Shown here: piece by piece, positions 1 through 64,000 of the stretch | Numbering within the stretch: the first letter of the stretch is position 1 | Layout of the letters: each line of letters starts with the position of its first letter | DNA from: Bradyrhizobium sp. C9 | GTDB lineage: Bacteria; Pseudomonadota; Alphaproteobacteria; Rhizobiales; Xanthobacteraceae | Assembly: GCF_002532045.1 (NCBI RefSeq) | Contig: NZ_NWTG01000007.1 | Coordinates: forward strand, 124,001-188,000 | Length of the DNA stretch: 64,000 nucleotides | Direction: 5' to 3' | The notes under the pieces: model-generated | What the model saw: the letters and a program-made list of their open reading frames with translations, nothing else | What the model was told of the DNA's origin: nothing | Database searches by the model: none | Program-made: the position numbers and the translations under genes

Positions 1-51
1 ATGCCTGCAAGCGCATCCAGCGCTTCTGCGGTAATCTGCGGTAGTAGTTAG
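1..51 (+). other. possible 3' tail of an upstream gene, unresolved
   Basis: All three forward frames close with a stop within the first 51 bases (TAA near 31, TAG near 44, TAG at 49-51). A terminator-like hairpin follows at 64-94, so a transcript probably enters from the left and ends here. The remaining stretch is too short to assign a frame or product. Confidence 0.25.
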
Positions 52-63
52 TTTCGAACCAGT

Positions 64-94
64 AAACGCTCCTGCACCTGGTGCGGGAGCGTTT
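64..94 (+). terminator. Rho-independent terminator-like hairpin
   Basis: AAACGCTCCTGCACC pairs with GGTGCGGGAGCGTTT across a very short loop, with one G-T wobble. The right arm ends in GTTT and is followed by CTGTTTG. It lies upstream of the first complete gene and would end transcription arriving from outside the window. Confidence 0.6.
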
Positions 95-295
95 CTGTTT
101 GTGCAGTCACGGCGCGCGGCGGTAAAATCGCAGAGTCAAATCACAACCTGCTCATCTCACGCGTGTGTGCGCGAACATCGATGCCACACGCTGGAAGTTT
201 TTACGGCGTCTTTGCGAACTGCCTTGTTTTGGACACGAGCCTTGCTTTCTGTCCGCCGCACAAATTCAGTTCAGTTCACCTTGCGGAGACAGATA

Positions 296-820
296 ATGCG
301 ACTTTCGACTCTCACCCTTGCAGCGCTTGCGTTGCTGGCGCCGTTCGCCACCGCCAACGCGGCACCTCAGCAGGTTCAGGCCGGGGTTCTGCAATGCCAG
401 GGCGGCGAGAATGTCGGCTTCGTCGTCGGCTCTGTCGCCCGCCTCGAGTGCGTGTTTCAGAGCGGCGGCCGCCGTCCCGAGCCATATCTCGCGACCGTGA
501 AGCGGATCGGCGTCGACCTCGGCGTCACCGCGACGACCCAGCTCGCCTGGGCCGTGAGCGCACCGACCACGGTGGTTCCGCGCGGTGCGCTCGCCGGCAG
601 CTACGGTGGCGTCGGCGTCAACGCTTCGGTCGGCCTCGGCGCCGGCGGTAACTTCCTGTTCGGCGGTCCGAACAACGCCTACGCGCTGCAGCCGATCAGC
701 GTGCAGGGCCAGACCGGCCTCAACGTTGCGGCCGGCATCGCCGGGATCGATCTCGAGCCGGTCCGTACCGCTGGTCCGCGCCGTCATCATCGCCACCACC
801 GTCATCATCACCACCACTAA
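296..820 (+). CDS. secreted DUF992 family protein with histidine-rich C-terminus
   Basis: A 174-aa protein starting at the ATG preceded by GGAG at 285-288; longer in-frame starts would add a non-signal-like extension. Residues 1-21 form a signal peptide (hydrophobic core, then NAA-APQQ). The mature part carries the DUF992 pattern: an early VGVLQC-type cysteine, GFVVGS, a second cysteine, and a Gly-rich C-terminal half (GSYGGV, GLGAGGNFLFGG, ALQPISVQGQ). Function of DUF992 is unknown; the protein is presumably periplasmic or surface-attached. Unlike the paralogue downstream, the last 13 residues are arginine and histidine only, with nine histidines, which suggests metal or polyanion binding. 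A strong terminator follows at 841-870. Confidence 0.85.
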   Translation: MRLSTLTLAALALLAPFATANAAPQQVQAGVLQCQGGENVGFVVGSVARLECVFQSGGRRPEPYLATVKRIGVDLGVTATTQLAWAVSAPTTVVPRGALAGSYGGVGVNASVGLGAGGNFLFGGPNNAYALQPISVQGQTGLNVAAGIAGIDLEPVRTAGPRRHHRHHRHHHHH

Positions 821-840
821 GCTGGTCGGTGTTCGATCGA

Positions 841-870
841 AGAGGCCCGCGAAAGCGGGCCTCTTTTTTT
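841..870 (+). terminator. Rho-independent terminator
   Basis: AGAGGCCCGC, loop GAAA, GCGGGCCTCT, then a run of six T. A perfect 10-bp stem with a GNRA loop and U-tract directly after the DUF992 gene, so that gene is transcribed separately from its paralogue. Confidence 0.9.
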
Positions 871-1062
871 GTTGTTTGCTGTCGGTTGCACGACCATCGA
901 ATGAACGAGCAATGCCGCCACATCCCGCAACAATCGGTGGTCGAGCACCGCAAATTCTGGCTGTGCATCCGATGTTGTGGCATAGGATGCGCAAGGCGCC
1001 GCAGACACGGCGCCGTTCCGTTCTCTGCTCGCGTCATGCCTCTCAGCCGGAGACTCCCCATC

Positions 1063-1545
1063 ATGCGTCGCTTCACTCTCCTCGCCGGTGCCGCCATCGC
1101 CACGCTGACCGCAATCGTTGGCGCCGACGCCCAACAGCCGAGCCAGCGCGTACAGGTCGGCGTGCTGGAATGCCGTGGTGGCGCCAGCGTCGGCTTCATC
1201 GTCGGCTCCGTGACCCATCTCGGTTGCGTGCTGCGCGCCAATGGCCTGCCTGAGGATCGCTACATCGCGACCATCCAGAAGGTCGGCATCGATCTCGGCA
1301 TCACCCAGGAATCGGCGCTGGCCTGGGGCGTCTACGCACCGGTGGAGCGGCTCGGGCCGGGCGCGCTCTCCGGCAACTATGCCGGCGCGCAGGGCAGCGC
1401 GACGCTCGGCGTCGGCGTCGGCGGCAATGTGCTGGTCGGTGGCTCCGACAACACGATCGCCCTGCAGCCGCTCAGCGTGCAGGGCCAGGTCGGCGTCAAC
1501 ATCGCCGCCGGCCTCGAAAGCCTGGAGCTGCGTCCGGGGCGTTAG
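1063..1545 (+). CDS. secreted DUF992 family protein (paralogue)
   Basis: A 160-aa protein starting at an ATG with GGAGA at 1049-1053; an in-frame ATG at 1036 has no ribosome-binding site and would put charged residues before the signal peptide. Residues 1-24 are a signal peptide ending ADA-QQ. It aligns throughout with the upstream protein: VGVLECRGG, GFIVGSV, cysteine near residue 54, then the Gly-rich tail GVGVGGNVLVGG and ALQPLSVQGQ. It lacks the histidine tail. The stop codon overlaps the convergent hydrolase stop by four bases. Probably a tandem duplication; function unknown. Confidence 0.85.
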   Translation: MRRFTLLAGAAIATLTAIVGADAQQPSQRVQVGVLECRGGASVGFIVGSVTHLGCVLRANGLPEDRYIATIQKVGIDLGITQESALAWGVYAPVERLGPGALSGNYAGAQGSATLGVGVGGNVLVGGSDNTIALQPLSVQGQVGVNIAAGLESLELRPGR

Positions 1546-2471
1546 TTGCGCGCAGCGTTCTCCAATCCGCCGAAGAAGCCGCGGGCTTCTTCGGCAACGA
1601 TCCCGGGCGCCTCGGCGTGAACGTAATGCCCGGTGTCGACGAACCTGATCGAAGGTTCGCGCCAGTAGTCCCCCAACCGGTCCGACCATTCCGGTGCGAT
1701 CAACGGATCACGGCGGCCCCAGAGAAAACGCGAGGGGATTTCGATGCGCGGCTGCGCCGGCAGCCTGCCTTCCAGCCAGAGCCGGCGATTGGGCGCGGAC
1801 GAGAGATACCAGTCGAAGCCGCCCTGGATGTTGCCCGGCTTCATGAAGTTATCGACATAGGCCTCTAACAGATCGCCGAACACGGCCGGATCGTCGCCCG
1901 ACCAATGGTCGAGGAAATGGCGGAAGTAGAGCCGGCATGACTCGCGCGAGCTTCCGACCAGTTGCGCAGCCCATGGCAGCTGCTGGAAGTATTGATACCA
2001 GACCTCGATCAGATGACCGGGCTCGCCGTAGCGCCGGCCGAGGCCGGGATAGGGCGTGCAGAGATAGAGCGTCCCTCGCAGCCGCTGCGGCTCGCGATGC
2101 GACATCGCCTGCATGACATAGGCGCCGAGATCGCCGCCGATCACACCGAAGCTGATATGACCGAGCGCGTCCATGAGCGCGAACATATCCAGCGCGTGGC
2201 GCTCCGCGGTCGCGGACGCGTCAGGTCCCGGCGCCGGCTTGCCGGTGTCGCCGCAGCCGCGCAGGTCCGGCGCGATCAGCTCAAAACTGTCGCCGAGCCG
2301 CAGCATCAAAGGACGCCACACCAACCAGAACTCCGGCCAGCCGTGCAGCAGGAGCAGCGGCGGACCCTTGCCGAATCGCGCGACGTTGACGGACAGGCCG
2401 CCGATCCCGATCTTCTGCTGCGTGATGCCGGCCGCGGCTGCGTCCGCGAAAGCTTTCTCCAGTGCCGTCAT
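1542..2471 (-). CDS. alpha/beta hydrolase, epoxide hydrolase-like
   Basis: A 309-aa cytosolic alpha/beta hydrolase. Visible landmarks: the oxyanion motif HGWPEFW near residue 43, DLRGCGDT, the nucleophile elbow VIGGDLGAYV near 111-120 (Asp as nucleophile, as in epoxide hydrolases and haloalkane dehalogenases rather than Ser), the acid region LWGRRDPLIAPEW near 253, and the catalytic His in DTGHYVHAE near 283. The elbow reads GGDLG where the family usually has GHDWG or GHDRG. No signal peptide. It is divergent from a LysR gene across a 124-bp gap containing an inverted repeat, which suggests control by that regulator. Substrate unknown. Confidence 0.8.
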   Translation of the reverse strand: MTALEKAFADAAAAGITQQKIGIGGLSVNVARFGKGPPLLLLHGWPEFWLVWRPLMLRLGDSFELIAPDLRGCGDTGKPAPGPDASATAERHALDMFALMDALGHISFGVIGGDLGAYVMQAMSHREPQRLRGTLYLCTPYPGLGRRYGEPGHLIEVWYQYFQQLPWAAQLVGSSRESCRLYFRHFLDHWSGDDPAVFGDLLEAYVDNFMKPGNIQGGFDWYLSSAPNRRLWLEGRLPAQPRIEIPSRFLWGRRDPLIAPEWSDRLGDYWREPSIRFVDTGHYVHAEAPGIVAEEARGFFGGLENAARN

Positions 2472-2534
2472 GGCGACCTCCTGTGGTTTGCCGCAGGCTG
2501 TCCGCGTTCGCGCGTCCGGTCCAATACCCGTTCG

Positions 2535-2559
2535 ATACGCTAGCAGAGCTATTGCGTAT
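2535..2559. promoter_or_regulatory. inverted repeat, candidate LysR operator
   Basis: ATACGC at 2535-2540 and its exact complement GCGTAT at 2554-2559 flank 13 bases. The element sits between the divergent hydrolase and LysR starts, where autoregulating LysR proteins usually bind. Assignment is inferred from position and symmetry only. Confidence 0.4.
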
Positions 2560-2595
2560 TGCTGCCGGCGCCGGCCGCTGTGCTATATCGCCGGC

Positions 2596-3501
2596 ATGGA
2601 ATTGCGACACCTCAGATATTTCGTGGCGCTCGGCGAGGAATTGAATTTCACCCGTGCGGCCGAACGGCTGCATATCGCGCAGCCGCCGCTGAGCCAGCAG
2701 ATCCGTCAGCTCGAGGACGAACTCGGCGTCACGCTGCTGCAGCGGAATAGCCGTCCCGTCAGGCTCACCGAGGCCGGCGAGCTGTTTCTTGTACGGGCAC
2801 GCGCGCTGCTCGCAGGTTTCGAGAGCGCGGTTGCCGACACGCGGCGCGTCGGGCGCGGTCAGGCCGGCAAGCTCGCAATCGGATTCGTCGGCTCCGCGAT
2901 GTTTGCCGGCCTGCCCGATATCATCGGCGCCTATCGCGATGCCTGTCCCGATGTCGAACTCGTGCTCGACGAGATGCTGGCGGCGGAAATCGCCGAGGCA
3001 TTGCGGCGGCGCCGGATCGGCGTCGGCTTCGCACGCCCGGCGCTGCTCGCCGAAGCGGGGCTCGCGCAGCGCCTGATCCTCGATGAGCCCTATGTCGCGG
3101 CGCTGCCGTGCGCGCATCCGCTGGCGGCGCGCGGCGACATTGTGCTCGCTGAACTGTCCGACGATGCTTTCGTACTCTATCCAGCGCAGCCGGAGCCTTC
3201 GGTCACCGGCCTGATCGTCGCGGCCTGCCAAGCCGCCGGCTTCACGCCGCGGCTCGCGCAGGAAGTTCTGCATCTGCAAACCGCGATCGGCCTGATCGCC
3301 GCCGGTGTCGGCGTGTCGCTCATACCTGAAGCCGCGGCGCGCGCGCAAACCGGTCGCGGCGTGGCTTACGTTTCGCTTGCCGCGCCGGTGGTGACGGCTC
3401 CGCTCACGATTGCGTGGCGCGAGGAAGACGTGTCACCCACCGTGCAGCGCCTGCTCGACATCGCGCAGCGCTGGCGCGAGATTGCGTCGTTAAGGAACTG
3501 A
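2596..3501 (+). CDS. LysR family transcriptional regulator
   Basis: A 301-aa protein with the LysR winged helix-turn-helix at residues 1-60 (MELRHLRYFVALGEELNFT, RAAERLHIAQPPLSQQIRQLE) and a substrate-binding LysR domain from about residue 90 to 295. The start ATG fits the invariant family N-terminus; much longer in-frame starts upstream run through the hydrolase gene and are artefacts. Divergent from the epoxide-hydrolase-like gene, so the classic arrangement of a regulator facing its target. The inducer is not predictable. Confidence 0.9.
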   Translation: MELRHLRYFVALGEELNFTRAAERLHIAQPPLSQQIRQLEDELGVTLLQRNSRPVRLTEAGELFLVRARALLAGFESAVADTRRVGRGQAGKLAIGFVGSAMFAGLPDIIGAYRDACPDVELVLDEMLAAEIAEALRRRRIGVGFARPALLAEAGLAQRLILDEPYVAALPCAHPLAARGDIVLAELSDDAFVLYPAQPEPSVTGLIVAACQAAGFTPRLAQEVLHLQTAIGLIAAGVGVSLIPEAAARAQTGRGVAYVSLAAPVVTAPLTIAWREEDVSPTVQRLLDIAQRWREIASLRN

Positions 3502-3671
3502 CGCATCGGACGCACGCGTCCGGCGAACGACGGCGCGCGGCTGCGCCATCGCAAACTTCCGCGACGCCGCACCGCAGCGACGTTTTCCCGCTTGCCAAAT
3601 GTCAAACGCAGGCAGAGCATAAACGGTCGCCGACCCAATCATGGGCCGAGCTCCAACACGAGGAGGCGGCA

Positions 3672-5720
3672 ATGGGACAAGACGTCAGAAGTCCCCGAGG
3701 TCCACGGTGCATCGCATTGGTGGGCCCTTTCCAAAGCGGTAAAACCACACTTCTGGAAGCGATCCTGGCGCGCACTGGCGCCATCAAGACTGCCGGCAGC
3801 GTCGATGCCGGAACCTCCGTCGGCGATGCCAGCCCCGAGGCACGCCAACACAAGATGGGCGTAGGCCTGACCGCCGCCACCACCAGCTTTATGGGGGACA
3901 CCTACACCTTTATCGATTGCCCCGGCTCGATCGAGTTCGCGCACGACATGCGTGCCGCGTTGCCGGCGGTCGATGCCGCGGTCGTGGTCTGCGAGGCTGA
4001 CGAGAAGAAGCTGCCGCAGCTGCAGATCATCCTGCGCGAGCTCGAGGAGCTCGGGATTCCCCGTTTTCTGTTCCTGAACAAGATCGACCGCGCCAACAAG
4101 CGCGTCCGCGAGACGCTTGCGACGCTGCAGCCGGCGTCGCGCGTGCCGCTGGTGCTGCGCCAGATCCCGATCTGGAACGGCGATCTGATCGAAGGCTTCG
4201 TCGATCTCGCGCTGGAGCGCGCCTTCGTCTATCGCGAGCACAAGCCGTCGGAGGTGATGGCGCTGGAGGGCGGCAACCTCGATCGCGAGAAGGAAGCGCG
4301 CTTCTCGATGCTGGAGAAGCTCGCCGATCACGACGATGCGCTGATGGAGCAGTTGCTGGAGGATATCCAGCCGCCGCGTGATGCGGTGTTCGACGATCTT
4401 GCGCGCGAACTGCGCGAGGGGTTGATCTGTCCGGTGCTGCTTGGTGCGGCGAGCCGCGAGAACGGCGTGCTCCGCCTGATGAAGGCACTGCGCCACGAGG
4501 CGCCCGGCGTCACTGAGACCGCCGCGCGGCTCGGCATCAAGGACCAGAAGGACGCGCTGGCCTATGTGTTCAAGACCGTGCATCTGCAGCACGGCGGCAA
4601 GCTGTCGCTGGCGCGTGTGCTCGCAGGCCGGCTGGACGACGGCGCGACGCTGCAATCCTCAAGCGGCGAGAGCGGGCGCGTCTCCGGCATCCTCGCGGTC
4701 TCGGGTACGCATGACAGCAAGCGGCCGCAGGCCGAGACCGGCGACGCGGTCGCGCTCGGCAAGCTCGATGCGATCAAGACCGGCGATACGGTCTCGAGCG
4801 GCAAGACCGCCCCGGCCTCGCTGGTCAAGGTCGAGCCCGTCGCGGCGGTGCTGTCGATCTCGATCGCCGCGACCGACCGCAAGGACGACGTCAAGCTCGG
4901 TCAGGCGCTGCTGCGGCTGAACGAGGAGGATCCGTCGCTGACGATGATCCAGAACCCGCGCACCCACGACACCGTGCTGTGGGGGCAGGGCGAGATGCAT
5001 CTGCGCGTCGCGCAGGAGCGGTTGAAGGACCGCTATGGCGTCAACGTCAAATCGCATCCGCCGGCGATCGGCTATCAGGAGACCATCCGCAAGGCGGTGA
5101 CCCAGCGCGGCCGGCACAAGAAGCAGTCCGGCGGCCACGGCCAGTTCGGTGACGTCGTGCTCGACATCAAGCCGAAGCCGCGCGGCTCTGGATTCGAATT
5201 CCACGAGAAGGTGGTCGGCGGCGCGGTGCCGCGCAACTATATCGGCGCGGTGGAGGAGGGCGTGGTCGACGCGCTCACGCGTGGTCCGCTCGGCTTCCCT
5301 GTGATCGACGTCGACGTCACGCTGACCGACGGCTCCTATCACAGTGTCGATTCGTCCGACCTTGCGTTCCGCACCGCGGCGCGGGTCGGCGTCAGCGAGG
5401 CGCTGCCGCAGTGCCAGCCGGTGCTGCTGGAACCGATCCACATGGTCGAGATCGTCTGTCCAACCGATGCGACTGCCAAGATCAATGCGATCCTGTCGGC
5501 GCGCCGCGGCCAGATCCTCGGCTTCGACACCCGCGAGGGCTGGAGCGGCTGGGACTGCGTCCGTGCCACGATGCCGGAGTCCGAGATCGGCGACCTCATC
5601 GTCGAGCTGCGCTCCGCCACCGCCGGCGCCGGCACCTTCACTCGCCAGTTCGACCGCATGGCCGAAGTGACCGGCCGCGCCGCCGACCAGATCATTGCCG
5701 CGCATCGCGACGCGGCGTGA
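3672..5720 (+). CDS. elongation factor G-like translational GTPase, degenerate switch regions
   Basis: A 682-aa EF-G-fold protein. The start follows a perfect AGGAGG at 3661-3666. Domain I has the P-loop GPFQSGKT (18-25), an altered G3 motif DCPGS (82-86) and an intact G4 NKID (136-139); domains II-V follow (beta barrel near 300-380, domain IV near 460-580 with the GGHGQFGD segment, C-terminal domain V). Two features are unlike true EF-G. The RGITI switch I motif is missing (RQHKMGVGLTAATTSF instead), and the GTPase-activating histidine of DxPGH is Ser86. It is not beside rpsL-rpsG-tuf, so this is an accessory paralogue rather than the housekeeping factor. Possible roles are ribosome recycling or a stress factor. 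Confidence 0.8.
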   Translation: MGQDVRSPRGPRCIALVGPFQSGKTTLLEAILARTGAIKTAGSVDAGTSVGDASPEARQHKMGVGLTAATTSFMGDTYTFIDCPGSIEFAHDMRAALPAVDAAVVVCEADEKKLPQLQIILRELEELGIPRFLFLNKIDRANKRVRETLATLQPASRVPLVLRQIPIWNGDLIEGFVDLALERAFVYREHKPSEVMALEGGNLDREKEARFSMLEKLADHDDALMEQLLEDIQPPRDAVFDDLARELREGLICPVLLGAASRENGVLRLMKALRHEAPGVTETAARLGIKDQKDALAYVFKTVHLQHGGKLSLARVLAGRLDDGATLQSSSGESGRVSGILAVSGTHDSKRPQAETGDAVALGKLDAIKTGDTVSSGKTAPASLVKVEPVAAVLSISIAATDRKDDVKLGQALLRLNEEDPSLTMIQNPRTHDTVLWGQGEMHLRVAQERLKDRYGVNVKSHPPAIGYQETIRKAVTQRGRHKKQSGGHGQFGDVVLDIKPKPRGSGFEFHEKVVGGAVPRNYIGAVEEGVVDALTRGPLGFPVIDVDVTLTDGSYHSVDSSDLAFRTAARVGVSEALPQCQPVLLEPIHMVEIVCPTDATAKINAILSARRGQILGFDTREGWSGWDCVRATMPESEIGDLIVELRSATAGAGTFTRQFDRMAEVTGRAADQIIAAHRDAA

Positions 5721-5731
5721 GACTGCTGCCG

Positions 5732-5758
5732 CGATCACGCCCCGTGCGGGCGTGATCG
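5732..5758 (+). terminator. terminator-like hairpin after EF-G-like gene
   Basis: CGATCACGCCC, loop CGTGC, GGGCGTGATCG: a perfect 11-bp stem twelve bases past the stop codon, followed only by TT, so termination may be weak or Rho-assisted. Confidence 0.5.
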
Positions 5759-5815
5759 TTGGCAGGACGGCCGGAGGCCGCTAGCTTGCGTCCCTGATGG
5801 GGGCGCAACGACATC

Positions 5816-6457
5816 ATGCTTGAATCCCGCCGCAACCTGGCGCTGGCCTGCGCGCTCAGCGCGCTGGCCGGCTATGTCGACGGCATCGGCTATCTGCATC
5901 TCGGCGGGCTGTTCGTGTCCTTCATGAGCGGCAACTCGACGCGGCTCGGCGTGACCTTGGCCGAGGGGCATTGGCAGCACGCCCTGGAAGCGCTGCAGTT
6001 GATCGTGCTGTTCGTCGCCGGTGCTGCGGCCGGCAGTCTGGTCGTGCTCAGCCGCATCCCACACCGCCAGCCGTTGATCCTGCTCGTCGAGGGACTGCTG
6101 CTGACATCAGCAGTACTGGCTTATGCGTATGGCCTGCAGAACGCGGCGGTCGCCGCCATCGTGCTGGCGATGGGGCTCGAGAACGCGGTGTTCCAGCTCG
6201 AAGGCGGGGCCGGGCTCGGCCTGACCTATGTCACCGGAGCGCTGGTCAAGGCGGGGCAGCTGATCGCCGCCGCGCTGACCGGCGGTGCGCCCTGGGCCTG
6301 GCTGCCCAACGTATTGCTGTGGGCGGCGCTGGTCGCGGGCGCGCTCGGCGGCGCATCGGCCTACCGCTGGATCAATCTCGGCGCGATCTGGTTTGCCGCC
6401 GCCACCGCGTTCGCCCTCAGCGCGCTGGTTGCCGCAACCGCGAAGCGGACGGATTGA
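5816..6457 (+). CDS. YoaK/DUF1275 family membrane protein
   Basis: A 213-aa polytopic inner-membrane protein with about six hydrophobic segments. The N-terminal signature GYVDGIGYLHLGGLFVSFMSGN followed by STRLG is diagnostic for the DUF1275 (YoaK) family, whose function is unsettled. A purine-rich GGGGGCG lies eight bases before the ATG. It is followed within 32 bp by aroE, so the two may be co-transcribed, but no functional link is apparent. Confidence 0.8.
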   Translation: MLESRRNLALACALSALAGYVDGIGYLHLGGLFVSFMSGNSTRLGVTLAEGHWQHALEALQLIVLFVAGAAAGSLVVLSRIPHRQPLILLVEGLLLTSAVLAYAYGLQNAAVAAIVLAMGLENAVFQLEGGAGLGLTYVTGALVKAGQLIAAALTGGAPWAWLPNVLLWAALVAGALGGASAYRWINLGAIWFAAATAFALSALVAATAKRTD

Positions 6458-6488
6458 CAGCGCGCCTGCCTTGGCCGATGTCACAGCC

Positions 6489-7355
6489 ATGACATCCCAA
6501 GGCGACACTCAAGGCAACACCCAAGGTAAGACGCGCGCCGCGTGCCTGATCGGCTGGCCGGCGGCGCATTCCCGCTCGCCGCTGATCCATCATTACTGGC
6601 TGCGCACGCTCGGTATCGAGGGCGGCTATGTGATCGAAGCGGTGCCGCCGGAGGATTTCAAGGACTTCCTGTTCCGCCTGTCGCTGCGCGGCTTCGTTGG
6701 TGCCAACGTCACCCTTCCGCACAAGGAGCGCGCGCTGGCGCTGTCGGCGCCGGATGCGCGCGCCCGTGCCGTCGGCGCCGCCAATACGCTGTGGTTCGCC
6801 GATGGCGAGCTGCGTTCGACCAACACCGATGTCGAAGGCTTCATCAACAATCTCGACGCCTGCGCGCCCGGCTGGGACAAGACGGAGGATGTGCTGGTGC
6901 TCGGGGCCGGCGGTGCGGCGCGTGCGGTGGTGTTCGGCCTGATCGAGCGCGGGATTGCGCGCGTGCATCTGGTCAACCGCACCATCGACCGTGCCCGCGC
7001 GCTGGCTGAGCAGTTCGGCGCGCGCATTCATCCCGCGACGTGGGACACCGTCGGCGAGCTGCTGCCGCGCGCAGGTCTGCTGGTGAACACGACGTCGCTC
7101 GGCATGCATGGGCAGCCGGCGCTGGAGATCGATGTGGGGTTGTTGCCGCAGAGTGCGGTTGTTTCCGACATTGTCTATGTGCCGCTGGTGACGCCGTTGC
7201 TTGCGGCGGCGCAGGCGCGGGGGCTGAAGACCGCCGACGGGCTCGGCATGTTGTTGCACCAGGCGGTGCGCGGTTTCGAATTGTGGTTCGGCCAGCGCCC
7301 GCAGGTCACGGCCGAATTGCGCGCGCTTGTCGAAGCCGATCTCACAAAGACTTGA
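6489..7355 (+). CDS. aroE: shikimate dehydrogenase
   Basis: A 288-aa NADP-dependent enzyme reducing 3-dehydroshikimate to shikimate in aromatic amino acid synthesis. Motifs are canonical: HSRSPLIH (shikimate-binding serines) near residue 24, NVTLPHK with the catalytic lysine near 77, NTDVEGF with the catalytic aspartate near 113, the Rossmann loop GAGGAARAV near 138, NRT for NADP preference, NTTSLGM, and DGLGMLLHQA near the C-terminus. The first dozen residues contain a short repeat (GDTQGNTQGKT) and may be an extension. Its immediate neighbours are not the usual aroE partners, so a second aroE elsewhere is possible. Confidence 0.85.
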   Translation: MTSQGDTQGNTQGKTRAACLIGWPAAHSRSPLIHHYWLRTLGIEGGYVIEAVPPEDFKDFLFRLSLRGFVGANVTLPHKERALALSAPDARARAVGAANTLWFADGELRSTNTDVEGFINNLDACAPGWDKTEDVLVLGAGGAARAVVFGLIERGIARVHLVNRTIDRARALAEQFGARIHPATWDTVGELLPRAGLLVNTTSLGMHGQPALEIDVGLLPQSAVVSDIVYVPLVTPLLAAAQARGLKTADGLGMLLHQAVRGFELWFGQRPQVTAELRALVEADLTKT

Positions 7356-7422
7356 GGCCCGGAATAGCGTCTCCGGAGCGGTGTCTCGTGTTAGTCCCCC
7401 GCGTTCCCTCCCGGAGATCTCC

Positions 7423-8049
7423 ATGCTTGCCAGCCGTTCCAATGTCATTCGTCCGTTCATTGCGCTCGCGATGGTGACGGCGTCCACGCTCTATGCGCTT
7501 GCGCAGCAGCCGCCGACTCCGACGCGGGTGCGCGGAATCGTCGAGAGCGTCGATGGCGATACGCTGGCGGTGAAGTCGCGCAGCGGCGAGGGCGTCAAGC
7601 TGCACATGGCGGGCAATATGGTGGTGCTCGGCCTCACCAAGATCGGCCTGGCCGACATCAAGGTCGGTTCCTTCATCGGTACGACCACGGTGCCGGGGCC
7701 CGACGGCGTGCCGAAGGCGGTCGAGGTGCATGTCTTCCCGGAAAACATGCGCGGCACCGGCGAAGGTTCGCGGCCGTATGATCTGAAGCCCAACAGCAGC
7801 ATGACCAACGCCACCGTCGCGGAATCCGTCGTCGGCAATGATGGTCATACGCTGCTGGTCAAGTACAAGGACGGCGAGAAGAAGGTGCAGGTCACGCCCG
7901 ATACGCCTGTCGTGACCTATGTTCCCGGCGACAAGGCGGACCTGAAGGCCGGCGCCAAGGTCATCGCCTTCATGAAGAAGCTGCCGGACGGCTCGTTTGA
8001 GACCGACCGTGTCAGCGTCGGCCGCGACGGGCTTACGCCGCCGATGTGA
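7423..8049 (+). CDS. secreted protein of unknown function, tandem paralogue A
   Basis: A 208-aa protein starting at an ATG behind GGAGA (7413-7417). An N-terminal signal peptide ends near LYALA-QQPP. The mature part begins with a small beta-rich repeat (VRGIVESVDGDTLAVKS) resembling the OB-like folds seen in DUF5666-type periplasmic proteins, followed by VEVHVFPENMRGTGEG, MTNATVAE, LLVKYKDGEKKVQV and a conserved GRDGLTPPM end. No enzyme motif is visible. It is clearly homologous to the next gene along its whole length. Function unknown; likely periplasmic. Confidence 0.8.
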   Translation: MLASRSNVIRPFIALAMVTASTLYALAQQPPTPTRVRGIVESVDGDTLAVKSRSGEGVKLHMAGNMVVLGLTKIGLADIKVGSFIGTTTVPGPDGVPKAVEVHVFPENMRGTGEGSRPYDLKPNSSMTNATVAESVVGNDGHTLLVKYKDGEKKVQVTPDTPVVTYVPGDKADLKAGAKVIAFMKKLPDGSFETDRVSVGRDGLTPPM

Positions 8050-8070
8050 CGCGAACGGCAGCCTCTCAAC

Positions 8071-8110
8071 GTGTCGTCTCGGCCTCGTGCTTCGCTTGCG
8101 CGGGACGACG
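8071..8110. repeat. degenerate copy of GTCGTCCCGGC palindrome
   Basis: GTGTCGTCTCGGCC and CGGGACGACG form an imperfect version of the GTCGTCCCGGC/GCCGGGACGAC palindrome found intact at 8937 and 48355. It begins 21 bases after the stop of paralogue A and shares the leading CTCTCAAC with the copy after paralogue B. Confidence 0.55.
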
Positions 8111-8298
8111 AAGAATATTCGGGCCCCCGGGCCGCGGAGCGCTCGAGCACATCACCTGTCCGTTACCGCAGTAACGGCGTCCCCATCCGGCTCGTAGCTG
8201 TCGTGCGTGCCATCTCCCGCGAAAGGGAGGTAGCCGCACGGAATACCTTCAACTCCACGGTGTTCCCTGATTCGCCAGCCAAACCCACGAGGGACACC

Positions 8299-8907
8299 AT
8301 GCCGAAATCGACGCTGTTCGCCGCATTGCTTCTTGTTGCCTTCACCTCAGTCGCATCCGCCCAGCAGCCGCCGATGGTGCGCATCCGCGGCACCATCGAG
8401 GCCGTCGACGGCGCGATGTTGTCGATCAAGTCGCGCGACGGCGCCGACATGAAGGTGCGCACCACCGACAACGTCGCGGTGTTCGGCGTCGCCAAGACCG
8501 ATCTGTCGGAGATCAAGGCCGGTTCCTATATCGGCGTCACTGCGATGCCCGAGCCGGACGGAACCCAGAAGGCGATCGCGGTTCACATCTTCCCGGAAAA
8601 CCAGCGCGGCGCCGCCGAAGGCTTCCGTCCTTGGGATCTGCGCGCCAACTCGACCATGACCAACGCCACCGTCGCCGAGACGGTGAAGGGCACCGACGGC
8701 CAGAACATCCTGGTGAAGTACAAGGACGGTGAGAAGAAGGTCGTGGTGCCGCCGGATACCCCGGTCGTCACCTTCGTCTCCGGCGACAAGGCGGAGCTGA
8801 AGCCGGGCGCCAAGATCATCATCTTCGGCGCGGTGAAGAAGGACGACGGCACGCTGGAAGCCAACCGCGTCAACGTCGGCCGCGACGGCATCGCACCGCC
8901 GATGTGA
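8299..8907 (+). CDS. secreted protein of unknown function, tandem paralogue B
   Basis: A 202-aa protein with a signal peptide (residues 1-20, ending ASA-QQPP) and the same architecture as the gene before it: VRIRGTIEAVDG, VAVHIFPENQRGAAEG, MTNATVAETVKG, ILVKYKDGEKKVVVPPDTPVVT and a C-terminal GRDGIAPPM. The long in-frame extension upstream runs through a repeat and is not used. The start has only a weak GAGGGA. Together with paralogue A this is a gene duplication that seems to include the 3' flanking palindrome. Function unknown. Confidence 0.8.
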   Translation: MPKSTLFAALLLVAFTSVASAQQPPMVRIRGTIEAVDGAMLSIKSRDGADMKVRTTDNVAVFGVAKTDLSEIKAGSYIGVTAMPEPDGTQKAIAVHIFPENQRGAAEGFRPWDLRANSTMTNATVAETVKGTDGQNILVKYKDGEKKVVVPPDTPVVTFVSGDKAELKPGAKIIIFGAVKKDDGTLEANRVNVGRDGIAPPM

Positions 8908-8936
8908 GGCTAGACTAGGCGACGCTCTCTCAACAC

Positions 8937-8962
8937 GTCGTCCCGGCCTTCGCCGGGACGAC
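8937..8962. repeat. REP-like palindrome GTCGTCCCGGC
   Basis: GTCGTCCCGGC, loop CTTC, GCCGGGACGAC: a perfect 11-bp stem between two convergent genes. An identical stem with loop GAAA lies at 48355-48380. It may act as a bidirectional transcription stop, but it belongs to a dispersed repeat family. Confidence 0.75.
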
Positions 8963-8982
8963 GGCTAAACAAGCGCCGATGG

Positions 8983-10416
<1,434 letters not shown>

Positions 10417-10633
10417 GGGACAGCAGCCGTTCCCGGGGATTGCCTGGACGGCCATAATGTTATATTTTTCAGCACCTTAATGCCGAAAGACGCGGTTCGG
10501 CCGCGGTAATGATTCATCATATTTTTTGAAGTCATTTTAGCGCCTGGCAGTCTATAAGGCCGATGCACGCTACACTGGTAGGCGTTCAGGACTCTCTCGC
10601 CGGGTGGTTCGAGAGGTCCGTGTTGGGGGTATC

Positions 10634-11980
10634 ATGAGCCGCAAATATTTCGGGACCGATGGAATTCGGGGCCGCGCCAATGGGCTGATCACGCCGGAGC
10701 TCGCGCTCAAGGTGGGGCAGGCCGCAGGGTTGGTGTTTCAGCGTGGCGACCATCGCCATCGCGTCGTGATCGGCAAGGACACGCGGCTGTCCGGCTACAT
10801 GATCGAATACGCCATGGTCGCAGGCTTCACCTCGGTCGGCATGGACGTGCTGCTGGTCGGCCCGATGCCGACGCCGGCGATCGCGATGCTGACCAAGTCG
10901 ATGCGCGCCGATCTCGGCGTCATGATCTCGGCGTCGCACAATCTTTTCGAAGACAACGGCATCAAGCTGTTCGGCCCGCAGGGCTTCAAGCTCTCCGACG
11001 ATGTCGAGAAGCAGATCGAGCAGCTGCTCGACGAATCACTCGACCGCCGCCTGGCGCAGAGCGCGAGCCTCGGCCGCGCCCGCCGCATCGACGGCGTCCA
11101 CGACCGCTACATCGAATTCGCCAAGCGCACCTTGCCACGCGACCTCTCGCTCGACGGCCTGCGCGTCGTGGTCGATTGCGCCAATGGCGCCGCCTACAAG
11201 GTGGTGCCGGAAGCGCTGTGGGAACTCGGCGCCGACGTGGTGCCGATCGGGGTCGAACCCGACGGCTTCAACATCAACAAGGAATGCGGCTCGACCTCGC
11301 CGGAAGCGCTGTCGCGGAAGGTGCGCGAGATGCGCGCCGACATCGGCATCGCGCTCGATGGCGACGCCGATCGCGTCATCCTGGTCGACGAGCGCGGCCA
11401 CATCGTCGACGGCGACCAGCTGCTCGCGGTGATCGCGCAGAGCTGGAAGGAAGAGGGGCGTCTCGCCAAACCCGGCATCGTCACGACCGTGATGTCCAAT
11501 CTCGGGCTGGAGCGCTTCCTGCAGGGCCACGGGATCTCGATGGTCCGGACCCCGGTCGGCGACCGCTATGTGCTCGAGCAGATGCTCAGCGGCGGCTACA
11601 ATCTCGGCGGCGAGCCGTCCGGCCACATCATCATGTCGGACTATTCGACCACCGGCGATGGCTTCGTCGCTGCGTTGCAGGTGCTGGCCGTGGTGCAGAA
11701 GCTGCGCCGTCCGGTGTCGGAGATCTGCCGGCGGTTCGATCCTTTGCCGCAGATCCTGAAGAACGTGCGCTATCGCAGCGGCAAGCCGCTCGACGACGCC
11801 GAGGTCAAGTCCGCGATCACCGACGGCGAGAAGCGCCTCAACGGCCATGGCCGTCTGCTGATCCGTCCCTCCGGCACCGAGCCGGTGATCCGCGTGATGG
11901 GCGAGGGTGACGATCGCATCCTGGTCGAAGAGGTCGTCGACAACATCGTCAGCGCACTCGGCCACGCCGCAGCGGCGTAA
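10634..11980 (+). CDS. glmM: phosphoglucosamine mutase
   Basis: A 448-aa enzyme converting glucosamine-6-phosphate to glucosamine-1-phosphate for peptidoglycan and LPS synthesis. It begins [15 protein letters not shown]. The phosphoserine loop MISASHN lies near residue 98-104, the Mg-binding DGDADR near 243, the sugar-binding GEPSGH near 327, and the phosphate-binding [15 protein letters not shown] near the C-terminus. All four domains are present at normal length. The usual neighbours folP and ftsH are not adjacent. The AT-rich stretch at 10455-10550 upstream is the probable promoter region, but I cannot assign a clear -35/-10 pair. Confidence 0.95.
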
Positions 11981-12012
11981 GGCCGCTGATTCTCCAAAGC
12001 CTGTCTGCCGTT

Positions 12013-12119
12013 CCGTCATCCTGAGGTGCTCGCGTAGCGAGTCTCGAAGGATGCACGGCCCGGCTGGTGGCCGATTCATCCTTCGAGACGCCTGCTGCGC
12101 AGGCTCCTCAGGATGACGG
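12013..12119. repeat. Bradyrhizobium-type palindromic intergenic repeat (CGTCATCCTGAGG family)
   Basis: The element starts CCGTCATCCTGAGG and ends with the exact complement CCTCAGGATGACGG. Inside are further paired blocks (GTCTCGAAGGAT with ATCCTTCGAGAC). It shares blocks with copies at 46748-46884 and 48403-48537, so it is a dispersed family; here it separates glmM from the exporter gene. Confidence 0.8.
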
Positions 12120-12184
12120 GGCCTAAGCTCAATCGTCGCCCCACAGCGCATCGCTGCCATTAGCTAATGCAACTGGTTTGCCTC

Positions 12185-12210
12185 ACCTCCGCGTCGTACG
12201 AGACGGAGGT
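12185..12210. promoter_or_regulatory. palindromic operator-like element upstream of exporter
   Basis: ACCTCCG and CGGAGGT are exact complements around a TCGTACGA-like centre; nine of eleven base pairs match. It lies 31 bases before the exporter start, a typical place for a repressor site of an efflux gene. Cognate regulator not visible in the window. Confidence 0.4.
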
Positions 12211-12240
12211 AGTTTTGCGAATCCTGCCGGGAATGCTGCA

Positions 12241-13491
12241 TTGAACAAGCCCGTCGTGAACGAACAGGCGCTGGGCAAACCGGTGCCGGTGCCGGAGTTG
12301 ACCGCCGCGCAGGCGGCCGCCGCTGCGGGGCCGGCCTATGTCGTGCTCGCCGGCATCAGCTTCTCGCATTTCCTCAACGACACGATGCAGTCGCTGATCG
12401 CGTCGGTCTATCCGATCCTGAAGGACAATTACGCGCTCGACTTCGCGCAGATCGGCATGATCACGCTGGCGTTCCAGTTCACGGCCTCGCTGCTGCAGCC
12501 GCTGGTCGGGCATTTCACCGACAAGAAGGCGCAACCATTCTCGCTTGCGACCGGCATGGGTTTCACCTTCTTCGGGCTGCTGTTGCTCAGCGTCGCGCAC
12601 TCTTACGGAATGATCCTGATCGCGGCGTCGCTGGTCGGTCTTGGCTCCGCGGTGTTCCACCCGGAATCCTCGCGCATCGCGCGGCTGGCGTCCGGCGGAC
12701 GTTACGGTTTCGCGCAATCGGTGTTCCAGCTCGGCGGAAGTTTTGGCACCTCGATGGGACCGGTGCTCGCCGCGCTGATCGTGGTGCCGTTCGGCCAGCC
12801 ATCGATCGCCTGGTTCTCCTCGATCGCGTTCCTTGCCATCGTGATCCTCTGGCGCATCGGCGTCTGGTACAAGCCGCAGATCGCAGGCAAGAAGGCGCTC
12901 ACGATCGCGCGGCATCCCGACCATCCGGATCGGCGGCGCGTGATGACCGCGCTCGTCGTGCTGGTCGCGCTGCTGTTCTCCAAGCAGCTCTATGTCTCGA
13001 GCCTGTCGAGTTATTACATCTTCTATCTGATCGACCGGTTCGGCGTCTCGACGCAGGCGGCGCAGCTCTATCTGTTCATCTTCCTTGCCGCGAACGCCGC
13101 CGGCGCGTTCATCGGCGGGCCGCTCGGCGACCGCTTGGGCCGCAAATACGTGATCTGGTTCTCGATCCTCGGCGCGCTGCCGTTCACGCTGGCGCTGCCG
13201 TATGCGGGCCTGTTCACAAGCGCCGTGCTGACGGTCGTGATCGGCCTGATCATCTCGTCGGCGACATCGGCGATCATCGTGTTCGCGCAGGAATTGATGC
13301 CGCATCGCTTCGGCATGATCTCAGGCGTGTTCTTCGGCGTCGCCTTCGGCATCGGCGGTCTCGGCGCCGCGGTGCTTGGCAAGCTCGCGGACCACACCTC
13401 GATCGCCTTTGTCTATCAGCTGTGCGCATTCCTGCCGGCGATCGGCCTGCTCGCGGTGTTCCTGCCGAAGATGCCGAGGGCCGTTCGCTGA
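12241..13491 (+). CDS. MFS exporter, fosmidomycin resistance (Fsr) type
   Basis: A 416-aa major facilitator with about 12 membrane segments. The region SFSHFLNDTMQSLIASVYPILK near residue 40 and GHFTDKKAQPF, SAVFHPESSRIA and GGSFGTSMGP are signatures of the fosmidomycin-resistance exporter group. I chose the TTG at 12241, which has GGGA about ten bases upstream; a TTG at 12178 would place the operator-like hairpin inside the coding sequence. Natural substrate unknown. Located in the inner membrane, driven by proton motive force. Confidence 0.8.
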   Translation: MNKPVVNEQALGKPVPVPELTAAQAAAAAGPAYVVLAGISFSHFLNDTMQSLIASVYPILKDNYALDFAQIGMITLAFQFTASLLQPLVGHFTDKKAQPFSLATGMGFTFFGLLLLSVAHSYGMILIAASLVGLGSAVFHPESSRIARLASGGRYGFAQSVFQLGGSFGTSMGPVLAALIVVPFGQPSIAWFSSIAFLAIVILWRIGVWYKPQIAGKKALTIARHPDHPDRRRVMTALVVLVALLFSKQLYVSSLSSYYIFYLIDRFGVSTQAAQLYLFIFLAANAAGAFIGGPLGDRLGRKYVIWFSILGALPFTLALPYAGLFTSAVLTVVIGLIISSATSAIIVFAQELMPHRFGMISGVFFGVAFGIGGLGAAVLGKLADHTSIAFVYQLCAFLPAIGLLAVFLPKMPRAVR

Positions 13492-13792
13492 ACGTGCGCG
13501 GCGGGGGCGCCGCCCTTCATTAAGCATTCGCTAACACTCGGCGCTTGCGTGCGCTGCAAACCGCGCGCTTGCGTCAACGCTTCATTAGCACCTGTGGCGA
13601 GATCGCCATCTTTCGCCGCCGCACCCGCGCTTTTATGGACCCATAAGCAACAGCCACGGCAAAAGGTGAGAGAAAATCAACCTTAAAAATTAGGGTTAAG
13701 TGCCGCTTAAACATTTGCTGCCATCGTCCGCCCGTGAGTTTCAGACGTGGGGCCTTTCGTGTCGCCTCACTTGGGCCAAAAGGACGAAGCCA
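13492..13792. other. intergenic region between exporter and outer-membrane protein
   Basis: A 301-bp gene-free stretch, AT-richer than its surroundings in the middle. It contains a CtrA-like box at 13696-13710, a TTAA-N7-CTAA half-match at 13520-13534 and an AACC/GGTT inverted repeat at 13679-13697. It presumably holds the promoter and 5' leader of the outer-membrane protein gene. No ORF with coding character is seen. Confidence 0.5.
13696..13710. promoter_or_regulatory. CtrA-type binding site TTAA-N7-TTAA
   Basis: TTAAGTGCCGCTTAA matches the full CtrA consensus TTAA-N7-TTAA and is itself palindromic. It lies 83 bases upstream of the outer-membrane protein start. CtrA is the cell-cycle response regulator of alphaproteobacteria; binding here is inferred from sequence only. 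Confidence 0.45.
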
Positions 13793-14644
13793 ATGCGTAG
13801 CGTAAAGACCCTGATCGCCGCTGGAGCGGCATCCCTGTTGTCCTCGGCGGCGTTCGCTGCCGACATGCCGATCATGCCGCCGCCCCCGATGGCGTATGCT
13901 CCGCCGCCGGTCCAGGATTTCGGCGGCTGGTATCTGCGCGGCGACATCGGCATGACCAACACCCAGGCCAAGCTGCACGCCAATGCCTACGACACGCTGC
14001 CGGCCGGCACCGCGTTCAACCAGTTCGGCACCGGCTTCGACAGCGGCATGCTGTTCGGCGTCGGCGTTGGTTATCAGTTCAACAGCTGGTTCCGCGCCGA
14101 CATCACCGGTGAGTATCGCTCCAAGGTGAGCTTCAACGGCACCGACTTCTTCACGTTCCCCGGGCCGAGTTCCCTGGGCGACACCTATCATGGCGGTGTC
14201 CAGAGCTGGGTCGGTCTCGCGAACATCTACGCCGATCTCGGCACCTGGGGTTGCTTGACCCCGTTCATCGGTGCCGGTGTCGGTGCCGCGGTGATCAAGA
14301 CCTCGGCCTTCTCCGACGTCGCCACGTTCCCGAGCGGGTCCGGCCTGACCAGTTCCTTCATCGCCGACGGCGCCACCAAGACCAACTTCGCCTGGGCGCT
14401 GCATGCCGGTGTCGCCTACAAGGTCACCAACAACTTCACGGTTGAACTGGCCTATCGCTATCTCGACATGGGCACCGCCGGCCACGGCCAGGGTCACTTC
14501 TTCGACGGCACGCCGACCGGTCCCTCGAGCTTCCAGTATCGCGACATGACCTCGCAGGATGTGAAGCTCGGCGTACGCTTCGCGTTGCCCTGCTGCGACG
14601 TGCTGCCCCCGCCGCCGCCGCCCCCGCTGATCCGCAAGGGCTAG
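13793..14644 (+). CDS. outer-membrane beta-barrel protein (Omp25/Omp31-like)
   Basis: A 283-aa protein with a signal peptide ending AFA-AD near residue 22, a short proline-rich linker (MPPPPMAYAPPP) and an eight-strand-type barrel beginning GGWYLRGDIGMTN. Barrel strands alternate hydrophobic residues (GVGVGYQFNSWFRADITGEYR, PFIGAGVGAAV, AWALHAGVAYKV, VELAYRYLDMG). It ends with VKLGVRFALPCCD and a polyproline tail. This matches the rhizobial outer-membrane immunogenic protein group. Likely a structural outer-membrane component. A CtrA-like box precedes it and a terminator follows. Confidence 0.8.
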   Translation: MRSVKTLIAAGAASLLSSAAFAADMPIMPPPPMAYAPPPVQDFGGWYLRGDIGMTNTQAKLHANAYDTLPAGTAFNQFGTGFDSGMLFGVGVGYQFNSWFRADITGEYRSKVSFNGTDFFTFPGPSSLGDTYHGGVQSWVGLANIYADLGTWGCLTPFIGAGVGAAVIKTSAFSDVATFPSGSGLTSSFIADGATKTNFAWALHAGVAYKVTNNFTVELAYRYLDMGTAGHGQGHFFDGTPTGPSSFQYRDMTSQDVKLGVRFALPCCDVLPPPPPPPLIRKG

Positions 14645-14684
14645 TTTGAGGGTTAATTTCGAGCCTTCACGGTTAACGATTGAA

Positions 14685-14712
14685 ACGGCGCAGGATCATC
14701 CCGCGCCGTTTT
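14685..14712 (+). terminator. Rho-independent terminator
   Basis: ACGGCGC pairs with GCGCCGT around a loop holding the self-complementary GGATCATCC-like core, followed by TTTTCTTT. It ends the outer-membrane protein transcript. Confidence 0.75.
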
Positions 14713-14835
14713 TCTTTGCCGCGTCATGTCGCGAGCTCTGCAACTTGAGTGGTCGAAAGCCGCCGGCGACAACGATTGGTTAAGGTTAACAGGCGATGAT
14801 CAACGCGCATTCGGTGAGTGGGATGGAGCGTTGCA

Positions 14836-15687
14836 ATGCGTAGGTTCTTGCTGGTGGCGATGATGTTCGGGGCGGTGACCGGCGCACAGGCGGCCGACAT
14901 GCCGGATTTCCTTCGCGGCAGTCTGCCCGCCTCCAATGCGCCGACCAGAAACTGGGACGGCTGGTATGCCGGCGGTCAGGTTGGCCAGACATGGATCAAC
15001 ACCGACTTCGGGGGCAGCGTTGCTTCCCTGACCAATTCTATCTTCCGCAACACCACGCTACAGGCGCCGACGTCGCAATTCAATTTGCTGGGCCGGGTCA
15101 ATGCGCAAAGCTCGGGCTTCGGAGCGTTTGTCGGACGCAACTATCAGTTTGACGACGTCGTGTTGGGTGTTGAAGCAAACTATACTTACTGGTCCGGCCT
15201 GACGACAACGACCTCCGGAAGTTTGGGTCCGATTCAAATCGCTCAGCCAGCCCTGGTCCTGCCGGTCGGCGCCACTGCCGCAGACGGCGTGACGTTGAAC
15301 GGAAGCGCCTCGCTGAAACTCAAGGACGAGATGACATTCCGCGGCCGCGCGGGTTGGGCGACCGGTGACTTCCTGCCCTACGCCTTCGGCGGCCTCGCAG
15401 TCGGCAGGATGGATGTTTCGCGCACGGTCACAAGCTCCGTGAACCGAACGATCAACTTTGCTGACGGAAGTTCGACCACCTTTGCTCTGCCGCAGTTTTC
15501 CCAAACCGCGACGGATGCGAAGACGGACGCCTACGTTGCCGGCTGGACCGCTGGTCTCGGCCTGGAATACATGTTGTGGAATTGTGTTTTCCTGCGCGGC
15601 GAGTGGGAATACGTCAAGTTCGCACCGGTCAAGAATACGTCGGTCACGCAGAACAGCGTGCGCGCCGCCATCGGCTACAAGTTCTGA
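14836..15687 (+). CDS. outer-membrane beta-barrel protein
   Basis: A 283-aa protein with GGAG at 14825-14828 seven bases before the ATG. Signal peptide ends AQA-AD near residue 19. The barrel opens NWDGWYAGGQVGQTW, a rhizobial Omp signature, and continues with SGFGAFVGRNYQFDDVVLGVEANYTYW, FRGRAGWATGDFLPYAFGGLAVG and LGLEYMLWNCVFLRGEWEYV, ending AAIGYKF with the C-terminal phenylalanine typical of outer-membrane proteins. It is only distantly related to the preceding barrel. Same length by coincidence. A GTG upstream at 14818 is less likely as start. Confidence 0.8.
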   Translation: MRRFLLVAMMFGAVTGAQAADMPDFLRGSLPASNAPTRNWDGWYAGGQVGQTWINTDFGGSVASLTNSIFRNTTLQAPTSQFNLLGRVNAQSSGFGAFVGRNYQFDDVVLGVEANYTYWSGLTTTTSGSLGPIQIAQPALVLPVGATAADGVTLNGSASLKLKDEMTFRGRAGWATGDFLPYAFGGLAVGRMDVSRTVTSSVNRTINFADGSSTTFALPQFSQTATDAKTDAYVAGWTAGLGLEYMLWNCVFLRGEWEYVKFAPVKNTSVTQNSVRAAIGYKF

Positions 15688-15726
15688 CGCGAGTTGCGTT
15701 GCTTGACACCGCAGTGTGCGGCTGAT

Positions 15727-15758
15727 CCGATGTTGCTCCGCAAGCGGAGCGACATCGG
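15727..15758 (+). promoter_or_regulatory. hairpin abutting and masking the GST start
   Basis: CCGATGTTGCTCCG, loop CAAG, CGGAGCGACATCGG: a 14-bp stem with one wobble ending at the base immediately before the ATG at 15759. The only Shine-Dalgarno candidate (GGAG at 15746-15749) is buried in the right arm. It may control translation, or end the upstream transcript. Confidence 0.5.
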
Positions 15759-16349
15759 ATGAAAATCCACGGCGACGCCAATTCAGGCAATTGCCTGAAG
15801 GTGAAATGGGTGTGCGACAAGTTGGCGCTGCCGTATACATGGGTCGAGATCGACACCATGAAGGGCGGCAGCCGGACGGCGGAATTCCTCAAGCTGAACG
15901 GCTGGGGCCAGGTGCCGACGGTCGAACTGGATGACGGCCGCACGCTCGCGCAATCCAACGCCATTATTCGCTACCTCGCGCGTGGCAGCAATCTGATCCC
16001 CGGCGATCCCTATCGCGCGGCGCAGATGGATGCCTGGATGTTCTGGGAGCAGAACAGCCACGAGCCCTATGTCGCCGTCTGCCGCTTTCAGGCCGTATAT
16101 CTCGGCAAGCCCGTGTCGGAGATCGATCCGAACCTCATCAAGCGCGGCTACGGGGCGCTCGACCAGCTGGAGCGGCATCTTGCGGGTACGAAATTCCTGG
16201 TCGGCGATGCGTTCTCGCTCGCCGACGTCTCGCTGCTTGCCTATACGCGCGTTGCGGAGGATGGCGGCCTCGCGCTCGAACGCTATCCGATGATCCGCCG
16301 CTGGATCGTCGACGCCGAGCATGTGCTCGCGCTGCCGCCGGTCCGCTGA
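15759..16349 (+). CDS. glutathione S-transferase
   Basis: A 196-aa cytosolic GST. The thioredoxin-like N-terminal domain (residues 1-78) begins MKIHGDANSGNCLKVKW and contains NGWGQVPTVELDDGRTLAQSNAIIRYL with the cis-proline and the glutathione gamma-Glu contact QSNAI. The alpha-helical domain follows, with the N-capping FSLADVSLLAYTRV motif near residue 150. The likely catalytic position near residue 9-11 offers Ser and Cys rather than Tyr. Substrate unknown. The start codon directly follows a stable hairpin. Confidence 0.85.
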   Translation: MKIHGDANSGNCLKVKWVCDKLALPYTWVEIDTMKGGSRTAEFLKLNGWGQVPTVELDDGRTLAQSNAIIRYLARGSNLIPGDPYRAAQMDAWMFWEQNSHEPYVAVCRFQAVYLGKPVSEIDPNLIKRGYGALDQLERHLAGTKFLVGDAFSLADVSLLAYTRVAEDGGLALERYPMIRRWIVDAEHVLALPPVR

Positions 16350-16367
16350 TCCCAAGTGAATGACGCC

Positions 16368-16838
16368 ATGACTGAAGCTTCATCGATCACGATCCGCCGC
16401 GCCCGCCGCGAGGATGTCGCCGCCATCGTCGGCATGCTGGCGGACGATCCGCTCGGCAGCACGCGCGAGCGGATCGCGGATCCGCTGCCGCAAAGCTATT
16501 ACGATGCCTTCGCGCGGGTCGAGCGCGATCCGAACCTGCAGCTTGTCGTCGCTGTCGACGGGGAGGGCGCCGTCGTCGGCTGCCTGCAGCTTGCGGTGCT
16601 GCCGGGGATCAGCTCGCAGGGCTCTTCGCGCGGCCTGCTCGAGGACGTCCGTGTCGCAACACACTGCCGCAGCCGCGGCATCGGCGAGCTGCTCGTGCAG
16701 TGGGCGGTCGCGGAGGCGCGCGCGCAAGGCTGCACGCTCGTCGAGTTGCTGACGCATCACACCCGCGTCGATGCGCAGCGCTTCTATGAGCGCCTCGGAT
16801 TCGCGCGCAGCCATGTCGGCATGACGCTGCGCTTCTGA
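16368..16838 (+). CDS. GNAT family N-acetyltransferase
   Basis: A 156-aa acetyltransferase. Motif A, the acetyl-CoA pyrophosphate loop, is visible as VATHCRSRGIGELLVQWAVAEARAQG near residue 100 (Q/RxxGxG/A form), and motif B as FYERLGFARSHVGMTLRF at the C-terminus. The N-terminal IRRARREDVAAIVGML is typical of the fold. An alternative GTG start lies at 16356; neither start has a strong ribosome-binding site. It begins 18 bases after the GST gene and is probably co-transcribed with it. Acceptor substrate unknown. Confidence 0.8.
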   Translation: MTEASSITIRRARREDVAAIVGMLADDPLGSTRERIADPLPQSYYDAFARVERDPNLQLVVAVDGEGAVVGCLQLAVLPGISSQGSSRGLLEDVRVATHCRSRGIGELLVQWAVAEARAQGCTLVELLTHHTRVDAQRFYERLGFARSHVGMTLRF

Positions 16839-17000
16839 CCTGCGGGAGTTGTGCCGCACGCACGGCAACGCCTGCGGTAGCCGTTGCTGCGTGATCCGGT
16901 TAACAGCCAATAAACTAAGCCGGCCTCCGTGAATTTACGGGTCGGAACGAGTCCGGTATGCCGGGCGTCTCCCACGGGGCGGCGGCGACTGGGGATTGGA

Positions 17001-17213
17001 ATGTCGGATTATTCGATCGTGCGGGTCGGCAACGAGTACATCGTGCAGGCCGGCGATAAGAGCATTTTGAAAATATCGAGCCGGCGCAAGGCAGTTAAGA
17101 TCATGACTCTCGCGGCAGATCTGCTCGATCAGGAGACGATGCAGCAGGTCGCGGACGCCCCATCAATCAGCCGTGATCTCCCGGTCGTTCCGGAAAAGTC
17201 GGAACTTCCTTGA
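17001..17213 (+). CDS. small hypothetical protein, 70 aa
   Basis: A 70-aa ORF whose ATG follows GGGGATTGGA. It begins MSDYSIVRVGNEYIVQAGDK and carries a basic stretch SSRRKAVKIM followed by an amphipathic helix (LAADLLDQETMQQVAD). No signal peptide. The last codons overlap a candidate promoter for serC. Unknown function; coding is supported by the ribosome-binding site and frame composition. Confidence 0.55.
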   Translation: MSDYSIVRVGNEYIVQAGDKSILKISSRRKAVKIMTLAADLLDQETMQQVADAPSISRDLPVVPEKSELP

Positions 17214-17238
17214 CGTTTTGGGGCCCTTCCACTATTTC
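17210..17238 (+). promoter_or_regulatory. candidate promoter for serC leader
   Basis: TTGACG at 17210-17215 and TATTTC at 17233-17238 are separated by 17 bases. A start near 17245 would begin the transcript just before the leader hairpins. Match to the -10 consensus is partial. Confidence 0.4.
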
Positions 17239-17244
17239 CGACGG

Positions 17245-17291
17245 CGGGAAACCTCTCCCCACCGAGAGGCAGCTATCTGGAAGGGTAGATT
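17245..17291 (+). ncRNA. serC leader RNA motif (candidate regulatory RNA)
   Basis: Two hairpins fill the short leader. CCTCTC (17252-17257) pairs with GAGAGG (17264-17269) around CCCACC, and CTATC (17273-17277) pairs with GGTAG (17284-17288) around a loop that holds part of the GGAAGG ribosome-binding site. The arrangement and position, directly before serC in an alphaproteobacterium, match the described serC RNA motif. Effector unknown. No covariance search was possible. Confidence 0.55.
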
Positions 17292-18464
17292 ATGACTGCA
17301 GCGAAGCCCGCTTCGCGGCCCAATGTGCCGCATTTCTCCTCCGGCCCCTGCGCCAAGCGCCCCGGCTGGAACCCCAACAATCTCAGGGACGCCGCGCTCG
17401 GCCGCTCGCATCGTGCGAAGGTCGGCAAGGCCAAGCTCAAGCTCGCGATCGAACTGACGCGCGAAGTGCTCGAGGTGCCTGCGGACTACAAGATCGGCAT
17501 CGTGCCGGCGTCGGACACCGGCGCGGTCGAGATGGCGCTGTGGTCGCTGCTCGGTGCGCGGCCCGTCACCACGCTCGCCTGGGAATCCTTCGGCGAGGGC
17601 TGGGTCAGCGACATCGTCAAGGAATTGAAGCTGAAGGACGTCACCAAGCTGAACGCGGCTTACGGTGAAATCCCCGATCTTGCCAAGGTCGACCAGAGCT
17701 CCGACGTCGTGTTCACCTGGAACGGCACCACTTCCGGCGTGCGCGTGCCGAACGCCGACTGGATCAGCGCGACCCGTGAAGGCCTCACGATCTGCGACGC
17801 GACCTCGGCCGCCTTCGCGCAGCCGCTCGATTTCGCCAAGCTCGACGTCGTCACCTTCTCCTGGCAGAAGGCGCTCGGCGGCGAAGCCGCGCACGGCATG
17901 CTGATCCTGTCGCCACGCGCGGTGGAACGGCTCGAGACCTACAAGCCGGCCTGGCCGCTGCCGAAGATCTTCCGCCTCACCAAGGGCGGCAAGCTCAACC
18001 AGGGTATCTTCGAAGGCGAAACCATCAACACGCCGTCGATGCTTTGCGTCGAGGATTATCTCGACGCGCTGAACTGGGCGAAGTCGATCGGCGGCCTGAA
18101 GGCGCTGATCGGGCGCGCCGACGCCAACACCAAGGCGCTCGCCGACTGGAAGGCGCGGACGCCGTGGATCGACTTCCTGGCCAGGGATCCCGCGATCCGC
18201 TCCAACACATCGGTGTGCCTGAAGTTCACCGATCCCGCGATCACCTCGCTTCCCGCCGACGCCCAGGCCGACTTCTGCAAGAAGCTGGTCGCGCTGGTGG
18301 AGAAGGAGAACGCCGGCTTCGACTTCGCGTACTACCGCGATGCGCCGGCGGGCCTGCGGATCTGGTGCGGCGCCACCGTCGAGGCCAAGGACGTCGAACT
18401 GCTGACGCAGTGGATCGACTGGGCCTTCGCCGAAACCAAGGCAGCATTGCCCAAGGCGGCATAA
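17292..18464 (+). CDS. serC: phosphoserine aminotransferase
   Basis: A 390-aa class V PLP aminotransferase converting 3-phosphohydroxypyruvate to phosphoserine. It starts after GGAAGG at 17279-17284. The sequence carries [12 protein letters not shown] at the N-terminus, the PLP lysine in [14 protein letters not shown] near residue 190-205, and the phosphate-binding [17 protein letters not shown] near residue 240. It belongs to the longer alphaproteobacterial subgroup rather than the E. coli type. It is followed by serA, separated by a palindromic repeat, and preceded by a serC-type leader RNA. Confidence 0.95.
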
Positions 18465-18481
18465 GCAAGTCATCGATCTTG

Positions 18482-18535
18482 TCATGGCCGGGCCAAAGCG
18501 CGAAGCGCGTCTTCGCTGGATGACCCGGCCATCCA
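18482..18535. repeat. palindromic intergenic repeat (CATGGCCGGGC family)
   Basis: Begins TCATGGCCGGGCC and ends GACCCGGCCATCCA, with inner paired GCGCGAAGCGCGTC. It lies between serC and serA and could attenuate read-through, but it is of the dispersed repeat type. Confidence 0.6.
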
Positions 18536-18614
18536 TCGTGCAAAGTGACCGCGCATGCTTCGCGCCCGCGGCCCTCGTGTATTCAAACGCATCGTTCAGC
18601 AACGGATCATTCCG

Positions 18615-20204
18615 ATGACAAAACCCAAGGTTCTGATTTCCGACGCGCTGTCTCCCGCCGCCGTGCAGATCTTCAAGGATCGCGGCGTCGAGGTCGACTT
18701 CCAGCCCAACCTCGGCAAGGACAAGGACAAGCTCGCCGAGATCATTGGCAACTATGACGGCCTTGCGATCCGCTCGGCCACCAAGGCGACCGCCAAGATT
18801 ATCGAGAAGGCGACCAGGCTGAAGGTGATCGGCCGCGCCGGCATCGGCGTCGACAATGTCGAGATTCCGGCCGCGACCGCCAAAGGCATCATCGTGATGA
18901 ACACGCCGTTCGGCAATTCGATCACGACCGCCGAGCACGCCATCACCCTGATGCTGGCGCTGGCGCGCGAGATTCCGCAGGCCGACGCCTCGACCCAGGC
19001 CGGCAAGTGGGAGAAGAACCGCTTCATGGGCGTCGAGATCACCGCCAAGACGCTCGGGGTGATCGGCTGCGGCAATATCGGCTCGATCGTCGCCGACCGC
19101 GCGCTCGGCCTGCGCATGAAGGTGATCGCGTTCGATCCGTTCCTGTCGCCGGAACGCGCCAAGGACATCGGTGTCGAGAAGGTCGAGCTCGACGACCTGC
19201 TCAAGCGCGCCGATTTCATCACGCTGCACACGCCGTTGACCGAGAAGACCCGCAACGTGATCGACGCGGCTGCGATCGCCAAGATGAAGAAGGGCGTGCG
19301 CATCATCAACTGCGCGCGCGGCGGCCTGGTTGACGAGCAGGCGCTGGTCGACGCGCTGAATTCCAAGCATGTCGCCGGCGCCGCCTTCGACGTGTTCGTC
19401 GAGGAGCCGGCGACCTCGAACGTGCTGTTCGGTCATCCCAACGTGATCTGCACCCCGCATCTCGGCGCCTCCACCACCGAAGCGCAGGAGAACGTCGCGC
19501 TGCAGGTCGCCGAGCAGATGTCGGACTATCTGCTGTCGGGCGCGATCTCCAACGCGGTCAACTTCCCCTCGATCACGGCGGAAGAGGCGCCGAAGCTGAA
19601 GCCGTTCATCGAGCTTGCCGAGAAGCTCGGCTCGTTCGCCGGCCAGCTCACCGAGAGCGGCATTCTCAAGACCACGATCACCTATGAGGGCCACGTCGCC
19701 GAGATGAAGATCAAGGCGATCACCTCGGCGGTGCTGTCCGGCCTGCTGCGGCCGATGCTGGGGGAGGTCAACGTGGTGTCGGCGCCGGTCGTCGCCAAGG
19801 AGCGCGGCATGGTGGTGGACGAGGTCGTCCGCGCCGCGCAGAGCGACTATGAAAGCCTGATCACCGTCACCGTCGCCACCGAGCGGCAGGAGCGTTCGGT
19901 GTCCGGCACCGTCTATGCCGACGGCAAGCCGCGCCTCGTCGACATCAAGGGCATCCGCGTCGACGCCGAGTTCGGCAAGTCGATGATCTACGTCACCAAC
20001 GAGGACAAGCCGGGCTTCATCGGCGCGTTCGCGAGCCTCTTGGGTGATGCGAAAATCAACATCGCGACCTTCCATCTCGGCCGCGTCAAGCAGGGCGGCG
20101 ACGCCATTGCGCTGGTCGAGGTCGACGGTGCGGTGCCGGCGGATCTGCTTGGCAAGGTGCAGTCGCTGCCGCAGGTGAAGCAGGCCAAGGCGCTGACCTT
20201 TTGA
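18615..20204 (+). CDS. serA: D-3-phosphoglycerate dehydrogenase
   Basis: A 529-aa NAD-dependent enzyme, first step of serine synthesis. Long (type I) form: substrate and nucleotide domains (residues 1-310) with GRAGIGVDNVE, the Rossmann loop GCGNIGSIVADRA near 148, NCARGGLVDE near 230 (catalytic Arg), HLGASTTEAQENVA with the catalytic histidine near 285; an intervening domain near 320-440; and a C-terminal ACT domain (MIYVTNEDKPGFIGAFASLLG) near 455-529, which in this family mediates serine feedback. The chosen ATG gives the family N-terminus TKPKVLISDALS; an upstream start would add 20 unrelated residues. Confidence 0.95.
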   Translation: MTKPKVLISDALSPAAVQIFKDRGVEVDFQPNLGKDKDKLAEIIGNYDGLAIRSATKATAKIIEKATRLKVIGRAGIGVDNVEIPAATAKGIIVMNTPFGNSITTAEHAITLMLALAREIPQADASTQAGKWEKNRFMGVEITAKTLGVIGCGNIGSIVADRALGLRMKVIAFDPFLSPERAKDIGVEKVELDDLLKRADFITLHTPLTEKTRNVIDAAAIAKMKKGVRIINCARGGLVDEQALVDALNSKHVAGAAFDVFVEEPATSNVLFGHPNVICTPHLGASTTEAQENVALQVAEQMSDYLLSGAISNAVNFPSITAEEAPKLKPFIELAEKLGSFAGQLTESGILKTTITYEGHVAEMKIKAITSAVLSGLLRPMLGEVNVVSAPVVAKERGMVVDEVVRAAQSDYESLITVTVATERQERSVSGTVYADGKPRLVDIKGIRVDAEFGKSMIYVTNEDKPGFIGAFASLLGDAKINIATFHLGRVKQGGDAIALVEVDGAVPADLLGKVQSLPQVKQAKALTF

Positions 20205-20242
20205 GAAGGCGCTGACGTTTTAAACGCTGTTTGAGTGGCTCT

Positions 20243-20273
20243 CGTCATCGCCCGGGACGTGCCCGGCATGACG
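20243..20273. repeat. short palindromic repeat after serA
   Basis: CGTCATCGCCCGGG and CCCGGCATGACG pair with a short loop. It follows serA by about 40 bases and may serve as its transcription end; similar CGTCAT-type ends occur in other repeats of the window. Confidence 0.5.
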
Positions 20274-20449
20274 GGGAAGGTACCGTCAACCACGTCCAAA
20301 TTCCGATCTGCGGAACATGACGCCGTCTCCGGCCCCGGAGGCGGCGTTTGTCGTTCGGGGGCGTCTGGTATTCCTGTTGCAGCGCCCAAAATATGTGTAC
20401 GAAGGCGTCAAGACGCGCCACTATCCGGCGATCTCAGAAGGAGAAAACA

Positions 20450-21622
20450 ATGCGTGAAGCCGTTATCGTTTCCTACGCGCGCACTGGCCTGGCGAAGTCC
20501 GGCCGTGGCGGATTCAACATCACCCCGCCGATGTCGCTGGCCGGGCACGCCATCAAGCACGCGGTCGAGCGTGCCGGCGTCGACAAGGACTATGTCGAGG
20601 ATTGCTATCTCGGCAATTGCGCGCACGGCGCGCCGAACATCGGCCGTCAGGCGGCGCTGCTCGCCGGCCTGCCGAAGTCGACCGCCGGCGTCTCGGTGAA
20701 CCGCTTCTGCTCGTCGGGCCTGCAGACCATCGCGATGGCCGCCAACTCGATCCGTTCCGACGGCTCCGATTGCATCGTCGCCGGCGGCGTCGAGAGCATC
20801 TCGATTCCCGGCGGCGGCTCGCCGAAGGAATCGATCGATCCGGACCTGCTCAAGGCCGCGCCCGACATCTTCATGGCGATGATCGATACCGCCGACATCG
20901 TCGCCGAGCGCTACAAACTCAGCCGCGAATACCAGGACGAGTATTCGCTGGAGTCGCAGCGCCGCATGGCGGCCGCGCAGCAGGCCAACAAGTTCAAGGA
21001 CGAAATCGTCCCGATGAAGACCAAGATGAAGGTGGTCGACAAGGCGACCAAGGCCGAGTCGATCGTCGACTACGTGGTCGATCGCGACGAGTGCAACCGG
21101 CCCGAGACCACGCTGGAAGGGCTTGCCAAGCTGGAGCCGGTCAAGGGTCCGGGCAAGTTCGTCACCGCCGGCAATGCCAGCCAGCTGTCCGACGGCGCCG
21201 CTGCGGTGGTGCTGATGGAAGCCAAGGATGCCGAGAAGCGCGGCCTCAATCCGCTGGGCCGCTTCGTCGCCTGGGCCTCAGCCGGCTGCGAGCCCGACGA
21301 GATGGGCATCGGTCCGGTGTTCGCCGTGCCGAAGCTCTTGAAGCGCCACGGCCTGAAGATCGACGACATCGATCTCTGGGAGCTCAACGAAGCCTTCGCC
21401 AGTCAGTGCCTCTATTCGCGCGACCAACTCGGCATCGACCCCGAGAAGTACAACGTCAACGGCGGCTCGATCGCGATCGGCCACCCGTTCGGCATGACCG
21501 GCGCCCGGCTCACCGGCCACCTCTTGCAGGAAGGCCGCCGCCGCAAGGCCAAGTGGGGCGTCGTGACCATGTGCATCGGCGGTGGTCAGGGCGGCGCAGG
21601 CCTGTTCGAGATCTACAGCTAA
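20450..21622 (+). CDS. thiolase (acetyl-CoA C-acyltransferase)
   Basis: A 390-aa thiolase. AAGGAG at 20438-20443 precedes the ATG. The acyl-accepting cysteine is in [16 protein letters not shown] near residue 87; the catalytic histidine is in [17 protein letters not shown] near residue 347; the second cysteine is in [15 protein letters not shown] near residue 378. N-terminal [19 protein letters not shown] fits beta-oxidation type thiolases more than PhaA biosynthetic ones. Cytosolic fatty-acid or acetoacetyl-CoA metabolism. Monocistronic, with a strong terminator after it. Confidence 0.9.
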
Positions 21623-21652
21623 ACGCGACCGATCCTGATCGTGTGCAAACGA

Positions 21653-21687
21653 GCGGCCCGGCGGCAACGCCGGGCCGCTTTCTGTTT
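21653..21687 (+). terminator. Rho-independent terminator
   Basis: GCGGCCCGGC, loop GGCAAC, GCCGGGCCGC, then TTTCTGTTT. A perfect 10-bp stem between the convergent thiolase and marR genes; its right end nearly touches the marR stop. Confidence 0.85.
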
Positions 21688-21695
21688 GAAGCCGG

Positions 21696-22154
21696 TTATG
21701 TTGCCGGAAAATCCGCCGCGCGTTCGCCGAACTCGAGCGTGGAAATCAGTTCGAGCGTCTGCCTCAGATCGGCGGCCTGTTTCGTGCCGAAGGCGGTCTC
21801 GAAGCGCTCCTGCGCCTCACGCCAGGCGGCCTGCGACTCGTCAAGCCGGGCTTCGCCGCGTTTGGTCAGCCGCACCAGGCGGCTGCGCCGGTCATTCTTG
21901 TCGACGGTGATGGTCAACAGGCCGTCGCGCTCCAGCGGCTTGAGGTTGTGGTTGAGCGCGGTACGGTCAAGCACCAGCGCCGCGGCCAGCTCGCCAATCG
22001 TCGGCGCGCCCGAACGTCTGATGTGGACCAGAATGGCGCGTTGCGTGCCGCGCAGGCCGGATGTCGCCAGGACCTGATCGTAGAGCTGCGACACGCGCCG
22101 CGTCGCCTTGCGCAACGCCGTGAGATTGCACCGGCTGGGTTCCGTTTTCACCAT
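21696..22154 (-). CDS. MarR family transcriptional regulator
   Basis: A 152-aa winged-helix regulator. The start at 22154 is preceded by GGAGG (reverse strand) at the right distance; the upstream ATGs that extend it by 14 residues overlap the operator. HTH region TIGELAAALVLDRTALNHNLKPLERDGLL near residue 50-80 and the wing DKNDRRSRLVRLTKRGEARL are clear. It is divergent from a DHA2 efflux pump, the classic MarR-exporter pairing, with twin ATGCATATGCAC sites between them. Probably represses the pump and itself; ligand unknown. Confidence 0.9.
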   Translation of the reverse strand: MVKTEPSRCNLTALRKATRRVSQLYDQVLATSGLRGTQRAILVHIRRSGAPTIGELAAALVLDRTALNHNLKPLERDGLLTITVDKNDRRSRLVRLTKRGEARLDESQAAWREAQERFETAFGTKQAADLRQTLELISTLEFGERAADFPAT

Positions 22155-22184
22155 CGTTGCCTCCAAACTAGGCTTGACAGATAC

Positions 22185-22221
22185 ATGCATATGCACCTAA
22201 TGGCAATAGATGCATATGCAC
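22185..22221. promoter_or_regulatory. twin MarR operators overlapping the efflux promoter
   Basis: Two identical copies of ATGCATATGCAC, each with a perfect TGCATATGCA palindrome, at 22185-22196 and 22210-22221, 25 bases apart. TTGACA at 22174-22179 is a -35 candidate for the efflux gene, so the first site would lie in its promoter spacer. Confidence 0.65.
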
Positions 22222-22237
22222 ATATTCGGAGGGTGTG

Positions 22238-23668
22238 ATGTCGGAGATCGAGGCGGAGACGATCGGGCTGGCTATTGGAACCGACGCGCGGCCACGCTCC
22301 CGCGTCGCAACACCACGCCAGGTGCTCGCAATCGTATCGGTGGGCATCTGCCTCGCCAACCTCGACCTGTTCATCGTCAATGTCGGGTTGCCGAACATCG
22401 CGCAGGAATTCCGCAGCGCCTCGCTCGAGGATTTGTCCTGGATCCTCAATGGCTATGCGATCGTCTATGCGGCGCTGCTGGTGTTCTTCGGCCGGCTCGC
22501 CGAACGCCACAGCCGCAATCTGAGCTTCCTGCTCGGCGTTGCGCTGTTCACGGCCGCGTCGGCCGCCTGTGCGCTCGCGCCGAACGTCGAATTGCTGGTC
22601 GTTGCCCGCATCGCGCAGGCTGCCGGTGCGGCATTGATGACCCCGACTTCGATCGGCCTGCTGCTGGCGTCGTTTCCACCCGACCAGCGCGCCGGTGCGG
22701 TGCGGACCTGGACGGCGATCGGCGGCCTTGCCGCCGCGCTGGGGCCACTGGCGGGCGGCGTGCTCGTCACCTTCGACTGGCGCTGGATCTTCATCGTCAA
22801 TGTCCCGATCGGCATCGTCGCACTGATCATCGGCTGGCTGAAACTGCCCGAAGTGCCCGGCCATGACGTGCCGCGTCCGAGTTCATGGGCGGCGCTGCTG
22901 GTCACCTGCGGCATCGGTGCGCTGACCCTTGCGATCGTGAAGGCCAATGACTGGGGATGGGGTTCGCGCGGCGTCGTGCTTGGCTTTGCCATCGCAGCCG
23001 TCTCGCTCGCTGCCTTTACGTGGCACTGCCTCAACTCGAAGAATCCCTTCGTCGATCCTGCGTTGTTCAAGGTGCGGCCGTTCACGGGGGCGACGTTTGT
23101 CATGGCGCCATACTCGGCGGCTTTCGGCGCGATGCTGCTGTCGGTGGCGTTGTGGGAGCAAACGGTGTGGGGCTGGTCGGCGCTGAAGACCGGCCTTGCG
23201 ATCGCGCCGGGTCCGCTGCTTGTCCCGTTCACCTCGCTGTTGTTTGCCCGTCGCCTGATCGCGCGATTTGGCGCCGCGGCCGTCGTCTCCGCCGGGATCG
23301 CATCGTTTGCGGGCGGTCTTGCAATCTGGGCAACGTTGCTAGGGGTTGACCCCGACATGCCTGCCTTTGTGGTCGGCATGATGTTCACCGGCATCGGCGT
23401 CGGGCTGACCTTTCCGACCCTGATGGGCGTCGGTGCCGGTTCGCTGCCGCCTTCGTCGTTTGCGACCGGCTCCGGTGTCATCAACATGATCCGGCAGGCA
23501 GCGCTGGCGATCGGTGTCGCGATCTTTGTCGCGATCCTGGCAACGCCGGCCTCGATGACTGAGCGGATCGCGGCGTTTCAGCGCGGCTGGTGGATCATGA
23601 TCGCCATCACGATTGCCGGCTTCGTACCGAATTACCTGTTCATCCGGCGCAGGAGGGCGGACCGCTAG
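22238..23668 (+). CDS. MFS multidrug exporter, DHA2 (EmrB/QacA) type
   Basis: A 476-aa transporter with about 14 membrane segments. GGAGGG at 22228-22233 lies close before the ATG. The DHA2 motif LDLFIVNVGLPNIAQEF near residue 45 (normally LDxTIVNVALP), motif A as FFGRLAERHSRN, and the motif C region AALGPLAGGVLVTFDWRWIFIVNVPIG near residue 165 are present. Inner-membrane proton antiporter. Under apparent MarR control from the divergent neighbour. Substrate unknown. Confidence 0.9.
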   Translation: MSEIEAETIGLAIGTDARPRSRVATPRQVLAIVSVGICLANLDLFIVNVGLPNIAQEFRSASLEDLSWILNGYAIVYAALLVFFGRLAERHSRNLSFLLGVALFTAASAACALAPNVELLVVARIAQAAGAALMTPTSIGLLLASFPPDQRAGAVRTWTAIGGLAAALGPLAGGVLVTFDWRWIFIVNVPIGIVALIIGWLKLPEVPGHDVPRPSSWAALLVTCGIGALTLAIVKANDWGWGSRGVVLGFAIAAVSLAAFTWHCLNSKNPFVDPALFKVRPFTGATFVMAPYSAAFGAMLLSVALWEQTVWGWSALKTGLAIAPGPLLVPFTSLLFARRLIARFGAAAVVSAGIASFAGGLAIWATLLGVDPDMPAFVVGMMFTGIGVGLTFPTLMGVGAGSLPPSSFATGSGVINMIRQAALAIGVAIFVAILATPASMTERIAAFQRGWWIMIAITIAGFVPNYLFIRRRRADR

Positions 23669-23844
23669 CGGGTCAAAGCCGCCGCCGCGCCATCCGGCTG
23701 CCGCGAGCGCGCCTTCGTCGCGCCGCACCGAAACCTCAATCGAACCAGTCCTTTCCTCGCTGCGTCTCACCACGAGAAACGGCCCGCCTCCGAGCCCGGC
23801 GCGCCGTCGGTCTCGCGCGATGCGATGTTTCCCGGAGGGATGCG

Positions 23845-25512
23845 ATGCGAAAGATTACGAATTGTCTTGTGACCACCAGCCTGGTGCTGGTGGGTGCGCT
23901 GGTTGCCGGGCCGCTCCATGCGGCCAATCTCGACGCTGCGTCGCAGGTCGACGCCGTCACCGTCTATCCGGATGGCGCGAGCGTCACCCGCGTCATCACG
24001 CTGGATCTGCCCGCCGGCGACAACATGCTGGTCGCGAAGGATTTCCCGATGGGCCTCGATCCGTCCTCGCTCCGCGTGGAGGGCGAGGCGGGCGGCAGGC
24101 TGGCGATCGGGGCCATCGACGCGCGGCCGCCGCGCCCGGTGGAGCCGGCGAACCTGCCCGAGATCGACAAGCGGATCGAGGCGCTGCGAGATCAGCGCGA
24201 CGATCTGCAGGGGATCATCACGTCGGCTGAGGCGCGGCGCAAATTCGCCGAACATTTCGCCGAGGCCGCACCGGTCGGGATCGGCGAGAAGGGCGAGGCG
24301 CGTCCGGTCAGCGAGTGGCGCGCCGCGTTCTCCGCGGTCGGGGACGAAGTCGCGACCGCCGACACCGCGATCCGCGACGCCGCGCGCAAGCAGCGCGACA
24401 TCGATCGCGAGATCGCGCGCCTCGAGGCCGACCGTGCCGCCAAGCCGCCGAGCAAGCTCGAGGTGCGGATCGAACTGGCCTCCGCGGCCGCGACCCGCGC
24501 GACATTGCGGGTGACCTATGCGGTGCGCAACGCCCGCTGGATGCCGATTTACGACGCCCGTCTCGACACCGGCGCCAAGGATCGCAAGCCCGCGATCGAG
24601 CTGGTGCGCCGCGCCGAGATCACCCAGTCGACCGGCGAGGACTGGTCGAACGTCGCGCTCGCCGTCTCCACCGTGCGTGTCGCCCGCGGCGGCAATGCGC
24701 CCGACCTCAATTCGCTGATTGTGCGATATCCGCTGCCGCCGCGACCGCTGGCCGCCGGCAGAGCTTTCGACAGCGTGCAACAGCCCTCGGCGCTGATGCC
24801 CGCACCGGCTGCACCGCCGATGGAGCAGCATCTGTTCAAGAAGGCCGAGGAGCAGGAAGCTGCTGCCGAGGTCAGCGCGTTCCAGGCAACCTTCAAGATT
24901 CCCGGCCGCGTCGGCGTTGCCGCCAATGAGGGTGCCAAGAGCTTGCGCATCTCGACGGCGACGATTACCCCCGATCTCGCAGTGCGCGCCGTACCGGTGA
25001 TCGATTCGACCGCGTTCCTGGAAGCGAGCTTCGTGCAGGCCGACGAGGCGCCGTTGCTGCCGGGGCAGGTCGCGATCTATCGCGACGGTATCTTTGTCGG
25101 CCGCAGCCGAATGACCACCGCCGCCAAGGACGAGACCGTGCGGCTCGGCTTCGGCGCCGACGACAAGGTCAAGATCGAGCGCACGGTGGTGAAGCGCAAT
25201 GAGGGCTCCGCCGGCCTGATCGTGACGACGTCGAAGACCGACGAGCGCGCCTTCAAGACCACGGTGCGCAACGGCCACGACTTCCCGATCAAGGTCGCGA
25301 TCCAGGATCAGCTCCCGGTCAGCGAGAACGACGATATCGTTGTCGAGATGCTGCCGTCGTCGACGCCTGCGACGACGACCAATCTGCGCGACAAGCGCGG
25401 CGTGCTGGAATGGGCGTTCGAGGCCAAGGCCGGTGAAGTCCGTGACATCAATTTCGCCTGGCGGATGCGCTGGCCGAAAGACAAGGGTGTCGTGATGGTG
25501 CCGGCGGGGTGA
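23845..25512 (+). CDS. DUF4139 domain protein (mucoidy-inhibitor MuiA-like), secreted
   Basis: A 555-aa protein with GGAGGG at 23834-23839. Signal peptide ends LHA-AN near residue 27. The N-terminal region VDAVTVYPDGASVTRVITLDLPAG is the DUF4140 part; a charged coiled-coil-like segment spans about residues 100-205; the C-terminal DUF4139 domain starts near VTYAVRNARWMPIYDARLDT and includes VIDSTAFLEASF and GQVAIYRDGIFVGRS. The family name comes from a mucoidy phenotype in other bacteria; molecular role unknown. Location is periplasmic or outer surface. Confidence 0.8.
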   Translation: MRKITNCLVTTSLVLVGALVAGPLHAANLDAASQVDAVTVYPDGASVTRVITLDLPAGDNMLVAKDFPMGLDPSSLRVEGEAGGRLAIGAIDARPPRPVEPANLPEIDKRIEALRDQRDDLQGIITSAEARRKFAEHFAEAAPVGIGEKGEARPVSEWRAAFSAVGDEVATADTAIRDAARKQRDIDREIARLEADRAAKPPSKLEVRIELASAAATRATLRVTYAVRNARWMPIYDARLDTGAKDRKPAIELVRRAEITQSTGEDWSNVALAVSTVRVARGGNAPDLNSLIVRYPLPPRPLAAGRAFDSVQQPSALMPAPAAPPMEQHLFKKAEEQEAAAEVSAFQATFKIPGRVGVAANEGAKSLRISTATITPDLAVRAVPVIDSTAFLEASFVQADEAPLLPGQVAIYRDGIFVGRSRMTTAAKDETVRLGFGADDKVKIERTVVKRNEGSAGLIVTTSKTDERAFKTTVRNGHDFPIKVAIQDQLPVSENDDIVVEMLPSSTPATTTNLRDKRGVLEWAFEAKAGEVRDINFAWRMRWPKDKGVVMVPAG

Positions 25513-25537
25513 CCCGCGTTAACAGCCGATGACAACT

Positions 25538-25590
25538 CTCCCGATCTCGGGCAACACTTTGCCAACGGCAAAAAAGCCCGAGATCGGGAG
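25538..25590 (+). promoter_or_regulatory. long-stem leader sequestering the enoyl-CoA hydratase RBS
   Basis: CTCCCGATCTCGGGC at 25538-25552 pairs perfectly (15 bp) with GCCCGAGATCGGGAG at 25576-25590. The right arm contains the GGGAGG ribosome-binding site of the next gene. The loop itself folds: TTTGCC (25558-25563) and GGCAAA (25567-25572). It could be a translational switch or a terminator for the gene before (six A's, not T's, follow the inner stem). Confidence 0.55.
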
Positions 25591-25595
25591 GATCC

Positions 25596-26432
25596 ATGAG
25601 CTACCAGCACATCATCGTCGACGATCCGCGTCCGCGCGTCCGCCGCATCACGCTGAACCGGCCCCAGAAGCGCAATGCGCTGAACAACCGCCTGCGCGGC
25701 GAGATCTTCGAGGTGCTGGAGCAAGCCGACCGCGATCCCGACATTTCGATCTCGATCCTGCGTGGCGCGGGTCCTTGCTTCTCGGCGGGCTATGATCTCT
25801 CCGCCGACAACCGCGTCGACCAGCCCTATCATTCGGCATCCGGCCCCGGCCAGTGGTCGCGCCATGTCGTCGAGGGCTGGTTCTCGATCTGGGATCTCGC
25901 CAAGCCCGTGATCGCGCAGGTGCACGGCTACTGCCTCGCCGGCGGCACCGAGCTCGCGACCGCCTGCGACGTGGTCTATGTCGCCGATGATGCCCAGATC
26001 GGCTATCCGCCGGTGCGGCTGATGAGCCCACCCGATATGCAGTATCACCCTTGGCTGGTCGGCATGCGCCGCGCCATGGAGCTGATGCTGACCGGCGATG
26101 CGATGTCCGGCCGCGAGGCTGCCGAGTGGGGCTATGCGACCCGCTCGTTCCCGCTCGCCGAGCTCGAGAGCAAGACGCTGGATTTCGCCGAGCGCGCGGC
26201 AAAGGTGCCGGTCGAGCTGCAGCAGCTCAACAAGCGCTCAGTGCATCGCGCGATGGAAATCATGGGCGCCCGCGCCGCGATGCGCGCCGGCACCGAGATC
26301 CAAGCGCTGGCCTTCACGACCGAGGCGAGCAAGGCCTACATGGCCGGCTTCCGCCGCGATGGCGCCAGCGTGAAGACCCAGCTCGACCAGCGCGACACCA
26401 CGTTCGGAGACTACCGGACCAAGAAGGAGTGA
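25596..26432 (+). CDS. enoyl-CoA hydratase/isomerase family protein
   Basis: A 278-aa crotonase-fold enzyme. The CoA-binding/oxyanion strand GPCFSAGYDLSADN lies near residue 60 and the second oxyanion loop GYCLAGGTELATACD near residue 110; the glutamate in GGTELA is at the usual catalytic position, while the second catalytic region reads GYPPVRLMSPPDMQYHP, unlike the hydratase consensus, so the true reaction may differ. It starts four bases after GGGAGG, which is locked in a 15-bp stem. Likely cytosolic acyl-CoA metabolism. Confidence 0.8.
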   Translation: MSYQHIIVDDPRPRVRRITLNRPQKRNALNNRLRGEIFEVLEQADRDPDISISILRGAGPCFSAGYDLSADNRVDQPYHSASGPGQWSRHVVEGWFSIWDLAKPVIAQVHGYCLAGGTELATACDVVYVADDAQIGYPPVRLMSPPDMQYHPWLVGMRRAMELMLTGDAMSGREAAEWGYATRSFPLAELESKTLDFAERAAKVPVELQQLNKRSVHRAMEIMGARAAMRAGTEIQALAFTTEASKAYMAGFRRDGASVKTQLDQRDTTFGDYRTKKE

Positions 26433-26451
26433 CGGCTTTGGCGAACGCGGG

Positions 26452-26895
26452 CTAGAAGCCCGCGTCCTCCTCCAGCCATTGCCGATTGTCCCAGCGCGCG
26501 CGGCGGCCGACGACATATTCGCGAACATCGTCCATGAAGCGCACCTTACTGGCGAGGGCTCCGATGAAAGCCGCCAGCGCCGCGATCCAGGGCCACAGAT
26601 GCATCAGCAGCGAGGCAGGAATCTGATTGGCGAACCCCGCCTGCAGCGCGCCGGTGACCAGATAAGCCAATACGCCCCAGGCAACGGCCAAAATCGTCGC
26701 CACGATCTCAAAAGTGTTTTGGTGAAATCTCACCAAACCTCGCATCAAGCATAAGTAGGCAAAGTAGACGATCACGCCGAGAAGCAAGGCGACGATTGGA
26801 GGCGGAAGCCCCCAGCTCTGATCCCAGCTCAGATACGCAACAAAGCCCGCGGCGATCAACGCCTCGATGTAGGTCAGGCTGGATCTTTCTCGCAT
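26452..26895 (-). CDS. hypothetical membrane protein
   Basis: A 147-aa protein with four predicted membrane segments (ALIAAGFVAYLSW, VALLLGVIVYFAYLCLM, ILAVAWGVLAYLVTG, LWPWIAALAAFIGAL) and a cytosolic basic tail VGRRARWDNRQWLEEDAGF. No family recognised. Start at 26895 has GGGGC upstream; a GTG at 26916 with AGGA almost touching it is the alternative. It converges on the hydratase gene with a 19-base gap. Confidence 0.6.
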   Translation of the reverse strand: MRERSSLTYIEALIAAGFVAYLSWDQSWGLPPPIVALLLGVIVYFAYLCLMRGLVRFHQNTFEIVATILAVAWGVLAYLVTGALQAGFANQIPASLLMHLWPWIAALAAFIGALASKVRFMDDVREYVVGRRARWDNRQWLEEDAGF

Positions 26896-27004
26896 GATTT
26901 GCCCCAGGCGATTCACGTCCTGCCGAGGCTATCATCATCGAGCGCTTCGGTAGAAGGGCAATTGCAGAACAACCTTTGAAATAGGCTGGCTCCCGCAAAT
27001 TCGC

Positions 27005-27107
27005 TGTCATGCCCCGCCTTGAGCGGGGCATCCAGTATGCCGCGGCTTGTCCGTTGAACTCGAACGCCTCTGGAATACTGGGTCGCCCGGTCGAGCCGGG
27101 CGACGAC
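27005..27107. repeat. palindromic intergenic repeat (TCATGCCCCGC family)
   Basis: Nested palindromes: GCCCCGCCTTGAGCGGGGC, then CCAGTAT with its counterpart ATACTGGG, then GTCGCCCGG and CCGGGCGAC. The composition is that of a dispersed Bradyrhizobium intergenic element. It occupies most of the gap between two minus-strand genes. Confidence 0.7.
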
Positions 27108-27135
27108 GCTGTCGTCGACGGCAAGCGCAACCGCC

Positions 27136-28488
27136 TCATTTCGCTTTCAGGAAGTCGCCGACTTCGAGCAGCACGAATTCGTCGTCATCGGCCCTGTTCG
27201 GATCGCGGCTCGAGGAGAACGGCAAATTGTTGTCGTTGCCGACGATGATGTGGGTCTCGTCGACCCGGTCGACGTTCTCGATGGTGAAGAACGGGAAAGT
27301 GTAGACGCCGTCGTTGAGCGGCTTGCGGGCCTTCTTGTTCGGATCGCGGATCTTCATCAGGTCGATATAGGCGATCTTGCGCACCGGCTTGCCGACATTG
27401 GCGTCGGACAGCTCAATCTTGTAGACCCGCTTGAACTTGGCGAGGTCAGGGAAGCAGTTCTCGCCGCGCTGGCCTTGCGGGCAGGCCTTGTCGGCGGTGC
27501 CCTCGCCATTGTCGCGCTCGATCACGAGGCCCTGGCTCGGATCGATCATGTTGAAGTCGCCGATCGCGTTGCCGTTCTGCTCGAAAACATACTGCCAATA
27601 GCGACCGGTGAACTTCTCCGCCGCGACGTCGAATTCGAGGATGCGCGAGGCTTCCTTGCCGTCGACCTTCTCCCAGTCCTTCTTGTCGGCATCCCACAGC
27701 GGCCCTTCGAGCAGGCCGTAGAGGAATTTGCCGTCCTTGGAGGCGGCAAAGCCCTCATAGCCCTTGGAGCGGCGCAGGTTGACGTTGGTGTAGGTGGCGC
27801 CGGGCGCGCCGGGCGATTGCACGGCCCAATGATCCGGCGAGCGCACCGGCTTGCCGTCGGCGACCGTCTCGAACACCGCGAGGATCTTGCCGGTCTTGTC
27901 GGCCTTGAGGATGTAGGGGCCGAACTCGTCGCCGATCCAAAAGATGTCGTTGATGATCTGGAAGCCTTCGATGTCGAAGTCGGCGCCGGTGAGGTAACGC
28001 TTGGCGGTGTCCTCATGAACGATGCGGAACGGCACCCTCTTGTCGGGATCGTGCAGGAACACGGTCTCCTGGCGTTCGATCTTGCCGCCGGCCCAATCCA
28101 TCTTGTAGCGGTTCAGATACAGCATCGAGTCCGCCGAGTTGTAGCGCGCGCCCATGCCGTTGTCGGTGATCACCCAGAACGAGCCGTCCGGCATCGTCTT
28201 GATGCCGGAATGGCCCTGCAGCGGTTGGCCCTTGAACGGCAGCGACACGCCGGTCGGCCGCTCATAGGACTTGCCCATCACGGTGCCGATCGCGTCGACG
28301 CGCTTGCCGGTGGTGTACTTGCCCGAGGTCTTCAGATCCGCCGGCGCATCCGCAGGGGCGTCGATGAAGCTCTCCGCCGGCATCACGGCGTGTCCTGCCA
28401 GCGTCGCTGGAAATTCGCCCTCGCTCTGCGCGAACGCCGGGGTGGCGAGCAGGATCGAGGCGACGGAACAGAGCAGTGACAGGCGCAT
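27136..28488 (-). CDS. secreted phytase-like esterase family protein
   Basis: A 450-aa protein of the 'esterase-like activity of phytase' group. The start at 28488 follows GGGAG on the reverse strand; signal peptide ends AFA-QS near residue 21. Conserved parts include LPFKGQPLQGHSGIKTMPDGSFWVITDNG, ADFDIEGFQIINDIFWIGDEFGPYILK, GYEGFAASKDGKFLYGLLEGPL, and FFTIENVDRVDETHIIVGNDNNLPFSSSR. The fold is a beta-propeller. Secreted to the periplasm; substrate uncertain, with phosphate-ester hydrolysis suggested only by family name. Confidence 0.8.
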   Translation of the reverse strand: MRLSLLCSVASILLATPAFAQSEGEFPATLAGHAVMPAESFIDAPADAPADLKTSGKYTTGKRVDAIGTVMGKSYERPTGVSLPFKGQPLQGHSGIKTMPDGSFWVITDNGMGARYNSADSMLYLNRYKMDWAGGKIERQETVFLHDPDKRVPFRIVHEDTAKRYLTGADFDIEGFQIINDIFWIGDEFGPYILKADKTGKILAVFETVADGKPVRSPDHWAVQSPGAPGATYTNVNLRRSKGYEGFAASKDGKFLYGLLEGPLWDADKKDWEKVDGKEASRILEFDVAAEKFTGRYWQYVFEQNGNAIGDFNMIDPSQGLVIERDNGEGTADKACPQGQRGENCFPDLAKFKRVYKIELSDANVGKPVRKIAYIDLMKIRDPNKKARKPLNDGVYTFPFFTIENVDRVDETHIIVGNDNNLPFSSSRDPNRADDDEFVLLEVGDFLKAK

Positions 28489-28596
28489 GGTTGGTCTCCC
28501 AAAGGACAAACGATGCGGTGTTCTCCGAGGCGCCTGTTACAGCCGGCTGACAGTTTTGTGAATCGCCGATGTTGCGACGGGATAGGGCTTGCGGCG

Positions 28597-29400
28597 TTAC
28601 GTCGCTTTGCCTATCGGCCGCATAGTCTGCGGCAGCAGGAACGGTACGCCACCTCCGGTGTAGTCGATCGTGGCGTCGATCTCGAAGATCTTGCGAAGCG
28701 TGTCCGCCTGCATCGCCGCGGCGCGGTCGCCGTCGACGGCAAGCCGGCCGCGATGCAGCAGCAGGATGCGGTCGGCGAACCGCATCGCGAGGTTGAGATC
28801 ATGCATGATCGCGATCACGGCGGTGCCGCGCGCGGCGCGCCGCCGGGCGGTCTCGACCAGGTCGATCTGATGCCGCAAATCGAGGCTCGAGGTCGGCTCG
28901 TCCAGCAGCAGGAGCCCCGGTCCATGCAATGCCTCGCCGCAGGCGAGCTGCACCAGCACGCGGGCGAAATGCGCGCGCTGTTGCTCGCCGCCGGACAGTG
29001 TCGGCAATTGCCTGAAGCGGAAATGCGAAAGCCCGACCTCGTCGAGGGCTGCTGCGACCAGCGCGCGCGTCACCGCGCGCGGGCTTTCGCCGGCGCCCAT
29101 GCTGACGATTTCCTCGACCGTGAACGGGAAGGTGACATTGACATGCTGCGACAGCATCGCACGGTGCTGCGCCAGCTCGCGCGGATCGTAGGCGTTGAGG
29201 TCGCGCTGCCGCAGCCGGATCGTTCCGCGCGACGGACGGAGATCGCCCGACAACATCCGCAGCAGGGTCGACTTGCCGGCGCCATTGGGACCCACGATCG
29301 CGACCATCTCGCCGGCACCGATCTGCAGCGAGACCGCATCGACCAGCGTGGCACCGCCGGTCGTCATCGATACCGACTGCGCCTCCAGCAGCGCGCTCAT
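28597..29400 (-). CDS. hmuV: haem ABC transporter ATP-binding protein
   Basis: A 267-aa ATPase that powers haem import through HmuU. Walker A GPNGAGKST near residue 40, Q-loop AMLSQHVNVTFPFTVEE, signature LSGGEQQRAHFARVL near 143, Walker B GLLLLDEPTSSLD near 172, and the switch histidine in IMHDLN near 208. Its ATG overlaps the hmuU stop as ATGA, so translation is coupled. Last gene of hmuPTUV. A longer frame into hmuU is a shadow. Confidence 0.95.
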   Translation of the reverse strand: MSALLEAQSVSMTTGGATLVDAVSLQIGAGEMVAIVGPNGAGKSTLLRMLSGDLRPSRGTIRLRQRDLNAYDPRELAQHRAMLSQHVNVTFPFTVEEIVSMGAGESPRAVTRALVAAALDEVGLSHFRFRQLPTLSGGEQQRAHFARVLVQLACGEALHGPGLLLLDEPTSSLDLRHQIDLVETARRRAARGTAVIAIMHDLNLAMRFADRILLLHRGRLAVDGDRAAAMQADTLRKIFEIDATIDYTGGGVPFLLPQTMRPIGKAT

Positions 29401-30497
29401 AGCGACACCAGGGAGCGCTGGCGCAGCAGCATGGCAAGAAAGAACGGCGCGCCGATCGCCGCGGTCAGGATGCCGATCGGCATCTCCGCGGGGGCCACGA
29501 TGGTGCGCGCCACCGTGTCGGCGCCGACCAGCAGGATGGCACCGAGCAATGCGGACGCCGGCAGCAGCAGGCGATGCCCGGGTCCGATCACCAGCCGCAG
29601 TAGATGCGGCACCACGATGCCGACGAAGCCGACCACGCCGCAGACCGAAACCGCAACCCCTGTCATCGCCGACACCAGCACGATCGAAATGCGCTTCAGC
29701 CGTTCGACGTCGACGCCGCTGTGGAACGCCTCGGCTTCGCCGAGCACCAGCACGTCCAGGCCGCGCGCGATCGAGAGGCAGGCGATCAGCGCAACCGCCA
29801 GCACCGGCGCCAGCGCCGTGAGCTTGCTCCAGGTCGCGCCGCTCAGCGAACCCAGCATCCAGAAGGTGATGTCGCGCAGCTGGCGGTCGTCGGCGACGAA
29901 GACCAGGAGCCCGATGCCGGCATTGGCGATCGCGGCAATCGCAAGCCCGGCGAGCAGGAAGATCGCAATCGAGGTCCGGCCGCCGCGGCTGGCAATGCCA
30001 TAGAGCACGATGGTCGTGATCAGCGATCCGGCGAAGGCCGCGATCGGCAGCAACTGATGCTGCAGGAAGCGCAGGCTCTCGCCGAGCTGGCTGTCGGTGA
30101 ACACGATGGCTCCCGCTGCGGCAAACGCGCCGCCGGAGGAGACGCCGACCAGCGCCGGGTCGGCGAGGGGGTTGCGGAACAGGCCCTGCATGATGGCGCC
30201 TGATACGGCGAGGAGTCCGCCGACCATCGCAGCCGCCGCGATCCGCGGGATCCGGATCGACCACACCACGAGCTGGTCGCGCGCGAGCAACGGGTTGGCC
30301 GCGCCGTCGGCCCATAGCCCGAGCGCGGCGGGAAGCCGGGCCATTGGGATACCCGCGGCCCCGACCGTCAGGGCGACCAGGGCGGACCCTGCGAGCGCCG
30401 CAAGCAGGCAGAGCAAAGTGAGTGTCGCCGCCGGCCGCAGCGACATGCCGCCGCGCCGTTGTTTCGCACGCGCGGGGCGTTCGGCCAGCACGCTCAT
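29397..30497 (-). CDS. hmuU: haem ABC transporter permease
   Basis: A 366-aa FecCD-type permease with nine to ten membrane segments. Signatures: VWSIRIPRIAAAAMVGGLLAVSG near residue 80, MQGLFRNPLADPALVGVSSGGAFAAAG near 110, and VVGFVGIVVPHLLRLVIGPGHR near 290 (EAA-like coupling region). The start overlaps the hmuT stop (ATGA), favouring the full-length form over an internal ATG at residue 18. It forms the inner-membrane channel of the haem importer. Confidence 0.95.
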   Translation of the reverse strand: MSVLAERPARAKQRRGGMSLRPAATLTLLCLLAALAGSALVALTVGAAGIPMARLPAALGLWADGAANPLLARDQLVVWSIRIPRIAAAAMVGGLLAVSGAIMQGLFRNPLADPALVGVSSGGAFAAAGAIVFTDSQLGESLRFLQHQLLPIAAFAGSLITTIVLYGIASRGGRTSIAIFLLAGLAIAAIANAGIGLLVFVADDRQLRDITFWMLGSLSGATWSKLTALAPVLAVALIACLSIARGLDVLVLGEAEAFHSGVDVERLKRISIVLVSAMTGVAVSVCGVVGFVGIVVPHLLRLVIGPGHRLLLPASALLGAILLVGADTVARTIVAPAEMPIGILTAAIGAPFFLAMLLRQRSLVSL

Positions 30498-31456
30498 TGC
30501 CGGCAGTTCGCGGTCAGCGCCGCCGGCTTGAAAGTTGCAGCCTCGGGCGCTAACGCCGGGTAGAGCTTGACCGAGAGGTCACGCGCCGCGGCCGCGGTGC
30601 GCGGTCCGAAGCCGAGCAGATAAAGCCCCTCCATCGAGATGAAGGCCTTGGTGGTGCCAACCGGCGTCAGTGCGAAGGCCGGATGCGTGAACACGGCATC
30701 CGACGTCAGCGAGTCCTTGCCGCGATCGATCGACAGCACGACATCCGGTTTCGCCGCCACGATGGCCTCGTCATTCACCGGCTTGTAGCCGTCGTACCCG
30801 TCGATCGCGTTGACGCCGCCGGCGAGCTGGATGATCTCGTCCGCGGCGGTCTTGTGGCCAGCGGCCAACGCCCGGCCGTTCAGGAGCGACATCACGAACA
30901 TCACGCGCACCGGTTTCGTCACTTTGGCGCGCAACGTGCGCAGTAGCGCGAGGTCGCTCTCCACCGCTGTGGCGAGGCAGGCGGCGCGCGGATCGGCGCC
31001 CATGGCATGGCCCACAAGTTTGATCTTCTCGACCAGCCCGGCTTCCGAGAACGCCTCGGGCACCAGCACGAGCGGCACCTTGGCCGCCTCCAGCACGTCC
31101 ATGGTCTCCTTCGGCCCGGAGCCCTGCACTGCGAGCACCAGCGACGGATGCAGGCCGAGCACACCCTCCGGCGACAGCTGGCGCATGTAGCCGACGTCGG
31201 GCTTTTCGCGCAGCGCTGCCGGCGGATAGAGGCTGGTCGCATCGACACCGGCGATGCGGTCCTCGAAGCCGAGCGCATAGAGGATCTCGGTGATCGCGCC
31301 GCCGATCGAGACGATCCGCGTGGGATCGTCGATCACGACGTCGCGGTCGCGCGCGTCGTGCACGGTGATGCGTTCGGCGATTGCTGCGCCCGTCGGCAGC
31401 AGACAGGTGAGCGCGAGCAGAGCGAGCGTGCGACAAATTGTCATCGGGGCCGTCAC
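30494..31456 (-). CDS. hmuT: periplasmic haem-binding protein
   Basis: A 320-aa class III binding protein with a signal peptide ending AIA-ER near residue 28. It has the two-lobe pattern RIVSIGGAITEILYALGFEDRIAGVDATS, DVGYMRQLSPEGVLGLHPSLVLA and, joined by a long helix, the C-terminal lobe NAIDGYDGYKPVNDEAIVAAKPDVVLS. Tyrosines in TSLYPPA and DVGYM are candidate haem ligands. The GTG start overlaps the hmuP stop (GTGA), which supports GTG over the internal ATG four codons on. Delivers haem to HmuUV. Confidence 0.9.
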   Translation of the reverse strand: MTAPMTICRTLALLALTCLLPTGAAIAERITVHDARDRDVVIDDPTRIVSIGGAITEILYALGFEDRIAGVDATSLYPPAALREKPDVGYMRQLSPEGVLGLHPSLVLAVQGSGPKETMDVLEAAKVPLVLVPEAFSEAGLVEKIKLVGHAMGADPRAACLATAVESDLALLRTLRAKVTKPVRVMFVMSLLNGRALAAGHKTAADEIIQLAGGVNAIDGYDGYKPVNDEAIVAAKPDVVLSIDRGKDSLTSDAVFTHPAFALTPVGTTKAFISMEGLYLLGFGPRTAAAARDLSVKLYPALAPEAATFKPAALTANCRQ

Positions 31457-31659
31457 TTGGTCAGGATCAGCTTGTTCTGCGAGGTCAGCCGCAAGCGGTA
31501 ATGCTCTTCGCCATGCACGATGATGATCTCGCGCTCGGCCCAGAACAGGTCGCGGCTGTCGAGGCGATTCCCGCGCATGACGAGCGTTTTGGCCGCATCA
31601 GACGCTGATACGGCCGGCTTTCCCGCCGCGCCGATGTTGTCTCCGGAAGTTGCCGACAT
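31453..31659 (-). CDS. hmuP: haem uptake regulator HemP/HmuP
   Basis: A 68-aa protein whose C-terminal half is the HemP domain: REIIIVHGEEHYRLRLTSQN followed by KLILTK. In Bradyrhizobium, HmuP is known as a co-activator needed with Irr for hmuR expression. First gene of the hmuPTUV unit; each junction in the unit overlaps by four bases. Faces the hmuR gene across a 251-bp control region with two palindromes. Confidence 0.9.
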   Translation of the reverse strand: MSATSGDNIGAAGKPAVSASDAAKTLVMRGNRLDSRDLFWAEREIIIVHGEEHYRLRLTSQNKLILTK

Positions 31660-31699
31660 GCTCGTGGTGCTGCGCCTTCGAAATCTTCAAATGATGCTT

Positions 31700-31711
31700 G
31701 CTTGTACAAGC
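31700..31711. promoter_or_regulatory. palindrome in hmuP-hmuR control region
   Basis: GCTTGTACAAGC is a perfect 12-bp palindrome 41 bases upstream of hmuP. It may be a regulator site for the hmuPTUV promoter. No match to a site I can name. Confidence 0.35.
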
Positions 31712-31810
31712 GGGCGAAGGCGCATTCCAACGGCTGCACTTTACAATCGATGTAAACAGCGCCGCCGCATTCTTGACCGTTTTGTTGCCGGCTCGTAACC
31801 AATCATCACA

Positions 31811-31835
31811 CGATGCGAGCTTGTGGCTTGCATCG
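31811..31835. promoter_or_regulatory. inverted repeat in hmuP-hmuR control region, candidate iron control element
   Basis: CGATGCGAGC and GCTTGCATCG are complementary at nine of ten positions around TTGTG, 76 bases before the hmuR start. A B. japonicum iron control element acting through Irr and HmuP is known in this divergent region; from memory it has a TGCATC core, which occurs here at 31829-31834. Identity needs direct alignment. Confidence 0.45.
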
Positions 31836-31910
31836 CAACGTAGCCAGCAAGCCGCTCGGTGGAGCGCACGCCAGCCAAACCAGAAAAGCGATGATCGGGC
31901 TGGGGCTAGA

Positions 31911-34256
31911 ATGGCTGACGGGGCTAGGGTTTCGCGCGCCTTGATTTTGGGTGCGTCGGTGTTCTCATTTTCGGCAGCGCTGCCGGCAAACGGTTTGGCG
32001 CAAACCGCCGATGCGTCGGCTGCGCGTTCCGCAACCGAGCGGCCGACGCAGGCCAAGCGGAAGCCAAAGCCCGCGGCCAACCCGCAGGCGGCATCGCCTG
32101 CGATGAATGCGCGCGCGCAGGTCAGTGCGGTGCCGGTGCAATCGCTCGACACCATCACGGCGGTCGCATCCAAGACCGAAGAGCGCGCGATCGATGCGCT
32201 GGCGCCGGTCAGCTCGGTCACGCTGGAGAAGATTCAAGGCCTGCAGCCGAACCGGATGTCCGACATCTTCTATAACGTGCCCGGCGTCTCGTTCCAGGAG
32301 CGCGGTGACGATCCAGCGACCGTCGTCAATATCCGCGGTCTGCAGGACTTCGGCCGCGTCGCGGTCGTGGTCGACGGCGCGCGGCAGAACTATCAGCGCA
32401 CCGGCCATAACGCCAACGGCTCGTTCTTCCTCGATCCTGAATTGATCGGCGGGGTCGACGTGGTGCGCGGCCCGACCGCGAATATCTACGGCTCCGGCGC
32501 GATCGGCGGTGTGGTCTCGTTCCGCACCAAGGATATCGACGATGTGGTGCGTCCCGGCGAGCGCTGGGGCGTCGACATGTCGGGTTCCTACGGCAGCAAC
32601 AAGGACCGCGGCATGGGTTCGGTGTTCGGCGGCGTGCGCGCCGATCCGAACGTCGATGTGTTCGGCGGCGCCGTCTACCGCACCCAGAGCAATTACAAGG
32701 ACGGCGCGGGCACCGAGATCGGCAACACCGGCAACGACATCGCGGCCGGCCTGATGAAGGTGACGATCCGCCCGGCCGAAGGCCACGAGTTCAAGATCGG
32801 CGGCGTCTTCCAGGACTACCAGTACAACATCGGTCAGCCGAACCGCGGCCCGACCACCACGGCGGCGCCGCTGGCGGCGATCGCAGGCTCCTCGGTCTAC
32901 GCCTCCGATGCAAGGAACTACACGGGCACGCTGAGCTGGCGATATTCCAAGCCCGACGACATGCTGTTCGACTGGAACATCTCGGTCTACGGCAACCGCA
33001 CCGACAACGATCAGGTCAAGACCTACAACAACCGCATCACGTCAGGCGGCGGCGTCTGCACGCTCGCCAATCCCGGCAACAACATCTCCGGCTGTGTCGG
33101 CGACAAGCGCGGCTATTCGCTCGACACCGTCGGCCTCGACGTCAACAACACCTCGCGCTTCAACTTCGGTGACTGGCGCAACGCCGTGACCTACGGCTTC
33201 GACGCCTTCCGCGACGATGTCGAGACCTTCGATTCGCGCGGCAACTCCAACATCACGACGCCCGGCGGCCAGCGTACGGTGTCCGGCGGCTTCGTGCAGT
33301 TGAAGCAGAACTATTCGACCTGGCTTGAGCTCGTCAGTGCCGTCCGCTACGATCACTACGAGCTCACCTCGATCAACACCACGACCAGCGGCGACCGGCT
33401 GTCGCCGAAGATCACGATCGGCGTCACGCCGGTGGCCGGCTTTACGCCCTATGTGAGCTATGCCGAAGGCTATCGCGCGCCGTCGATCACCGAGACCCTG
33501 ATCGCGGGTGGCCACGCCACTGGCGGCGGTCCGGCGCTGTTCAACTGCCCCGACGGTACCAGCGGCCTGTTCTGCTTCCTGCCCAATGCGGCGCTGCGGC
33601 CCGAGGTCGGCAAGAACAAGGAAGCCGGCATCAATCTGAAATATGACGGCATCTTCACCGCGAGCGATTCATTCCGTGGCAAGATCAACGTGTTCCACAA
33701 CGACGTCGACGGCTATATCGACCTCGTCGCGTCGACGCCGACCACGACGCCGTTCGGACGCTTCAGCCAGTTCTACCAGTACCAGAACATCGCCCATGCC
33801 CGCATCGAGGGTTTTGAGCTCGAGACGATGTATGACGCGGGTGACTGGTTCGTGGGCGTCGCCGGCCATCTGATGCGCGGCCGGAACACCGCAACCAATG
33901 TCGGCCTCGCCACCATCACGCCGCGCAAGGTGACGACGACGGGCGGCGTCCGCCTGCTCGACCGCTCGCTGATCATTGCCGCGCAATGGTCCTCGTTCGG
34001 CGCCAATAACGATTTGCCGGCGGGTTATCTGCCGTCGACCGGCTATGAGCTGGTCAATCTCTATCTGACCTGGAACGCCACCAAGGACATCACCTTCACG
34101 GCGTCGGTCGACAACCTCTTGAACCAGTACTACCGGCCCTATGCGATCCCGGGTTCCTCGACCGACGGCACGACGCAGAACGACGTGCTGTTCTCGAGCC
34201 CCGGTCCGGGCACCGTCTACAAGGCCGGGCTGAAGATTCACCTAGGTGGAGCGTAA
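31911..34256 (+). CDS. hmuR: TonB-dependent haem/haemoglobin receptor
   Basis: A 781-aa outer-membrane receptor. The ATG at 31911 opens a signal peptide ending near GLAQTADA; upstream in-frame extension covers the control region and is not used. A low-complexity linker (residues 35-75) precedes a TonB box-like LDTITAVAS near 81, the plug domain with NIRGLQDFGRVAVVVDGAR and PTANIYGSGAIGGVV near 190, and a 22-strand-type barrel ending YKAGLKIHLGGA. The haem-receptor FRAP/NPDL region is seen as GYRAPSITET and LPNAALRPE, a diverged form. Energised by the TonB-ExbBD genes downstream. Confidence 0.95.
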   Translation: MADGARVSRALILGASVFSFSAALPANGLAQTADASAARSATERPTQAKRKPKPAANPQAASPAMNARAQVSAVPVQSLDTITAVASKTEERAIDALAPVSSVTLEKIQGLQPNRMSDIFYNVPGVSFQERGDDPATVVNIRGLQDFGRVAVVVDGARQNYQRTGHNANGSFFLDPELIGGVDVVRGPTANIYGSGAIGGVVSFRTKDIDDVVRPGERWGVDMSGSYGSNKDRGMGSVFGGVRADPNVDVFGGAVYRTQSNYKDGAGTEIGNTGNDIAAGLMKVTIRPAEGHEFKIGGVFQDYQYNIGQPNRGPTTTAAPLAAIAGSSVYASDARNYTGTLSWRYSKPDDMLFDWNISVYGNRTDNDQVKTYNNRITSGGGVCTLANPGNNISGCVGDKRGYSLDTVGLDVNNTSRFNFGDWRNAVTYGFDAFRDDVETFDSRGNSNITTPGGQRTVSGGFVQLKQNYSTWLELVSAVRYDHYELTSINTTTSGDRLSPKITIGVTPVAGFTPYVSYAEGYRAPSITETLIAGGHATGGGPALFNCPDGTSGLFCFLPNAALRPEVGKNKEAGINLKYDGIFTASDSFRGKINVFHNDVDGYIDLVASTPTTTPFGRFSQFYQYQNIAHARIEGFELETMYDAGDWFVGVAGHLMRGRNTATNVGLATITPRKVTTTGGVRLLDRSLIIAAQWSSFGANNDLPAGYLPSTGYELVNLYLTWNATKDITFTASVDNLLNQYYRPYAIPGSSTDGTTQNDVLFSSPGPGTVYKAGLKIHLGGA

Positions 34257-34290
34257 CGCGACGAGCCGATCATTCCATCCAGGTTGCTCC

Positions 34291-34317
34291 GGCCGCGCTG
34301 GTGCCCCCAGCGCGGCC
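34291..34317 (+). terminator. terminator-like hairpin after hmuR
   Basis: GGCCGCGCTGG, loop TGCCC, CCAGCGCGGCC: a perfect 11-bp stem 34 bases past hmuR, followed by TTGG only. May lower transcription from hmuR into hmuQ rather than stop it. Confidence 0.5.
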
Positions 34318-34392
34318 TTGGCGCGTTCATGATATCAACGAGATCAACCGGCAGGATGCGAGGCATCCGCCGTCAAACAGGAGAAGGCTTTC

Positions 34393-34725
34393 ATGTTCAT
34401 CGCAATGAACCGGTTTCAGGTGATCAAGGGCAAGGAACAGGCGTTCGAGACGGTCTGGAAGACGCGTGAATCCTATCTCGGCGATCTGCCGGGATTCATC
34501 GAGTTTCACCTCGTGAAGGGCCCCGAGGCCGAGGACCACACGCTCTATGCGACCCACACGGTGTGGGCCAGCAAGGCGGCATTCGAGGACTGGACCAAGT
34601 CCGATGCGTTCCGCCGCGCCCATTCCCGCGCCGGCAACGAGACCGGCGGCAGCCTCTATCTCGGTCATCCCAGATTCGAGGGTTTTGAGGTGCTGATCAC
34701 CGAGCGCGCCAAGAGCCCGGCGTGA
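34393..34725 (+). CDS. hmuQ: IsdG-type haem-degrading monooxygenase
   Basis: A 110-aa ferredoxin-like antibiotic-biosynthesis-monooxygenase (ABM) fold protein. The IsdG catalytic set is visible: Asn in IAMNRFQV near residue 6, Trp in THTVWASKAAFEDW near 56, and His in FRRAHSRAG near 76. B. japonicum HmuQ and HmuD are IsdG-like haem oxygenases, and hmuQ is the one clustered with haem transport, so I assign hmuQ. It opens the haem ring in the cytosol to release iron. Its stop overlaps the possible hutX start region. Confidence 0.85.
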   Translation: MFIAMNRFQVIKGKEQAFETVWKTRESYLGDLPGFIEFHLVKGPEAEDHTLYATHTVWASKAAFEDWTKSDAFRRAHSRAGNETGGSLYLGHPRFEGFEVLITERAKSPA

Positions 34726-34736
34726 CGGAGGCGGCC

Positions 34737-35246
34737 GTGCAGAACGCGGGGCTTGCCGGGTTGAAGGCCTACATGGCCGACAACCCGGGCGCGGTCATCG
34801 AGGACGTCGCGCGCGAGCGCAAGGTGACGCCGCGCGCGGTGCTCGAAGCGCTGCCGGGCAGCATGGTGCGGATCGGCGCCGGCGATTTCGCCGCCGCGAT
34901 GCAGGACATCGCGGAATGGGGCGAGGTGACGCTGATCGTGCACACCGACGATGCGATCTTCGAGTTCACCGGTGCCGTTCCGAACGGCGAAATGGGCCGC
35001 GGCTATTTCAACCTGATGCAGCCGAAAGGCCTGCACGGCCACCTGAGGCATGAGCGCTGTGCGGCGATCGCGTTCGTCGAGCGGCCCTTCATGGGCAAGG
35101 TGTCGGCCTTCATCGCCTTCATCAATCTCGACGGCGGCATCATGTTCAAGGTGTTCGTCGGCCGCGACGAGACGCGCGCGCTGCGTGGCGATCAGTTGGC
35201 GCGCTTCCACGCGCTGGCGGACCGCATTGCACCGAGAGCAGGCTGA
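34737..35246 (+). CDS. hutX: cytosolic haem utilisation protein HutX
   Basis: A 169-aa HutX/HuvX-family protein that binds and carries haem in the cytosol. Conserved parts: LKAYMADNPGAVIEDVARERKVTPRAVLEALP near the N-terminus, DIAEWGEVTLIVHTDDAIFEFTGAVPNGEMGRGYFNL, LHGHLRHERCAAIAFVERPFMGKVSAFIAFIN. I chose GTG at 34737 because GGAGG (34727-34731) is five bases ahead; the GTG at 34722 that overlaps the hmuQ stop is the alternative. Works with HmuQ. Confidence 0.85.
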   Translation: MQNAGLAGLKAYMADNPGAVIEDVARERKVTPRAVLEALPGSMVRIGAGDFAAAMQDIAEWGEVTLIVHTDDAIFEFTGAVPNGEMGRGYFNLMQPKGLHGHLRHERCAAIAFVERPFMGKVSAFIAFINLDGGIMFKVFVGRDETRALRGDQLARFHALADRIAPRAG

Positions 35247-35271
35247 GACCGACGAAGGACGGGAGGCGACC

Positions 35272-36057
35272 ATGTCGCATCGCAGGCTTGGGCGACGCAT
35301 CGGGATGTTGGCGGGCGCCATGTTCGGAATGCTGCCGGGCGCGAGCCGTGCCGCAGCCGATGCCGCGTTGCTGCCGCGCAACCTCTCGCCCTGGGGCATG
35401 TTCGAGAGCGCCGACATCGTCGTGAAGGCTGTCGTGATCGGCCTCGCCTTCGCCTCGCTCGTGACCTGGACGGTCTGGCTCGCCAAGACCGTCGAGATCC
35501 GCCGCAAGACGACGCTTGCGCGGCAGCGGATCGGGCTGCTGGAGCGTGACACGCAGCTTGCCGAGGTCGAGCAGGCGAGCCGCGACGGCAGCGATGCCGT
35601 GGCGCAGATCGTGCAGTCGGCCTCGCGCGAGGCCACGCTGTCCGGCGGCATGTTCGACGACGGCTTCAAGGAGCGCATCGCGCTGCGGCTGGAGCGCGTC
35701 GAGGCGGCGATGTCGCGGCAGATCGCGCGCGGCACCGGCGTGCTCGCAACCATCGGGGCCACTGCGCCGTTCGTCGGCCTGTTCGGCACGGTGTGGGGCA
35801 TCATGAATGCCTTCATCGGCATCTCGGAGGCCCACACCACCAATCTCGCAGTGGTCGCGCCGGGTATTGCCGAGGCACTGCTTGCGACCGCGCTCGGCCT
35901 CGTGGCCGCCATCCCGGCGGTCGTGATCTACAATCACCTGACGCGCTCGATCGCGGCCTACCGTGCGCTGCTCGGCGACGCCTCCGTCATGGTGATGCTG
36001 CTCGTCAGCCGCGAGGGCGATCGCAGCCTGTTCCGGCTGGCGCGCGCCGCGGAGTAG
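35272..36057 (+). CDS. exbB: TonB-system proton channel ExbB
   Basis: A 261-aa inner-membrane protein. GGGAGG at 35261-35266 precedes the ATG. A signal-like N-terminus and extension lead to three membrane segments: near residue 50, near 160 (LATIGATAPFVGLFGTVWGIMNAF, the ExbB/MotA/TolQ signature) and near 200 (GIAEALLATALGLVAAIPAVVIYN). With ExbD it forms the proton-driven motor for TonB. The position in the haem operon makes it a dedicated set for HmuR. Confidence 0.95.
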   Translation: MSHRRLGRRIGMLAGAMFGMLPGASRAAADAALLPRNLSPWGMFESADIVVKAVVIGLAFASLVTWTVWLAKTVEIRRKTTLARQRIGLLERDTQLAEVEQASRDGSDAVAQIVQSASREATLSGGMFDDGFKERIALRLERVEAAMSRQIARGTGVLATIGATAPFVGLFGTVWGIMNAFIGISEAHTTNLAVVAPGIAEALLATALGLVAAIPAVVIYNHLTRSIAAYRALLGDASVMVMLLVSREGDRSLFRLARAAE

Positions 36058-36060
36058 GCA

Positions 36061-36507
36061 ATGGGCGCGAAGCTCGGCTCTGGCGGTGCATTCGGCGGCC
36101 CCCGTCGCGGCGACGACGACCTCGTCGAGGCGCATGAGATCAACGTCACGCCGTTCATCGACGTGATGCTGGTGCTGCTGATCATCTTCATGGTGGCGGC
36201 ACCGCTTGCGACCGTCGACCTCGGCGTCGATCTGCCGGCCTCGACCGTCGAGCCGCAGCCGCGGCCGGACAAGCCGGTGTTCGTCACGGTGAAATCAGAC
36301 CTCTCGGTCGCGGTCGGCGAGGATGTGATCGCGCGCGATGCGCTGACCTCCACGCTCGACGGCGCGACGCAGGGCAAGAAGGACGAGCGCATCTTCCTGC
36401 GCGCCGACAAGGCGGTCAGCTATGGCGACCTGATGGAGGTGATGAACCTGTTGCGCAACGCCGGCTATCTCAAGATCGCGCTGGTCGGCCTCGACGGGCG
36501 AAGCTAG
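36061..36507 (+). CDS. exbD: TonB-system motor protein ExbD
   Basis: A 148-aa single-pass protein. The membrane helix with the proton-binding aspartate is HEINVTPFIDVMLVLLIIFMV near residues 25-45; a periplasmic domain follows, ending YGDLMEVMNLLRNAGYLKIALVG. The ribosome-binding site GGAG overlaps the exbB stop, three bases separate the genes. Partners with ExbB and TonB. Confidence 0.95.
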   Translation: MGAKLGSGGAFGGPRRGDDDLVEAHEINVTPFIDVMLVLLIIFMVAAPLATVDLGVDLPASTVEPQPRPDKPVFVTVKSDLSVAVGEDVIARDALTSTLDGATQGKKDERIFLRADKAVSYGDLMEVMNLLRNAGYLKIALVGLDGRS

Positions 36508-36555
36508 CGCATGATCCGGAAACGTGGGTACCGGTTTTCCGGCAAGATCATGCGC
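36507..36555. repeat. dispersed repeat inside exbD-tonB gap (GCGCATGATC family)
   Basis: GCGCATGATCCGGAAA at the left and its counterpart TTTTCCGGCAAGATCATGCGC at the right form an imperfect palindrome with GTGGGTACC at its centre. It starts at the last base of the exbD stop codon. Part of the same element occurs at 53147-53171. Confidence 0.8.
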
Positions 36556-36572
36556 AAACAAGATGAATCGCG

Positions 36573-37394
36573 ATGAACGCGTATGCGCTTCATGATGCGG
36601 GCGGCGATATCAGGCTGAAGCGGTGGGGCCTGTCGGCGGCCGCGATCCTGGCCGCGCACGCGGCGCTGATTGCGCTCGGCATCACATGGGTCGCGGTGCC
36701 GCGGCCCGGTGTCGCAGTGCCGGCCGTGCTGGTCGACCTGACGCCGATCACCTCGGCGCCGGCGATTTCGGAGACCGAGCTGCCGCCGGGCCCGGCGATG
36801 CAGGAGGCCGACGCCTCGCCGCCGGGGCCTGCCGCAGCACAGCCCGTGCGAGAGGAGATCGCTCCGACGCCGTCGCAGGAGAAGCCCGAGGTGATGGCGC
36901 CGCCGGAGCAGGAGCAGCAGGCCGCGCCGCGAAAGCCTGAGCCCACGAAGGTCGTTCCGGAGCGGAAGCCTGAACCCATCGAGCCGAAGGTGGTTCGTCG
37001 CGAGGCCAAGAAGCCGTCCGAGGCGACGCCGGCACCGCGCACCAGTGCGCCGAGCCGCGCCGAGCGTCAGGCGCCGGCGGCGTCCGCGATCAGCGCCGGC
37101 GCAGCCGCCTCGGCGATCGCGGCCTACAACGCACGCGTTCGCGCGCATCTCTTGCGCTTCCACTCCTATCCCGCTGGCGGCAACGGTCAGCGTGGCGTGG
37201 TCCGCCTGGTGTTCACGCTCGGCCGCGGCGGGCAGGTGCTGTCGAGCCATCTCGGCGGCTCCTCCGGCAATCCGACCTTCGACACGCGCGCGCTGGCGAT
37301 GGTTCGTCAGGCCCAGCCGTTTCCGGCGTTTCCGCCCGAGGTCACGCAGGGCTCGATGGGTTTCAGCGTGCCGGTCGCGTTCGTGCCGCGGTAG
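36573..37394 (+). CDS. tonB: TonB energy transducer
   Basis: A 273-aa protein. One N-terminal membrane anchor (AAAILAAHAALIALGITWVAV, residues 22-42), a long Pro/Glu/Lys-rich periplasmic spacer (50-165: EEIAPTPSQEKPEV, KPEPTKVVPERKPEPIEPK), and a C-terminal TonB domain (YNARVRAHLLRFHSYPAGG, GVVRLVFTLGRGGQVL). Couples the proton motive force from ExbBD to HmuR. Separated from exbD by a palindromic repeat, so its expression relative to exbBD may be tuned there. Confidence 0.95.
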   Translation: MNAYALHDAGGDIRLKRWGLSAAAILAAHAALIALGITWVAVPRPGVAVPAVLVDLTPITSAPAISETELPPGPAMQEADASPPGPAAAQPVREEIAPTPSQEKPEVMAPPEQEQQAAPRKPEPTKVVPERKPEPIEPKVVRREAKKPSEATPAPRTSAPSRAERQAPAASAISAGAAASAIAAYNARVRAHLLRFHSYPAGGNGQRGVVRLVFTLGRGGQVLSSHLGGSSGNPTFDTRALAMVRQAQPFPAFPPEVTQGSMGFSVPVAFVPR

Positions 37395-37420
37395 GGCGCG
37401 ACATTGTAGCGAGGCGCGCT

Positions 37421-37476
37421 CTATCCCGTCACTCCCGCGCAAAGGCTTCGCCTTTGCGCGGGAGTGACGGGGATAG
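37421..37476. terminator. long hairpin repeat between convergent tonB and permease genes
   Basis: CTATCCCGTCACTCCCGC... pairs with ...GCGGGAGTGACGGGGATAG over about 25 bp with a single bulged G and a CTTCG loop. No T-run on either side. It sits between convergent genes, so it may act as a two-way stop, and its arms share the CGTCA-type ends of the dispersed repeats. Confidence 0.6.
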
Positions 37477-37508
37477 ATTGAGTTCGCTGCGATACGCGGG
37501 GAGCCCCG

Positions 37509-38405
37509 CTACTCCTTCACCGCGCCCGTCAGCGACGACACGTAGTAGTCGACGAACAGCGAGTAGAACAGCGCGACGGGCAGCGAGCCGAGCAGGGAGC
37601 CCGCCATCAGCGCGCCCCACTGGTAGACGTCCCCGGTGACGAGCTCGGTCAGGATCGCGACCGGTACCGTCTTGTTGGCGCCGCTTTGGATGAAGGCGAG
37701 CGCGTAGATGAACTCGTTCCAGGACAGCGTGAAGGAGAAGATGCCGGCCGAGATCAGGCCGGGCACCGCGAGCGGCAGCGTGATCCGCCACAGGATCTGC
37801 AGCCGCGTCGCGCCGTCGACCAGCGCGCATTCCTCGAGCTCGTAGGGGATCGACTTGAAATAGCCGATCAGCAGCCAGGTGCAGAACGGCACCAGGAAGG
37901 TCGGATAGACCAGGATCAGCGCCAACGGTGAATCAAACAGGCCGAACTGCACGATCACGGTGGCGAGCGGAATGAACAGGATCGACGGCGGCACCAGATA
38001 GGCGAGGTAGATGCCGAGCCCGACATAGGGGCTGCCGCGGAAGCGCAGCCGCTCGATCGCGTAGGCGGCAAGCGTCGAGGCGAACAGCGACAGGAAGGTC
38101 GAACCGATCGCGACCAGCATGGTGGTCTTCAGCCAGCGCGGATACGAGGTGTCGAACAATAGATGCTTGACATGCGCCATCGTCGGCGAGGTGATCCAGA
38201 ACGGATTGTGCTCCTTGTAGTTCAGGAGCTCCGCGTTCGGTTTGAACGAGGTGATCGCCATCCAGTAGAACGGGAACAGCAGGATCAGGATGAAGCAGGC
38301 GAGCGGCAGATAGATCATCACCACGCGCCGGGCGCGGGAATCCCACGCCATCGTGTCGGGCGTGGCGCTGGCGACGTTGGAGGATTGCGCTGCAACGTCA
38401 GTCAT
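37509..38405 (-). CDS. ABC transporter permease, CUT1 (MalG-like)
   Basis: A 298-aa permease with six membrane segments. The EAA loop is EECALVDGATRLQILWRITLPLAVPG near residue 190-215, the ATPase contact. The N-terminus MIYLPLACFILILLFPFYWMAITSFKP is typical of MalG-type sugar permeases. Its start overlaps the stop of the upstream permease by eight bases. Partner of the next two genes. No ATPase gene accompanies it. Confidence 0.9.
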   Translation of the reverse strand: MTDVAAQSSNVASATPDTMAWDSRARRVVMIYLPLACFILILLFPFYWMAITSFKPNAELLNYKEHNPFWITSPTMAHVKHLLFDTSYPRWLKTTMLVAIGSTFLSLFASTLAAYAIERLRFRGSPYVGLGIYLAYLVPPSILFIPLATVIVQFGLFDSPLALILVYPTFLVPFCTWLLIGYFKSIPYELEECALVDGATRLQILWRITLPLAVPGLISAGIFSFTLSWNEFIYALAFIQSGANKTVPVAILTELVTGDVYQWGALMAGSLLGSLPVALFYSLFVDYYVSSLTGAVKE

Positions 38406-39354
38406 TGGCTTCTCCCTGCTGCCATTTGCGGCGGGCGAGGCCGAAGTAGCTGAACAACGTTGCGAACACGAGGAACGGAATCATCGAGACCGCGATCGCG
38501 GCACCCTCGCCGAGCTCGCCGCCGGCGATGCCGCGCTGGAACGCCAGGGTCGCGAGCAAATGGGTCGAGTTGACCGGGCCGCCGCGGGTGATGGCGTAGA
38601 CCAGCTGAAAATCGGTGAAGGTGAAGATGATCGAGAACGTCATCACGATGGCGAGGATCGGCATCATCATCGGGAAGGTGATGTAGCGGAAGCGCTGCCA
38701 GGAGGTGGCGCCGTCGAGCATCGCCGCCTCATAGAGCGAGGGCGAGATGGTCTGCAGCCCGGCCAGCAACGAGATCGCGACGAACGGGATGCCGCGCCAG
38801 ATATTGGCCGCGATCAGCGAGAACCGCGCCGGCCAGGGCGAGCCGAGGAAGTCGACATTGCTGTCGCGCAGGTGCAGCACGTCGACCAAAAGATAGGAGA
38901 TGATCGAGAACTGCGGATCGTAGATCCACCAGAACGCCAGTGCCGAGAGCACCGTCGGCACGATCCACGGCAGCAGCACGATGGCACGGATCAGGCTCTT
39001 GAACGGAAAATGGTTGTTGAGCAGCAGCGCCAGCCAGAAGCCCAGCGCGAACTTTCCGAAGGTCGCGACCGCGGTGTAGAAGATCGAGTAGAACACCGCG
39101 TTCCACCACAAGGGGTCCTTGAGCAGATATTGGAAGTTCTCGACCCCGATATAGACGCCGCGCTGGCCGATCGTGGTGTCGGTGAAGGCGAGCCAGATGC
39201 CGAGCCCCAGCGGATAGGTGAGGAACACCAGCAGCAGGCCGATCGCGGGCGCAAGGCACATCACGATCAGGAACGGCTTGTAGTCGAACAGCCGCGCGAG
39301 CCAGCCCGGCTGGCGCAGCGCTTGCCCGCGTGAAGGGAGTGTCGTTACAGACAT
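38398..39354 (-). CDS. ABC transporter permease, CUT1 (MalF-like)
   Basis: A 318-aa permease with six membrane segments. EAA loop SLYEAAMLDGATSWQRFRYITFPMMMP near residue 225. The start MSVTTLPSRGQA at 39354 is chosen; a further 18 residues in frame (starting DCFVASLLAMT) are translated from a dispersed repeat and are not likely real. Forms the membrane channel with the MalG-like partner. Confidence 0.85.
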   Translation of the reverse strand: MSVTTLPSRGQALRQPGWLARLFDYKPFLIVMCLAPAIGLLLVFLTYPLGLGIWLAFTDTTIGQRGVYIGVENFQYLLKDPLWWNAVFYSIFYTAVATFGKFALGFWLALLLNNHFPFKSLIRAIVLLPWIVPTVLSALAFWWIYDPQFSIISYLLVDVLHLRDSNVDFLGSPWPARFSLIAANIWRGIPFVAISLLAGLQTISPSLYEAAMLDGATSWQRFRYITFPMMMPILAIVMTFSIIFTFTDFQLVYAITRGGPVNSTHLLATLAFQRGIAGGELGEGAAIAVSMIPFLVFATLFSYFGLARRKWQQGEAND

Positions 39355-39371
39355 TGAATGCTCGTCCGCTG

Positions 39372-39453
39372 CCGTCATTGCGAGGAGCGAAGCGACGAAA
39401 CAATCCATTCTTCGATGGCACTAAGGATTGCTTCGCTTCGCTCGCAACGACGG
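39372..39453. repeat. palindromic intergenic repeat (GTCATTGCGAGGAGCGAAGC family)
   Basis: CCGTCATTGCGAGGAGCGAAGC...ACAATCC on the left mirrors GGATTGCTTCGCTTCGCTCGCAACGACGG on the right (shown in parts). It lies inside the ABC operon between the binding protein and the first permease and may attenuate expression of the permeases relative to the binding protein. Confidence 0.8.
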
Positions 39454-39484
39454 TTGGTCCAGATCTACGGTTCAATGACCGCCG

Positions 39485-40831
39485 TTACCGGTTCTGCCGC
39501 CGGAAGTACCGCTTGGCGCGCTGCTCGGCTTCTGCGGCGGCGGCCTCGGGCGTTGCCGCATCGGTCGCCACCGAGGCGCACATCTGCACCAGCACGTAGT
39601 CGGCGGTGACGGCGCCGGTCGCAGTCGAGATCGGCCCCTGGTAGCCGTTGTAATAGGGGCTCTTCATCGTGTCCTTGAAGATCGCGACCTTGGGATCGCC
39701 CGACCACACCGCAGCGTCCGCGTAGGCCGCAAGCGGCTGCGACCAGTAGCCGGAATTGGCGTTGAGCCACGGCTCGTACTGCTCCTTCTCCAGCATGAAT
39801 TGCAGGAACGCTTTCGCTGCATTGGGATACGGGCTGTGCTTGAACGCCATCGCATTCAGGGTCAGGCCGGACATCGGCGAGGCCGATGCCAGTCCCCTGG
39901 GCAGGAGCTGATGCTCGGTGTCGTCGGCGACCGCCTTGGTCGCGGGATCGTTTTTCAGCGAGAAGTACAGCGAGACGCCGTTTGCGGTCAGGCCGATTTC
40001 CTGCGACGAGTAGGCGCGGTTGTTGGAGACGTCGTTCCAGGACGGCGTGCCGGCGATGAAGGTCGGATACAGCTCCTTCAAATATTTCAGCGCGGCGATG
40101 GTCTCCTTGCTGTTGACGATGATATTGCCTTCCTCGTCGAGCAGCGCGGCATTGTGCGACCACAACAGCCAGTTGGCGAAGCCGTTGCCGTCGCCGACGG
40201 CGTTGCCGAGCGCGAAGCCCGCCGGCTTGCCGGCCGCCTTCAGCTTCTTGCAGAGCTCGAGAATGCCGGCGTGGTCTTCCGGCACCTTGTCGAAGCCGGC
40301 CGCATTGACCAGCGACTTGCGGTAGACCAGCGGGCCGCCGGAGGCGCCGAACGGCAGGCCGATCCAGCTCTTCGACTTCGAGCGCATGCCGTAGCGGCGC
40401 GCCAGCGTCAGCCATCCGCCGTAGCGCTTGTCGAGATAATCGGCGACGTCGGTCAGTTCGATCAGCTTGTCGATATAGATGTGTGGTGCGTCGCCGAAGC
40501 CGATGATGATGTCGGGGCCGGCGCCGGAGTTCGAGGTCACCGCGGTCTGCTGATTGATGTCTTCCCAACCGACGAAGTCGACCTTGACCTCGACGCCGGT
40601 CTTGTCGGTGAAACGCTTGGCATTGGCGCGGAACACGTCTTCGTCGGCCTGGACGAAGCGCACCGGCCGCAACATGCGCAAGGTCGCACCCTTTTCGATC
40701 GGCAGCGACGGCGCCGCCACGTCGGCAGCCTTCACTTTCGACGCATCCTGCGCCGAAGCCCCGGTGACCGCCAGTGCCGCTGCGGACGCCCCCAGCGCCA
40801 GCGCGTCGCGACGCGTGATCTCGTACTTCAT
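39485..40831 (-). CDS. ABC transporter substrate-binding protein, Tat-exported
   Basis: A 448-aa family 1 solute-binding protein. The N-terminus ITRRDALALGASAAALAVTG has a twin-arginine motif and hydrophobic core, so export is probably by Tat and the protein folds before export. The lobe pattern FTDKTGVEVKVDFVGWEDI, GPDIIIGFGDAPHIYID and IGLPFGASGGPLVYRKSLV is that of sugar or sugar-derivative binding proteins. GGGAG lies before the ATG. Substrate likely a sugar, polyol or glycoside; not resolved. Confidence 0.85.
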   Translation of the reverse strand: MKYEITRRDALALGASAAALAVTGASAQDASKVKAADVAAPSLPIEKGATLRMLRPVRFVQADEDVFRANAKRFTDKTGVEVKVDFVGWEDINQQTAVTSNSGAGPDIIIGFGDAPHIYIDKLIELTDVADYLDKRYGGWLTLARRYGMRSKSKSWIGLPFGASGGPLVYRKSLVNAAGFDKVPEDHAGILELCKKLKAAGKPAGFALGNAVGDGNGFANWLLWSHNAALLDEEGNIIVNSKETIAALKYLKELYPTFIAGTPSWNDVSNNRAYSSQEIGLTANGVSLYFSLKNDPATKAVADDTEHQLLPRGLASASPMSGLTLNAMAFKHSPYPNAAKAFLQFMLEKEQYEPWLNANSGYWSQPLAAYADAAVWSGDPKVAIFKDTMKSPYYNGYQGPISTATGAVTADYVLVQMCASVATDAATPEAAAAEAEQRAKRYFRRQNR

Positions 40832-40971
40832 GTCGTTCGCACTCCCGTTCTTATTGTTTCGTTGTTTTTCCTTCCCGGCGTTGGCCGTCGGTGAAGGGTG
40901 TTATGGTCGCGGCACCCGCCGCGCAAAGGGCCCGCATGACGGGCCCTCGCGCGAAAAAGCACATTCCCGCC

Positions 40972-42015
40972 TCAGCTGTTCGGACCGCGATCCATGCTGA
41001 CGGGCTGCCAGCGGCGCAGCGCGGTGTCTTGCAGCACCGACGGGTTGACGCAGCTTACCGGCCACATGCCTTGCAGCACTAGTGACAATTCGTAGCCCAC
41101 CCGGCGCTTGCGCGCCTCGTCAAAACGTGCCGATGCCGAGGCGACATGGGCGGTCAAGGTAACATTGTCCATCCCGAGCATCGGATTGTTGTGCGACGGC
41201 GGCTCCTTTTCGAGCACGTCGAGCGCGGCGTGGGCGATCCAGCCCTCCTGTAGCGCCTTGATCAGCGATTCCTCGTCGACGGTGGCGCCGCGGCCGGTGT
41301 TGATGAAGATGGCCGATTTTTTCATCTGGCGAAAATGCTTCTCCGTCAGCATGTGGTGCACTTCGGGCCGCGCCGGGGCGTGCATCGAGACGAAATCAGA
41401 CTGCGACAGCACCTCCGACAAGGTCGAGGGAATCACGCCGTGGTCGTACATCAGCGTTTCCTGGATGAAGGGATCGTAGGCCACCATCCGGAGGCCGAAC
41501 GGCGCGGCGCGCTTGGCCACCGCGCGGGCGACGCGGCCGAACGAGATGAAGCCGAGCGTCTGGCCCATCAGCCGCGGAATCTTCAACAGCGCCGGGCGGC
41601 CCTCGGCCCAGCGACCGCTCCGCACCATCTTGTCCTGCTCGATCAGGCGGCGGAAACCCGCGAGCAGCAGCATCATGGCGTGGTCGGCAACCTCCTCGAT
41701 GAAGGTGTCGGGGATGTTGGTGACGGGGATGCCGCGGGCGGTGGCGGCCTTGACGTCGACCGAGTCGACGCCGACGCTGCCGAGCGTGATCACCTTGCAG
41801 TTCTCGAGCGCATCGATCACCGCTTTGGTGATCGGCATGCCCTTGGCGTAGATCGCGTCCGCAGTGCGGGCGGCGGCGATGAATTCGGCTTCGTTGGCCG
41901 GCGCCTCGATGATCTCGGCGCCGATCGGATCGAGCGCCTCGCGCTCATAATCATAGCCGCCGCCGGCGACCGTGAAGCTCGCGCCCTTCGGCGTCACCAC
42001 TCTGAATTTCGACAT
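40972..42015 (-). CDS. D-2-hydroxyacid dehydrogenase family protein
   Basis: A 347-aa NAD-binding dehydrogenase of the phosphoglycerate dehydrogenase-like group. The start at 42015 follows GGGAG. The cofactor loop reads LGFISFGRVARAVAKRA, lacking the usual first glycine pair of GxGxxG. Catalytic set: Arg in INTGRGATVDE, Glu in DVLEKEPP, His in LTAHVASAS, all near residues 235-300. It lies directly upstream of the sugar ABC genes on the same strand, so it probably acts on the transported compound or its product. Confidence 0.85.
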   Translation of the reverse strand: MSKFRVVTPKGASFTVAGGGYDYEREALDPIGAEIIEAPANEAEFIAAARTADAIYAKGMPITKAVIDALENCKVITLGSVGVDSVDVKAATARGIPVTNIPDTFIEEVADHAMMLLLAGFRRLIEQDKMVRSGRWAEGRPALLKIPRLMGQTLGFISFGRVARAVAKRAAPFGLRMVAYDPFIQETLMYDHGVIPSTLSEVLSQSDFVSMHAPARPEVHHMLTEKHFRQMKKSAIFINTGRGATVDEESLIKALQEGWIAHAALDVLEKEPPSHNNPMLGMDNVTLTAHVASASARFDEARKRRVGYELSLVLQGMWPVSCVNPSVLQDTALRRWQPVSMDRGPNS

Positions 42016-42285
42016 TGTCTGCTCCCGATGTGAGGTCTTCTGTTCTTGCTTCTTGCTGGCTTGCTTCTTGATGTTGTTGCTTGCCGGAGCGCGGCTTGCA
42101 TCACCGCTGTCCCTACTTCTACGCGAGCGGCGCTGCTCTCTCCACAATTGCCGGTTGGTCTGTGGCCCAATTCTCCGGGCTTCTACGGGGAACCTCCGTA
42201 ACCATCAGGTAAAGGGTCTCACATTACGGTGAGCGGAATCAATCCGCCAATCGCGTCGCGTTCCCCGCCTCTTCTGGAGATCCCC

Positions 42286-43971
42286 GTGAAGCTGTCAAAT
42301 CTGAAGATCACCCCCAAGCTCGGCATTCTGGTGGGGGTGACCCTCCTTGGTCTGTGCACGGCCGGCATTCTCGCCGGTCACTTGATGCAGCGTGAGATGA
42401 CAAATGCTCGCATCGATCAGGCCAAGGCCATCGTCGAGATGGCGAAGAACATGGCGGCGGGTCTGAAGAAGGAAGTCGACGCCGGCAAGATGACCAAGGA
42501 GGCCGCGCTGGCCGAGTTCGGCAAGCGCGCCAACGCCATGACCTACGACAACGGCGCCGGCTATCTGTTCGGCACCGACTACAACGGCATCACGGTGCTG
42601 GCGCCCGATCCGAAGCAGGTCGGAACCAATCGCATGGAGGTCGTGACCAATGGCCGCAAGCTGTCGTGGGAGCTGATGAACGGCGTGAAGGCCAATGGCG
42701 AGATCCTGCTGTTCTATGATTATGTGAAGCCCGGCCAGGAGACGCCGATCCACAAGCTTGGCTATGCCGTCGCGGTTCCCGGCTTCGACATGTACCTCGG
42801 CACCGGCGCCTATCTCGAGGACATCGATGCCAAGATGCGCCCGATCGCATGGCTGCTCGGCCTTGCGATCCTCGGCATCGGCATCATCTCCGGATCGGTC
42901 GCCTGGCTGATCGGCCGCAGCATCTCCCGGCCGCTCAACCTGCTGGGCTCCCGCATGCGCGACATCGCCGACGGCAAGCTCGACGGCGACATCCCGGGCG
43001 TCGGCCGCGGCGACGAGGTCGGCGGCATGGCGGCGACCGTGCAGATCTTCAAGGACAATGCGATCCGCATCCGCGGCCTCGAGCAGGCCGAGGCCGAGAC
43101 GCAGGCGCGCGCCACTGCCGAACGGCGCAACGCGATGCAGGGCCTTGCCAGCGACTTCGAGCGCAGCGTGAACGGCATCGTCCGTACGGTGGCCTCCGCC
43201 GCCGCCGGCATGCAGACCACCGCGCAGTCGATGACCGCAACCGCCAGCGACGCCAGCGCGCGGGCTGCGACCGTGGGTGCCGCCTCCGACTCTGCCTCCA
43301 ACAATGTCGGCACCGTCGCCGCTGCGGCCGAGGAGCTCTCGAGCTCGGTTGCGGAAATCTCGCGCCAGGTGGCGCGCTCCAGCGAAGTCGCAAGCCAGGC
43401 GGTGGCCGATGCCGAGCGCACCAATGCGACCGTGCAGGCGCTCTCCACCGGCGCCGAGAAGATCGGCGAGGTGGTCAAGCTGATTCACTCGATCGCCGCC
43501 CAAACCAATCTGCTCGCGCTCAACGCCACCATCGAGGCGGCGCGCGCCGGCGAATCCGGCCGCGGCTTCGCGGTGGTCGCCTCCGAGGTGAAGGCGCTGG
43601 CCAACCAGACCGCGAAGGCGACCGAGGAGATCTCGGCGCAGGTCGCCGCGATGCAGGCATCGACCGGCGAAGCGGTGACCTCGATCGGCGGCATCACCGC
43701 GACCATCGCGCAGATGAGCGAGATCACGGCCTCGATCTCGACCGCGATCGACCAGCAGGGCGATGCGACGCGCGAGATCGCGCGCAACATCCAGCAGGTC
43801 GCAGCCGGCTCGAGCGAGATCTCCGCTCATATCGGCGGCGTCACCACCGCGGCCGCCGCCACCGGCACCGCGGCGGGCGACGTGTTGTCGAACGCCCGCG
43901 AGCTCGACACCCAATCGGGCATGCTGCGCAATGCGGTCGACGAGTTCCTGCAGAAGGTGCGCGCGGCGTAA
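42286..43971 (+). CDS. methyl-accepting chemotaxis protein
   Basis: A 561-aa chemoreceptor. I chose the GTG at 42286 with GGAGA at 42276-42280; a GTG at 42229 would add 19 residues. One membrane segment near residues 12-32, a single-Cache-type periplasmic domain ([44 protein letters not shown]) near 35-185, a second membrane segment near 190-210, a HAMP linker ([26 protein letters not shown]), and the signalling domain with the hairpin tip [31 protein letters not shown]. No C-terminal pentapeptide for CheR. sCache_2-type sensors often detect small carboxylates; ligand unknown. Confidence 0.95.
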
Positions 43972-43982
43972 CGGATCGCGCA

Positions 43983-44014
43983 GGGTGGGCTAGCTAGCGA
44001 AGCGCAACCCACCC
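43983..44014. repeat. short palindromic repeat after chemoreceptor gene
   Basis: GGGTGGGC...AACCCACCC with inner GCTAGCTAGC: a palindromic block of a type common between Bradyrhizobium genes. It begins 12 bases after the stop. Confidence 0.6.
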
Positions 44015-44203
44015 AGCGCATTCCACGACTGCGCGCCCCGTCATCGCCGCGCAAAAGCTTCGCAGGGACACGCTGCCAAAATGTCGAAAACAACCCCATG
44101 CACAGTAGCCGGTGACGGCGGGCGTGCGGCCAGCCGACTTGACACGTCGGGCAAATCAGTGTCACATTTCTAATATTCCGAAACCTCGGTCGTGGGGACG
44201 ACG

Positions 44204-44587
44204 CTACGATCCCGCCGGGAAGACCTGCGCGACGTGGAAAGCCTTGGTGGTGACGAGCCACCTGCCGTCGATCCGGTGAAACACGAGATGGTCGATGAAG
44301 CCGGTCTGGCCGGCCCGGACGCGCACCTTGGCGAGGGCGAGATCGGATGCGGTCTGCTCGATGCTGATGATGGCTTCCTCGCGCGGCGACTTCATCGATG
44401 CCGGCGAGGGACGGCTGCGGATGAAGTCGCGGAATTCAGTGGCCGACCGCACCGTGTGCTTGCCGTCCCGGATGCCGTGCACGATGCAGGCATCAGAGAA
44501 GACATCGCGGAACCGGCTGTCGTCGACGTCATACATCAGATTGAAATATCCATCGATCGCGGATGCGATGGCCTGGATGTCGCTCAT
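44204..44587 (-). CDS. SnoaL-like / NTF2-fold protein
   Basis: A 127-aa protein with the cone-shaped NTF2/SnoaL fold: IASAIDGYFNLMYDVDDSRFRDVFSDACIVHG at the N-terminus and a beta sheet region ALAKVRVRAGQTGFIDHLVFHRIDGRWLVTTKAFHV near residues 85-120. No signal peptide. Such proteins are small hydrolases, isomerases or binding proteins; function cannot be told. Divergent from the next LysR gene. Confidence 0.7.
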   Translation of the reverse strand: MSDIQAIASAIDGYFNLMYDVDDSRFRDVFSDACIVHGIRDGKHTVRSATEFRDFIRSRPSPASMKSPREEAIISIEQTASDLALAKVRVRAGQTGFIDHLVFHRIDGRWLVTTKAFHVAQVFPAGS

Positions 44588-44624
44588 TGCAGAATCTCCT
44601 CAAGCGATGATGTGGCGGTGGGCT

Positions 44625-44644
44625 CACCGGATCGAACCGGTGAT
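44625..44644. promoter_or_regulatory. inverted repeat between SnoaL and LysR genes
   Basis: TCACCGG and CCGGTGA are exact complements around ATCGAA, centred between the divergent genes. It is a reasonable operator for the adjacent LysR protein. On the reverse strand it resembles a tRNA T-arm, but the loop has six bases and no tRNA body is present. Confidence 0.35.
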
Positions 44645-44722
44645 CTGTACGGACAGTGGCTGATATGGTGGCGGAGTGCTACGACTGGGCGGTCATCTCT
44701 TGGATGACTGAGAGGCATCGGC

Positions 44723-45679
44723 ATGGACGAAGTTGACGGTCGGCTGGTTGGCGGCCTGGTGGTGCTCGCGGCGCTGGCGGATGCGCGCAGTTTCGGTCGG
44801 GCCGCCGAGCGGCTCGGCATGACGCAGTCCGGGGTCAGCAAGGCGATCGCCAAGCTCGAGGCGCGCCTCGATGCCAGGCTGGTTCACCGCACCAGCCGCG
44901 CCGTCGAGCTCACCGAGGAAGGGCGCGCGCTGATCGAGCGGGTTGCCGCACATCTGGCCGGGATCGGCGAGGCGGCGGCGGAGACCTCGAAATCGCGCGA
45001 TGCGGTCCGTGGCAGGCTGCGGGTCAATGTCGACCCGCTGTTCTCCCGCATGGTGCTGTCGCCGAAGCTGAGCGAGTTCCTGCTGCAGAATCCCGGCATG
45101 GAGCTGCGTATCGAGACCCGCGACCGGATCGCGGATCTGGTCAGCGACGGTTTTGATCTGGCGGTGCGTTTCGGCGAACCGGCGCCGTCGGCGCTGATTG
45201 CGCGCCGCGTGCTCGATGCGCGCGTGCTCACCGTGGCCTCGCCGATCTATCTCGAACGACACGGCCGGCCGCTTGATCCGCGGGAGCTGGCGAGCCGCGA
45301 TCATCAATGTATCCACGCAATCGACGCGGCGACCGGGCGTCCGTTCGATTGGGAGTTTTGGCGCGGCGGCGAGGTCGTGCCGGTCGCGGTCAACGGGCGG
45401 CTCACCGTGACCGATTCAGGAACCAAGCTCGGCGCGTGCCTGGCCGGCTTCGGCATCGCGCAGGTGATCGATCTCGGCCTCGACGAACACCTGAGCAGCG
45501 GCGCGTTGATCGAGCTGTTTCCGGACTGGCCCGACGAGCGTTTCCCGCTCTACGTCTATTACGCCTCGCGTAACCACGTGCCGGCCAAGGTGAGGCGGTT
45601 TATCGACTTCATCACGGACACGCTGGCGGCAAAGCCACATTCGCCACGCAAATCCGCCGGCTTGCGCAAGGCAGGCTAG
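44723..45679 (+). CDS. LysR family transcriptional regulator
   Basis: A 318-aa regulator. HTH at residues 10-68 (ALADARSFGRAAERLGMTQSGVSKAIAKLEARL, LVHRTSRAVELTEEGRAL) and a substrate domain (GRLRVNVDPLFSRMVLSPKL, VSDGFDLAVRFG, CLAGFGIAQVIDLGLDEHL). The GxLRV... and DLAVRFGEP pattern places it in the CrgA/DsdC-like subgroup. Divergent from the SnoaL gene, its likely target. Confidence 0.9.
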   Translation: MDEVDGRLVGGLVVLAALADARSFGRAAERLGMTQSGVSKAIAKLEARLDARLVHRTSRAVELTEEGRALIERVAAHLAGIGEAAAETSKSRDAVRGRLRVNVDPLFSRMVLSPKLSEFLLQNPGMELRIETRDRIADLVSDGFDLAVRFGEPAPSALIARRVLDARVLTVASPIYLERHGRPLDPRELASRDHQCIHAIDAATGRPFDWEFWRGGEVVPVAVNGRLTVTDSGTKLGACLAGFGIAQVIDLGLDEHLSSGALIELFPDWPDERFPLYVYYASRNHVPAKVRRFIDFITDTLAAKPHSPRKSAGLRKAG

Positions 45680-45695
45680 CCATATACGGCGTCAG

Positions 45696-46637
45696 CTAAC
45701 CCTTCGCCGATCCCTGCCGCGAAGCGATGATGACGCCGGCGAGCACCAGCGCATAGCCGATCAGGTGGAATGGCGCGAGCGTCTCGCCAAGCAGCAGGAT
45801 CGCCATCGCCGAGCCGAACACCGGCACCAGATGGAAGAACGGCGCCGCGCGGTTCGGGCCGATCAATGCGACGCCGCGGTTGAAGAACAGATAGGCGAGC
45901 GTGGACGGGAAGATCAGCGTGTAGCCCAGCGTGGCAAAGGTCAGCACGTCGAGCTTCAGCGTCACGCCGTTGGCGAATTCCCAGATCGCCACCGGCAACA
46001 GCATCAGCGCGCCGCAGCAGGTGGTGAACGAGATCAGCGAGAGCTGATGGATTTTCGGCCGCCGCGGGATCAGCGCCGAATACAGCCCGAACGACACCAG
46101 CGAGGCGCCGAACATGATGTCACCGCGGTTGAAGCTGATGCTGGCGAGCGCCGAGAAGTCGCCGCGCAGGATGATGGTCAGCACCCCCGCCAGCGAGATC
46201 GCGATGCCGGCAAGCTGCGCCGGCGTCAACCGCACGCCGAACAGGATCAGCGACCACAGCGCCACGAACAGCGGTCCCGCCGACTGGATCAACAGCGCGT
46301 TCAACGCCTCGGTATATTGCATCGCCCAGTAGGAGATCGCGTTGTTGAACGCGAAACCGACCGCGGACAACAGCAGCATCAGCGGCAGCGCCCTGCGCAG
46401 CTTCGGCCAGTCCTCCTTCAGATGCGGCCAGGCGAACGGCAGCAGGATGAAGAACACGCCGAACCAGCGGATCGTGGTCAGCGTGACCGGCGGCACGTGG
46501 CTGCCGACATGGCGCGCCAGCACGATATTGGCGGCCCAGAACAGCGACGTCAGGCTGAGCAGCAGATAGGGCTGGTTGTTGAGCCAGTGCAGCGGCGAGC
46601 GACGAGGGGTTGTGGCAGGGGCGGGCAAAGCGGTCAT
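45696..46637 (-). CDS. EamA/DMT family transporter
   Basis: A 313-aa ten-segment inner-membrane exporter with two EamA repeats. Landmarks: LTSLFWAANIVLARHVGSHVPPVTLTTIRW near residue 30, ALNALLIQSAGPLFVALWSL near 120, and NRGVALIGPNRAAPFFHLVPVFGSAMAILLLGE near 255. The start is the ATG at 46637; the long frame upstream crosses a repeat. A paralogue with the same RAAPFFH...VPVFG motif lies at 51944. Substrate unknown, perhaps metabolite or amino-acid efflux. Confidence 0.9.
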   Translation of the reverse strand: MTALPAPATTPRRSPLHWLNNQPYLLLSLTSLFWAANIVLARHVGSHVPPVTLTTIRWFGVFFILLPFAWPHLKEDWPKLRRALPLMLLLSAVGFAFNNAISYWAMQYTEALNALLIQSAGPLFVALWSLILFGVRLTPAQLAGIAISLAGVLTIILRGDFSALASISFNRGDIMFGASLVSFGLYSALIPRRPKIHQLSLISFTTCCGALMLLPVAIWEFANGVTLKLDVLTFATLGYTLIFPSTLAYLFFNRGVALIGPNRAAPFFHLVPVFGSAMAILLLGETLAPFHLIGYALVLAGVIIASRQGSAKG

Positions 46638-46747
46638 TATCTGGCGGATGTTGTGCCCGAATCCGCCGCCGCCACAAGACGAAAGAGCGGATTGGAGCCA
46701 TGCGTGGCCAAGCTCGGCGTCACGCACAGCGCGACGAAAGCTCAATT

Positions 46748-46884
46748 CCGTCATCCTGAGGAGGCCGCAACGCGGCCGTCTCGAAGGATCGACGGCCCGG
46801 CTGGTGGCCGCCGACCCCTCGAGACGCGCGTTCCGCGCTCCTCCAGCGACAACGGCAAAGCCGTTGCGCGGGGGTGACGGGGAT
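46748..46884. repeat. palindromic intergenic repeat (CGTCATCCTGAGG family)
   Basis: Begins CCGTCATCCTGAGGAGG, contains GTCTCGAAGGATCGACGGCC, CCTCGAGACGCGC and GCGCTCCTCCAGCG, and ends GCGCGGGGGTGACGGGG. It shares these blocks in order with 48403-48537. It fills the gap between two minus-strand genes. Confidence 0.8.
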
Positions 46885-46918
46885 AGTTTCTTGCCTGCGG
46901 GCCTGCGCGGCCTCCAAC

Positions 46919-47764
46919 CTACTTCTGCGGCCCGGACAGCGAGATGTCGCGCTCGGCGCGAAACACGTTGCTGTAGAGATTGGCGATCCATTGCCGTCCG
47001 CTGGAGGTGATGTTGAGGTGGCGGATCGCCTTCTGCACGTGCGGCGCGACGCTGTCCCAGTAGAAGCGCGGATAGAGGTCGACGAGATCGGCCGGCGAAT
47101 CGTAGCCGAGCTGGCGATTCAGTCCGGCCTCCTCGAATTCGAGGTACAGCGCGTTGGCCTTGCGGATGTAATGGGGATCGCCGAGCTGGCCGATCAGGTC
47201 CGCGGCCCGCAGCAGGATGGCCTCCTCGCCGAACTCCTCATTGCCGTCAGGCGCGCTCTGCGGAAAGCGGGTGCCCTCGATGGCGCGCGCGATACGCTCC
47301 TTGTCGAGCAGCGCGACGCCCTTGAGCCGCTCCATCACGAAGATCTTCGAGCGGTCGACGTGATAGGACATTAGCGCCGCATCCGACGAGCCGCGCGGCA
47401 GGATCACCTTGCGGCCGTCGGCAGCGACCAGATAGCCGTTGTGGTCGTCGGCATCGAACAGGCCGCGCACATAGCCGATGTCATGGGTGAGGCAGGCGAC
47501 GATGACATGCGCGTAGTCCTCGGCGCTCATGTGCGAGTGCAACGCGCGGCCGCGCAGGATGGCGTGGCCGGCCAGGGTCACCAGCATGGTGTGCTCGACA
47601 TTGTGATAGAGCGCGTCGCTGTTGCCGATGCATTCGATCGCGATCCGCGCGATCGAGGGCACCATCTCGACCAGTTGGGTCTGCGAAGAGCCGAAGCGGC
47701 GCTGCATGTATTCGCCGAGGAATTTGCCGAGCGCATCGGCCGCAAGTTCGGGAAGGGTCATCAC
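46919..47764 (-). CDS. HD-domain phosphohydrolase
   Basis: A 281-aa protein with an HD metal-binding site: DALYHNVEHTMLV near residue 51-63 and ACLTHDIGYVRG near residue 91-102; the HNxxH and HD pair resembles class I cyclic nucleotide phosphodiesterases. The GTG at 47764 has GGAGG eight bases away; the ATG one codon on is also possible. Cytosolic metal-dependent phosphohydrolase, possibly acting on nucleotides. Substrate not predictable. Confidence 0.75.
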   Translation of the reverse strand: MMTLPELAADALGKFLGEYMQRRFGSSQTQLVEMVPSIARIAIECIGNSDALYHNVEHTMLVTLAGHAILRGRALHSHMSAEDYAHVIVACLTHDIGYVRGLFDADDHNGYLVAADGRKVILPRGSSDAALMSYHVDRSKIFVMERLKGVALLDKERIARAIEGTRFPQSAPDGNEEFGEEAILLRAADLIGQLGDPHYIRKANALYLEFEEAGLNRQLGYDSPADLVDLYPRFYWDSVAPHVQKAIRHLNITSSGRQWIANLYSNVFRAERDISLSGPQK

Positions 47765-47882
47765 GGCATTGACCTCCGAGATCGGGCGGTGAGCTTACGG
47801 CCTGCCGGCATTTCAGGGTAGTCCCACGATGTGACATAATCGTTGCGGCCGGACCGACCCGGCGCGGGACGGGAGCTGGTGG

Positions 47883-48284
47883 ATGGGCGTCGATCTCTTG
47901 AACGTCAAAGGCTTGAGCGAGCTGGACCAAAAGGCTCCGGTCGTGATGGTCAACCTGATGCGGTTTCGCCAGCGGTCACTCGATGGTGACGGCTCGGGCT
48001 GGGATGCCTATCTGCGCTACAGCGCGCTCACCGTCCCCATGATCAAGGCGCGTGGCGGCACGCTGCTCTGGACCGGCAGCGCCGAGACGGTCGCGCTGGG
48101 CGAGCCGGCCGGCCAGCGCTGGGATTACCTCGCGCTGGTCTATTACCCGAGCGTCGCTGCCTTCCTCGACATGATGACCTCGGCCGATTACGAGACCCGC
48201 TGCGACCCGCATCGCCGCAACGGCTGCGAGGAGCACGTCATCATCGCGACGCGCGAGGCCTACAGCAAGTTCAAGGTCGGGTGA
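47883..48284 (+). CDS. DUF1330-like protein
   Basis: A 133-aa ferredoxin-like protein. The sequence APVVMVNLMRFRQRSLDGDGSGWDAYLRYSALTVPMIKARGGTLLWTGSAETV and VYYPSVAAFLDMMTSADYETRCDPHRRNGCEEHVII matches the dimeric alpha-beta-barrel pattern of DUF1330 proteins. Unknown function. Divergent from the HD gene. Confidence 0.7.
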   Translation: MGVDLLNVKGLSELDQKAPVVMVNLMRFRQRSLDGDGSGWDAYLRYSALTVPMIKARGGTLLWTGSAETVALGEPAGQRWDYLALVYYPSVAAFLDMMTSADYETRCDPHRRNGCEEHVIIATREAYSKFKVG

Positions 48285-48354
48285 GGATACTCTCTTGCAC
48301 CGCCACCCTGAGAGACTGTGAATGTGTGACTCTCGATGACGCAACAAACTTGAT

Positions 48355-48380
48355 GTCGTCCCGGCGAAAGCCGGGACGAC
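48355..48380. repeat. REP-like palindrome GTCGTCCCGGC
   Basis: GTCGTCCCGGC, loop GAAA, GCCGGGACGAC, identical stem to 8937-8962. It lies between two convergent genes next to a longer repeat. Confidence 0.75.
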
Positions 48381-48402
48381 GAGGGGAGAGATTGCGCTGT
48401 AT

Positions 48403-48537
48403 CCCCGTCACCCTGAGGAGCGCGAAGCGCGTCTCGAAGGGTCGACGGCCCCCGACTGGGGCCGATTCATGCTTCGAGGCGCGCAAGAGCGCGCACCTCC
48501 AGCGACAATGGCTTAGCCATTGCGCGGGGATGACGGG
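48403..48537. repeat. palindromic intergenic repeat entering a coding region
   Basis: CCCCGTCACCCTGAGGAGCGCGAAGCGCGTCTCGAAGG on the left (shown in parts) mirrors CTTCGAGGCGCGCAAGAGCGCGC and ends GCGCGGGGATGACGGG. The right end carries the stop and last eight codons of the TetR gene on the minus strand. Confidence 0.8.
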
Positions 48538-49142
48538 TTGATTAGCGGTGCCAGCGCCGCGTGGCAGGCTCCCTGCACAACGCGGCAAACCTCATCCCTT
48601 GACCGTCCCGCGCTCAGTGAGGCGAAGGTCGGATAACTTGTCAGCGCGAAGATCAGGTCGACGGCGTCCTTGCGGGCCTGCGGCGAGGCGGTCTTGCCGG
48701 CGATGCGGTCGATCAACGCGGTGACGGCGCGGCGGCGGCGTTCGTTGCGCTCGCTCACGGCTTCGGCGAATTCCGGATCGGTCGCCATCGCGTCGTGCAG
48801 GCGTCCGACCGCGGAATCGCGGCTCCAGAAACTGCAGAAGATCTCGACCATGCGGTCGAGCGCGGCGCATGGATCGGCCATCGCCATGGCGTCGGCGAGC
48901 TGATGCAGCCCGCCATGGCGCGCGATCTCGTCGAACACGGCTTCCAGCAGCCCGCGCCGCGAGCCGAACTGGTTGTAGACGGTCAGCCGCGTCACGCCGG
49001 CGGCCTTCGCCACCGTATCGAGCGAGAAGCGCGCAATGCTCTCGCCTTCGCGCAGCGTACGCGATGCCGCCTCGATCACGCGCTCGCGGGTCTCGGCGGC
49101 GGCGGCGCTGCGCGCCGGGCTCACATAGCTGCGCGGCGGCAT
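48513..49142 (-). CDS. TetR family transcriptional regulator
   Basis: A 209-aa regulator. HTH near residues 20-65 (RERVIEAASRTLREGESIARFSLDTVAKAAGVTRLTVYNQFGSRRGLLEAVFDEIARHGG) and an all-helical ligand domain. The C-terminal NPSSPRNG is encoded by the dispersed repeat at 48403-48537, so the original stop has been replaced. Divergent from a small membrane protein gene with a perfect palindrome between them. Probably represses that gene. Confidence 0.85.
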   Translation of the reverse strand: MPPRSYVSPARSAAAAETRERVIEAASRTLREGESIARFSLDTVAKAAGVTRLTVYNQFGSRRGLLEAVFDEIARHGGLHQLADAMAMADPCAALDRMVEIFCSFWSRDSAVGRLHDAMATDPEFAEAVSERNERRRRAVTALIDRIAGKTASPQARKDAVDLIFALTSYPTFASLSAGRSRDEVCRVVQGACHAALAPLINPSSPRNG

Positions 49143-49170
49143 CGGTTGGCCTTGCTTTCGTCAGATTGAC

Positions 49171-49185
49171 TATACATTATGTATA
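49171..49185. promoter_or_regulatory. TetR operator candidate
   Basis: TATACAT-T-ATGTATA is a perfect 15-bp palindrome 32 bases before the membrane-protein start and 29 bases before the TetR start. TTGACT at 49166-49171 overlaps it and can serve as -35, so binding would block the promoter. Confidence 0.6.
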
Positions 49186-49216
49186 TCTAATTTCCAATGC
49201 CCTTTGGAGCAACCTC

Positions 49217-49621
49217 ATGCAGACCGTTCTCATCATAGCCCTGTCCCTTCACGTCCTGTCATCGGTGTTTTGGGCCGGCTCCAGCTTCACTTTGGCGCGC
49301 ACCGGCGGCCTCGGTGGCGAGAAGCTGCTGGTTCCGCAAATCGGCGCGGCGACGGTTGCGATCGTCACCGGCGCCACGCTGTGGCGCCTGGTCCATGAAG
49401 GTTCGTTCGCGCTGTCGGAGCAGATCCTGGCGGGCGGCGCGATCGCCGCACTGGCCGCCATCGTTGTGCAGATCATCGTCGGCGGCGGCGCGATCAGGCA
49501 GTTGCGCAATGGCGCCGCCGAACCGTCAGCCGCCCGTTCGCGGCTCGCGATCGCCCAGCGCATCGCGGCCGGGCTGCTGGCGATCACCGCGCTCTGCATG
49601 GGCGCGGCGCGCTATGCCTGA
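49217..49621 (+). CDS. hypothetical membrane protein
   Basis: A 134-aa protein with GGAG seven bases before the ATG and four hydrophobic segments (TVLIIALSLHVLSSVFWAGSSFTLA, IGAATVAIVTGATLW, ILAGGAIAALAAIVVQIIVGGG, IAAGLLAITALCMGAARYA). The HVLSSVFWAGS and early His suggest a possible haem-b-type or CopD-like membrane family, but I cannot confirm it. Likely controlled by the divergent TetR gene. Confidence 0.65.
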   Translation: MQTVLIIALSLHVLSSVFWAGSSFTLARTGGLGGEKLLVPQIGAATVAIVTGATLWRLVHEGSFALSEQILAGGAIAALAAIVVQIIVGGGAIRQLRNGAAEPSAARSRLAIAQRIAAGLLAITALCMGAARYA

Positions 49622-49630
49622 CTCTTTCTT

Positions 49631-49763
49631 ACCTCTCCCGCTTGCGGGGGAGGTCGCAGTGCATCGTAGATGCAATGCGGGTGGGGGCTCTCTCCACACA
49701 CTGACCTTCTCGCAAGCGGAGACATCCCCACCTCAACCCTCCCCCGCAAGCGGGAGAGGGGGC
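49631..49763. repeat. palindromic intergenic repeat (CTCTCCCGCTTGCGGG family)
   Basis: CCTCTCCCGCTTGCGGGGGAGG near the left, CTCCCCCGCAAGCGGGAGAGG-type end near the right (given in parts), with internal GTGCATCGTAGATGCAATGCGGGTGGGG. It fills the gap between two convergent genes. Confidence 0.7.
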
Positions 49764-49789
49764 GTAGTCCCGTTGAGGATGCAACATCT

Positions 49790-51007
49790 CTAGAACTTCC
49801 GCACCAGGTCCGCCGTGATCTCTTTCAGGCTGCGGATGCCCAGCAGCGCAAGATCGCGATCGATCTCGGCGTGCAGCAGCGAAATCGCGCGCGCTACGCC
49901 GGCTTCGCCCGCGACCACCGCGCCGTAGAGGAACGGGCGGCCGATCCAGACGAAATCGGCACCGAGCGCCAGTGCCTTGATCACGTCGGTGCCGCGGCGG
50001 ATGCCGCCGTCCATCATGACGGTCATGCTGCCCTTCTGCGCTGCGATCTCCGGCAGCGTGCGCAGTGCGGAGACGGTGTAGTCGAGCTGGCGGCCGCCAT
50101 GGTTGGAGACCATCACGCCGTCGCAGCCGTGCTCGCGCGCCAGCCGCGCGTCCTCCGGCGAGATCAGCCCCTTGACCACGAGCTTGCCGGGCCAGCGCTT
50201 GCGGATCAGCTCGACATGCTTCCAGGCGAGCTGGTCGCGGCTGCCGATGTTGCGCATCAAATTCTTGGACAGCACCGGCGGGCCCCGCTTGGCGTCCATG
50301 TTCTCGAAATGCGGCATGCCGTGATTGAACACGGTGCGCGCCCAGGTGTTCAGCAGCCAGTCCGGGTGGGTGATGGTGTCCCAGAACACCCGCGGCGTGA
50401 TCTCGAGCGGCACCTGGAAGCCGTTGCGGATGTTGTTCTCGCGGTTGGGCGGCACCGGCACGTCGGCGGTGACGACGAAAGTGTCGTAGCCGGCCGCCGC
50501 GACGCGATCGACCAGCGGCTCGATCCGCTCGGGCAGGCCCGCGAGATACGCCTGGTACCAGGCCTGCTGATTGGCGGCGCGGACGTCTTCCAGGGTGATC
50601 AGCGAGGAGGCCGAGAGGATCATCGGGACATTGGCCGCGGCCGCGGCGCGCGCCAGCACGATGTCGCCGCGATAGGCGCACAGCGCCGACGAGCCCATCG
50701 GCGGGATCCCGAACGGCGAGGCGTAGCTCTTGCCGAACAGCGTCGTGGTCTGGTCGCGGCCGGAGACGTCCTTCAGCACCCGCGGCACGAAGCCGTATTC
50801 GTCGAAGGCCCGGCGATTGTCTGACCGCGCCGCGTCGGTCTCGGCGCCGCCGGAGATGTAGCCGTAGAGGAATTTCGGCAGCAGCCGCCGCGCCTGCGGC
50901 TCGAAATCGTCGAGCGTGAGATAGCGCCGCAAATGCCGGGGCACGGCGCTGGCTGCGCGGTTGACGGTTGCGGGCGGCGGGGAAGGGGCTGCGGTCCGGT
51001 CGTGCAC
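49790..51007 (-). CDS. FMN-dependent alpha-hydroxy-acid oxidase, LldD-like
   Basis: A 405-aa flavoprotein. A 30-residue N-terminal extension precedes the domain. Landmarks: FLYGYISGGAETDAARSDNR, FGIPPMGSSALCAYRGD, FVVTADVPVPPNRENNIRNGF, lysine in KLVVKGLISPED, SNHGGRQLDYT with the catalytic histidine, and MDGGIRRGTDV with the substrate arginine. GTG start. Substrate probably a 2-hydroxy acid, perhaps mandelate-like or larger acids, but unresolved. Upstream of the MCE gene on the same strand. Confidence 0.85.
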   Translation of the reverse strand: MHDRTAAPSPPPATVNRAASAVPRHLRRYLTLDDFEPQARRLLPKFLYGYISGGAETDAARSDNRRAFDEYGFVPRVLKDVSGRDQTTTLFGKSYASPFGIPPMGSSALCAYRGDIVLARAAAAANVPMILSASSLITLEDVRAANQQAWYQAYLAGLPERIEPLVDRVAAAGYDTFVVTADVPVPPNRENNIRNGFQVPLEITPRVFWDTITHPDWLLNTWARTVFNHGMPHFENMDAKRGPPVLSKNLMRNIGSRDQLAWKHVELIRKRWPGKLVVKGLISPEDARLAREHGCDGVMVSNHGGRQLDYTVSALRTLPEIAAQKGSMTVMMDGGIRRGTDVIKALALGADFVWIGRPFLYGAVVAGEAGVARAISLLHAEIDRDLALLGIRSLKEITADLVRKF

Positions 51008-51051
51008 GTTGAGCGTTTCCGTTGTTCTTGGTTCTTGGTTGGGGCTTCAGG

Positions 51052-51861
51052 TTAGCGCCTGCCGCCGCGCCCGACAATTTTCTCGTTGAACTGGTTGACG
51101 GACTGGCTGACATCGCTGAGCGTCTTGCGGGTCTCGGCGATCATGGTGCCGGACTTCTTGTCGAAGCTCTGGATCAGCTCGCGGAGCGAGATCACGGTCG
51201 GCAGCAGCTCGCCGCCATATTTGTCGCTGCCGAAGCTCTTCAGGAACTTGTCGGCGGACGTCAACTTGGCGTCGACAGTGCTGATGCCGTCGTCGGCGGC
51301 ATCGATGAAGCCCGCGATCAATTCGCCATTGCCCGACAGCGAGTTGGTGAAGTTCTCGAGCCCGAGCAGCGAGTCCTTGATGTCGGCCTGGTTTTCGGTG
51401 ATGACGCGATCGACATTGCGCAGCGCGACCCGCAGTTTCTCCTGGATGCCCATGGTGCCTTCGGCGTCGGCGGTCAGCTCGGGGATGCCGTCGGCGCCGA
51501 GCGGCGGCGGCGGCGCTTCGTCGGTGCCGCCGGTGAAGGAGATCGAGGCGATCCCGGTCAGGCCCTGGAATTCGAGACCGGCCTGGGTGTCCTTCTTGAT
51601 CGGAGCGTTGCCCTCGATCCGCGTCATCGCCACCACGCGGTGGCGGTCGAGCCTGATCGACACCACCTCGCCGATCCGCACGCCGGCGAAGTTGACGCTG
51701 GCGCCGCGGCGCAGGCCCGACGCCGAGCCCTCGAACACGACGCGGAACGGCACCATCCGCTTGATGCCGGCATAGCGCTGATAGCCCAGCCAGCCGCCGA
51801 GCGAGCCGGCGATCAGGGCCAGCGTCAGGGTGCCGATCACAACATTGCTGGCGCGCGCCAT
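51052..51861 (-). CDS. MlaD/MCE domain lipid-transport protein
   Basis: A 269-aa protein with one N-terminal membrane anchor (NVVIGTLTLALIAGSLGGWLGYQRY), an MCE domain (VPFRVVFEGSASGLRRGASVNFAGVRIGEVVSIRLD, GIASISFTGG) near 35-115, and a long helical C-terminal segment. Such proteins carry lipids between the membranes. The usual MlaE/MlaF and STAS partner genes are absent here, so this is an orphan. Confidence 0.85.
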   Translation of the reverse strand: MARASNVVIGTLTLALIAGSLGGWLGYQRYAGIKRMVPFRVVFEGSASGLRRGASVNFAGVRIGEVVSIRLDRHRVVAMTRIEGNAPIKKDTQAGLEFQGLTGIASISFTGGTDEAPPPPLGADGIPELTADAEGTMGIQEKLRVALRNVDRVITENQADIKDSLLGLENFTNSLSGNGELIAGFIDAADDGISTVDAKLTSADKFLKSFGSDKYGGELLPTVISLRELIQSFDKKSGTMIAETRKTLSDVSQSVNQFNEKIVGRGGRR

Positions 51862-51943
51862 GCAGACATCCGTTCGCGAAGCAGGGCTCGATCAATAGCG
51901 GATTTGACGGCGCTCGTCACCGCACCTGCGGACGCGGGGCAGC

Positions 51944-52870
51944 TCAGGCCGACTGCCTCCGCGATGCCGCGAAGACGCCGGCCAGCACCAGTGCGAAGCC
52001 GATGAAGTGGAAGGCCTGCGGATGCTCGCCGATGAACACGATCGACATGACGGTGCCGAACACCGGAACCATGTGGAAGAACGGCGCGGCGCGGTTGGCG
52101 CCGATCAGTTGCACACCGCGGTTGAAGCACAGATAGGCCACCGTCGAGGGGAACACCGCGACATAGAACAGCGACAGCAGGTTGCCGGTCGTGAGCTGCA
52201 TCACCGGACGCGCGCCCAGTTCCCAGATCAGAAACGGGACCAGGAACAGCGCGCCGCAGCCGAAGGTGAAAGCCGCGACCGACAGCCCGTGGATCTTCGG
52301 CCGCTTCAGGGTCAGCACCGAGTAAAACGCGAAGATCACCAGCGCGGCGACGAAGATCAGGTCACCCTTGTTGAACTCGATCTTCGACAGCGTCGTGAGA
52401 TCGCCGTGCAGCAGGATCACCAGCACGCCGGCGAGCGACAACAAGACGCCGCAGAGCTGCGCCAGCGTCAGCCGCGCGCCGAGCAGGATCAGCGACCACA
52501 GCGCGACCATCAGCGGCACGGAGGATTGCAGCAGCAGCGTGTTGAGCGCCTGGGTGTGCTCGAGCGCCCAATATTGCAGCGTGTTGAAGGCGCTGATGCC
52601 GGTCATCGACAGCAGCAGCATGATGCCGAGATTCTTGCGGATCGCGGGCCAGTCGCTGGCGAGGTGCTTCCAGGCAAACGGCAGGATGATCAGGAACGCC
52701 ACGAACCAGCGCAGGAAGGACAGCGTCACCGGCGGAATGTGGCCGGCGGCGAGTCGGCCGACGATCGCGTTGCCGGCCCAGCACATCGCGGTGATGCACA
52801 GCAGCAGATATGGCTGGTTGGCGATCCAGGAGCCGGACGCGGGCGTTGTGGTGGAATCGGTGGCAGACAT
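51944..52870 (-). CDS. EamA/DMT family transporter (paralogue)
   Basis: A 308-aa ten-segment exporter. AMCWAGNAIVGRLAAGHIPPVTLSFLRW, ALNTLLLQSSVPLMVALWSLILLG, and NRGVQLIGANRAAPFFHMVPVFGTVMSIVFIGE match the gene at 45696 at corresponding positions, so the two are related copies. Inner-membrane. Substrate unknown. Confidence 0.9.
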   Translation of the reverse strand: MSATDSTTTPASGSWIANQPYLLLCITAMCWAGNAIVGRLAAGHIPPVTLSFLRWFVAFLIILPFAWKHLASDWPAIRKNLGIMLLLSMTGISAFNTLQYWALEHTQALNTLLLQSSVPLMVALWSLILLGARLTLAQLCGVLLSLAGVLVILLHGDLTTLSKIEFNKGDLIFVAALVIFAFYSVLTLKRPKIHGLSVAAFTFGCGALFLVPFLIWELGARPVMQLTTGNLLSLFYVAVFPSTVAYLCFNRGVQLIGANRAAPFFHMVPVFGTVMSIVFIGEHPQAFHFIGFALVLAGVFAASRRQSA

Positions 52871-53146
52871 GCAAAGGGCCCGGGTTTACGGCGCCGCGGG
52901 CCGCCCAGCTGGCGTTGCCGGGCCGGTACGGATCTCCCCGGCGACCGTCACAGACACGGATTCCACCGTTCTATCAATGGTGATCGACGCATCGCGACCA
53001 TGCGCGAAGGCCCCTTACGGAAGGCGCGATGGCGCTTTGCCTGGCAGGTCCGCAGCGGCAGCGCACGCCGAGCCGCCACGAGCCTCCTGTTCGAGCTTGA
53101 TCTCCCCACAAGTGCGTTCCGCGGTTGCCGCGAGGGACAACCGCTT

Positions 53147-53171
53147 CGCACTTTTCCGGATCATGCTCTAG
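53147..53171. repeat. partial GCGCATGATC-family repeat at the 3' end of an ORF
   Basis: CGCACTTTTCCGGATCATGC followed by TCTAG is one arm of the repeat seen whole at 36507. Its last bases supply the stop codon of the minus-strand gene that begins at 53554. Confidence 0.6.
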
Positions 53172-53554
53172 CCGGTCTCCGGCGGCGTGGTCTGGCGCTT
53201 GACGATCTGCTCGGCGAGCTCGATCAGGATCCGCTTGGTGTCGGGGTCCTTGACGTCGCGGAACACCCGCAGCATGCGCAACTCGAGCAGCGATTGCAGC
53301 GATTCCGACGCCTGGCCGCCGTGTGCCTGGGCTGTGGCGGCGGGCCGGCGATTGAGCATGTCGGCGGCGATCCCGAGCATCTCGGCGACGGTTGCAAGGC
53401 GGCCGGTCTCGATTTTCACGGTGCCGTCGACGCCGTTCTTCTGCAGGGAGGCGCCTGCGCACAGGATCTCGGCGAGATCTGCCTGCGACAGCCCGATTTC
53501 GCGCCAGCGCGCCTGCACCAGTTGATCGATCTGGTCGTCCTGCGATGTGCTCAT
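53168..53554 (-). CDS. hypothetical helix-turn-helix-like protein
   Basis: A 128-aa protein. The N-terminal half (QLVQARWREIGLSQADLAEILCAG, DGTVKIETGRLATVAEMLGIAADMLNRR) is like a diverged XRE helix-turn-helix, and the C-terminal part LLELRMLRVFRDVKDPDTKRILIELAEQIVKRQ is helical, as in small repressors. AGG lies seven bases before the ATG. Possibly a small regulator; DNA binding is not certain. Confidence 0.6.
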   Translation of the reverse strand: MSTSQDDQIDQLVQARWREIGLSQADLAEILCAGASLQKNGVDGTVKIETGRLATVAEMLGIAADMLNRRPAATAQAHGGQASESLQSLLELRMLRVFRDVKDPDTKRILIELAEQIVKRQTTPPETG

Positions 53555-53893
53555 GGTGCGCCTGGGCGATCTCCAGCTACGTCCGTCGACAGCATGTCCA
53601 CGACGATGATTGGTAGCAAATGGAACAGCGGTTCGTCGCGACGGGACTTCTACGGATCATCCGGACCGACAATCGGTCCGGGCGCACCGGGCGAGGTGCG
53701 GGACGATCCGTGCTTTCACGACGGCTCGGCGGTCGGGCCGGGCGGGCACTGCAATACGCACCCATGGTCTGAAATTCCTGTCATCAGGCCGCAGCCTTAT
53801 TATCAAGATCGTGTCCGAATGCAATCTGGGGGTGCTGGTCGAGGCGAATCCAACCCGAGTGTGTGACCTCGCCACAGTTCGCGGCGTTGCCGC
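53555..53893. other. gene-free region before luxR
   Basis: A 339-bp stretch between the HTH-like gene and luxR. It contains a perfect hairpin at 53661-53681 (CCGGACCGA, CAA, TCGGTCCGG) and a plus-strand ORF at 53594-53866 without a ribosome-binding site, whose coding status I doubt. No repeat of the named families is seen. Confidence 0.4.
53661..53681. promoter_or_regulatory. perfect short-spaced inverted repeat near luxR
   Basis: CCGGACCGA and TCGGTCCGG flank CAA. The geometry (nine-base arms, three-base spacer) is close to that of the palindrome in the luxR-luxI gap, but arm sequences differ. It could be a terminator for luxR or a regulator site. Confidence 0.3.
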
Positions 53894-54667
53894 TCACAGG
53901 TCGATGATCCCGAGCGCGATGCTCTTGGCCACCCCGTGCGTCTTGTTGGAGGCCTCGAGCTTGCGCAGCGCCTGCTTGATGAAGCCTTCGACGGTCTCCG
54001 GCGAAATGCCGAGGATCTGCGCGGTGTCGGCCACGGTCTTGCCGCGCGCTGCCCAGGCGATCACTTCCTTCTCCCGCCCCGTGAGCTTGATGGTCTCGGC
54101 GGCGTCGGCGGGCTTCAGGATGGTCGGCGCGTTGCGCTGGTCGCGGTTGACGATGTCCATCGCCCGCTGCACCCAGTAGATCATCAACAGATGCAGTTCA
54201 TGGCGATGGCAGATGAACAGCTTGTCGAAGTCGCGCGGCTGGTCTTCCCAGAAGAACACCGTCGAGCTCGAATGCACGGCGCCGAGCCGGTCGCGATAAT
54301 GGAAAGGCACCACGAAGCCGTCCTTGAAGCCGAACTCGCGGGCGGCATCCATCGTCTTGACCTCGGGCGCCCGCTTGTGGCCGCTGCGCTCCGGCAGCTT
54401 CAGGCCGCTCCAGCTGAACGGCGTGTTGGTGCGTCGCGACCGCGCCAGCGCCGGATCGGCATGGACGAACTCGTTCTGCACATACGCCCGCTTCCAGGCA
54501 TCGGGATAGGTGCCGACATGATAGGGCAGATCAAGGTCGGGCCGACCGGCATCGACAAAGGCAAAGCCCGAGAAGCCGTAGTTCTGGATGACACGGTGCA
54601 ATGACGAGCTGAGCTCGTCGATGGTGTCCGACGCCTCGATGGTTGAAATCGCGTCTACCAGGCCCAT
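53894..54667 (-). CDS. LuxR-type quorum-sensing regulator
   Basis: A 257-aa regulator. The autoinducer domain (1-175) has the conserved acyl-HSL contacts at nearly TraR positions: Trp58 and Tyr62 in YPDAWKRAYVQNEF, Asp71-Pro72 in VHADPAL, and GFKDGFVVPFHYRDRLGAV. The DNA-binding domain (from about 190) reads KLTGREKEVIAWAARGKTVADTAQILGISPETVEGFIKQALRKL. Divergent from luxI, separated by 79 bp with a perfect palindrome. It binds an acyl- or aryl-HSL made by the neighbour and controls the luxI operon. Name not assigned (BjaR/RpaR-like class). Confidence 0.9.
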   Translation of the reverse strand: MGLVDAISTIEASDTIDELSSSLHRVIQNYGFSGFAFVDAGRPDLDLPYHVGTYPDAWKRAYVQNEFVHADPALARSRRTNTPFSWSGLKLPERSGHKRAPEVKTMDAAREFGFKDGFVVPFHYRDRLGAVHSSSTVFFWEDQPRDFDKLFICHRHELHLLMIYWVQRAMDIVNRDQRNAPTILKPADAAETIKLTGREKEVIAWAARGKTVADTAQILGISPETVEGFIKQALRKLEASNKTHGVAKSIALGIIDL

Positions 54668-54675
54668 TGACTAAA

Positions 54676-54694
54676 ACCCCCGGTTTCCGGGGGT
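54676..54694. promoter_or_regulatory. lux-box-like palindrome
   Basis: ACCCCCGGTTTCCGGGGGT is a perfect 19-bp palindrome centred at 54685. A LuxR-type activator centred 42 bases upstream of a start would place transcription near 54727, 20 bases before luxI, with the GGAGG at 54734 in the leader. It also covers the luxR ribosome-binding region. Confidence 0.65.
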
Positions 54695-54746
54695 ACCACA
54701 GTTAACCCCTTTCGTTCCAGATGTTCCGCATTTGGAGGAAAGGATA

Positions 54747-55403
54747 ATGCCGCATTCATTGGACGGCTATCATGCACTCATCACCAGGGAAGAGCTTGAT
54801 CCGGAGCATGTCGGGGCGATGTTGCGGCTACGCAAGCGGCTGTTCGTCGACCATTGCGGCTGGCTTCTGAGCACGACCGGCGACGTCGAACGCGATCAGT
54901 TCGACTGCTGGTACACCGAGCACTGCCTGTTGTTCTCGGGTGTCGATCTGGTCGGCGGCTTTCGGGCGATCCGCACCGATTATCCCTACCTGACCAAGTC
55001 GGTGTTCCCGCAGCTTGCGGTGCGCCGCTTTCCGAGCCGCCGCGACGCCTGGGAGATCAGCCGTTTCGGCGTGCTGCCTGGTGTCGCGAGGTCGCGGACG
55101 GCACGCGTCAACTACGCGCTGATGTTCCGCTTCGCCGAGCTGCGCGGGGCGGCCGCGCTCGTGGCGCTCGCCGACCTTTCCTACGAGCGTTTCCTCACCC
55201 GCATGGAAATCCGCACCCGCCGCTACGGCCCGCCGCAGGTGATCGGCAATGATCGCATGGGCCGCCCGCTGACGGCGCTCGCCGGAGAAATCCCGCTTGG
55301 TCTTTCCGACAATCCCGGCCTGACCAAATTCCTCGACCTCGGACGACAATTGGAGATTCACGATGCCTCACATGTTCTCGGACGTTCGAGCATTCCAGCG
55401 TGA
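54747..55403 (+). CDS. acyl-homoserine-lactone synthase (LuxI family)
   Basis: A 218-aa enzyme making an HSL signal from S-adenosylmethionine and an acyl donor. All LuxI invariants are present: Arg29 and Phe33 in RLRKRLFVDHCGW, Trp39, Asp50 and Asp53 in DQFDCW, Arg73 in GGFRAIRTD, Glu103 and Arg106 in WEISRFGV. The start has GGAGG eight bases upstream. The last 41 bases overlap the P450 gene. Whether the acyl donor is acyl-ACP, acyl-CoA or an aryl-CoA cannot be told from sequence; photosynthetic and soil Bradyrhizobium relatives include CoA-dependent types. Confidence 0.92.
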   Translation: MPHSLDGYHALITREELDPEHVGAMLRLRKRLFVDHCGWLLSTTGDVERDQFDCWYTEHCLLFSGVDLVGGFRAIRTDYPYLTKSVFPQLAVRRFPSRRDAWEISRFGVLPGVARSRTARVNYALMFRFAELRGAAALVALADLSYERFLTRMEIRTRRYGPPQVIGNDRMGRPLTALAGEIPLGLSDNPGLTKFLDLGRQLEIHDASHVLGRSSIPA

Positions 55404-56727
55404 CCCGCTGCGTCTGCTGCTGACGCGCGGCAACGAGGCCGAATCGGGGCTGGTGCCCCTGCGGCTCGGTCCCGCGCCCGTGTTTCTGGTGAACGATCCC
55501 GATCTGCTGCGCCCGATCCTCAAGGCGCCGGAGACCGACATCGGAAAGGGCAAGCTGATCAAGAAGCTGACGCCGGTGCTCGGCCGCAGCTCGCTGATGC
55601 TGAGCGGCGAGGAGCACAAGCGGCGGCGGACGGTGCTGCAGAAGCACATGGCCAAGGGCAGCGTCGAGAAATTCCTGCCGCATATGTGCGCCGAGATCCG
55701 CGCGGTCGGCGCCAGCCTGGCGCGGCTCGGCTCGTTCGATCCGCACCATGTCACCGCGATGCTGGCGTTGCGGACGATCTGCGTCGCGATCTTCGGCTCC
55801 CAGGTGATGTCGTCGGGTGACGAGGAAGCGCTGGTTCAGGCCGTCGGCGTGATCGAGGACGATCTCGCCGAGGAGATGTTCCGCGCCTTGCCGTTCGGTC
55901 CGGTGGCTTGGTACCGGCGCCGGCAGAACCGGGTCTGCGCCAAGCTTGCGATGTCGACGGTGGTGCAGCGTCTGCGCAGCAAGGCGGGCTCAAGCAGCGC
56001 GCTGCGGGATCTCGAGGCGCTCGGCCTCAGCGATCGCGATCTCGAGGACGAGATCCTGACACTGCTGCTGGCCGGCCATCACACCACGGGTTCGACGGCG
56101 GCGTGGATGTTCTACCAGATGGCCGCGGATCCCGCCCTGATGGACGACATTGCCGACGAGGCGGCGGAGTGCATCGGCGACGATGGCGAACTGCGGCTTG
56201 ACGCGGTGAAGCGCGCCAATCTGAGCGCGACGTTCGTCAAGGAGGTCTGCCGGCTCTATCCCAGCGCCTGGTGGTTCTCGCGCGAGGTGATGCGGCCGGT
56301 GACGATCGGCGGGCGCGAGCTCAAGGTCGGCACCTCGCTGTTGATCTGTCCCTGGCAATTGCAGCGCGATCCCAGGCATTTCCCCGACCCGGACCGCTTT
56401 CTGATGACGCGGCGCTACAACACCGACGCCTACATCCCGTTCGGCGCCGGCCCGCGCGCCTGCGCCGGGATGGGGGTTGCGATGCTCGAATTGCAATTGC
56501 TCGCGCTCGAGATCGCCGCGGCCTATCGCTTCACCGCTGTCAGCCCGAATCCGGCGCCGTGGCCGAAAGCCTCGGTGACGCTGATTCCGCCGCCGATGAC
56601 GATCGACATCGAAGTCCGCGAGATGCCATCGCGCATCCTGCATCTCGGCGAGGGAGCCGAGCGGCTGCCATACATTCCATCCGCCAGCGCGGCGTCCATC
56701 AGCTCATTACATTCGGTATCCCAATGA
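55363..56727 (+). CDS. cytochrome P450 in the luxI operon
   Basis: A 454-aa soluble P450. I-helix AGHHTT at residues 237-242, ExxR motif as KEVCRL at 293-298 (Glu294, Arg297), heme-binding FGAGPRACAGMG with Cys367, and the PERF-like DPDRF. The lack of an N-terminal anchor fits a bacterial cytosolic P450 needing a ferredoxin partner, which is not in the window. The overall form resembles fatty-acid hydroxylase-type P450s. It starts 41 bases inside luxI with GGAG seven bases ahead, and its stop overlaps the next start (ATGA). A role in oxidising the HSL, its acyl precursor or a quorum-controlled metabolite is inferred. Confidence 0.9.
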   Translation: MPHMFSDVRAFQRDPLRLLLTRGNEAESGLVPLRLGPAPVFLVNDPDLLRPILKAPETDIGKGKLIKKLTPVLGRSSLMLSGEEHKRRRTVLQKHMAKGSVEKFLPHMCAEIRAVGASLARLGSFDPHHVTAMLALRTICVAIFGSQVMSSGDEEALVQAVGVIEDDLAEEMFRALPFGPVAWYRRRQNRVCAKLAMSTVVQRLRSKAGSSSALRDLEALGLSDRDLEDEILTLLLAGHHTTGSTAAWMFYQMAADPALMDDIADEAAECIGDDGELRLDAVKRANLSATFVKEVCRLYPSAWWFSREVMRPVTIGGRELKVGTSLLICPWQLQRDPRHFPDPDRFLMTRRYNTDAYIPFGAGPRACAGMGVAMLELQLLALEIAAAYRFTAVSPNPAPWPKASVTLIPPPMTIDIEVREMPSRILHLGEGAERLPYIPSASAASISSLHSVSQ

Positions 56728-56984
56728 CAACACACATCACGACGGCCGGTATCGGGCAGAGGGCAATGGATCAAGTGCAAATGCGCAGCTTGCGCGACGT
56801 CATCGCGGTCTTGATCGAGCAGCGCAGCATCGTGACGGCGGCCGGCGCGACCTTCGCCGCACATCTGCTCGACCTCGCGATCATGCAGCTCAGGCTCAAC
56901 GTCAACGATATTTCGGCGGAGGAATTGTCCGGCCTGTCCGACTACGTCGGCGCGGAGTTCACCAGGGACAAGTCCTCGCATTGA
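56724..56984 (+). CDS. small unknown protein in the luxI-P450 operon, 86 aa
   Basis: An 86-aa ORF whose ATG overlaps the P450 stop (ATGA), a sign of translational coupling. It has no signal peptide. A helical core runs MRSLRDVIAVLIEQRSIVTAAGATFAAHLLDLAIMQLRLNVN followed by DISAEELSGLSDYVGAEFTRD. No family recognised. Position makes it a third member of the quorum unit, perhaps a partner of the P450. Confidence 0.65.
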   Translation: MTTHITTAGIGQRAMDQVQMRSLRDVIAVLIEQRSIVTAAGATFAAHLLDLAIMQLRLNVNDISAEELSGLSDYVGAEFTRDKSSH

Positions 56985-57014
56985 TCGCGTAGAGCGTTTT
57001 CGAGCGAGGGGGAT

Positions 57015-57497
57015 CTAGTCCTGCGTCGCCACCAGCGCCTTCATCGCGGCGCCGGCGGCGAGCGCGGCGTCGTTCGGATCGATCTCGATCTGCAGGCCGC
57101 GCTGGCCGCCATTGACGAACACGGTGACATGGGTGAGCGCGGTCTCGTCGATCGCGGTCGGCACCTTCTTCTTCTGGCCGAACGGGCTGATGCCGCCGAC
57201 ATGGTAGCCGGTCAGCCGCTCGGCATCGGCCGGGCGCATCATCCTGGCCGACTTGCCGCCGAGGGCTGCGGCAAGCTTCTTCATGCTGACCTCGCAGTCC
57301 GACGGCACCACGGCGCAGACCGGCTTGCCGTCGACCTCCGCCATCAGCGTCTTCAGCATGCGGTTCGGGTCGACGCCGAGCGCCTCCGCCGCCTGCAGCC
57401 CGATGCTCTCGGCGCTCGAATCGTAGACATAGGTGTGGAGCTTGAAGGCAATGCCTAGCTTGCGCAGCGCAATCGTCGCTTGTGTCGAATTGGGCAT
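57015..57497 (-). CDS. ybaK: Cys-tRNA(Pro) deacylase (YbaK family)
   Basis: A 160-aa tRNA editing protein that removes misactivated cysteine from tRNA-Pro. The GGISPFGQKKKVPTAIDE motif near residue 106 contains the conserved lysine region, and KTLMAEVDGKPVCAVVPSDCEVSMKKLAAALG near 60 is typical. The start at 57497 is preferred over an upstream in-frame ATG at 57551. Minus strand, convergent with the luxI operon. Confidence 0.9.
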   Translation of the reverse strand: MPNSTQATIALRKLGIAFKLHTYVYDSSAESIGLQAAEALGVDPNRMLKTLMAEVDGKPVCAVVPSDCEVSMKKLAAALGGKSARMMRPADAERLTGYHVGGISPFGQKKKVPTAIDETALTHVTVFVNGGQRGLQIEIDPNDAALAAGAAMKALVATQD

Positions 57498-57845
57498 GGT
57501 CCGGGCCGGTTGATACGGCGGAATGATCGCCGCAATGGGCCCGGCGATCAATCGCCCGTACGACCAGCGTCAGGCCACCCAACATTAAATTTCCGCCAGT
57601 CCGGCGCGACCGGGTGCGGCATGGAATTTTCAGGGGATATCAAAGGCTTGTCATCCCTCGAAAAGGCCTAAACGACCCCGTTCTTGCTTGCGCAGCCGAC
57701 CCGCTTCCTTTATCCGGTAGGCGCCTTGCGTGCGCGCGGCCGGCCGCCGCGATTTGGGCTGGGCATATCATGCATGGTCGCTGTGGGCGGACGCGTTTTC
57801 GCCGCGATCATGGTCTCTGAAACACCTGAAGGGAACATCTTCGCA
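57498..57845. other. intergenic region before purA
   Basis: A 348-bp gene-free stretch between divergent ybaK and purA. It must hold both promoters. I see no convincing operator; a TTGTCA near 57648 is a possible -35 for purA. No named repeat is present. Confidence 0.4.
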
Positions 57846-59138
57846 ATGGCCAATGTTGTCGTCGTCGGCGCCCAATGGGGTGACGAGGGGAAGGGCAAGA
57901 TCGTCGACTGGCTGTCGGAACAGGCCGACATCGTCGTGCGCTTCCAGGGCGGCCACAATGCCGGCCATACGCTCGTGATCAATGGCGAGACCTACAAGCT
58001 GGCTCTGCTGCCCTCCGGCGTGCTGCGCCCGAACAAGCTCGCGGTGATCGGCAACGGCGTGGTGTTCGACCCGCAGGCCTTCCTCGACGAGGTCGCCAAG
58101 CTGAAGGGGCAGGGCGTTGCGGTCGGGCCGGACAATCTGCGGATCGCCGAGAACGTCACGCTGATCCTGCCGCTGCATCGCGAACTCGACTCGCTGCGCG
58201 AATCCTCCAACGCCATTACCTCGATCGGCACCACCCGCCGCGGCATCGGCCCGGCCTATGAGGACAAGGTCGGCCGTAGAGCCATCCGCCTGATGGATCT
58301 CGCCGATCTCGATACCCTGCCGCACAAGATCGAACGCCTGCTGGCGCACCACAACGCGCTGCGCCGCGGCAACAATCTCGAGGAGATCGACGGCAAGAGC
58401 ATCCTGTCCGAGCTGTCGGCGCTGGCGCCGAAGCTGTTGCCCTATGCCGAGACGGTGTGGCGGCTGCTCGACCTCAAGCGCCGCGAGGGCAAGCGCATCC
58501 TGTTCGAGGGCGCACAGGGCGCGCTGCTCGACGTCGACCACGGCACCTATCCCTATGTGACGTCGTCCAACACCGTGGCGGCGCAGGCCGCGACCGGCAC
58601 CGGCATGGGCCCGGGTGCGGTCGGCTATGTGCTCGGCATCTGCAAGGCCTACACCACCCGGGTCGGCCAGGGTCCGTTTCCGACCGAGCTGAACGACGAG
58701 ATCGGCGAGGAAATCGGCCGCCGCGGCAAGGAATTCGGCGTCAACACCGGGCGCAAGCGCCGGGTCGGCTGGTTCGACGCCATGCTGGTGCGCCAGACCG
58801 TCCGGACCTGCGGGATCGCCGGGCTGGCGCTGACCAAGCTCGATATTCTCGACGGCTTCGACAGCATCAAGGTCTGCATCGGCTACAAGCTCGACGGCAA
58901 GGAAATCGACCATCTGCCGGCGGGCGAGGGCGCGCAGGCTCGCATCGAGCCGGTCTATGAGATCATCGAAGGCTGGAAGCAGCCGACCGCCAATGCGCGG
59001 TCCTGGGCGGACCTGCCGGCCCAGGCCATCAAGTATGTCCGCCGGGTCGAGGAGCTGGTGGGGTGTCCGGTCACCCTGCTTTCCACCAGCCCGGAACGTG
59101 AAGATACTATTCTGGTACAGAATCCGTTCGAGGCTTAA
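57846..59138 (+). CDS. purA: adenylosuccinate synthetase
   Basis: A 430-aa GTP-dependent enzyme joining IMP and aspartate in AMP synthesis. N-terminal [16 protein letters not shown] (P-loop), GGHNAGHTL near 40, [15 protein letters not shown] near 128, [23 protein letters not shown] near 220, and [15 protein letters not shown] near 300. Full length. ATG at 57846 is chosen; an in-frame ATG 12 codons upstream is possible. It is followed at 35 bp by the proline-rich membrane protein gene. Confidence 0.95.
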
Positions 59139-59173
59139 CGGGATATTACCTATATCCCACCAATTGTGTGGAA

Positions 59174-60736
59174 ATGGCTGACTACTACCCGCTGATCGCC
59201 CGTGCCATCGCCGGACTGGACCCAACCGCCCCCGGCGAAGCCCGCCGCGCGCTGTATGCGCGGGCGCGGACGGCGTTGATCCAGCAACTCCGCGGCGTGC
59301 AGCCGCCGCTGTCCGAGTCCGAGATCACCCGCGAGCGTCTGTCGCTGGAAGAAGCGGTGCGCAAGGTCGAGTCCGAGGCCGCGCAGCGCGCCCGCGAGGC
59401 GTCGCGCCCGGGCGGCGGGGCTGCCCGCAGCAGCGACCCGCTGCGCCGTGCCAATCCAAGGCCGCCGGAGGCCAATTCCGCCGACAATGCCGCGCGCCCA
59501 CGGCCGCCGGCCGATCCCCGACCGCCGCGCAATTTGCGCCCCGATGCGCCGCCGCCGGCTCCGCCGCGGCCGCAGAACCCGCAGGCTGCTGCCGGCACCG
59601 ATACCCAGGCGCCGCAGGGCCGGCCGATGCCGCCGCGCCGTGGCGGCGAAGGCGCGCCGCCCCCGACGCCGCCGGCTGCCCCGGGTGTGCGTGGCTTCCG
59701 CGACATCACCGCCGATGCCGACGATCTCGGGCGGGCCGCGGCGCAGGCCAGCCGCAACGCGCGCAAGACCTACGCCAACGTGCCGTCGCCCTCGCCGGAA
59801 TTCGACCGGCTCGAGCCGAGCCTCGAAAACCGCGGCGGCGATCCCGAGGCGCCGTATTCCTACGACGAGTCGATCGAGGAGGCGGAGCGCTACACGCCGC
59901 AGCCGCCCCAGGCGCCGCCGCCAACACGGACGCGGGTCAGCAATGCCGAGCGCGAGCCGAAACGGCCGCGTGTCGGATCGATGTTCCCGTTCAAGACCGC
60001 GATCGCGATCGGCATCCTGCTGATCCTGGTCGGCACCGGCTTTCTGTTCCACCAGCAGGCCACCACCTTCGTCAGCAGCCTGTTCAAATCCTCCGCTCCC
60101 GTCGAGGCGCCGAAGGATGCCGCGGCGACGCCTTCGAGCAAGAAGATCACCGACCGCGTCGGCCAGCCGTCGTCGACGGGCGAGCCGGTCGCTCCGGTGG
60201 CGCAGCGCGTCGTGCTCTATGACGAGGACCCGTCGGATCCGAAGGGCAAGCAATATGTCGGCTCGGTGGTCTGGCGCACCGAGCAGGTCAAGGGATCGGG
60301 CAACCAGAAGCCCGACATCGCGGTGCGCGCCGAGATCGACATCCCCGATCGCAAGTTCAAGATGACGATGTCGTTCCGCCGCAACACCGATTCATCGCTG
60401 CCGGCGAGCCACACCGCGGAATTGACCTTCATCCTGCCGCAGGACTTCGCCAATGGCGGCGTCGGCAACGTGCCGGGCATCCTGATGAAGTCCAACGAGC
60501 AGGCCCGCGGCACGCCGTTGGCCGGACTCGCGGTCAAGGTCACCGACGGCTTCTTCCTGGTCGGCCTCTCCAATGTCGACGCCGACCGCTCGCGCAATCT
60601 GCAGCTCCTGAAGGAGCGCTCCTGGTTCGACGTGCCGCTGGTCTACACCAACCAGCGCCGCGCGATCATCGCGATCGAAAAGGGCGCCCCCGGCGAGCGC
60701 GCCTTCAACGACGCCTTCGCGGCGTGGGGTGAGTAA
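59174..60736 (+). CDS. proline-rich membrane protein downstream of purA
   Basis: A 520-aa protein. N-terminal helical region (DYYPLIARAIAGLDPTAPGEARRALYARARTALIQQLRG, 1-75) is followed by a long proline/arginine-rich disordered part (85-275), one membrane helix (TAIAIGILLILVGTGFLFH near 275), and a C-terminal soluble domain (RVVLYDEDPSDPKGKQYVGSVVWR..., 340-520) with mixed beta structure (MTMSFRRNTDSSLPASHTAELTFILP). Orientation would put the C-terminal domain outside. No family recognised by me; such genes recur next to purA in Bradyrhizobiaceae by my recollection only. Confidence 0.65.
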   Translation: MADYYPLIARAIAGLDPTAPGEARRALYARARTALIQQLRGVQPPLSESEITRERLSLEEAVRKVESEAAQRAREASRPGGGAARSSDPLRRANPRPPEANSADNAARPRPPADPRPPRNLRPDAPPPAPPRPQNPQAAAGTDTQAPQGRPMPPRRGGEGAPPPTPPAAPGVRGFRDITADADDLGRAAAQASRNARKTYANVPSPSPEFDRLEPSLENRGGDPEAPYSYDESIEEAERYTPQPPQAPPPTRTRVSNAEREPKRPRVGSMFPFKTAIAIGILLILVGTGFLFHQQATTFVSSLFKSSAPVEAPKDAAATPSSKKITDRVGQPSSTGEPVAPVAQRVVLYDEDPSDPKGKQYVGSVVWRTEQVKGSGNQKPDIAVRAEIDIPDRKFKMTMSFRRNTDSSLPASHTAELTFILPQDFANGGVGNVPGILMKSNEQARGTPLAGLAVKVTDGFFLVGLSNVDADRSRNLQLLKERSWFDVPLVYTNQRRAIIAIEKGAPGERAFNDAFAAWGE

Positions 60737-60768
60737 CGGCCTCAGCACTCACCTCGGTCCTCACGATC

Positions 60769-60795
60769 TCATCGCCCGGCGCTGTCCGGGCGATT
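60769..60795. repeat. short hairpin repeat after proline-rich gene
   Basis: TCATCGCCCGGC, GCTG, TCCGGGCGATT: a palindromic block with CGCCCGG/CCGGGCG arms about 30 bases past the stop. It may end the purA transcript. Confidence 0.5.
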
Positions 60796-60930
60796 CCGTA
60801 TCGCAGCGAAGTCTGGCTGTTGCAGCGCATCGAGGCGATGATCCCGGAACATTGCCGGGCGCTTTGGATTTTCCCTAGAACCGTCGCGTGACTGCGTTAC
60901 ACTCGGCCCGATGTCGGGCAGGGGCACGCC

Positions 60931-61365
60931 ATGAAACGCTATCTGATCTTCGCAGCCATCGGGCCGTTCATCGGCGGCTTCCTGCTGCTGCTCATGACCA
61001 CCTATCAGTCCGGCTACTGGACCGAGACCAATGGCGGCGAAGTGGCGAAGCTGCTCGTCGTGTTCGTGAAGTCGCTGCAATACAATTATCTGTTCGGCAT
61101 CGTGCCGTCGCTGATGTTCGGCGCGATCGACGACATCCTGATGCACATGCGGCGGATCACGCCGACGGTGCGGATGCTGATTGTCGGCGCGGTGGCGTTC
61201 GTCGGCGCGGCGCTGACCTACGCCTCCCACGGCTCCGAAAGCGGCGCCGTGCAGTTCATCCTCTATGGGCTGGTCGGCTTCATCCCGGGCGTGATCACGT
61301 CCTGGCTGGCGCACAAATATGCCGAAGAGCAGCACGTGCCGGCGACGCCGGCATCCCAGCATTAG
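60931..61365 (+). CDS. hypothetical membrane protein (DUF5413-like)
   Basis: A 144-aa protein with four hydrophobic segments (LIFAAIGPFIGGFLLLLMTTY, YLFGIVPSLMFGAIDDILMHM, MLIVGAVAFVGAALTYA, FILYGLVGFIPGVITSWLA). Start after GGGGCACGCC. The pattern resembles a small Bradyrhizobium-specific membrane family (DUF5413 by memory). Unknown function. Confidence 0.6.
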   Translation: MKRYLIFAAIGPFIGGFLLLLMTTYQSGYWTETNGGEVAKLLVVFVKSLQYNYLFGIVPSLMFGAIDDILMHMRRITPTVRMLIVGAVAFVGAALTYASHGSESGAVQFILYGLVGFIPGVITSWLAHKYAEEQHVPATPASQH

Positions 61366-61569
61366 GGCATGTAACCGCTTCCTTTTGAAAAGCAGAAATA
61401 CTCGACTTTGATGTGATCGACGATCTCTGACCGGTCGGCGCATTGAGCGTATCGCGGCCGGACAGGAGACGGTGATTGACGCACGGTGAGCCGGGGGGCG
61501 CGCTATTAGCACAACCTTGTCAATCTATTAGGCGCCGGCTGTAAGCCGCACGCATCGTCGTTCATGCAA

Positions 61570-61587
61570 CTGTCACATGGGCGTCAT
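61570..61587 (+). promoter_or_regulatory. Pho-box-like element upstream of pit
   Basis: CTGTCAC, ATGG, GCGTCAT: two 7-base half-sites with the 11-bp period of a PhoB box (consensus CTGTCAT-N4-CTGTCAT). It lies 63 bases before the transporter start, and the spacing fits a PhoB-controlled promoter. Confidence 0.55.
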
Positions 61588-61649
61588 GTAAACGTAGTCC
61601 CAATGTCACACGGTCGCTTTTGTCCTCCCGCGGCCGTGAGGGCGATCAT

Positions 61650-63272
61650 ATGAGCGATGTAGCGTTACCTGGTTCGATCGAGCCCGCGCGGCGCCGCGGT
61701 CCCGATCTCGAGAAAGGTTTTCATCCTCTCACCGGCATTATCTATCTCGGCGTGGTCGGCGCCGCGCTGCTGTTCGTCGCCTACAGCATTTACGCGGACG
61801 TTGGCGCGACGGGTCCCGGCAAGACCTCTTACGCAGCGTTCCTGCTGCTGTTCGTGGCGCTGCTGATCTCGCTCGGCTTCGAATTCGTCAACGGCTTTCA
61901 CGACACGGCGAACGCCGTCGCGACCGTGATCTACACGCGTTCGATGCCGGCCCACATTGCCGTGGTTTGGTCGGGGATGTTCAACCTGATCGGCGTGCTG
62001 CTCTCCAGCGGAGCCGTTGCTTTCGGCATCGTCTCGCTGTTGCCGGTCGAACTGATCCTTCAGGTCGGCAGCAGTGCCGGTTTCGCCATGGTGTTTGCGT
62101 TGCTGATCGCCGCCATCATCTGGAACGTGGGCACCTGGTATTTTGGATTGCCCGCCTCGAGTTCGCACACGCTGATCGGATCGATCATGGGCGTCGGTAT
62201 CGCGAACGCGCTGATGCACGGACGAGAAGGGACCTCCGGCGTGGATTGGTCGCAGGCCGTCAACACCGGCAAGGCGCTGCTGCTGTCGCCACTGTTCGGA
62301 TTTGCGCTCGCGGCCATCCTGCTCTACGGGCTGAAAACCGCGCTGCTCCGCGCAACGCCGGCGCTGTTCGGCGAGCCGAAAGGCGACCAGCCGCCGTCCT
62401 GGTGGATCCGCGGCATCCTGATCCTGACCTGCACCCTGGTCAGCTTCTTTCACGGATCGAACGACGGTCAAAAAGGCATGGGTCTCATCATGCTCATCCT
62501 GATCGGCGTCGTCCCGACCGCCTATGCACTCAACCGCGCGATGCCTGCGAGCCAGATCGCGGCCTTCACCGCGAATTCGGCGGCGGCGAGCAAGGTGATC
62601 GAGGATAGGGGAGCCGATCGCAAGGTGACGGGCAATCCGCGTCCGGCGGTGACGAACTACATCGCCCTTCGGCAGCTCACCGACGAGACCTATCCGTCAC
62701 TCGCCGTTCTCGTCGGCGAAATCCGCGACCAGGTCGTGCAGTACGGTTCGCTGGCGAAATTCCCGGCCGAGACCGTCGGCAACACGCGCAACGACATGTA
62801 CCTGGTGTCGGAGGCGCTGCGCTCGCTCATGAAGGGCAGCGACAGCGGGCTGAACGATGCCGATGTTGCGACGCTCAATCGCTACAAGGGCTCGCTGGAT
62901 GCCGCCACCAAATTCATTCCGTCCTGGGTGAAGATTGCGGTCGCCATCGCGCTCGGCCTCGGCACGATGGTCGGCTGGAAGCGAATTGTCGTGACGGTGG
63001 GTGAGAAGATCGGCAAGGCCCATCTGGCCTATGCGCAGGGTGCCTGCGCCGAGATCACGGCGGCGGCGACCATCGCAGCGGCGGACGGATACGGCTTGCC
63101 GGTGTCGACGACGCATGTGCTGTCGTCCGGCATCGCCGGCACCATGACCGCAAACGGATCCGGCCTGCAATGGTCGACCATCCGCAACATCGCCATGGCC
63201 TGGGTTCTGACCTTGCCGGTGGCGATGCTGATCTCGGGCGTTCTCTACTTCGTATTCGCGCATTTGTTTTAG
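61650..63272 (+). CDS. pit: inorganic phosphate transporter, PitA family
   Basis: A 540-aa inner-membrane symporter. Twin Pit motifs: EFVNGFHDTANAVATVIYTRSM near residue 80 and AEITAAATIAAADGYGLPVSTTHVLSSGI near 470. About ten to twelve membrane segments flank a central hydrophilic loop (330-430). The ATG at 61650 follows GAGGG; a TTG-like upstream start is weaker. Transports phosphate as a metal complex. A Pho-box-like element suggests response to phosphate supply, which is unusual for pit in E. coli but known for some rhizobial pit genes only by my recollection. Confidence 0.9.
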   Translation: MSDVALPGSIEPARRRGPDLEKGFHPLTGIIYLGVVGAALLFVAYSIYADVGATGPGKTSYAAFLLLFVALLISLGFEFVNGFHDTANAVATVIYTRSMPAHIAVVWSGMFNLIGVLLSSGAVAFGIVSLLPVELILQVGSSAGFAMVFALLIAAIIWNVGTWYFGLPASSSHTLIGSIMGVGIANALMHGREGTSGVDWSQAVNTGKALLLSPLFGFALAAILLYGLKTALLRATPALFGEPKGDQPPSWWIRGILILTCTLVSFFHGSNDGQKGMGLIMLILIGVVPTAYALNRAMPASQIAAFTANSAAASKVIEDRGADRKVTGNPRPAVTNYIALRQLTDETYPSLAVLVGEIRDQVVQYGSLAKFPAETVGNTRNDMYLVSEALRSLMKGSDSGLNDADVATLNRYKGSLDAATKFIPSWVKIAVAIALGLGTMVGWKRIVVTVGEKIGKAHLAYAQGACAEITAAATIAAADGYGLPVSTTHVLSSGIAGTMTANGSGLQWSTIRNIAMAWVLTLPVAMLISGVLYFVFAHLF

Positions 63273-63335
63273 CCGGAGCAGCAAGACAACCGGATGCATC
63301 AGATCTGCATCCAGGTTCGGGGAAAGGAATTTCGA

Positions 63336-63704
63336 GTGGCAGATGCAAGCTTCAGCCTTCTGACGGGCAACGATATCGAAACGCGCCTGGTGCGGGCCGG
63401 TGGGATTATTTTTCGCGAGGGCGAGCAGGCCAACGAGCTGTTCGTGATCAAGAGCGGCTATGTGCGCATTCAGGTCGGTAACAAGACCATGGCGGACCTG
63501 CCGGCGGACACGATCTTTGGCGAAATGGCGTTGATCGACAACGAGCCAAGAAGTGCGACCGCCGCGGCGCTCACGGATGTCGAGCTCGTCCCGGTCTCGG
63601 AAAAGCAGTTTCTCTTCCTCGTCAGCCAGACGCCGCACTTTGCCCTCAAGGTGATGAGGACGCTGGCCCAGCGGCTCAGAACCATGAACAAAGGCGTCTT
63701 CTAA
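63336..63704 (+). CDS. cyclic-nucleotide-binding domain protein
   Basis: A 122-aa single-domain protein. RAGGIIFREGEQANELFVIKSGYVRIQVG and the phosphate-binding cassette FGEMALIDNEPRSATAAA with its conserved Arg near residue 85 mark a cNMP-binding fold. It has no helix-turn-helix, so it is not a Crp-type regulator. The GTG at 63336 has AGGAA six bases ahead; an ATG at 63294 would extend it by 14 residues. Directly downstream of pit; possibly a regulatory partner for it. Confidence 0.75.
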   Translation: MADASFSLLTGNDIETRLVRAGGIIFREGEQANELFVIKSGYVRIQVGNKTMADLPADTIFGEMALIDNEPRSATAAALTDVELVPVSEKQFLFLVSQTPHFALKVMRTLAQRLRTMNKGVF

Positions 63705-63903
63705 AGCGCGATGAGATTGGGTTGAATCTAGGCGAGGCCAGCATCCAGTCTCGCGCCATCGATTTCAATCGTTGCTTCCGCCGCCGCTTCGGCTTGACGC
63801 CGTCGGCGGCACGCGGCACTTGACGCGTGAACGCAATCCGGCCTTGAACGTGACACAGTGGTAATGTGACGCAACTTGAACCACCTGCCTGCGTTACCAT
63901 GTG

Positions 63904-64000
63904 ATGGCCATGCCCGAGGACGACATTTTCTCCCCCCACGCCACGCGATCGCGGCCGCCTTTCGGCGGGGCGCAGGCGCGCGGCAAGGTTATCGATCAGG
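63904..64000 (+). CDS. start of an incomplete gene at the window edge
   Basis: An open frame begins ATGGCCATGCCCGAGG and runs to the end without a stop. The first 30 residues (AMPEDDIFSPHATRSRPPFGG...) are polar and proline-rich with no signal peptide. No family can be named. The ATG six bases in is an equal start candidate. Confidence 0.4.
   Translation, partial: MAMPEDDIFSPHATRSRPPFGGAQARGKVIDQ

Follow-up and report, generated by a model that had tools for sequence, protein, structure and literature searches.

A conserved overlap of luxI with a cytochrome P450 gene points to possible oxidised quorum signals in alphaproteobacteria

The window analysed here, a stretch of 64,000 nucleotides from Bradyrhizobium sp. 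C9, carries a luxI-type gene whose end runs into a cytochrome P450 gene, which raises the question of whether the P450 acts on the quorum signal and in what manner. The first-pass annotation had described a luxI/P450 overlap of 41 bases and an ATGA overlap between the P450 stop and an 86-amino-acid gene, and direct reading showed both to be correct, with the P450 lying in the +1 frame of luxI (Table 1). It was silent on the PraR-like gene, the operator motif and the possible identity of the small ORF. The locus is probably a four-gene quorum-sensing circuit in which the P450 adds oxygen to the acyl moiety of an N-acyl-homoserine lactone (AHL) or of its precursor.

Table 1. Features of the luxI-P450 locus, in positions of the window
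Feature	Position	Strand	Remarks
Diverged PraR paralogue, XRE/HipB type	53168-53554	-	128 aa; adjoins luxR
luxR-type receptor gene	53894-54667	-	Divergent from luxI; Autoind_bind and GerE domains
Candidate LuxR operator, lux-box-like dyad ACCCCCGG-TTT-CCGGGGGT	54676-54694	.	Joint motif search
luxI-type AHL synthase gene (putative)	54747-55403	+	218 aa; PF00765 match
TGGAGAT, Shine-Dalgarno-like site for P450, within luxI	55351-55357	+	
luxI/P450 overlap, 41 nt	55363-55403	+	Direct reading
Cytochrome P450 gene	55363-56727	+	454 aa; PF00067 match
Small protein gene	56724-56984	+	86 aa; CinS/MmaP-like by position and size

The window LuxI matched Autoind_synth (PF00765) with 50.1 bits against a cut-off of 24. 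Residues E48, D50, D53, R73, E103, R106, R29, W39 and F87 define the LuxI family. In an alignment of 22 P450-linked LuxIs the first six of these were invariant and the last three at least 90% conserved, which bears out the earlier remark that all LuxI invariants are present, and the protein is a putative AHL synthase. When PDB enzymes were scored with the LuxI profile, 3p2f (which we take to be TofI) reached 108 bits, LasI 101, 5w8a (presumably BjaI) 77, 6wn0 (presumably RpaI) 66 and EsaI 49.5; this gives a weak hint that an aryl signal is less likely, an argument blunted by the low score of EsaI. An orthologue of BjaI or RpaI was rejected, the PDB matches being distant (33 and 40 bits). BjaI of Bradyrhizobium (isovaleryl-HSL) and RpaI of Rhodopseudomonas (p-coumaroyl-HSL) belong to the LuxI family and come from the same bacterial family, but they are distant in sequence from the window LuxI, and both are acyl-CoA users according to passages of a Mesorhizobium study (PMC10470506).

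The P450 matched PF00067 with 176.8 bits (cut-off 22.8). The heme cysteine motif, ExxR and the I-helix threonine are the hallmarks of these enzymes, and E294, R297, G238-H-H-T241 and C367 were invariant in 22 aligned rows. Its AlphaFold2 model (mean pLDDT 84.0) has a P450 fold, with Z 38-42 to 50 P450 chains among the PDB matches listed. The best of these, all within that range, were CYP175A1, CYP184A1 (oleic-acid complex), CYP170A1, CYP46A1, BM3 and CYP51. The initial impression that the P450 resembles fatty-acid hydroxylases was only loosely supported, these matches all lying within one range of Z. A sequence search with the P450 returned matches as mixed as those of the fold, and the P450 profile had no PDB match at E<=1e-50. 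Terpene, carotenoid, sterol and drug P450s are all found among the nearest structures, so that the substrate class is not narrowed; this counts against the favoured explanation, as does the absence of a redox-partner gene within the operon. In its favour, a P450BM3 variant has been crystallised with N-decanoyl-HSL (PDB 9iss).

The P450 (E<=1e-70) was present in 28 of 242 Bradyrhizobium genomes, and LuxI (E<=4.3e-40, the next LuxI being at 5.5e-18) in the same 28, with the two genes adjacent in every carrier. The luxI-P450 link, which the first-pass annotation proposed to look for across the genus, therefore extends beyond a single strain, and this recurrence rules out an annotation artefact or a single-strain oddity. 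Elsewhere in the order, luxI lay directly upstream of 14 of 15 further P450 homologues, the fifteenth being truncated by a contig end, and among loci in named genomes luxI was upstream of the P450 in 54 of 60. Culturable carriers include Bradyrhizobium embrapense, B. pachyrhizi and Rhodopseudomonas rhenobacensis. A scan of 297 genomes of the order found nine LuxIs of at least 282 bits, all within the ten P450 genomes, while the remaining LuxIs found scored no more than 99.3 bits; G559 was tallied as a P450 genome though a contig end cuts its P450. That genome has a LuxI fragment (60.7 bits) on a different contig. At class level the P450 was found in two of 337 genomes including its own, and thus in one further carrier, and at phylum level in its own genome only (1/299). 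This spread is a lower bound, since the limit of E<=1e-80 would miss copies of the Nitrospirillum type and only the top candidates per genome were scored.

The overlap was 41 nt in 67 of 97 luxI-P450 pairs and, as these contain near-duplicate genomes, also in 30 of 42 pairs chosen as a diverged subset. In the 33 of these diverged pairs with an overlap of 41, 62 or 140 nt, the Shine-Dalgarno-like TGGAGAT was conserved at T-12 in 31, G-11 in 30, G-10 in 33, A-9 in 33, G-8 in 28, A-7 in 26 and T-6 in 30 loci. Both the 41-nt overlap and the internal TGGAGAT are still present at ~40% protein identity. The Nitrospirillum loci, in contrast, lack any overlap between these genes, and no clear small ORF was seen there, which weighs against the favoured explanation. 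A frameshift fusion of luxI and P450 was ruled out, the P450 being in the +1 frame of luxI in all 42 pairs; its own conserved ribosome-site-like motif also opposes a fusion, and none was seen among the pairs examined. The overlap and the conserved Shine-Dalgarno-like site are consistent with the co-translation in fixed amounts that had been suggested earlier.

All four genes are under purifying selection, with median dN/dS values of 0.14 (LuxR), 0.19 (LuxI), 0.17 (P450) and 0.16 (small protein) over 25 syntenic Bradyrhizobium loci; pairs with dS outside 0.05-1.2 were dropped, and locus L065, with a truncated P450, was omitted for the P450 and the small protein. The luxI-P450 arrangement turns up again in several families, and together with the selection at the 25 syntenic loci this places it beyond chance.

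In a tree, 44 chosen P450-linked LuxIs were separated from 23 unlinked LuxIs, those for which locus sequence was available (branch support 99/99). No P450 of this profile was found at the 23 unlinked loci within the up to 1.5 kb searched on each side, three of them (L195, L205 and L208) having less than 320 nt of sequence after luxI. Distance correlations over 29 chosen loci, computed without a neutral-gene comparison and with shared species history adding to r, were 0.79 for LuxI/P450, 0.79 for LuxI/LuxR and 0.73 for P450/LuxR. As judged from the sequences compared, the association of luxI with the P450 is genuine, ancient and specific.

In the light of this pairing, inactivation or turnover of the AHL by the P450, as an inbuilt damper or pulse generator produced at a fixed ratio to the synthase, is unlikely. 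Oxidation of AHLs by a P450 is an established idea in vitro (Chowdhary et al., 2007, as cited in passages of PMC5479921) and fixed co-expression of P450 and LuxI would suit a damper. However, a general quencher would be expected beside other LuxI types and to be lost at times, whereas this P450 tracks one LuxI clade and was present at none of the 23 other LuxI loci, and the LuxR diverges with both LuxI and P450. Tailoring of the signal is favoured over inactivation because the P450 is paired with one LuxI clade and the proteins co-diverge.

Quite unlikely is also a role in making an unusual acyl donor, in which the P450 would cleave or functionalise a longer acyl-ACP or acyl-CoA for LuxI. P450BioI acts in this way on longer acyl-ACP or acyl-CoA, and the position of the P450 directly 3' of luxI, overlapping it, would suit such a role, as would the precursor role proposed for a linked crotonase by the Mesorhizobium authors in the passages concerned (PMC10470506), but no sequence or fold match indicates an acyl-ACP-binding P450.

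In Phyllobacterium phragmitis (L163) two P450s of this family lie near a sulfotransferase and a methyltransferase. A LuxI was not found in this 9.2-kb locus, where tblastn with the linked LuxIs gave a single match (E 0.006) inside the second P450 gene. P450s of this family thus need not go with AHLs, which also weighs against the favoured explanation. Although this locus would suit a quorum-controlled output enzyme oxidising something unconnected to the signal, such a role is very unlikely: retention of a single overlap and gene order at such protein divergence (~40% identity), and the tracking of one LuxI clade, are not what an output gene would lead one to expect.

Under the favoured tailoring circuit, LuxI would make an N-acyl-homoserine lactone, perhaps from acyl-ACP, and the co-made P450 would introduce oxygen into the acyl chain, with either the completed AHL or its acyl precursor as substrate. 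The oxidised signal would then be bound by the divergent LuxR, which would switch on the operon via the dyad that precedes luxI. This LuxR matched Autoind_bind with 82.5 bits (cut-off 23) and GerE with 46.6 bits (cut-off 23.5). Residues characteristic of AHL-binding LuxR receptors are, in TraR numbering, W57, Y61, D70, P71, W85 and G113, and W58, Y62, D71, P72, W86 and G113 of the window LuxR were invariant in nine aligned rows. A joint motif search over 25 lineages gave 13.0-15.0 bits in three runs, against 10.4-11.1 bits for 20 shuffled sets (best of three runs each), and in 23 of the 25 lineages its start fell between -70 and -95. Single-locus dyad scores upstream of luxI were mostly non-significant (p<=0.05 at 4 of 30 loci), with seven of eight matches reached at 8 of 30. 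Of the two approaches, the joint motif search was the one that separated from shuffled sequence.

A luxI-linked P450 was not found in the open-access full-text literature searched; in the passages retrieved, the 'P450' of PMC4886583 is a primer name and that of PMC5890197 a regulated P450 gene. The relevant passages on the R1-I1-crotonase circuit of Mesorhizobium japonicum (PMC10470506) describe a 'three-component' arrangement of luxR, luxI and, immediately behind luxI and in the same direction, an enzyme gene; it is present in more than one genus, and the crotonase-family gene is needed for normal production of 2E,4E-C12:2-HSL. This is the nearest precedent for the locus. It differs in that its enzyme belongs to the crotonase superfamily and is not a P450, and in that 8 bp separate the two genes where the present locus has a 41-nt overlap; I1 is classed there as an acyl-CoA-type synthase, and a small protein is not mentioned in these passages, nor did a term search find one. 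With a P450 as its luxI-linked gene, the locus is not a crotonase-type circuit. Strain MOLA 401 of the marine Rhodobacteraceae makes poly-hydroxylated AHLs, for which a P450 has been suggested (PMC5479921); these AHLs are oxidised along the chain, as is proposed here, but the P450 homologue lies somewhere in the genome and a link to luxI is unstated in the passages concerned. In many alphaproteobacteria luxI overlaps the P450 gene in a conserved manner, often with a gene for a small regulator-like protein in addition, which points to a family of quorum signals that carry an oxidation. If so, the product of an entire LuxI clade, not found described, would be modified in a way that the usual AHL standards could miss, and the idea of AHL circuits that need a third enzyme would be extended.

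The gene for the small protein was present in 25 of 25 syntenic clusters. The protein itself had no match at E<=0.01 in Pfam or NCBIfam and was modelled as all-helical (helices 5-39, 43-60 and 65-83; mean pLDDT 80.3). Passages on CinR/CinI/CinS-PraR of Rhizobium (PMC4149787) and MmaR/MmaI/MmaP-PraR of Methylobacterium (PMC10790750) describe a small gene behind luxI, co-transcribed there, with a PraR-type regulator involved, as here. In those systems, however, the small gene directly follows luxI and no P450 is linked according to these passages (a term search of PMC10790750 did not find 'P450'), and the PraR involved is the conserved protein; the present locus has an additional, diverged paralogue next to luxR. 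By analogy, the small gene of the window resembles CinS and MmaP in position and size, and it is co-directional behind luxI and P450. Made together with the signal enzymes, the small protein may act as an antirepressor of a PraR-type regulator; in Bradyrhizobium a PraR paralogue is encoded next door to the circuit.

The small-protein and PraR-like genes are paired across genomes, and such pairing could be used to look for partners of PraR-type regulators from genome sequence. The PraR-like gene was found in 25 of 25 syntenic clusters, against two of 30 cluster-free Bradyrhizobium genomes chosen by handle number from 214. Its product is 27% identical (blastp E 6e-9 against the ORFs of the matched locus; query residues 1-121 of 128) to the protein that, from its sequence and neighbours, is taken for the genome's own PraR orthologue; the PraR-like product had no Pfam match at E<=1, and a 52% identical copy in G012 matched HTH_3 with 23.6 bits (cut-off 23). 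A relative of the small protein adjoins another PraR-type gene of the same genome (L219). Two points count against the antirepressor role: such a relative was present at only one of three PraR-type loci of that genome that were compared (L217, L218 and L219), and the small ORFs of distant lineages gave no significant match to the Bradyrhizobium profile at first pass, in a search in which the matches to the window and L060-L083 were hidden and later rounds were built on earlier ones. In three genomes the pair of PraR-like and small-protein genes frames another gene set, and in some Bradyrhizobium the slot between them holds LysR/GNAT/isochorismatase-type genes. It is tentatively proposed that this may be an undescribed class of alphaproteobacterial quorum sensing, in which a dedicated, co-translated P450 obligately oxidises the AHL and the signal genes form an interchangeable cassette flanked by a PraR-like regulator and its small antirepressor, the slot in some Bradyrhizobium possibly serving a second, non-AHL signal. 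At one locus (L110) the C-terminus of the P450 itself resembles the small protein.

The four-gene layout described in the first-pass annotation, consisting of luxR, luxI, a cytochrome P450 gene and an ORF of 86 aa, was borne out, with each gene read at the coordinates listed below. The luxI and P450 genes, which lie in different frames, share 41 nt, and the P450 gene and the small ORF overlap through ATGA. The luxI gene is the sole PF00765 match of the Bradyrhizobium sp. C9 genome at E ≤ 0.001, and neither Pfam nor NCBIfam gave a match for the small ORF at E ≤ 0.01. The best reading of the cluster is that an oxidised AHL is sensed by LuxR, with the quorum state passed to PraR-type regulators by the small protein. 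LuxI would make the AHL, the co-made P450 would oxidise its acyl part, LuxR would recognise the oxidised signal and the small protein would relay the quorum state to these regulators.

Features of the luxR-luxI-P450 cluster and of the alternative gene sets found in its slot
Feature	Location	Position	Strand	Remark
XRE gene, PraR-like	window	53168-53554		relative of the putative PraR of the same genome
luxR	window	53894-54667	-	Pfam score above cut-off
Perfect dyad ACCCCCGG-TTT-CCGGGGGT	window	54676-54694		within luxR-luxI gap
luxI	window	54747-55403	+	Pfam score above cut-off
Cytochrome P450	window	55363-56727	+	Pfam score above cut-off
Small ORF, 86 aa	window	56724-56984	+	follows P450
Alternative slot content	G012, L224	8732-13532		LysR regulator, GNAT protein, isochorismatase-like protein, small protein, MFS transporter
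Alternative slot content	G037, L223	4154-9038		same set as G012
Slot content	G041, L225			XRE gene (35%), GNAT, isochorismatase-like, small ORF (52%), transporter fragments only

Each protein of the cluster was searched against 242 Bradyrhizobium genomes. The P450 was detected at E ≤ 1e-70 in 28 of these, and the same 28 carry a LuxI with E no higher than 4.3e-40, after which the best remaining LuxI match in any genome is at 5.5e-18. The two genes are adjacent by coordinates in all 28, so that the neighbourhood reported from this strain is not confined to it. In 25 of the 28 the cluster is preceded by eamA and the XRE gene; ybaK and purA come after it in 24 of these, the contig stopping first in the 25th (L075). 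The remaining three of the 28, G018, G041 and G189, carry luxR/luxI/P450 at 38–47% identity in different surroundings. A divergent copy is also present on the conjugative plasmid p1S06B (573 kb) of B. japonicum S06B, where the annotated luxI/P450 overlap is likewise 41 nt and an IS1380-like element lies immediately 3' of the P450 gene (L246:7117-11389). In one locus (L065, G077:C87) the P450 frame stops at residue 404 with the rest in another frame, reflecting a mutation or an assembly error.

Beyond the genus, the P450 profile matched 7/198 genomes of the family and 10/297 of the order, own genome counted in both; a scan of the class yielded one further genome, and that of the phylum yielded no more. 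Of the fifteen new P450s, fourteen have luxI immediately upstream and the other is cut by a contig end. A reverse search of the same 297 genomes with the LuxI profile gave nine LuxIs of at least 282 bits, all in P450 genomes, and none above 99.3 bits beyond those nine. Among named genomes, luxI adjoins the P450 in 54 of 60 loci retrieved by P450 motifs. Carriers include Bradyrhizobium, Rhodopseudomonas rhenobacensis, Microvirga, Aureimonas, Methyloligella, Hyphomicrobium facile, Amorphus coralli, Aquabacter cavernae, Methylocystis rosea, Azospirillum sp. RU38E, Niveispirillum lacus and Nitrospirillum. In six loci luxI is missing, namely L167 (contig end), four remote P450s of 25–28% identity (L176–L179) and L163 of Phyllobacterium phragmitis. 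In the latter (L163:1299-9239), which contains no LuxI, two P450s belonging to the luxI-linked family stand in tandem, accompanied by a sulfotransferase, a methyltransferase and a protein of 265 aa for which Pfam gave no match at E ≤ 0.1.

The luxI/P450 overlap is a conserved trait. It is exactly 41 nt in 67 of 97 pairs, 62 nt in 16 and 140 nt in 4, with other values or none in 10; among 42 diverged loci, 30 have the 41-nt overlap. In 33 of the 42 (overlap 41, 62 or 140 nt) a consensus of TGGAGAT occupies positions −12 to −6 relative to the P450 start, G−10 and A−9 being invariant, and was read as a putative ribosome-binding site retained within luxI. Across 29 loci of this kind, LuxI has a median pairwise identity of 41% and P450 one of 45%.

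A tree of 67 LuxIs showed one branch, with 99/99 support, parting 44 P450-linked LuxIs from 23 unlinked Hyphomicrobiales LuxIs, and no P450 of this profile was found in the flanking stretch examined at the 23 unlinked loci. Distances over 29 loci were correlated (LuxI/P450 r 0.79, LuxI/LuxR 0.79, P450/LuxR 0.73), in part because of common descent. Median dN/dS lay at 0.14–0.19 for LuxR, LuxI, P450 and the small ORF, with the XRE gene at 0.23. Other LuxIs of the order (L202, L206, L207) are followed by an ORF read as crotonase-like, with a small ORF between in L202. Four unlinked LuxIs (L191, L194, L199, L204) have a long ORF 5–16 nt downstream, followed to 900 nt and read as a putative conjugation ATPase.

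Residues typical of their families are retained in LuxI, P450 and LuxR. Against PDB entries the LuxI profile scored 108 bits for 3p2f, 101 for LasI, 77 for 5w8a, 66 for 6wn0 and 49.5 for EsaI (3p2f, 5w8a and 6wn0 being TofI, BjaI and RpaI), which hints weakly that acyl-ACP is used. With a mean pLDDT of 84.0, the P450 model matched CYP175A1, CYP184A1, CYP170A1, CYP46A1, BM3 and CYP51 at Z 38–42, a mixed set, and the fold therefore does not reveal the substrate. Rival explanations to oxidation of the AHL are that the P450 inactivates the signal, that it supplies a precursor or that it is an unrelated output enzyme. The nearest proven parallel is in Mesorhizobium, where, according to passages of PMC10470506, normal signal production depends on a gene of the crotonase family next to luxI. 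Reports of poly-hydroxylated AHLs from elsewhere propose a P450 (passages of PMC5479921). In one open-access library, no description of a luxI-linked P450 was found in the titles, abstracts and some passages of literature on luxI/AHL and P450.

The luxR-luxI gap is 79 nt. When 25 lineages were searched jointly for a motif, a site related to its dyad (approximately CTCCCGG-TTT-CCGGGA) was identified, beginning 70–95 nt upstream of luxI in 23 of them. It scored 13.0–15.0 bits in three runs, whereas 20 shuffled sets gave 10.4–11.1 as the best of three; scored locus by locus, the dyad was mostly not significant. It was read as a candidate operator of the cognate LuxR.

The small protein is predicted to be all-helical. 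By eye, 13 of 14 luxI-linked loci (L103–L116) have, 3' of the P450, either a candidate small ORF or a stretch resembling the small protein, none being seen in L113; no clear one was seen in the Nitrospirillum loci. The count takes in a natural fusion, in which the P450 has an in-frame C-terminal extension resembling the small protein of related loci (L110:7946-9439), and an ORF with a short helical-looking start joined to a PAS_3 domain (L103:6356-6991). In its first round against 8,830 ORFs from chosen loci, a profile of the Bradyrhizobium small proteins detected a relative in the same genome (L219, E 3.7e-7) and a small ORF 3' of the non-P450 luxI of L202 (E 0.068); small ORFs of distant P450 loci were not significant. 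The relative lies on contig C11, divergently placed 0.5–0.6 kb from a PraR-type gene (L219:2396-3671). Binding to PraR by a small protein whose gene lies behind luxI is described in passages on CinS of Rhizobium (PMC4149787) and MmaP of Methylobacterium (PMC10790750).

The XRE gene beside luxR is, by its sequence, a diverged relative of the putative PraR of the same genome (27% identity, E 6e-9). It is present in all 25 clusters sharing the surroundings of the window, in one of the three genomes with a divergent cluster and in no more than 2 of the 30 Bradyrhizobium genomes without the cluster that were tested. Between eamA-XRE and ybaK-purA, the slot of G012 and G037 lacks luxR-luxI-P450 and holds another gene set (Pfam assignments made on the G012 proteins only), with a GNAT protein of 405–438 aa and small proteins 51 and 56% identical to that of the window. 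Two different sets of genes are thus accompanied by both the XRE gene and the small protein, in support of a putative regulator/antirepressor pair. The alternative set might make a different signal. The slot of G041 has neither a LysR call nor ybaK, and in G001, G006, G019 and G020 eamA and ybaK are neighbours, all of these genes being absent from the interval.
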